From a virus, in the IMG/VR virus record IMGVR_UViG_3300008448_000740, positions 1 through 22,196 of that record: 22,196 bases of DNA. The stretch is one strand, 5' to 3'. The notes under the pieces are model-generated. The model was not told where the DNA came from. It searched no databases and was given only the letters and a program-made list of their open reading frames with translations. The position numbers were made by a program, and so were the translations under genes. Shown here one piece after another: positions 1-22,196 of the stretch (its first letter is position 1; each line of letters begins with the position of its first letter).

Positions 1-49
1 AGGGCCGAGCGAAAAGGGAATGCGTTGGGGAGGGGCCACAAACATTTTT

Positions 50-59
50 TGAAATTTCA
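50..59. promoter_or_regulatory. AT-rich island with a perfect 10-bp palindrome upstream of the terminase genes
   Basis: TGAAATTTCA is a perfect self-complementary 10-mer. It sits in a short AT-rich patch (about 40-60) in an otherwise very GC-rich sequence, about 50 bases before the small terminase ATG. TTGAAA at 49-54 also resembles a sigma-70 -35 box, but the hexamer 17 bases on (CATCCT) is a poor -10. It could be an operator, part of a promoter or a packaging-related site. The sequence shows the palindrome and the composition shift only; the function is inference. Confidence 0.3.
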
Positions 60-111
60 CGCACACACCAGCATCCTTGCCGCCCTGCGCCGCCTCCTGT
101 ATCCTGCCGCC

Positions 112-531
112 ATGAGCTTCCTGTCCCTCACGCACGAGCCGCTCACGCTGCAAGCCACCGAGGCGCGGCTGACGGCCATCTACGAGGCCGCCCGCAAAGG
201 ACTGAAGGGCGACGTGCTAGCATTTGCTGCCGGCATGAAGCCTACCGACTACCGCCGCCTCGCGCAGTTCGATCCCCTGGTCGAGCTGGCTGCCGAAAAG
301 GGCGCGGCTGACGGCGAGATGGAGCTTGCCAACACGCTGCACACCGCCGCCACCCGCGACGGCGACACCAACGCCGCGCTCCAGCTGCTGAAGCACACCC
401 GCGGCTGGGTGGCCAAGCAGCAGCTGGACGTGCAGGTCGACGACCGCATCAGCGTGCTGAAGGCGCTGGAGATGGCCGAGGCGCGCGTCAACGCCATCGA
501 AGGGACCGCCGTTGCAATCTCCGAAGTTTAG
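112..531 (+). CDS. Terminase small subunit (putative)
   Basis: A 139-residue protein that probably recognises the packaging site on the phage concatemer and brings the large terminase to it. Residues about 20-55 look like a helix-turn-helix (AARKG...DVLAFAAGMKPTDYRRL). The C-terminal half carries the pattern seen in many small terminases: alanine-rich helix, then A.RDGDTNAALQLLKHTRGW, then a short basic or valine-rich tail. P22 gp3 is of similar size (162 residues). The direct neighbour is the large terminase, whose start overlaps this gene by 20 bases. The ATG at 112 has no evident ribosome-binding site. A TTG at 25 in the same frame sits 5 bases after AAGGGA, but the extra 29 residues are His/Lys/Phe-rich and unlike the rest, so I prefer 112. 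The family call rests on pattern plus context. Confidence 0.7.
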   Translation: MSFLSLTHEPLTLQATEARLTAIYEAARKGLKGDVLAFAAGMKPTDYRRLAQFDPLVELAAEKGAADGEMELANTLHTAATRDGDTNAALQLLKHTRGWVAKQQLDVQVDDRISVLKALEMAEARVNAIEGTAVAISEV

Positions 532-2032
532 CGCCGGCGACGAGACGACGCTGATGGCCAGCTTGTGGTCGCCGCGCATCAAGAACGACCCGCTGGCGTT
601 CGTCATGTTCGCCTTCCCCTGGGGTCAGCAGGGCACGCCGCTCGCCAAGTTCACCGGCCCGCGCAAATGGCAGCGGGATCTGCTCCAGCAGATGACCGAC
701 CACATCAAGCAGAACCAGAACCGCGTCGACTACGAGATGCTGCGCAAGGTCGTCTCCTCGGGGCGCGGCATCGGCAAGTCCGCGCTGGTCAGCTGGCTCG
801 TGCTGTGGATGCTCACGACGCGCATCGGCTCGACCACCATCGTCTCGGCCAACACCGAGGCGCAGCTGACGACGAAAACGTGGCCAGAGGTCACGAAATG
901 GGCCTCCATGGCCATCCATAAGCACTGGTTCGAGCCGATCGCCACGCGGATCACCATGGCGAAGTGGCTCACCACCATCGTCGAGGACGAGCTGAAGCGC
1001 GACACGCGGCTGTGGGCGGCGCACGCGCAGCTCTGGTCGGCCGAAAACCCCGACGCCTACGCCGGCACGCACAACTACGACGGCGTCATGGTCATTTTCG
1101 ACGAGGCCAGCGGCATCCCCGACCCGATCTGGTCGGTCACGGACGGCTTTTTCACCGAAAACACGCCGGATCGCTTCTGGCTGGCCTTTTCCAACCCCCG
1201 ACGCAACACAGGCTACTTCTACGAGGCGTTTCACGCCCGCAGGGCGTTCTGGTCGACCACAATCGTCGACGCGCGCACGGTCGAGGGCACCGACCAGAAG
1301 GTCTACGAGCGCATCATCGACGAATACGGGGCCGACAGCCCCCAGGCGCACGTCGAGGTCTATGGGGTCTTCCCCAACGAGAGCGACGACCAGTTCATTT
1401 CCTCAAGCCTGGTCGACGACGCCATGGAGCGGGCGCCCCACAAGGACCCGACCGCGCCCATCGTCATCGGCGTGGACCCCGCGCGGTTCGGGTCCGACGC
1501 CACCGTCATCGCCGTGCGCAAGGGGCGCGACATCATCGCGCTCAAGCGGCACCGCGGGGCCGACACCATGGAGGTCGTCGGGCGGGTGATCGAGGCGATC
1601 GAGGAATACAAGCCCGCGCTGGTCGTGATCGACGAGGGCGGCGTCGGTGGCGGCGTGGTCGACCGGCTCAAGGAGCAGCGGTTCAAGCAAGTGCGCGGCG
1701 TAAACTTCGGCATGCGCAGCCGTCAACCATTGATGTGGGGCAACAAGCGCGCCGAGATGTGGGGGGCCATGCGCGAGTGGCTGCGCACGGCGCACATCCC
1801 GGCCGACCGGCTGCTCAAGAGCGACCTGATCTCGCCGCTGGTCAAGCCGGACAGCAAAGGCACGATGTTCCTCGAAAGCAAGAAGGACATGCGCGCCAGA
1901 GGGCTCCAGAGCCCCGACGCAGCCGACGCGATCTGCGTCACCTTCGCTTTCCCGGTGTCAAGCACCAACAACGTCGACAAAACGCCGCCGAGGCTCTACC
2001 ATCCGTCGCAGTCCTCCTGGATGGGTTCCTGA
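512..2032 (+). CDS. Terminase large subunit (packaging ATPase and nuclease)
   Basis: The DNA-packaging motor, 506 residues, against about 499 for P22 gp2. The N-terminal ATPase domain has a Walker A loop GRGIGKS at residues 84-90 and a Walker B strand VIFDEA with D197 and E198. The C-terminal RNase H-like nuclease domain shows its acidic residues in order: GVDPARFGSD (D322), VVIDEGG (D374) and SPDAADA (D469/D472). All key motifs are intact. I chose the TTG at 512 because GAAGGGA lies 6 bases before it inside the end of the small-subunit gene. The alternative is ATG at 554, 14 residues shorter, without a good ribosome-binding site. The 20-base overlap suggests translational coupling. The protein acts at the portal vertex of the procapsid. 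The identification is secure; the packaging type (headful or cos) cannot be read from this. Confidence 0.95.
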   Translation: MQSPKFSAGDETTLMASLWSPRIKNDPLAFVMFAFPWGQQGTPLAKFTGPRKWQRDLLQQMTDHIKQNQNRVDYEMLRKVVSSGRGIGKSALVSWLVLWMLTTRIGSTTIVSANTEAQLTTKTWPEVTKWASMAIHKHWFEPIATRITMAKWLTTIVEDELKRDTRLWAAHAQLWSAENPDAYAGTHNYDGVMVIFDEASGIPDPIWSVTDGFFTENTPDRFWLAFSNPRRNTGYFYEAFHARRAFWSTTIVDARTVEGTDQKVYERIIDEYGADSPQAHVEVYGVFPNESDDQFISSSLVDDAMERAPHKDPTAPIVIGVDPARFGSDATVIAVRKGRDIIALKRHRGADTMEVVGRVIEAIEEYKPALVVIDEGGVGGGVVDRLKEQRFKQVRGVNFGMRSRQPLMWGNKRAEMWGAMREWLRTAHIPADRLLKSDLISPLVKPDSKGTMFLESKKDMRARGLQSPDAADAICVTFAFPVSSTNNVDKTPPRLYHPSQSSWMGS

Positions 2033-2035
2033 CAT

Positions 2036-4123
2036 ATGGCTGACGCCGACAAGAGCAAGTCCGACATGCTGGCGACCATGCGCGCCCGCATGAGCACGGC
2101 GATCGCCGCTTTCGGCAGCAGCCGTGAGGCGGAGCTTGACGACCTGCGCTTCATGGCCGGCTCGGCGGACAACAACTACCAGTGGCCTTCCGACGTGCTC
2201 TCCAGCCGCGCGTCGACGCAGGGCATGACGATCAACGCCCGGCCGTGCCTGACGATCAACAAGCTGCCGCAGCACGTCCGGCAGGTCACGAACGACCAGC
2301 GGCAGAACCGGCCGACCGGCAAGGTCATCCCGGCCGACGACCACGCCGACATCGAGGTCGCCGAGGTCTTCAACGGCGTGATCCGGCACATCGAGTATGT
2401 GTCGGACGCCGACGTCGCCTACGACACCGCCTGCGACAATCAGGTGACGTATGGCGAGGGATATGTCCGTCTTTTGACGGAATACTGCGACGACGACACC
2501 TTCGATCAGGACATCCGCATCGGGCGCATCCGCAACTCGTTCAGCGTCTACATGGACCCGATGATCCAGGATCCGACCGGCGCGGACGCGAAGTGGTGTT
2601 TCATTACGCAGGACCTGCCCAAAGCCGAGTATGAGCGCCTGTATCCGAACGCCGCGGTGCGGTCGATCCAGGAGCAGGGTGTCGGCGACCCGAGCCTGAG
2701 CCAGTGGCTGAACGAGAATACCGTCCGCATCGCGGAGTATTTCTACGTCGACTACAAGCCGGGCACGCTCAACCTCTACCCCGACGGCTTCACCGCCCAC
2801 GAGGGCACGCGCGAGGACAAGACCGCGCGGCTGATGTTCGGCGCGCCCCTGCGCAGCCGGCGCGTCGAGCGCCGCACGATCAAGTGGGTCAAGACCAACG
2901 GCTTCGAGGTGTTGGAGGAGCAGGACTGGCCCGGCAAGTGGATACCGGTGATCCGCGTGATCGGCAACGAGTTCGAGATCGACGGCGAGCTGCACATTTC
3001 CGGCCTCATCCGCAACGCCAAGGACGCGCAGCGGATGTATAACTACTGGACCAGCCAGGAAGCCGAAATGCTGGCGCTGGCCCCCAAGGCGCCGTTTATC
3101 GGCTACGGCGGCCAGTTCGAGGGCTACGAGGGCCAATGGAAGACGGCTAACGTCAACAACTGGCCGTATCTGGAGGTCAACGCCGACGCGACCGACGGCC
3201 TCGGCAACCCGTTGCCGCTGCCGCAGCGCGCCCCGCCGCCGCTGGCGCAGACCGGGCTCATTCAGGCCAAGATGGGCGCGTCGGACGACATCAAGTCGAC
3301 CACGGGGCAATACGACAGCAGCCTTGGCGCCACGTCCAACGAGCGGTCGGGCAAGGCCATCCTCGCGCGCGAGAAGCAGGGCGACACCGGCACCTATCAC
3401 TACATCGACAACCTCGCCCGCGCGGTGCGCCACGTCGCGCGCCAGCTGATCGACCTGATCCCCAAGATTTACGACACCCCGCGCATCGCGCGCATCATCG
3501 GGCTGGACGGCGACGTGTCCATGGCCCGCATCGACCCCTCGCAGGCCGAGCCCGTCCGCAAGATCGTGGACGAGGAGGGCAACGTCATCGAGAAAATCTA
3601 CAACCCGAGCGTCGGGAAGTATGACGTCGTGGCCGTCACCGGCCCCGGCTACGCGACCAAGCGACAAGAAGCCGCGGAGAGCATGTCGCAGGTGCTCCAG
3701 GGCAACCCGGCGCTGTGGCAGGTCGCCGGCGACCTGTTCGTCAAGAACATGGACTGGCCCGGCGCGCAGGAGATGGCCGACCGGCTGCGCAAGTCGATCG
3801 ACCCGAAACTGCTCGCCGACGACGACAAGTCGCCCGAACTGCAAGCTGCCGAGAAGCAGATCGAGGAAATGGGTGCCATGCTCCAGCAGATGCAGGGCGC
3901 ACTCAAGAACGTCGAGCAGTCGATCGAGGCGCAGGAGATGCGCACCAAGCAGTTCGAGGCGCAGGTCAAGGCCTACGACGCCGAGACCAAGCGCATGTCG
4001 GTCCTGCAATCCGGCATGACGCCGGAGCAAATACAGGATACGATAGACGGCACCATTGACGCGGCGATGCAAACGGGCGATCTCGCCCCGCAGAGCCTGA
4101 CCCCCCAGGAGACGTTCCCATGA
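2036..4123 (+). CDS. Portal protein, P22 gp1-like
   Basis: A 695-residue portal (P22 gp1 has 725), the dodecameric ring at the unique capsid vertex through which DNA is packaged and ejected. The N-terminal part has the P22-type portal pattern: RFMAGSADNNYQWP near residue 40, then RPCLTINKLPQHVRQVTNDQRQNRP and VSDADVAYDTACDNQVTYGEGYVRL. Residues about 592-660 form a Gln/Glu/Lys-rich heptad region predicted to be a long helix, the place of the P22 barrel. The ATG is 3 bases after the terminase stop with only a weak ribosome-binding site, so coupling is likely. The stop overlaps the next gene's start as ATGA. A 704-codon open frame runs antisense across the gene; it looks like a codon-bias shadow. 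Confidence 0.93.
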   Translation: MADADKSKSDMLATMRARMSTAIAAFGSSREAELDDLRFMAGSADNNYQWPSDVLSSRASTQGMTINARPCLTINKLPQHVRQVTNDQRQNRPTGKVIPADDHADIEVAEVFNGVIRHIEYVSDADVAYDTACDNQVTYGEGYVRLLTEYCDDDTFDQDIRIGRIRNSFSVYMDPMIQDPTGADAKWCFITQDLPKAEYERLYPNAAVRSIQEQGVGDPSLSQWLNENTVRIAEYFYVDYKPGTLNLYPDGFTAHEGTREDKTARLMFGAPLRSRRVERRTIKWVKTNGFEVLEEQDWPGKWIPVIRVIGNEFEIDGELHISGLIRNAKDAQRMYNYWTSQEAEMLALAPKAPFIGYGGQFEGYEGQWKTANVNNWPYLEVNADATDGLGNPLPLPQRAPPPLAQTGLIQAKMGASDDIKSTTGQYDSSLGATSNERSGKAILAREKQGDTGTYHYIDNLARAVRHVARQLIDLIPKIYDTPRIARIIGLDGDVSMARIDPSQAEPVRKIVDEEGNVIEKIYNPSVGKYDVVAVTGPGYATKRQEAAESMSQVLQGNPALWQVAGDLFVKNMDWPGAQEMADRLRKSIDPKLLADDDKSPELQAAEKQIEEMGAMLQQMQGALKNVEQSIEAQEMRTKQFEAQVKAYDAETKRMSVLQSGMTPEQIQDTIDGTIDAAMQTGDLAPQSLTPQETFP

Positions 4124-4407
4124 GCCTCAAGGGCATCACCAGCTGCCTCGGCTACCAGCAGATCACGGACCTGTCCGCGTCCACGGCGCTGACGATCCCG
4201 ACGCTGAACGGTCAGAAGCCGACGTCGGCGACGATCGTCTGCACCGCGCAGGCCGTGCGCTACCGCGACGACGGCACGGCCCCGACTGCGACGATTGGCA
4301 TGCCGCTGCCGGTCAACACCGTCTTCCACTACGACGGCAACCTCGGCAACATCCGGTTCATCGAGCAGACCGCGGGCGCCGTGCTCAACGTCAGCTACTA
4401 CGCCTAG
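4120..4407 (+). CDS. Small beta-rich protein after the portal, function unknown
   Basis: A 95-residue protein that I do not recognise by name. It has no charged coiled coil, signal peptide or membrane segment. It is built of short Thr/Ala/Val-rich strands with a Tyr-rich end (LNVSYYA), like a small beta-sandwich. VRYRDDGTAPTATIGMPL in the middle resembles small structural or decoration proteins of tailed phages, which is inference. AGGAGAC lies 6 bases before the ATG, and the start overlaps the portal stop as ATGA, so it is translated with the portal. The location between portal and tailspike suggests a virion component, perhaps decorating the head or the tail vertex. One Cys pair position (C10, C47) is visible, with no evidence of metal binding. 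Confidence 0.75.
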   Translation: MSLKGITSCLGYQQITDLSASTALTIPTLNGQKPTSATIVCTAQAVRYRDDGTAPTATIGMPLPVNTVFHYDGNLGNIRFIEQTAGAVLNVSYYA

Positions 4408-4420
4408 GGAGTAGCCAGTC

Positions 4421-6556
4421 ATGGCCGAGGGCAGGACCGTCCCCGAACTGTTGGAGCTGTCGCTCCCAGTGCAGGCGACCGACGAGACGGTGGTCTACCG
4501 CTCGGGCGGCAACCTAAAGCGCGCGGATATGTCCGACATTCGGACGTATATGGCTGCGACCAGCCAGCCGCTCGACGCCGACCTGACCGCCATCGCCGCG
4601 TTGACTTCCGCAGCCAACAAACTGCCCTACGCCACCGGAGCGCAGACGTGGGCGCTGACGGACCTGACGGCCTACGCCCGCACGCTTCTGGATGACGCCG
4701 ACGCGGCGACGGCCCGAACCACGCTTGCGGCGGTTGGCTCTGCTGAACTTGCTGCTTCGGGTGGTTCGGCTTTGGCCGGGTTCCTTCAGGCCGGAACGAG
4801 CGCAACCGCTCGCACGGTTCAAAGCAAACTGCGGGACACACTTAGCGTTAAGGATTTCGGCGCGACGGGCGACGGATCAACTGACGACGCGACCGCCATT
4901 CAGGCTGCTATCACCGCTGCCGCAGTCACGGGCCAGACGGTGTTCTTCCCCGCCGTTGCGTCCTACTACCGCATCACGGCGGCGCTTACGGTGCCAGCCA
5001 ACGTCAAGCTGGTTGGCGAGGGCTACTCGTCGCGCATCGTGCAGGTGACTTCCGGCACGAACGCCCTGACGCTCAACGGCGACAACATCCATCTGGTCAA
5101 CATCGCTATCGTCGGGGGCAATACGGCCTCTGCCAAAGGCATTTCGATCACGGGCGGCAACAACATCACGGTCGAAGGGTGCCAGGTCAAAGACTGGCTC
5201 AACGGCATCTACGCCGCGGGGACGTGTCACGACCTGAACATTCTCGGCAACCGCCTGTGGGGCGGCGCCGGCGACGGCGGGACCGCCGCGGACATCACGA
5301 TCTACGGAACCGACAGCGTTGCCGGGACGATCCGGCGTGTGCGGATCACGAGCAACCAGTGCCTGTCCAACAACGACGTCGGCATCTCCGCAGCCACGAA
5401 CAACGGCGACCGCGAAGTCATCATCACCAACAACATTGTGGTTCCCTGCGATGCGGATGGGGTCACGGAGCGCCCCGCGAACAACACCGTAAAGCTGCGC
5501 TACGGCATCACCGTAGGCTATGTTGGCACGCAGGAAGTCCGCGGGGTCATTGCCAACAACGTCGTGCGGCGCGCGGGCTACACGGGCATCTACTTGCAGG
5601 GTATTGCCGCCCCCGTCGGAACGTGCGCGATTGTCGGCAACGTCCTTTCGGAGTGCGGTTACAGCACCCTCTACCCCTCGGACGCGAGCCTGCGCGCCGG
5701 GATCTACCTCGCCAACGGCGGCGCAGACACCATAACGGGCAACGTCATCGTCGCTTGCTCCACGGCGGGGCTCAAGATTTCGCCTACGGCGGGTCCGACG
5801 GCAAACGCGCCTCGGGCCAGCATCACAGGCAACGTGATCGCGCGGACGGCAGGCATCGGCGTCGTGTTCTCCAACTCGCCCTACGGGTATCTGTTTGCCT
5901 CAAACCGCGTATACGGCAGCACAGACATCGCCGTCTGGTTTGTCCCAACGACGGCCGCCGACAGCGGAGACTGCGTTTTTGAGGGCAACCACATCCAGAC
6001 GACGGGTGTCGCAGGCGCTTTCCAGATTATCGCGGCGGGTGTAGGTGCCCCGGTCATCGTGTCGAACAACACTGTTGTCGGCGACACGCCGAGCACTTCT
6101 TCGTCTTTCAATTCTGGCGTATACGCTACGGGTTCGCCGGACGATGTGGTCATCGTCGGAAACAAAATCCGCGGCTACAACCAGGGTGTGATCATGGCCA
6201 CCGCGCTGGCGACGCGCGCGCTTAACGGCCCCTGCAACAACCACTTCGTCAACTGCGTGTTCGGCATCAACGGCAGCGGAGCCGGGACCTTGCTTTGCCA
6301 AGGCAACACTTTCGACGCCGTGACCGAGCCGACCTACAACATCGCCTGCAACGGCACTTTGCTCGTCGGCATATACCAAACGACGCCCAACATTCTGACC
6401 GGAAACTTCGACGGCTCCCCCCCGGCCTACGGGACGTGGGCACGCGGGGACCAGTGCATGAACCCCCTTCCGAGCGCCGGCGGCACCCCCGGCTGGGTTT
6501 GCGTAACCGGCGGTGCGCCGGGGACGTGGAAAGCTATGGCGAACATTGCGGCATGA
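4421..6556 (+). CDS. Tailspike protein with right-handed beta-helix (pectate-lyase-3-like)
   Basis: A 711-residue receptor-binding tailspike, close to P22 gp9 in size (667). Residues 1-45 form a short anchor (VPELLELSLPVQATDE..VVYRSGG). Residues about 55-105 carry the tail-fibre linker seen in many phages (LPYATGAQTWALTDLTAYAR, then LLDDADAATARTTL). The beta-helix begins at residue 145 with DFGATGDGSTDDATAIQAAI, the hallmark entry of pectate-lyase-3 spikes. It continues through many Asn-rich rungs of the type ITNN, VIVGNKI and VSNNTVVG to about 650. The C-terminal GW.CVTGGAPGTWK motif is common at spike ends. Such spikes usually cleave or bind surface polysaccharide as trimers; catalytic residues cannot be assigned by eye. 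There is no P22-type head-binding domain. The stop overlaps the first lysis gene as ATGA. Confidence 0.88.
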   Translation: MAEGRTVPELLELSLPVQATDETVVYRSGGNLKRADMSDIRTYMAATSQPLDADLTAIAALTSAANKLPYATGAQTWALTDLTAYARTLLDDADAATARTTLAAVGSAELAASGGSALAGFLQAGTSATARTVQSKLRDTLSVKDFGATGDGSTDDATAIQAAITAAAVTGQTVFFPAVASYYRITAALTVPANVKLVGEGYSSRIVQVTSGTNALTLNGDNIHLVNIAIVGGNTASAKGISITGGNNITVEGCQVKDWLNGIYAAGTCHDLNILGNRLWGGAGDGGTAADITIYGTDSVAGTIRRVRITSNQCLSNNDVGISAATNNGDREVIITNNIVVPCDADGVTERPANNTVKLRYGITVGYVGTQEVRGVIANNVVRRAGYTGIYLQGIAAPVGTCAIVGNVLSECGYSTLYPSDASLRAGIYLANGGADTITGNVIVACSTAGLKISPTAGPTANAPRASITGNVIARTAGIGVVFSNSPYGYLFASNRVYGSTDIAVWFVPTTAADSGDCVFEGNHIQTTGVAGAFQIIAAGVGAPVIVSNNTVVGDTPSTSSSFNSGVYATGSPDDVVIVGNKIRGYNQGVIMATALATRALNGPCNNHFVNCVFGINGSGAGTLLCQGNTFDAVTEPTYNIACNGTLLVGIYQTTPNILTGNFDGSPPAYGTWARGDQCMNPLPSAGGTPGWVCVTGGAPGTWKAMANIAA

Positions 6557-6789
6557 CCGGGCGGATCACGAACGCGGAGATCGCGGAGCGGCTTGCCCGT
6601 ATGGAGGGCAAGATCGACAACCTGACGGGCTGGGTCGGCGAAAAGCCGAACGAAGGCCTGCGCGGTGAGGTCACTATGCTCATCGGTATCAAGAACAAGG
6701 GCTGGGGCCTCGTCGTCGGCCTGCTGATCTTTGCCGGCGCAATCGGCGCGTCGGTCAAATCCGCCGTCACGGACTTGCTGTTCAAATGA
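6553..6789 (+). CDS. Small one-TM membrane protein, holin candidate
   Basis: A 78-residue protein with an N-terminal charged amphipathic helix (about 5-25), a short linker and one hydrophobic segment (about 51-68, WGLVVGLLIFAGAIGASV). It ends in a short tail, DLLFK. This layout resembles XhlA-type or class III holin-associated proteins. It starts inside the tailspike stop codon (ATGA) and ends overlapping the next membrane protein (ATGA), with no ribosome-binding site of its own, so translation is probably coupled. Being first in a run of holin-like, endolysin and spanin genes supports a lysis role. It may be the holin, an antiholin or an accessory protein; the sequence alone does not say which. 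Confidence 0.7.
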   Translation: MTGRITNAEIAERLARMEGKIDNLTGWVGEKPNEGLRGEVTMLIGIKNKGWGLVVGLLIFAGAIGASVKSAVTDLLFK

Positions 6790-7040
6790 CCGACCCGCAA
6801 GATCCGTTGCCCGAGGGCTCCTGGACGTTCCGCAGGTGGTTTACCTACTTGACGACGCTCGCGTGCCTCGCAGGTATCGGCTGGGTCATTCACAAGCTGG
6901 CCGAGGGCGAGCATCTGGCCGGCGTGGCCTACGGCCTGCTCGTCCTGTGTGGCGTCCTGTCGACCAACTACCTCGTCGGCCCGTCTGCCGAGCACATCGT
7001 AAAACTGTTGCAGACGGCGTCTATCTTCAAGAAACCGTAA
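6786..7040 (+). CDS. Small two-TM membrane protein, probable holin
   Basis: An 84-residue protein with two hydrophobic segments (about 19-36 and 44-63), a short polar turn (EGEHLAG) between them, and a basic C-terminal tail ending KK. Class II holins have two segments and similar size; they form lesions in the inner membrane that release the endolysin and trigger the spanins. The gene overlaps the preceding membrane gene as ATGA and lies 12 bases before the endolysin gene. The endolysin has no signal peptide, so a hole-forming holin is expected here. I consider this the better holin candidate of the two adjacent membrane proteins; the assignment rests on topology and context. Confidence 0.75.
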   Translation: MTDPQDPLPEGSWTFRRWFTYLTTLACLAGIGWVIHKLAEGEHLAGVAYGLLVLCGVLSTNYLVGPSAEHIVKLLQTASIFKKP

Positions 7041-7052
7041 CAGGGGGCCGTC

Positions 7053-7436
7053 ATGGCTTACAAGCTAGGCATCCGTTCGCGCCTGAACCTCCGCGGCGTG
7101 CATCCTGATCTGGTCAAGGTCGTCGAGCGAGCCATCGAGCTGACCGAAGTCGACTTCACCGTCACCGAAGGCCTGCGCTCCAAGGAGCGCCAGAAGCAGT
7201 TGTTCGCCGCCGGCGCGTCGATGACCCTGAACTCGCGCCATCTGACGGGGCATGCGGTGGACGTGGCGGCGCTGGTCGGCGGCAAGGTTCGTTGGGACTG
7301 GCCGCTCTACGGCCGCATCGCGTCGGCGTTCAAGCAGGCGGCCAAGGAACTGGACATCCCGATCGTGTGGGGCGGCGACTGGACGAAACTGCGCGACGGC
7401 CCGCATTTCGAACTGAACCGGGCGACCTACCCGTGA
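7053..7436 (+). CDS. Endolysin, M15-family peptidase (L-Ala-D-Glu type, VanY-like fold)
   Basis: A 127-residue peptidoglycan peptidase that cuts cross-linking peptides at lysis. The zinc site of the M15 family is complete: SRHLTGHAVD places H63 and D70, and DGPHFEL places H118 with D115 as the likely catalytic acid, in the same DxxH spacing as Listeria phage Ply500. The N-terminal SRLNLRGVHPDL and VTEGLRS are also typical of the family. Only the catalytic domain is present, without a wall-binding domain, as usual for phages of Gram-negative hosts. No signal peptide or membrane anchor is seen, so export depends on a holin. AGGGGG lies about 6 bases before the ATG. The stop overlaps the i-spanin start as GTGA. 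Confidence 0.93.
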   Translation: MAYKLGIRSRLNLRGVHPDLVKVVERAIELTEVDFTVTEGLRSKERQKQLFAAGASMTLNSRHLTGHAVDVAALVGGKVRWDWPLYGRIASAFKQAAKELDIPIVWGGDWTKLRDGPHFELNRATYP

Positions 7437-7852
7437 TCGGCACCGGCCGCCTGATCGGCTACGCGGTGGCCGCTGTTACCATTCTGGCGATTGTGGTCAT
7501 AACCTTTGCCGCGTGGTCGCGCATATGGTCGTGGCTCCCGTGGTCTGCTGAAAGCCGCGCGGAGCGCGCCGAGGCCCGTGCCGAGATCGCTGAAGACACC
7601 GCGCGCTCCGCGGTCGCAAGGGCCGACGGCGAAGCCGAGGTTGGCCGCGCCATCGAGCGCCAAACCATCATCATCCGCGAGGCCGCATCCGCGGCATACC
7701 AATCCGAACTGACCGTGAGGACTGCGCCCGATGCCAACACGCCCCTTGATCCTGACCGCGCTCGCCGTATCCATGACGCTCAACGGAGCCTGTGCTTGGC
7801 TGCCCCGACCGTCTGCACCACGGCCAGCGCCGACCCTGCTGACGGTGGCTGA
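7433..7852 (+). CDS. Inner-membrane spanin, Rz-like
   Basis: A 139-residue protein with an N-terminal membrane anchor (residues about 7-28, LIGYAVAAVTILAIVVITFA), a Trp-rich juxtamembrane stretch, then an Ala/Glu/Arg-rich coiled coil from about 38 to 95. This is the classic i-spanin layout: anchored in the inner membrane, with the coiled coil crossing the periplasm to meet the outer-membrane spanin and fuse the membranes after wall degradation. The GTG start at 7433 overlaps the endolysin stop (GTGA). No ribosome-binding site is obvious, so coupling to the endolysin is likely. The last 122 bases are shared in another frame with the lipoprotein spanin. The Cys/Thr/Ala tail (CLAAPTVCTTASAD) is constrained by that overlap and need not be functional. 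Confidence 0.82.
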   Translation: MIGTGRLIGYAVAAVTILAIVVITFAAWSRIWSWLPWSAESRAERAEARAEIAEDTARSAVARADGEAEVGRAIERQTIIIREAASAAYQSELTVRTAPDANTPLDPDRARRIHDAQRSLCLAAPTVCTTASADPADGG

Positions 7853-8024
7853 CACCGTCCGCCAGCCCTGCCGGATGCCGCTGCTCCCGCAAAGCCCCAC
7901 CCAGGGCGACGTGGATGCGCTGATCATCCAATCCGGGCTTGCCATCATCGAGTGCGACGCCCGGCGCCAGCTCGCCGTCGACATCCTCGACGCCCAACAG
8001 GCAGCTATCAAGGAAGCACCATGA
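7731..8024 (+). CDS. Outer-membrane lipoprotein spanin, Rz1-like, overlapping Rz in another frame
   Basis: A 97-residue protein starting inside the i-spanin gene in a different frame. It has a short basic and hydrophobic signal (RPLILTALAVSMTL) ending at C21 in LNGAC. It is followed by a Pro-rich segment (LPRPSAPRPAP) typical of Rz1, then RQPCRMPLLPQSPTQGDVDA and a helical end with a second Cys (IIECDARRQL). This late part matches the common pattern of Rz1-like o-spanins that extend beyond Rz. The lipobox is imperfect: Asn, not Leu or Val, sits at -3. GTGAGGA lies about 9 bases before the ATG, supporting independent initiation. The stop overlaps the phosphoesterase start as ATGA. It would be lipidated and placed in the outer membrane, partnering the Rz-like protein. 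Confidence 0.82.
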   Translation: MPTRPLILTALAVSMTLNGACAWLPRPSAPRPAPTLLTVADTVRQPCRMPLLPQSPTQGDVDALIIQSGLAIIECDARRQLAVDILDAQQAAIKEAP

Positions 8025-9172
8025 CCCGCGGGACAGAAGCCACGCGCGAGCGGGCCGAGGAAATCATCGCAGTCTTGCACGAGTGCCTAGAGGAAGGCTA
8101 CCCGTGGGAGAACCGCGCGCCCGGCGAGAAGGGCGCGCGCACGGTGGCGTGCGAGCGTCTCAACATGAGCACGTCGGGGTTGCACCAAGCCCTGAAAGCC
8201 GCCAAGCGGCGATACGACATCGAGCCGGACCCGTCGCGCTACGTCCCGCGCAAGGGCGATCCCATCTTCCGCATTGAAGCGTTGCCCGACGACGGTGAGC
8301 CAAGCGCCGAGGACTTGATCGCCGCGCTGGCCGCGCGCCACGCCAAGCGCAAAGCGCACCATGACGCCGCCAAGCTGCGCCAAGTCCGCATCGGCCTCGG
8401 CGGCCCGATAGCGGTCGCGGGGTTCGGCGACCCCCACGTTGACGACAAGGGCTGCGCCTGGGGCGATCTGGAGCGCGACGTCCGCATCTGCCGGGACACG
8501 CCGGGGATGCTGGCCGTTGACGTCGGCGACAACTCGAACAATTGGGTCGGCCGGCTCATGCGGCTCTACGCCGAGCAGGAGGTGACGCCGAAACAGTCGT
8601 TGCAGCTGATCGAGTGGCTGATGTGCGCGCTGCCGTGGTTGCATTGGGAGGACGGCAACCACGACCTGTGGAACACCGAAAAGGGCGACCCGGTCGCCAT
8701 CATGCACCGGATGCACAAACGTCTCGGCTCCATGAACACGGGGGGCACGCGGCTGCAACTGAACCTGCCGGTCGGCGCGTCCGTCTTCATGCACATCCGC
8801 CACGACTTCCCCGGCGGCTCGCAGTTCAACCCGGCACACGCGCTCGTCCGAGAGACGCTGTTCGGTTTCCGCGACCACATCATGATGTGCGGCCACCGTC
8901 ACCACACCGGCTACATCCCGGTCTGGCACAACGACCCGCGGCGGCTGTGCCACGGGTTCCGGCTCGGCACCTACAAGGACATGGACCACTACGCGGCCGA
9001 AAAGGGTTTCCAGGATGGCAATTGGGCGCGCTCGATGGCGGCGGTGATCGACCCGGAATGGGCGCACGATCCCGTTCGCTTCATCAAGGCGTTTTTCTCG
9101 CTGGAAGAAGCCGCCGAGTATCTGACCTGGCGGCGCGGGAAATGGGAGTTGGGCTATTCAGCGTCGCTCTGA
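8021..9172 (+). CDS. Calcineurin-like metallophosphoesterase with N-terminal HTH-like domain
   Basis: A 383-residue protein. Residues about 10-65 are helical and look like a DNA-binding helix-turn-helix (TVACERLNMSTSGLHQALKAAKRRY). The rest has the full metallophosphoesterase signature: GDPHVDD (D137, H139), VGDNSNNW (D170), DGNHD (N213, H214, D215), HIRHDF (H258, H261) and GHRHH (H292, H294). All metal ligands are present, so it should be an active two-metal phosphodiesterase or phosphatase; the substrate is unknown. AAGGAA lies 5 bases before the ATG, which overlaps the o-spanin stop (ATGA). It sits between lysis and head genes rather than with replication genes. Phosphoesterases of this type occur in phages, with roles suggested in nucleic acid or host signal degradation. 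Confidence 0.88.
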   Translation: MTRGTEATRERAEEIIAVLHECLEEGYPWENRAPGEKGARTVACERLNMSTSGLHQALKAAKRRYDIEPDPSRYVPRKGDPIFRIEALPDDGEPSAEDLIAALAARHAKRKAHHDAAKLRQVRIGLGGPIAVAGFGDPHVDDKGCAWGDLERDVRICRDTPGMLAVDVGDNSNNWVGRLMRLYAEQEVTPKQSLQLIEWLMCALPWLHWEDGNHDLWNTEKGDPVAIMHRMHKRLGSMNTGGTRLQLNLPVGASVFMHIRHDFPGGSQFNPAHALVRETLFGFRDHIMMCGHRHHTGYIPVWHNDPRRLCHGFRLGTYKDMDHYAAEKGFQDGNWARSMAAVIDPEWAHDPVRFIKAFFSLEEAAEYLTWRRGKWELGYSASL

Positions 9173-9177
9173 CCCTG

Positions 9178-9206
9178 TTGCAAAAAAATCGCTGCCACTG
9201 TAGGCT
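9178..9206 (+). promoter_or_regulatory. Possible promoter in the largest late-region gap, before the scaffold gene
   Basis: The gap at 9173-9255 (83 bases) is the widest between two plus-strand genes. It contains TTGCAA at 9178-9183, a 17-base spacer with a run of A, and TAGGCT at 9201-9206. This matches sigma-70 consensus at 4/6 and 3/6 positions with ideal spacing. An A-rich stretch is unusual in this GC-rich sequence. A promoter here would raise scaffold and coat expression above the terminase-lysis part. Evidence is by eye only; the hexamers are weak. Confidence 0.3.
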
Positions 9207-9255
9207 TTGCGTCACTCTACCGGCGGAGCGCACCGGGGGTTCCAAGGGACCATAG

Positions 9256-9996
9256 ATGTCAGAAGAAATCCTAGCGGGGGAACAAGCCGCGCCGGAGTTG
9301 GAGGTTACGGCCCCTCCCACCCCTGAGATCCAAACGCCGGAAGACGCACCCAAGACCTTCACCCAGGAGGAACTGGACGCCGCGATCGGCAAGCGTCTCG
9401 CACGAGAGCAGCGAAAGTGGGAACGAGAGCAGCAGCGCCTGCAATCCGCCGCCCCGCCCGCCCCACTCCCTTCGGTTGACCAGTTCGAGAGCACCGAGGC
9501 ATACGCCGAGGCGCTGGCAGAACAAAAGGCAGTTGCCTTGGTCGAACAGCGGGAACGGCAGCGGCAGCAGGAAGCTCTGATCGAGGCCTACTACGACCGT
9601 GAAGAACAGGCGCTGGCCGAGTATGACGACTTCAAGCAGGTCGCATACAACCCCTCCCTGCCCGTCACGGCCGAGATGGCCGAAACCATCCGCGCATCCG
9701 ACCTAGGCCCCCGTGTCCTCTATCACTTGGGGTCCAACCCGTCGGAAGCGGCCCGCATTTCCGCGCTGCCGCCGCTCTTGCAGGCCAAGGAAATCGGCCG
9801 GATCGAAGTCGCTCTGGCGGCGTCGCCCCCGGTCAAACGCACCACCTCTGCCCCCCCGCCTATCTCACCTGTCACCCCGACCAGCAGCGGCACGCCCGCA
9901 TACGACACCACCGACCCCCGCTCGGTTTCCACCATGAGCACGTCGGAATGGATCGCGCAGGAACGGGCTCGGCAGTTGAGGAAGGCGGCCCGCTAA
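9256..9996 (+). CDS. Scaffolding protein, P22 gp8-like (capsid assembly)
   Basis: A 246-residue, highly charged, Gln/Glu/Ala-rich protein directly before the coat gene, where tailed phages keep the scaffold. Residues 1-32 are acidic and Pro-rich. Residues 35-62 (FTQEELDAAIGKRLAREQRKW...) are the helix common at the start of phage scaffold proteins. Residues about 75-130 are a long helix. Residues about 190-222 are a disordered Pro/Ser/Thr linker. A basic helix (WIAQERARQLRKAAR) closes the protein, matching the coat-binding basic C-terminal helix of P22 gp8. It is shorter than P22 scaffold (303). It would fill the procapsid and leave before or during packaging. AAGGGA precedes the ATG by about 7 bases. 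Confidence 0.85.
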   Translation: MSEEILAGEQAAPELEVTAPPTPEIQTPEDAPKTFTQEELDAAIGKRLAREQRKWEREQQRLQSAAPPAPLPSVDQFESTEAYAEALAEQKAVALVEQRERQRQQEALIEAYYDREEQALAEYDDFKQVAYNPSLPVTAEMAETIRASDLGPRVLYHLGSNPSEAARISALPPLLQAKEIGRIEVALAASPPVKRTTSAPPPISPVTPTSSGTPAYDTTDPRSVSTMSTSEWIAQERARQLRKAAR

Positions 9997-10020
9997 CCCC
10001 ATCTGCAAGGAACCACTGAC

Positions 10021-11229
10021 GTGGCCAACTCGCTTCTGACCATCGACATGATCACCAGGAAGGCCCTGGAGATCTTTGAGAACAACCTCGTCCTGACGCG
10101 GAACATCAACCGCCAATACGACGACAGCTTCGCCAAGGAAGGCGCCAAGATCGGCTCCACCATGCGCATCCGCATGCCCGATCGCGCGCTCGTCACCGAC
10201 GGCGCCGCCCTGCAAGTGCAGGACGAGAACGAGCAGTTCACCACCCTGTCCGTCTCCAACCAGAAGCACATCGGCGTCAACTTCACGACCGCCGAGATGG
10301 CTCTGTCGCTGGACGACTTCGCCGAGCGCATCCTGAAGCCGCGCGTCAGCCAGCTGGCTGCCAGCGTCGACGCCGACGTCGCCAACGTCTACAAGGACGT
10401 ATACAACGTCGTGGGTTCGGCCGGCACCACCCCCGCCACCTCGCTGGTGCTGCTCCAGGGCCAGCAGAAGTTGAACGAGGGTGCCGTCCCGATGGGCTCG
10501 CGCTACGCGACCGTCAACCCGGCCGCCAACGCCGGCCTGGTCGAGGGCCTGAAGGGTCTGTTCAACCCCGCCGACGTCATCAGCCGCCAGTTCAAGAACG
10601 GCATGATGGGCGAAGGCGTGCTGGGCTACGACGAGATCAACATGTCGCAGTCCATCAAGGTGCACACCTACGGCACCCGCGCGGCCACCGGGGCCACCGT
10701 GACCACCACGGTGTCGACGCAGGGCCAGTCGACCCTCGCCATCACCGGCACCGGCTCGCAGGTGATCAACAAAGGCGACACCTTCACCATCGCCAACGTG
10801 TATGCCGTCAACCCGCAGACCCGCGAGAGCACCGGTTCGCTCCAGCAGTTCGTCTGCACCGCCGCCAACACGGCGTCGGGCGGCTCCTACACCTCGGTGG
10901 CCATCAGCCCGCCGCTCTACACGGCGGATCACGCCCTGGCCACGGTCAACTCGTTCCCGCAGTCCGGCGCGGCCATCATCTTCGACGGCGTCGCCTCGAC
11001 CTCGGCTCCGCAGAACCTGATCTACCACAAGGACGCGTTCTCGATGGCCACCGCCGACCTCCTGCTCCCGCAGGGCGTCGACATGGCGTCGCGTCAGACC
11101 CACAACGGCATCTCCATGCGGATCGTGCGCGACTACGACATCAACAACGATCGCATGCCTTGCCGCATCGACGTCCTCTACGGCTACGGTGCGATCCGCC
11201 CCGCCGCCGCCACCCGCCTGCTCGGCTAA
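10021..11229 (+). CDS. Major capsid (coat) protein, P22 gp5-like
   Basis: A 402-residue HK97-fold coat protein of the P22 type (P22 gp5 has 430). The N-terminal ANSLLTIDMITRKALEIFEN and LTRNINRQYDDSF match the start of this family. Residues about 215-335 hold a Thr/Ser/Val-rich stretch with KGDTFTIANVYAVNPQT, corresponding to the inserted I-domain that guides folding and capsid size in P22. The end CRIDVLYGYGAIRPAAATRL aligns with CRIALWYGVNATRPEAI of P22. It starts with GTG; AAGGAA lies 8 bases upstream, and the family's usual start fits exactly there. The scaffold precedes it and a small decoration-like protein follows. It should be the most abundant protein of the virion. Confidence 0.94.
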   Translation: MANSLLTIDMITRKALEIFENNLVLTRNINRQYDDSFAKEGAKIGSTMRIRMPDRALVTDGAALQVQDENEQFTTLSVSNQKHIGVNFTTAEMALSLDDFAERILKPRVSQLAASVDADVANVYKDVYNVVGSAGTTPATSLVLLQGQQKLNEGAVPMGSRYATVNPAANAGLVEGLKGLFNPADVISRQFKNGMMGEGVLGYDEINMSQSIKVHTYGTRAATGATVTTTVSTQGQSTLAITGTGSQVINKGDTFTIANVYAVNPQTRESTGSLQQFVCTAANTASGGSYTSVAISPPLYTADHALATVNSFPQSGAAIIFDGVASTSAPQNLIYHKDAFSMATADLLLPQGVDMASRQTHNGISMRIVRDYDINNDRMPCRIDVLYGYGAIRPAAATRLLG

Positions 11230-11244
11230 CCCGGAGAAAGCACC

Positions 11245-11655
11245 ATGACTATCTCGAACATCGGTGGCGGCTCTCAGATCGGCGACGGCAACCTCAACGA
11301 GGTGATCCTGACCCCGGTTCCCGCCCCGCAGACCGCCACCGCCACCGCCACCCTGTCGGTCGCGCAGATCACCAGCGGCATCCTGCTCGGCAGCCCCGGC
11401 ACGTCCGCGGCTTCCTACACTCTGCCGACCGCCGCGTCGCTCGACGCCGCGCTGGGCAACGCCAAGATCGGATCCTCGTTCGATCTAGCCGTCGTCAACG
11501 TCGACGGCTCGTCCTCGGGCGTGATCACCCTGGTGGCCGGCACCGGCTGGTCCACCGTCGGTCTTCTGACCGTCGTGGCCACCGCGGGCACCGCGCAGGC
11601 CTTCCGCGCTCGCAAGACGGGCGACGCGGCCTGGACCCTGTATCGCATCGCCTGA
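11245..11655 (+). CDS. Small protein after the coat gene, possible head decoration protein
   Basis: A 136-residue protein rich in Ala, Thr, Gly, Val and Ser with very few charged residues until the end. It is probably all beta. It opens with a Gly/Asn turn region (SNIGGGSQIGDGNLNEV), then strands such as SYTLPTAASLD, SFDLAVVNVD, GVITLVAGTGW and AFRARKTGDAAWTLYRIA. The last strand pattern is seen in many phage surface beta domains. A good ribosome-binding site (GGAGAAA) lies 7 bases before the ATG, only 15 bases after the coat stop. A strong hairpin follows. This implies co-expression with the coat at high level, as expected of a decoration or head-fibre protein. The function is inferred from position and fold type; I do not recognise the family. 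Confidence 0.75.
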   Translation: MTISNIGGGSQIGDGNLNEVILTPVPAPQTATATATLSVAQITSGILLGSPGTSAASYTLPTAASLDAALGNAKIGSSFDLAVVNVDGSSSGVITLVAGTGWSTVGLLTVVATAGTAQAFRARKTGDAAWTLYRIA

Positions 11656-11663
11656 CGCCTACC

Positions 11664-11689
11664 CCGCCCCGCCTTAATCGGCGGGGCGG
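11664..11689 (+). terminator. Strong GC hairpin after the coat and decoration genes
   Basis: A perfect 10-bp inverted repeat, CCGCCCCGCC and GGCGGGGCGG, separated by the 6-base loop TTAATC. It lies in the 64-base gap between two genes, 8 bases after the stop. The following bases (CTCTACCTTCG) are pyrimidine-rich but not a true T run. It may therefore be a partial terminator, an mRNA 3'-end stabiliser or a processing site that lets coat transcript levels exceed downstream tail transcripts. The stem is seen; the role is inferred. Confidence 0.55.
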
Positions 11690-11719
11690 CTCTACCTTCG
11701 TCAACGACAGGATTGGGCC

Positions 11720-12430
11720 ATGACGACCGCAGGCGACATCATCTACGGCGCGCTCCGGCTGATCGGTCAACTGGCTGAAGGCGAAGTCCCGTCGGCGAGC
11801 ACGGCGCAGGACGCGCTGGCCGCCATGAACATGATGATAGACAGCTGGAGCACCGAGCGGCTCGCCGTCTATTGCACCCAGGATCAAACTTTCGTCTGGC
11901 CCGCGGGCGAGACCACGCGCACGCTGGGGCCGACGGGCGACTTTGTCGGCCTGCGCCCCGTCAAGCTGGACGACAGCACCTATTACGTCGACCCGCAGGG
12001 GCTGGCCTTCACGCCCGCGCTGATAAACGAGGCGGAATACAACGCCATCGTCCTCAAGACGGTGACGAGCACCTATCCGCAGGTGATCTACCCCGAGGCG
12101 ACGAACCCCAACGCGACGTTCAAGATCTACCCGGTGCCGACGCAGGCGCTGACGTGGCATTTCATCTCCGTGCTGGAGCTGGCGCAGCCGGCGTCGCTCG
12201 GCACTGAGCTGGTCTTCCCACCGGGCTACCTGCGCGCGTTCCGCTACAACCTGGCCTGCGAGCTGGCACCGGAGTTCGGCGTCGAGCCGTCGCCGGAAGT
12301 CAAGCGCGTCGCCATGGCGTCCAAGCGCAACCTCAAGCGGATCAACAACCCGAACGACCTGATGGCCATGCCGGGGGGCATCATGGGCGTGCCCGGCCGC
12401 TACAACATCTACACCAACCAGCCGAACTGA
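11720..12430 (+). CDS. Head-tail connector / tail accessory factor, P22 gp4-like
   Basis: A 236-residue protein that probably binds below the portal ring as the first plug after packaging. Residues 5-47 (GDIIYGALRLIGQLAEGEVP, then AQDALAAMNMMIDSW) match the N-terminal helices of P22 gp4. Residues 169-208 (YLRAFRYNLACELAPEFGVE followed by a Lys/Arg-rich helix) match its FHNLACRIAPDY helix. Between them lie about 120 residues of beta-rich sequence, compared with about 25 in P22 gp4 (166 residues in all). It also lacks the P22 C-terminal extension. The gene follows the hairpin, and AGGA precedes the ATG. The gp10-like gene starts one base after its stop, as in the P22 order. The call is well supported by matching both ends and the context. 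Confidence 0.87.
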   Translation: MTTAGDIIYGALRLIGQLAEGEVPSASTAQDALAAMNMMIDSWSTERLAVYCTQDQTFVWPAGETTRTLGPTGDFVGLRPVKLDDSTYYVDPQGLAFTPALINEAEYNAIVLKTVTSTYPQVIYPEATNPNATFKIYPVPTQALTWHFISVLELAQPASLGTELVFPPGYLRAFRYNLACELAPEFGVEPSPEVKRVAMASKRNLKRINNPNDLMAMPGGIMGVPGRYNIYTNQPN

Positions 12431-12431
12431 C

Positions 12432-13949
12432 ATGCGGTCCCCGATCCTCGGCTCCAGCTATGTGATCCGCAGCCCGAACGCGGCTGACAATCGCATGGTC
12501 AACCTCTACCCAGAGGTGGTGGCCGAGGGCGGGCTGGAGGCGGCCTATCTCCAGCGCGCGCCGGGGCTGAAGTTCCTGTCGACCGTCGGCACCGGCCCCA
12601 TCCAAGGACTGTGGTCGAACGGCAACACTGGCTATGTGGTTTCTGGGCAACAGTTCTATTCGGTGACGGCCGCCGGTGTGCCGACGCTGGTCGGCACAGT
12701 CGAGAACACCGGCCCCGTCTCCATGGCGGACAACGGCACGCAGCTGTTCATCGCGGCCGACCCGAAGGGCTACATTTACAACTTCGACACCAACGTGCTG
12801 GCCGAGATTACCGACGAGGACTTCGCCGGGTCCAGCACGGTCGCGTATCTGGACGGCTATTTCGTTTTCTCCGAGCCCAACTCGCAGCGCATTTGGGTGA
12901 CGACGCTGTTCGACGGCGAGAGCGTCGACCCGCTCGACTTTGCCAGCGCCGAGGGCGCACCGGACGACGTGGTCGGTCTGGTGGCCAATCACCGCGAGGT
13001 GTGGGTTTTCGGCACCAACTCGACCGAGGTCTGGTATAACTCCGGCGACGCCGACTTCCCTTTGGCCCGCATCCAGGGTGCCTACAACGAGGTCGGCTGC
13101 GTCGCCCCCAACTCGATCGCCAAGCTGGACAACAGCATCGTCTGGCTCGGGCAGGACGCACGCGGCCGGGGCATCGTCTATCGCGCCAACGGCTACCGGG
13201 CGCAGCGCATCTCGACGCACGCCGTCGAGTTCGCCATCCAAAGCTACGCCGACATGACGGACGCGGTGGCCTACTCCTACCAACAGGACGGCCACGAGTT
13301 CTACGTCCTCAACTTCCCGCTGGCCGACACGACGTGGGTGTTCGACGCCTCGACCGCGGCGTGGCACGAGCGGCGCGGTCTGCTCAACGGCGTCTTCACG
13401 CGCCACAGGTCCAACTGCTTCGTCAACTTCAACGGCCTGCTGATCGTCGGCGACTACGAGAACGGCAATCTCTACGAGCTGGACCTTGACACCTACGCCG
13501 ACAACGGCTCGGTGCAGAAGTGGCTGCGCCGTTGGCGCGCGCTGCCGACCGGGGCCAACGACTTCAAGCGCACGGCGCACCACGCGCTCCAGCTGGTGTG
13601 CGAGACGGGCGTGGGCCTGACGGGCCGCATCACCGACGCGCCGCTGCTCGTCGAGCACGGCGTCGAGCTGCTGGTGGCGACGAACGTCCCGCTGCTGATC
13701 GGGCTTGACACGGTGGCTGACGCCGACCCGCAGATCATGCTGCGCTGGTCCGACGACGGCGGCCACACCTGGTCGGCGGAGCACTGGCGGTCGATGGGGC
13801 CGATCGGCCAGTCGCAGACGCGCGTCATCTGGCGCCGGCTGGGCATGACCGACAAGCTGCGCGACCGCGTCTATGAGGTGTCCGGCACCGCAGCGGTCAA
13901 GGTGGCGATCATGGGGGCCGAGCTGACGGTGAGCGGCACCAATGGCTGA
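12432..13949 (+). CDS. Packaged DNA stabilisation protein, P22 gp10-like
   Basis: A 505-residue tail-hub protein (P22 gp10 has 472) that closes the portal-gp4 channel after packaging and carries the needle and spikes. The opening, SYVIRSPNAADNRMVNLYPE followed by LQRAPGLKFLSTVG, corresponds to P22 YIDYLPVNMLA..YLRSFPGI. Repeated beta-propeller-like blades follow (SMADNGTQLFIAA, STVAYLDGYFVFSEP, VVGLVANHREVWVFGTNSTE). The end, RVIWRRLGMTDKLRDRVYEV with VKVAIMGAELTV, matches the P22 end RVLWKRVGRIRKNVGFKLRV. It starts one base after the gp4-like stop without a clear ribosome-binding site and overlaps the next gene by 8 bases. The identification is firm from N- and C-terminal patterns plus order. 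Confidence 0.92.
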   Translation: MRSPILGSSYVIRSPNAADNRMVNLYPEVVAEGGLEAAYLQRAPGLKFLSTVGTGPIQGLWSNGNTGYVVSGQQFYSVTAAGVPTLVGTVENTGPVSMADNGTQLFIAADPKGYIYNFDTNVLAEITDEDFAGSSTVAYLDGYFVFSEPNSQRIWVTTLFDGESVDPLDFASAEGAPDDVVGLVANHREVWVFGTNSTEVWYNSGDADFPLARIQGAYNEVGCVAPNSIAKLDNSIVWLGQDARGRGIVYRANGYRAQRISTHAVEFAIQSYADMTDAVAYSYQQDGHEFYVLNFPLADTTWVFDASTAAWHERRGLLNGVFTRHRSNCFVNFNGLLIVGDYENGNLYELDLDTYADNGSVQKWLRRWRALPTGANDFKRTAHHALQLVCETGVGLTGRITDAPLLVEHGVELLVATNVPLLIGLDTVADADPQIMLRWSDDGGHTWSAEHWRSMGPIGQSQTRVIWRRLGMTDKLRDRVYEVSGTAAVKVAIMGAELTVSGTNG

Positions 13950-14637
13950 CATCACCTCGATCCCCGCCGCGCAGGTCCCGTTGCTGGAGCCCGACAGCCG
14001 CGTCATGTCGCGTGAGTGGTATCGGTTCCTGTTCAACCAGTTCGGCCAGACCGGCAGCGGCACGACCGACATCTCCATCAGCGACCTCGCGCTGGCGCCG
14101 TTCAGCGACGCTGAGACGGAAGCGACGCTGGACCTGATGCGCGCCGACATCCAGGGCCTGTCAGTCGCGCCGCCTGTCGTGCTCGCGCCGCGCCGGTCGG
14201 CAGCGTTCGCCAACTCCGCGGCGCAGACCCCGAGCGGCGCCAACACCGCTACGATCGTGACGTTCAACACCACGGTGTTCAGCCAGGGCATCGGCTTGGC
14301 GACGTCGTCCATGATCATGCCCGCCTGCGCGGGAGCCTACCGCGTGTCGTTCACCGCGCAGCTGGACAAGACGAGCGGCGGCGACGCGCTGGTCTATTTC
14401 TGGCTGCGCAAGAACAACGCCACGGATCTGGCCAACACCGCGAAGCGGTGGCGCATCCGGGGCAACGACGCAGAAGTCGTGTTTTGCTCGACCATGACCG
14501 TCGTGCTGGAGCAGACCGATTTTTTGCAAATGATGTGGGCGGCAGACAACGCTAATGTTACCCTAGACGCCACGGCCGCGACCGCCTTTTCGCCCGCGGG
14601 GCCTTCGTCGCTTCTAAGCATCGCACAGGTTGACTGA
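13942..14637 (+). CDS. Tail protein with TNF/C1q-like jelly-roll end, in the tail-needle gene slot
   Basis: A 231-residue virion protein. Residues about 10-36 (AQVPLLEPDSRVMSREWYRFLFNQF) are a short segment found at the start of many phage tail and fibre proteins. Residues about 50-75 are likely helical. Residues about 85-231 form a beta domain with the phage TNF/C1q pattern: AFANSAAQTPSG, TFNTTVFSQGIG, GAYRVSFTAQLDKTS and a terminal SSLLSIAQV. In P22 the needle gene 26 follows gene 10 in this place, and in phage Sf6 the needle ends in a TNF-like knob. This protein lacks the long trimeric coiled coil of a needle, so it may be a reduced needle tip, a plug or a short fibre. It overlaps the gp10-like gene by 8 bases and the next by one (TGATG). 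Confidence 0.78.
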   Translation: MADITSIPAAQVPLLEPDSRVMSREWYRFLFNQFGQTGSGTTDISISDLALAPFSDAETEATLDLMRADIQGLSVAPPVVLAPRRSAAFANSAAQTPSGANTATIVTFNTTVFSQGIGLATSSMIMPACAGAYRVSFTAQLDKTSGGDALVYFWLRKNNATDLANTAKRWRIRGNDAEVVFCSTMTVVLEQTDFLQMMWAADNANVTLDATAATAFSPAGPSSLLSIAQVD

Positions 14638-15440
14638 TGACCCTCTTTCTTTCGCCTCTCGCCGGCGCTGGCCAACAGTTCCTTGACAACTCCGGCGACC
14701 CGCTGACCGGCGGGCTGCTCTACACCTACGCCGCAGGCACGACGACGCCGCAGAACACGTTTACGACCGCGGCGGGCACGACGCCGCACTCCAACCCGAT
14801 CATCATGGACGCCGCCGGGCGGCTGGAGAGCGAGGTCTGGCTGACCGGCGGCGTCGCCTACAAGTTCGTGCTGCGCGACAGCACAGGCGCGCTGATCGGC
14901 ACCTACGACGACCTCTACGGCATCAACGACCTGAGCGCCAACGGCGTTGAGTGGGTCGACGTCCTCAACACGCCGACCACGCTGGCAGGCTACGGCATCA
15001 CCAACGGCCTGAGCACGACCGCCGCCGCCGCGACCTACGCGCCGATCGCTGACGCGGCGCTGACGGGCACGACGACGGTCCAGGACGGCGCGTCGCCCAC
15101 GCCCGCGTCGCACCGGGCGGGCTACGTCGACGTCCCGCAGAACCTGAAGGCCGTCAACTACGCGCTGGTGCTGGCCGACCGCGGCAAGTCCGTGGTCATG
15201 AACGGCACGTCCCTGACGCTGACGATCCCGGCCAACGCCTCGGTGGCGTTCCCGATCGGCGCGGCCATCGTCGTCATCAACGTCAACTCGTCGGCGCTGT
15301 CCATCGCCATCACGTCCGACACCCTGACGCTGGTCAACTCGACGACGACCGGCACGCGCACGGTGGCGCAGAACGGCATGGCCACCTTGGTCAAGGTCGG
15401 CACGACGTCGTGGATTATCGCCGGGCTCGGTGTGACCTGA
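14637..15440 (+). CDS. Tail fibre protein with P22-like head-binding N-terminus
   Basis: A 267-residue fibre. Residues 1-100 (FLDNSGDPLTGGLLYTYAAG, HSNPIIMDAAGRLESEVWL, YKFVLRDSTGALIGTYDDL) are the widespread N-terminal domain related to the P22 tailspike head-binding domain, which docks adhesins to the tail hub. Residues about 108-145 include the fibre repeat NTPTTLAGYGITNGLSTTAA. Residues about 165-267 are a compact beta domain (ALVLADRGKSVVMNGTSLTL, IPANASVAFPIGAAIVVINV). It is short for a complete receptor-binding fibre, so it may be an adaptor that carries the glycine-rich protein encoded next, to which it is joined by TGATG. It gives the phage a second adhesin candidate besides the beta-helix spike. 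Confidence 0.83.
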   Translation: MTLFLSPLAGAGQQFLDNSGDPLTGGLLYTYAAGTTTPQNTFTTAAGTTPHSNPIIMDAAGRLESEVWLTGGVAYKFVLRDSTGALIGTYDDLYGINDLSANGVEWVDVLNTPTTLAGYGITNGLSTTAAAATYAPIADAALTGTTTVQDGASPTPASHRAGYVDVPQNLKAVNYALVLADRGKSVVMNGTSLTLTIPANASVAFPIGAAIVVINVNSSALSIAITSDTLTLVNSTTTGTRTVAQNGMATLVKVGTTSWIIAGLGVT

Positions 15441-16063
15441 TGACCGGCATCATCGCCGTCATGGCCGGCCTGAGCGCGCAGTCCTCACCCAATCTCACGA
15501 TCCGCGATTTCTCGTCGGGCTCCGGCACGGTGACGATCCCGGCCGGGCAGGCCAGCGTCATCATCGAGGCGTGGGGTGGCGGCGGCGGCGGCGGGCGCGG
15601 CACGGCCACGCCGTTCGACGGCGAGGTCGACGGTGGAGGCGGTGGCGGGGGCGGCTACAGCAAGGTCACGGTCGCGCTGACCGGCGGCGACGCGGGCAAG
15701 ACGATCCTCTACAGCGTCGGCGCGGGCGCTGACGGCTCCAACACGACCGACCCAGGCAACACGGGCGGCACGTCGACGGTGTCCAGCGGCACCTTCATCC
15801 TGACGTCGCTGATCGCCAACGGCGGCATGGGCGGCACGTCGAACGGCACCGAGGTGCAAGGTGACGGAGGCACGGCCTCGGGCGGTGACACCAACACGAC
15901 GGGCAACGGCGGCGCGCTCTACACGTCCGAGGGTGCGCTTGCGCGCGCGGGCGACGCTGGCCTGAGTGCCGGCGGCGGCGGTAACGGCAGCGCCTTCTTC
16001 GTTGGCGGCGTGCAGGGCGATCCTGGCGAACCCGGCCGCGTCCGTTTCGTGTTCTCGACATAA
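15440..16063 (+). CDS. Glycine-rich tail/fibre-tip protein
   Basis: A 207-residue protein. Residues 1-45 form a leader and first strands ending in VIIEAW. Two polyglycine runs follow (WGGGGGGGRG at 45-54 and eight Gly before Tyr at 65-73). Beyond about 110 there are further Gly/Thr/Asn-rich segments (ANGGMGGTSNG, GDGGTASGGD, LSAGGGGNGSA), and the protein closes with GRVRFVFST. Such Trp-Gly-rich proteins are common at phage fibre tips. In T-even relatives the Gly-rich adhesin folds as packed polyglycine-II helices whose loops choose the receptor, so the variable segments between Gly runs here are the likely recognition loops (inference). The ATG overlaps the fibre stop (TGATG), implying matched amounts. 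Confidence 0.8.
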   Translation: MTGIIAVMAGLSAQSSPNLTIRDFSSGSGTVTIPAGQASVIIEAWGGGGGGGRGTATPFDGEVDGGGGGGGGYSKVTVALTGGDAGKTILYSVGAGADGSNTTDPGNTGGTSTVSSGTFILTSLIANGGMGGTSNGTEVQGDGGTASGGDTNTTGNGGALYTSEGALARAGDAGLSAGGGGNGSAFFVGGVQGDPGEPGRVRFVFST

Positions 16064-16073
16064 GGAAAGCCGC

Positions 16074-16409
16074 ATGGCCGTCTACGTTCGCGTCCTCATC
16101 CCCTCCAAGACCGCCGAGAACTCGCAGACGACGCAATACACGTCGACCGCGGTGACGACGATCATCGACAAGTTCACGGCCACCAACTACAGTGCGTCGG
16201 CCGCGACGCTGTCGGTCAACCTTGTTGCGTCGCTCGACAACCCGAGCAACGCCAACCTGATCGTCAAGACCGTAACCTTGCAGCCCGGCCAGACCTACCT
16301 GTTCCCCGAGCTGATCGGCCATGTCCTGCTCAACGGCGGCACCATTTCGACGCTGGCCAGTGCCTCCACCGCCATCAACATCCGCGCCAGCGGGAGGACC
16401 ATCTCGTGA
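16074..16409 (+). CDS. Small beta-rich protein of unknown function in the fibre cluster
   Basis: A 111-residue protein I do not recognise. It is Thr/Ser/Ala/Val/Asn-rich with alternating strand patterns (AVYVRVLIPSK, STAVTTIIDKFTATNY, AATLSVNLVA, TVTLQPGQTYLFPELIGHVL, AINIRASGRTIS). It resembles an immunoglobulin-like or other small beta-sandwich. The segment IVKTVTLQPGQTYLFPEL is seen in phage proteins that coat virions, which is a weak indication. AAGGAAAG lies 4 bases before the ATG, 10 bases after the glycine-rich gene. The stop overlaps the next start (GTGA). It is probably a minor virion or fibre-associated protein; there are no cysteines, signal peptide or membrane segment. Confidence 0.7.
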   Translation: MAVYVRVLIPSKTAENSQTTQYTSTAVTTIIDKFTATNYSASAATLSVNLVASLDNPSNANLIVKTVTLQPGQTYLFPELIGHVLLNGGTISTLASASTAINIRASGRTIS

Positions 16410-16849
16410 TCAACACCCTGAAAGACCACTTCGTCAACCAGCTCGACCTGCCCGACGCGGTGATCGACTGGCTGCTGGACCTGTGGGAAGTCATCCAGGT
16501 CTTCGACGACATCGAGGACAAGGACCCGGTCGACTACGCCAGCGCCATGCCCGCGCTGTGGGCGGCGCTGGTGTCCATGCCGTCCAACCCGTTTTTCTCG
16601 GCCCACGCGGCTGCGCTCCAGTCGGCCGTGGCGACCGCGATCCTGAAATGGCACGCCGCCAACGTCGCCGAGGCGGCGGGCAAGGCCGACGAGCGGTCGT
16701 TCATGTGGCGCGCGGCCTACTACGACGTGGTGCTGCTGGCCGTCCTGCTCTGCCACGGCCACGCCGAGGCCCTGCGACTGGCCCCCACCGTCATGCTGAT
16801 GTATGGTGAGCCGTTCGCGCACTACCGCGAGGAGTTCCCTGATGCCTAA
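16406..16849 (+). CDS. Helical protein of unknown function with a DDxxD-like motif
   Basis: A 147-residue, strongly helical, acidic protein I cannot assign. Residues 30-40 read IQVFDDIEDKD (D34, D35, D38, D40), superficially like the metal-binding DDxxD of isoprenoid synthases. Unlike them, the protein is far too short and has no second NSE/DTE-type motif that I can see. The centre is Ala-rich helix (AALQSAVATAILKWHAANVA), followed by a Trp/Tyr-rich helix (FMWRAAYYDVVLLAVLLCHG) and MLMYGEPFAHYREEF. The hydrophobic VVLLAVLLC stretch is short and is probably a buried helix rather than a membrane anchor. It starts at GTG with GGGAGGA 7 bases upstream and overlaps the gp7-like gene by 8 bases. 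The position suggests a virion or assembly role for ejection proteins. Confidence 0.72.
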   Translation: MINTLKDHFVNQLDLPDAVIDWLLDLWEVIQVFDDIEDKDPVDYASAMPALWAALVSMPSNPFFSAHAAALQSAVATAILKWHAANVAEAAGKADERSFMWRAAYYDVVLLAVLLCHGHAEALRLAPTVMLMYGEPFAHYREEFPDA

Positions 16850-17555
16850 TCCCATCGCGGCTGTAGCCGGTAGTGCTGTTGGCGGCCTGATTGGCTCGTC
16901 GAACCAGGCGCGCGCCTCGCGCCGGGCGGCTGACGCGCAGGTGCAGTCGGCGGCCGAGAGCGCGCGCCTCCAGCGCGAGATGTTCGACCGTCAGGTGCAG
17001 CTGCAAGAGCCGTTCCGGCAGGGCGGCATCACCTCGCAGAACCGCATCATGGAGCTGCTGGGCATCGGCGGCGACGCCAACGTGGGCGACTACGGCCGCT
17101 ACGGCCGCGACTTCTCGATGGCCGACTATGAGGCCGACCCCGGCTACGCCTTCCGGCTGGCCGAGGGCAACAAGGCCCTGGAGCGGTCGGCCGCCGCGCG
17201 CGGCATGGTCATGTCCGGCTCGATGTTCAAGGGCGCGCAGCGGTTCGGGCAGGATTTGGCGTCGCAGGAATACCAAAACGCCTTTAACCGCTATCAGGTC
17301 AACCGTTCCAACCAGCTGAACCCGCTCCAGAGCCTGATGGGCTCGGGCCAGTCCGCGGCCAACACCCTGACCGGGGAGGCGGGCAACCTCGGCCGGTCGC
17401 TGGGCGAGAACGCGCTGGGCGCGGGCAACGCGCGCGCCTCGGGCTACATCGGCTCGGCCAACGCCTACACCAACGCCATCAACCAGATGGGCAACCTCGG
17501 GGCGCAGTATTACGGGCTGCGCCAGCCCGCGGGCGGCACGATGGGGGCCCGCTAA
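16842..17555 (+). CDS. DNA ejection protein, P22 gp7-like
   Basis: A 237-residue internal virion protein, close to P22 gp7 (229). The Gly/Ala N-terminus (IAAVAGSAVGGLIGSSNQA) is membrane-active looking. It is followed by a charged helix at 30-58 (RRAADAQVQSAAESARLQRE), then residues 95-151 with YEADPGYAFRLAEGNKALER and MSGSMFKGAQRFGQDLA, a motif set widely found in the small ejection protein of P22-like phages. The end is Asn/Gly-rich (GNLGAQYYGLRQPAGG). It would be packaged inside the head and ejected first to help form the channel through the envelope. GAGGAG precedes the ATG by 7 bases, and the start lies 8 bases inside the preceding gene. It is the first of three ejection-type genes, in the P22 order. 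Confidence 0.85.
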   Translation: MPNPIAAVAGSAVGGLIGSSNQARASRRAADAQVQSAAESARLQREMFDRQVQLQEPFRQGGITSQNRIMELLGIGGDANVGDYGRYGRDFSMADYEADPGYAFRLAEGNKALERSAAARGMVMSGSMFKGAQRFGQDLASQEYQNAFNRYQVNRSNQLNPLQSLMGSGQSAANTLTGEAGNLGRSLGENALGAGNARASGYIGSANAYTNAINQMGNLGAQYYGLRQPAGGTMGAR

Positions 17556-17556
17556 C

Positions 17557-19098
17557 ATGCCCCTCGACCCGCGCATCGCCCTGCAAGGCATCGGCTTTGA
17601 AGCCCCTGACATCCTCGGCGCGGTGCGTCAGGGGCAGGACATCCGCAAGAACAACATGGCGATGGCCCGGCAGGTGGCGGCTGACGAGGCGCTGTTCAAC
17701 TACTTCAACCCGCCCCCCGGCGCCCGCCCGATGAACCTGTCGGCGGCGGACCAAGGTGCCCTGGGCGGTTTTCGGGATACCTTTGCGAGCATGCCTGCCG
17801 GCGTAGGTCGCGGGCCGCCCATCACGGTCTCGGCCCTGCCGTCCGTGGGTGCCCCGCCTGCGTCGCGCATGGCGTCGCGTGCAGGGGCAGCCGTGGCGTC
17901 CGCGATCGCGTCCGCGGCCGCGCCGCCCGCGGCGAACGCGATGCGCGCTGCGCCTGTTTCCGCGGCGAGCATGCGCAACACCATGATGGCGCGCATGGCC
18001 CCGGCGGGCGCGCGGCCCGACATCAGCACGCTGATGCCGTTTGCGGACGATCCGCGCGTGAAGGCTGTTCTCGACCAGCGCGCGGCGGAAGACGAGCGCG
18101 CGGCCGAGGCGAGCAAAGTCCAGAAAGAGGAAAAACAACAGGCGTTTGTGCGCACCGTCGCGGGCGTCTTGGCCAACCCGGATGACGCGGGGCTTGCCGC
18201 GGCTGCGCAGCAATACCCGCAGTTCGCCCCGGACATCGAGCGCATCGCGCAGCTGCCGTTCGAGCAGCGGAGCGCCGCGCTGACGTCCTTGATGGCGACG
18301 CTGCCTGGGGGCGAAGATTTCGTGAAGCTGTTTGCGCCCAAACCGGAACGGATAGACGTGGGCGGTTCGATCGTCATCGTGGACACGAACCCCAACAGCC
18401 CGACGTATCTCCAAGAACTGCGCAGGGATGCAAAAACGGCAGACCCTTCGCGCCCGCAAATGCAGTTCATGGTCGACGCGCGAGGCAACATCATAGCTCT
18501 GAACCGCGAAACGGGCGTGCCCACCGACACCGGGGCCGACGCGCCCCCGCCGCGCGGCGCGGGCGGGGCCGGACAAGACCCCGACTTGGCTCGCCAGCGG
18601 GCCGTAAGCGTCATGCGCGACGGGGCCGAGGTGCTGCTCGCAGAGCTTAAGGTTCTGCGAGACCGCAAATTCCTGCGCGGCGCAGGCGACACGCGGCTGG
18701 CGGGCGCGGCGCAGTTTGCGCGCGACGTCATCCCCGGCGCGCGCGGCTTGGCCTTGGCGATGGACCCGCGGGCCGAACAGGCCAACGACCGCATCCGAGG
18801 CACGGTCTCGTCTCTCGTGGGGCAGCTCAAGGATCTGTATGGCACCAGCTCGCGCGCCATGGACGCCGTGCGAGAGCTGGAGCTGGCCTTGGCGCAGTTC
18901 GGCGCAGAAGGGTCCAATTACGAAGCGGGCGTCGCGCTCGTGGGCGATTTGGTGCGTCGCGTCGATGAAATAGACCGCATCTACCGCGAGGACACTGGTG
19001 TGGGTGCTTCGCAACCTGCCGCCGACGAGCAAATCTACGAGAACGACGCCGGCGAGCAAATCCGCTGGAATGGGCGGCAATGGGTGCCCGTGCGATGA
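17557..19098 (+). CDS. DNA ejection protein, probable P22 gp20 counterpart
   Basis: A 513-residue protein (P22 gp20 has 471) in second place among the ejection genes. The opening is PLDPRIALQGIGFEAPDILG. Residues about 80-155 are low-complexity Ala/Pro/Met/Arg, likely disordered. Residues 171-197 form a charged helix (VLDQRAAEDERAAEASKVQK). Residues about 255-310 include a beta stretch (GGSIVIVDTNPNSPTYLQEL) typical of phage ejection proteins. A long helical domain follows (about 350-485), and the protein ends in DAGEQIRWNGRQWVPV. No catalytic motif is visible. It starts one base after the gp7-like stop and overlaps the next gene as ATGA. The function is inferred from order, length and composition; sequence similarity to gp20 itself cannot be claimed by eye. 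Confidence 0.72.
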   Translation: MPLDPRIALQGIGFEAPDILGAVRQGQDIRKNNMAMARQVAADEALFNYFNPPPGARPMNLSAADQGALGGFRDTFASMPAGVGRGPPITVSALPSVGAPPASRMASRAGAAVASAIASAAAPPAANAMRAAPVSAASMRNTMMARMAPAGARPDISTLMPFADDPRVKAVLDQRAAEDERAAEASKVQKEEKQQAFVRTVAGVLANPDDAGLAAAAQQYPQFAPDIERIAQLPFEQRSAALTSLMATLPGGEDFVKLFAPKPERIDVGGSIVIVDTNPNSPTYLQELRRDAKTADPSRPQMQFMVDARGNIIALNRETGVPTDTGADAPPPRGAGGAGQDPDLARQRAVSVMRDGAEVLLAELKVLRDRKFLRGAGDTRLAGAAQFARDVIPGARGLALAMDPRAEQANDRIRGTVSSLVGQLKDLYGTSSRAMDAVRELELALAQFGAEGSNYEAGVALVGDLVRRVDEIDRIYREDTGVGASQPAADEQIYENDAGEQIRWNGRQWVPVR

Positions 19099-21509
19099 CC
19101 ATGCAAGACCCGCCGCCCCCGCCGCCGGGTTTCCGCCCCGTCGCACGGGCGAGCAGCGCCCCGCCGCCCCCGCCGCCGGGCTTCCGCCCGGTGTCGCCTT
19201 CACGCGCAACCCCGCCCCCGACGCGGAACCGACAAACGCCTGCCCGCGGTCAGACGCCGCCGCCCGCGCCTGACGAGCCGCCGGGGCCGATCTACGCGCC
19301 GAAGCCAAACATCGCGCAGGTCCCTGAGCGGCGCGTAGCTACGCTGCCTGACGGCACTGAGATCGAACTGGTTGGTCCTGGAGCCTCGCCCGACACCGTG
19401 GCTGGGGGCGTGCTGCCGACTGACTACATCGACCCTGAGACGGGGGGCGTCTATCGCGCGACGCCGCCCGCGGCGGGTGCCCCTGCGCCGATGGACCAAG
19501 GCCAAGAGAACATCTCGGCGGTTCTCGGCATGCTGCCGGGTCCGATGCGCAGGCTCGCAGGCGGTTACGCTGGCGCGGCGCGCGGCATCGCGCGCGTCGC
19601 GGGCGGGGCCTACGGCCTGCTCGGGCAGGCGGCGGACCGGCTCGGGCTGGACGGCATCGGCAACGCCATGATCGACCAGGCCAACGCCTTCCAGGGCGGG
19701 GCGAGCAGGCTCAACGCCCCGTTCCGCAACGCGGCGCTGCGCGAGAACCAGATCGGCCAGCTGGCGGGCGAGGTCGCCGCGACCGTGCCCCTGACCGCGG
19801 GCGTCGGCGCGGGCGTCGGCGCTGTCGGCCGTGGCGTCGCCGCGGTCGCGCCGCGCACCGGGGGCGTCATCTCGCGCATCGGCACGTCGATTGGTGCGGG
19901 CGGCTTCACGCCGTCCGCTGTCGGCCGCCCGGTGGCCGGCGCGGTCGCCCCGTCGCTCGGCGCGCGCGCGGGCAATCTCGCCGTGCGCGGCGTCGGCGGC
20001 GCGACGGCAGGCGGCCTTGGCGCGGCGGTCATCGACGAGGACGACGCAACGATGGGCGCCGCGATTGGCGCGGCCCTGCCGACCATCGCCGCCCGCCCCG
20101 CCAAGTGGGCGCTCAACCGCGTGCTGGACACCTATCAGCGCATGGCCGGCACGCTCGGCGAGGCGCGGGCGGCGACCATCGTCCGCAACGCCCTAGGCAT
20201 CGACCTCGACCGCGCCGTGACCGCCTTGCAGAACGCCGCGCCCGACGTGACCGCGCAGCAGGCGCTGGTCGACGCCGGCGTCGAGCCCGCCGCCTTTATG
20301 GCCGTCGGTCAAGCGGCGCGCGCAACGGATCCCGACGCCTATCTGGCGATCGAGGCGGCGCAGGCCGCCGCCCGGCAGGCCCCCATCGACCGGCTGGCGG
20401 GTGGCACCAACCTGACGGCCGCGCAGCTGGCGGCGCGCGGTGAAAAGGCCGCGCTGCGCGCGGCGACCGTGCCGATGCAGCAGGCGGAGTTGGCCGCCGC
20501 TGACGCCTCGAACGCGCTCGACGTCGCGCCTGTCGTCGGTCAGCTGATGCAGATGGCGGACGCCCCTGGCGTCGGCACGACCAACGCCCGCGTGCTGGCC
20601 GAGGTCGCCGGTGCGCTGGACGCGATGGCCGCGCGGCGCGGCGGCGTGCCGAGCGCCGAGGACATCTACGCCTTCCGCAAGGACGATCTGGACGACATCA
20701 TTACGCGCGCCCTGAGCGTCGGCCGCGGCGGCGAAGTGACCAGTCAGGCCGCGCGGCGCAGCGAGATGGTGCGCGCGACGCAGGACATGCTGGACAGCGC
20801 CATCGAGCAGGCAGGCGGCGCGGGCTGGCGGAACTATCTGGCCAACTACGCCTCGGGTATGCGCGGCATCGAGCGCCAGCAGATGATGGGCGTGGCGGGC
20901 CGCCAGCTGCGTCAGAGCCCGAACGAGTTTGCGAACCTCGTCGGCGGCGAGAACCCGTCGGCCGTCGAGGGTGTATTCGGCCCCGGCCGGATCGACCTCA
21001 ACGCCATGATGAACCCGACCGGCGTCGGGCCGTCGGGCATGGACGCCCTGACGCGCGCCGCGCGAGAGGTGCGCCGCGACGAGCGTGTCGGCGTCTTGGC
21101 CCGCGAAGGATCGGCGCGCGCGCGGGAACTGATGGGGCCGCAGCGCGACCCGCTCCGCCGGGCCAAGAACATCGCGGCGTGGGGCCGCCCGGTCAGCGCG
21201 GCGGCCATGGACTTCGGCGCGGCGCTGATGGACGCGAACCTGCCGGCGCAGACCAAGCGCGCGCTGGCGCAGGCCTACCAGTCCGGCGCCAACATGGAGC
21301 AGCTGCTCCGCATGGTGCCGCTGGCTGACCGCGCGCAGGTCGCCCGCAACCTGATGAACCCGCGGTTCTGGCTGCACCTGCAAACGGGCGTGGCCAACAC
21401 GATGGCGTCACCCGACCCACAGGGCAACGCCATGGCTCTTGGCGTGACGTCGACCTACACGACGCCGGAAGAACTCGCCAACTCAGTCCCGGTCGACTTT
21501 CCCGAGTAG
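19095..21509 (+). CDS. Large DNA ejection protein, probable P22 gp16 counterpart, with polyproline repeats
   Basis: An 804-residue internal virion protein (P22 gp16 has 609). Two direct repeats of PPPPPPGFRPV open it (residues 6-16 and 23-33), followed by a Pro-rich disordered region to about 75. A short beta unit (VATLPDGTEIELVGPGASPD) follows. Residues about 220-335 are Gly/Ala/Val-rich amphipathic or hydrophobic helix (VPLTAGVGAGVGAVGRGVAA), suitable for membrane insertion. The rest is a long helical, Ala/Arg-rich region, ending ELANSVPVDFPE. No lysozyme or transglycosylase motif is seen. The start ATG (ATGA overlap with the preceding gene) was chosen over an upstream GTG at 19080 for its coupling. 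It is the last plus-strand gene. Assignment is by order, size and composition. Confidence 0.75.
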   Translation: MTMQDPPPPPPGFRPVARASSAPPPPPPGFRPVSPSRATPPPTRNRQTPARGQTPPPAPDEPPGPIYAPKPNIAQVPERRVATLPDGTEIELVGPGASPDTVAGGVLPTDYIDPETGGVYRATPPAAGAPAPMDQGQENISAVLGMLPGPMRRLAGGYAGAARGIARVAGGAYGLLGQAADRLGLDGIGNAMIDQANAFQGGASRLNAPFRNAALRENQIGQLAGEVAATVPLTAGVGAGVGAVGRGVAAVAPRTGGVISRIGTSIGAGGFTPSAVGRPVAGAVAPSLGARAGNLAVRGVGGATAGGLGAAVIDEDDATMGAAIGAALPTIAARPAKWALNRVLDTYQRMAGTLGEARAATIVRNALGIDLDRAVTALQNAAPDVTAQQALVDAGVEPAAFMAVGQAARATDPDAYLAIEAAQAAARQAPIDRLAGGTNLTAAQLAARGEKAALRAATVPMQQAELAAADASNALDVAPVVGQLMQMADAPGVGTTNARVLAEVAGALDAMAARRGGVPSAEDIYAFRKDDLDDIITRALSVGRGGEVTSQAARRSEMVRATQDMLDSAIEQAGGAGWRNYLANYASGMRGIERQQMMGVAGRQLRQSPNEFANLVGGENPSAVEGVFGPGRIDLNAMMNPTGVGPSGMDALTRAAREVRRDERVGVLAREGSARARELMGPQRDPLRRAKNIAAWGRPVSAAAMDFGAALMDANLPAQTKRALAQAYQSGANMEQLLRMVPLADRAQVARNLMNPRFWLHLQTGVANTMASPDPQGNAMALGVTSTYTTPEELANSVPVDFPE
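19110..19193 (+). repeat. Two 33-base direct repeats encoding PPPPPPGFRPV
   Basis: Copies at 19110-19142 and 19161-19193, 51 bases apart start to start, differ at only three third-codon positions (GGT/GGC, CCC/CCG, GTC/GTG). They encode identical 11-residue units near the N-terminus of the large ejection protein. Each has six consecutive Pro codons, which normally stall ribosomes without EF-P. The synonymous differences with conserved protein suggest selection on the peptide, although two copies are little evidence. Confidence 0.85.
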
Positions 21510-21674
21510 CGCGCGCCGCTCGCGCGCGTTGCGCAGCTTGCCGTAGCGGGCGTGCATCCTGGCAAGGTGCGAGGCGCGCGGCTCGTCGCGGGCCGCCTCC
21601 TTGGCAATCTCGGCCTTCAGCTCCGCCTCGGTCATCGACGGCAGCCGGCGCACCAGGTCAGTCCATTCGGTCAT
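21483..21674 (-). CDS. Small basic helical protein, function unknown
   Basis: A 63-residue protein rich in Glu, Arg, Ala and Leu, likely two or three helices (MTEAELKAEIAKEAARDEPR, then ASHLARMHARYGKLRNARER). The C-terminal half, with a repeated L..RY.KLR..RER pattern, is basic and could bind nucleic acid or a partner protein; no family is recognised. GAAGGA lies 7 bases before the ATG on the minus strand, and the start overlaps the stop of the preceding minus gene as ATGA. It is the last gene of that unit. Its final 27 bases overlap the end of the large ejection-protein gene on the other strand. Confidence 0.72.
   Translation of the reverse strand: MTEWTDLVRRLPSMTEAELKAEIAKEAARDEPRASHLARMHARYGKLRNARERRALLGKVDRD
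21508..21530. terminator. GC hairpin at the convergent gene junction (possible bidirectional terminator)
   Basis: From the stop codon of the last plus-strand gene, a 9-bp stem (21508-21516 with 21522-21530, one G-T pair) closes a 5-base loop CGCTC. It lies where the two transcription units meet. It is also inside the coding end of the minus-strand gene (Arg/Ala codons), and neither side has a T run. Alternating GC sequence of this kind can arise from codon use alone, so the role is tentative. Confidence 0.3.
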
Positions 21675-21988
21675 TTGCCATCCTTCCGTGCGAGCGCGAT
21701 GAAGTCGTCGAAGCTGACGCCGTAGGCGTCGAGCGCCCTGTTCAAGCAGCGGCGGACCCAGTTGATCTCATAGGTCACGCGCTCTTGCATCGGCCGCGCG
21801 AGCATATAGTCGGACAGCTTCGCCGTAAGCGTCGCCCACTCCGTCAAGTCTACGCCCGCAGCCTCGATCGCCTCGGCGCGCTCACGCTCCCGCCTCGCTC
21901 GGTCCTTTCTCGCCGCGTCCATCTGCTGTTCGCTGTAGGCGTCCAGCGTTTTCTTCGCCGCGCGCATCTGGTCTTCCGTGATTTTCAT
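21671..21988 (-). CDS. Charged helical protein, function unknown
   Basis: A 105-residue protein, not recognised. Residues 1-45 are a strongly charged helix (KITEDQMRAAKKTLDAYSEQ, then ARKDRARRERERAEAIEAAG) that could form a coiled coil. The rest (VDLTEWATLTAKLSDYMLAR to VSFDDFIALARKDGK) is a second helical part with aromatic residues. I chose the ATG at 21988 because AGAGGAG lies about 8 bases upstream and the start overlaps the helicase stop (ATGA on the minus strand). The open frame continues upstream only inside the helicase gene in another frame. Its place behind a SNF2-type helicase suggests a role in the early or replication unit, which is inference. Confidence 0.75.
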   Translation of the reverse strand: MKITEDQMRAAKKTLDAYSEQQMDAARKDRARRERERAEAIEAAGVDLTEWATLTAKLSDYMLARPMQERVTYEINWVRRCLNRALDAYGVSFDDFIALARKDGK

Positions 21989-22196
21989 ATCGCCAACTCC
22001 TCTGTGGCCAGTTCGGACAGCGACCGCTTGTCGTGCAGCGACTGCCATATGCGTTCGTCGATCGTCTTCTCGGTCATCATGACATAGCACCACACCGGGT
22101 GCTTCTGCCCGCTGCGGTGCAGCCGCCCGACCGTCTGCTCGAACAGCTCCAGGGACCACGGCAGCGACACGAAGACGATATGGCTGCCGCCGTGCT
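21985..22196 (-). CDS. SNF2-type helicase, C-terminal fragment cut by the window edge
   Basis: The last 70 codons of a helicase whose start lies beyond the window. The visible part covers the end of the second RecA-like domain: SHIVFVSLPWSLELFEQTVG, then RLHRSGQ (motif VI, whose arginines act in ATP hydrolysis), then VWCYVMMTEKTIDERIWQSL and a short helical end (SLSELATEELAI). The TIDE.IW after motif VI is the usual SNF2-family pattern. Such phage helicases usually sit with replication or recombination genes, so this strand probably carries the early module. The stop overlaps the next minus gene as ATGA. The frame is open to the edge without a start. SNF2-type is more likely than other DEAD-box types because of the Q..GR.HR.GQ motif. 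Confidence 0.88.
   Translation of the reverse strand, partial: HGGSHIVFVSLPWSLELFEQTVGRLHRSGQKHPVWCYVMMTEKTIDERIWQSLHDKRSLSELATEELAI

Follow-up and report, generated by a model that had tools for sequence, protein, structure and literature searches.

A candidate exchange site for spike, lysis and phosphoesterase genes between the portal and scaffold genes of a P22-type podophage

Introduction

Phage genomes are mosaics in which accessory genes, morons among them, are swapped between conserved structural genes. In phage P22 the portal gene is followed directly by those for scaffold and coat, the tailspike gene comes last, and the lysis genes lie before the terminase. The window analyzed here, a 22,196-nucleotide stretch of viral DNA (IMG/VR record IMGVR_UViG_3300008448_000740), encodes a P22-type head (gp10-type head closure phrog_578, 7e-137, with portal and coat as listed below) without the P22 gene order: the contiguity of portal, scaffold and coat, a P22-type trait, is absent. 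No DNA match to the window was found in a named phage.

Two named relatives, DSL-LC05 (OR003940) and Podoviridae sp. ctNMl277 (MW202483), have portal and coat proteins with 68.6-71.4% identity to those of the window and, like it, about 5 kb from portal to scaffold. This interval holds an annotated tailspike gene in DSL-LC05 and encodes an 845-aa unnamed protein in ctNMl277. Unlike the window, both carry an endolysin-type gene behind the ejection genes and a 120-aa gene directly 3' of the portal, and a search for a metallophosphoesterase (MPE) found none in either. Pseudomonas phage PAE2 and Rhodoferax phage P26218 share the window's portal and coat families and head-gene order, but their portal-scaffold interval is without adhesin or lysis genes. 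The Mx8-like podophages, whose nearest named representatives by head protein are Bradyrhizobium phage ppBjS10J-1 and Myxococcus phage Mx8, offer a different comparison: eight contigs (L100, L103, L105, L111, L118, L121, L123, L127) have the gene order of the window's block wherever the contig shows it, whereas their portal and head protein are of another kind (L251, from the L100 record) and the block ends their late genes. Among the titles listed in literature searches, none pointed to a spike-lysis site between portal and scaffold or to MPEs as part of lysis cassettes, and passages of PMC10611076 mention neither; both may nonetheless already be in print.

Results and Discussion

Gene content and junctions of the interval

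In the window, 5.1 kb separate the portal gene, which ends at 4123, from the scaffold gene, which starts at 9256. The genes in between specify, in order, a protein of 95 aa, a spike with a beta-helix, a pair of holin-like proteins, an endolysin of the M15 type, two spanins with nested genes, and a metallophosphoesterase with an HTH (HTH-MPE). The features are as follows:

2036..4123, + strand, portal, left conserved flank (phrog_156, 4e-130)
4120..4407, + strand, 95-aa protein (26-member cluster; relative in L323 at 69%)
4421..6556, + strand, tail spike, right-handed beta-helix (Beta_helix PF13229, 8e-16; PF12708, 5e-10; tail spike PHROGs)
6553..6789, + strand, holin-like small protein 1 (a single membrane span by hydropathy)
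6786..7040, + strand, holin-like small protein 2 (one membrane span by hydropathy; 28-43% relatives by tblastn)
7053..7436, + strand, endolysin, M15 peptidase (PF13539, 2e-11; phrog_465, 3e-65)
7433..7852, + strand, i-spanin-like, GTG start (N-terminal membrane span; 72% to L095)
7731..8024, + strand, o-spanin-like, nested in another frame (signal-like start, atypical lipobox NGAC; relatives in the same position)
8021..9172, + strand, HTH-metallophosphoesterase (phrog_7339, 5e-31; metal motifs; predicted fold)
9172..9255, + strand, conserved boundary upstream of scaffold (exact pattern in 11 of 397 loci)
9256..9996, + strand, scaffold, right conserved flank (phrog_8865, 1e-32)
10021..11229, + strand, P22-type coat (PF11651, 3e-38)

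A sequence-only reading had placed a spike, lysis genes and a phosphoesterase between portal and scaffold, and family matches, hydropathy and position confirmed every gene that it named; the 95-aa gene was missing from its list. The 4-base coupling that it described is present at five junctions (portal/95-aa gene, spike/first holin, first/second holin, endolysin/i-spanin and o-spanin/MPE), as are its two small gaps, of 13 and 12 bases within the block; the spanin genes instead overlap by 122 bases, and 83 bases lie upstream of the scaffold gene.

Relatives of the 95-aa protein (the cluster of 26 counts the window twice and includes one fragment) are encoded in the same interval, usually shortly upstream of scaffold, and in L323 directly 3' of the portal. 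The spike begins with a short N-terminal stretch common to kin, a putative tail anchor, and continues as a right-handed beta-helix; its start is 54% identical to L321 over 5% of its length, likeness to kin being otherwise judged by eye. A pattern scan of viral contigs returned no relative of the whole spike and no candidate donor.

Neither holin-like protein matched a family above cut-off in Pfam and PHROG searches; each has a single hydrophobic span above threshold. The second is a distant relative of the second holin in L090 and others, and its tblastn relatives, including one partial match at 62%, lie mostly just upstream of M15 endolysins. The lysis genes are nearest to those of L095, a contig that encodes a tape-measure protein and breaks off within the spanin genes: the endolysin region is 76.5% identical over 765 nt, and the spanin pair is at 72-83%, compared with 32-48% to pairs that directly follow an endolysin gene elsewhere. 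Of the spanin traits, nesting and a membrane span are present and the lipobox (NGAC) is atypical; o-spanin relatives (35-48%; 83% over 28% of length in L095) hold the same position in other loci. The block genes presumably act as ordinary adhesin and lysis genes.

A consensus scan of positions 3900-9400 yielded no promoter-like site, including at the pre-scaffold boundary, and five terminator-like sites against 4.4 expected; no Rfam family was found in the window. Morons in the strict sense have their own promoter and terminator, and because the consensus scan found no promoter-like site in the block, its genes are not morons in that sense.

Replacement between kept flanks in close kin

Within the close clade, flanking proteins remain about 80-90% identical while block genes are replaced. 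Twelve of its 18 loci, the window included, cover the place (6 do not), and in all 12 an endolysin lies between portal and scaffold or, for contigs that begin within the block, upstream of scaffold. These endolysins are of four kinds: M15 of 127 aa, M15 of 141 aa, GH24 and CHAP-like. Most loci in this study are metagenome contigs, some of them near duplicates (L089/L090, L003/L176).

The replaced DNA has sharp edges. By blastn, homology stops on the left at 4104-4108 in L003, L177 and L090, and on the right at 9172-9174 in L003, L004, L175, L176 and L177 or at 9212-9214 in L178 and L002; a further edge falls inside the MPE gene, at 8274-8283, in five MPE carriers (L087-L091). The 9172..9255 boundary is kept in close kin with and without MPE, and every locus with its exact pattern is either close kin or the window. 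It does not qualify as a repeated element, each half being single in the window at up to 3 mismatches.

Between these edges the pieces reassort. L090 and L177 have spikes that are 77% identical over their full length and lysis sets that differ; L321 and L090 have the first holin, endolysin and i-spanin start at 97-100%, with different spikes and second holins; and the lysis genes of L004 (holins, endolysin, spanins) are a mixture of three types. The MPE of the window is 79-82% identical to those of kin, among which L089 and L090 carry other lysis genes.

Segments in common with podophages of other heads

Parts of the block were also observed in podophages with other heads. L003 and L118 have 2,116 nt in common at 88% over the spike body and first holin, the spanin genes of L090 are 87.8% identical in nucleotides to those of L101, and its holins are at 82% to those of L120. 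An internal protein of L118 is 90% identical to that of L100, whose record encodes a phrog_12082 portal and a phrog_9953 head protein, at 51-57% to Mx8 and ppBjS10J-1. The records of L101, L115, L116 and L120 matched neither the P22 coat nor the phrog_12082 portal or phrog_9953 head protein; these four are of other types, and a single Mx8-like lineage for all contigs with the common lysis set was rejected. L100, L105, L111, L118 and L123 (Mx8-like) and the L101 record (another head) show the series spike, holins, endolysin, spanins, HTH-MPE, with opposite-strand genes after it; in the Mx8-like contigs it closes the late genes. The gene-order comparison proposed by the sequence-only reading has located block segments at another genome position in podophages of other heads.

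We consider it probable (about 0.86), judging from identity comparisons, that the interval is a mixing site at which spikes, lysis genes and the enzyme are traded piecewise, even with phages of other heads. Such an exchange site is a variant of phage mosaicism. The idea that host-specific functions could be exchanged as a unit holds in part: mobility is supported because block genes are replaced between kept flanks and segments are common to podophages of other heads, whereas the pieces reassort, and exchange as one fixed unit is therefore not supported.

Movement of the whole spike-lysis-phosphoesterase block between phages as one cassette is accordingly unlikely. The gene order found in the five Mx8-like contigs and in the L101 record speaks for it, as does the single piece, spike body plus first holin, common to L003 and L118. 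However, the reassortment of spike and lysis genes in L090/L177, L090/L321 and L004 leads us to reject one-unit exchange within the close clade, and the similar MPEs found with other lysis genes in L089 and L090 tell against it too. Furthermore, the MPEs of the window (phrog_7339) and of the Mx8-like contigs (phrog_221) belong to separate families with about 20% identity, and no pair among the loci compared has the full block in common across head types.

Very improbable is an old fixed arrangement, in which the block was inherited by all kin and fast divergence of its genes accounts for the differences. An endolysin stands at the place in all covering close kin, and the arrangement is therefore steady in this branch; but the endolysins fall into four kinds, with GH24 and M15 belonging to separate families, between flanks at about 80-90%, and segments are 82-88% identical in nucleotides to phages of other heads. 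Sharp DNA edges together with endolysin replacement between kept flanks contradict an old fixed order, and the alignments point away from congruent histories in close relatives, which the sequence-only reading had named as evidence against mobility. The least probable reading is a chimeric metagenome assembly of unrelated pieces: metagenome assembly is the source of the window and of almost all its kin, and the long insert is absent from every named record with a cultured host among those compared, which raises the odds slightly. Against it, three contigs share the junction at 4104-4108 and five that at 9172-9174, and a 4-base overlap of reading frames spans the left junction.

The interval across the wider P22-type clade

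The 110 distinct complete portal-scaffold intervals of relatives measure 726-8156 bp, 74 of them at least 2.5 kb, and most of their large proteins were called adhesins by eye. An endolysin was detected in four (L003, L090, L177 and L322; three tests), all with portals at 86-93% to the window, and in none of the 106 whose portals are at most 74% identical to it, three endolysin kinds being sought with models of which two were built locally on seeds that were few or related. Portal and coat matches lie only 1.1-1.7 kb apart in 19 of the 22 named records compared, isolates included; the long insert is confined to DSL-LC05, MW202483 and MW202691, which come from environmental samples with no cultured host. 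The endolysin gene follows the ejection genes in DSL-LC05, and M15 endolysins are encoded 5-8 kb downstream of the gp7 homologue in L019, L022, L075 and L181 and, in L245, about 11 kb downstream of scaffold.

What sets the close clade apart thus appears to be the lysis genes in the interval, not the insert itself. The oddity first seen against the P22 order stands as a 5.1-kb split in the head genes, but not as a rarity: because portal-scaffold inserts are common in the wider clade, the P22 comparison overstates it.

The mixing site proposed here probably arose as follows. The portal-scaffold interval would be a cargo site of the P22-type clade, in which many members hold large, variable, spike-like proteins. 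The window's branch would also have taken holins, endolysin and spanins into it, a move suggested by where other members, when placeable, keep their endolysins, namely after the ejection genes; some branch members would also have gained an HTH-MPE next to the lysis genes. Through recombination, close kin would trade pieces with one another and with other-headed podophages: the body of the spike, lysis genes singly or a few together, and the two phosphoesterase halves, not the whole block. Recombination probably uses short common stretches (the portal end, the spike start and the pre-scaffold stretch), and host surface and cell wall presumably select the swaps. The result would be a site, its edges mapped to a few bases, at which one phage group exchanges its genes for entering and leaving the host with other-headed phages. 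The loci also form a ready comparison set, with the same head and a different spike or lysis set, for asking whether spike and endolysin have to fit the host jointly.

The HTH-metallophosphoesterase

The window MPE has an N-terminal HTH at about residues 1-85, followed by a catalytic part. Metallophosphoesterases carry the metal motifs GDxH, GD, GNH and GHxH; in 28 aligned proteins G135, D136, H138, G168, D169, G211, N212, H213, G290 and H293 are invariant, and H291, the first histidine of GHxH, is present in the window and variable among the 28. PF00149 (Metallophos) matches 14 of the 28 aligned relatives and, at E 0.01, not the window protein; HTH and Metallophos matches occur among some family members. 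The predicted structure (pLDDT 77.5; an earlier model from 6 sequences, at 39.8, was discarded) has PolD, Mre11 and LpxH as its best solved matches (E 3e-6 to 1.2e-5, TM by query 0.34-0.42), and on this model the protein is predicted to have a metallophosphoesterase fold. By sequence, its profile matched no solved structure. Four proteins had no match in a defence library, and 44 pattern matches to the MPE in bacterial and archaeal genomes gave none that was confirmed.

We assembled 50 HTH-MPE records, 42 representing loci from a set of at least 66 and eight from other searches (two of the eight, L123 and L100, also belong to that set); the records are not independent, some being near twins (G060/G074). 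Contigs under about 12 kb and the longer look-alikes L258, L260, L265, L266 and L280 were left out of the count, and each of these look-alikes has an M15 or GH24 endolysin nearby. An endolysin was detected in 35 of the 50 records, within 2 kb of the HTH-MPE in 33 of the 35. The other 15 had no endolysin match, two further endolysin families having been sought only in the 18 records then without one; in L311, L270 and L315 a neighbour matches endolysin PHROGs. G053 and G071, with no endolysin near, are counterexamples to the pairing.

It is possible, if doubtful, that the HTH-MPE is a lysis gene, a companion of endolysins in many unrelated phages whatever the endolysin type, with DNA-binding and catalytic halves that are swapped. 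It might act at or just before lysis, for example by cleaving host DNA as the nuclease Mre11 does, or on an envelope precursor in the manner of LpxH; the lysis cassette would then gain a member. Other cases also count against the pairing with endolysins: the MPE gene adjoins the terminase in MW202711 and, by eye, in L302, and HTVC033P carries an MPE without evident HTH in its replication region. HTH-MPEs were found beside endolysins of six Pfam families.

Gene content of the portal–scaffold block

The window, a virus record of 22,196 bases, belongs to a phage whose head is of P22 type (coat, PF11651, 3e-38; portal, phrog_156, 4e-130; gp10-type head closure protein, phrog_578, 7e-137). The block read from the sequence between its portal and scaffold genes is present gene by gene, behind a 95-aa protein that opens the interval: the beta-helix spike comes first, then two small membrane proteins, the M15 endolysin, nested spanins and last a metallophosphoesterase (MPE), with functions predicted through homology. 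Their tight coupling held, with 4-base overlaps at five junctions, gaps of 13 and 12 bases inside the block and one of 83 bases before scaffold. The final large late ORF stops at 21509, where ORFs on the opposite strand start, so that this end of the window has no space for a lysis set.

A family search with the 95-aa protein (4120-4407) gave no match. Its relatives mostly lie shortly upstream of scaffold, and the family changes place inside the portal–scaffold interval: it is the first or second gene behind portal in the window and in L061, L074 and L323 (L numbers denote loci or contigs of relatives, mostly from metagenomes). Of 43 relatives whose intervals are complete, 39 have a 120-aa gene behind portal; the window has none. 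The first third of a further window protein, encoded after gp10 at 14637-15440, resembles parts of portal–scaffold interval proteins in many relatives; this protein may be a second anchor or a spike stub.

Lysis genes are rare at this site

Comparison of match positions placed portal and coat 1.1–1.7 kb apart in 19 of 22 named relatives, and 4.5–6.0 kb apart in DSL-LC05, MW202483 and MW202691, all three from environmental samples. Among 110 distinct complete intervals, counted apart from the window, length ranged from 726 to 8156 bp (median 3787), with 28 below 1.3 kb and 74 of at least 2.5 kb. Long intervals contain large, highly varied ORFs that appear spike- or fibre-like by eye. In L067:1702-6588 and other intervals these very diverse ORFs reach 1,629 aa and offer rich material for a study of spike anchors.

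Lysis genes, by comparison, are rare there. A search with locally built M15 and GH24 models plus a CHAP-like query found an endolysin in four of the 110 intervals, all with portals 86–93% identical to the window's, and in none of the remaining 106 (portals ≤74%). Where placement elsewhere in the clade was possible, an endolysin lay behind the ejection genes in DSL-LC05, as did an M15 endolysin in five further records, two of them look-alikes (L019, L022). The L074 record has a GH24 match at the opposite contig end; for it to fit this position, the record would have to be circularly permuted.

Conserved flanks around a changing block

The window's nearest kin (L002-L004, L175-L178, L087-L091 and L320-L324) have flanks in common (TerL 85–90%, portal 81–93% and, where present, scaffold 78–83% and coat 89–95%). 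All 12 close-clade loci covering the place, the window included, carry an endolysin, of four kinds.

Endolysin kinds in the close clade
M15, 127 aa: window
M15, 141 aa: L002, L004, L175, L177, L178, L322; 41–44% to the window's
GH24: L003, L176
CHAP-like: L089, L090, L321; CHAP match under its cut-off

On the left, DNA identity of the kin to the window stops at 4104-4108. On the right, the edge falls at 9172-9174 in five kin that lack MPE and at 9212-9214 in two more; in the five MPE carriers identity resumes within the MPE gene, at 8274-8283, immediately downstream of the HTH part. An approximately 85-base stretch upstream of scaffold is conserved in kin both with and without MPE, and is single-copy in the window.

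The sequence-only reading proposed that spike and lysis genes could be exchanged as one unit. Mobility of the block genes is supported by replacement between kept flanks, by reassortment and by segments common to other phage types, but the close clade trades separate pieces, combining spikes and lysis sets differently. L090 and L177 share a spike at 77% over its full length, whereas their holins, endolysins and spanins differ and only L090 has MPE. L321 and L090 match at 97–100% in first holin, in endolysin and at the start of i-spanin, yet have different spikes, and L090's second holin has no match in L321. In L004, holins, endolysin and spanins each belong to a different kind. Beyond the L090–L177 pair, spikes of the kin have about their first 45 residues in common. 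Recombination at short shared stretches could trade such pieces, and host surface and cell wall would select the swaps.

Pieces shared with other phage types

The L003 spike is 91% identical to that of L118 over 642 residues, and their common DNA forms one 2,116-nt segment (88%) running through the first holin. An internal protein of L100 recurs at 87–100% in L118 and seven further contigs. In the record of L100, portal is phrog_12082 and the head protein is phrog_9953, for which the nearest named phages are ppBjS10J-1 and Mx8. L090 shows DNA identity of 87.8% with L101 in its spanins and of 82% with L120 in its holins; the window's endolysin and spanins are nearest to L095 (76.5% DNA identity across 765 nt), which carries a tape-measure protein and hence a long tail. 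L100, L105, L111, L118, L123 and L101 all have the order spike, holins, endolysin, spanins, HTH-MPE, then opposite-strand genes. P22 coat was found in none of the 12 records of contigs with shared block pieces, five of which are fragments below 20 kb. Records L101, L115, L116 and L120 (the last read up to its final 476 bases) gave no match to P22 coat, nor to Mx8-like portal and head protein.

In the L115 record, with another head type, L406:3140-3586 and 4276-4803 are relatives of L003's first two block genes (75% over 82%; 58% over 52%); on sequence comparison, they read as a further sign of trade. In a honeybee-associated microvirus record (MH992157.1 4153-4518, hit H125), an M15 peptidase shares 70% identity with the window endolysin.

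The phosphoesterase

Because metal motifs are invariant in an alignment of 28 proteins, 14 of which match Metallophos and few HTH, and because a structure model (pLDDT 77.5) best matches solved PolD, Mre11 and LpxH, MPE is predicted to be an HTH-metallophosphoesterase.

Its neighbors hint at a possible role in lysis. An endolysin match to any of six families occurred in 35 of 50 records carrying an MPE-type gene, the nearest lying within 2 kb in 33 of these. With the first four families alone, 30 of 32 lay within 2 kb, where random placement predicts 6.8; once nine records with L105-like lysis sets were removed, the count was 23 of 25, with 5.5 expected. As the records are related, these odds are indicative only. 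MPE directly precedes an M15 endolysin in Caulobacter phage DMCA. However, MPE adjoins terminase in MW202711 and L302, and the late-gene end may gather cargo in general. One P22-type clade member, L045, has MPE downstream of its ejection genes, near a CHAP match.

By eye, the MPE gene of L094:669-2774 (+) has a large intein-like insert in its conserved GNHD motif and adjoins an SNF2-type helicase ORF; the stretch covered has no head genes to place it in a clade. Hint/intein is also a label on a viral model that MPE matches.

The two MPE halves differ in conservation and in edges. L105 and L102 join similar HTH halves to much more divergent catalytic halves, and in the window (8024-9169) residues 1-85, the HTH part, have a different history from the rest.
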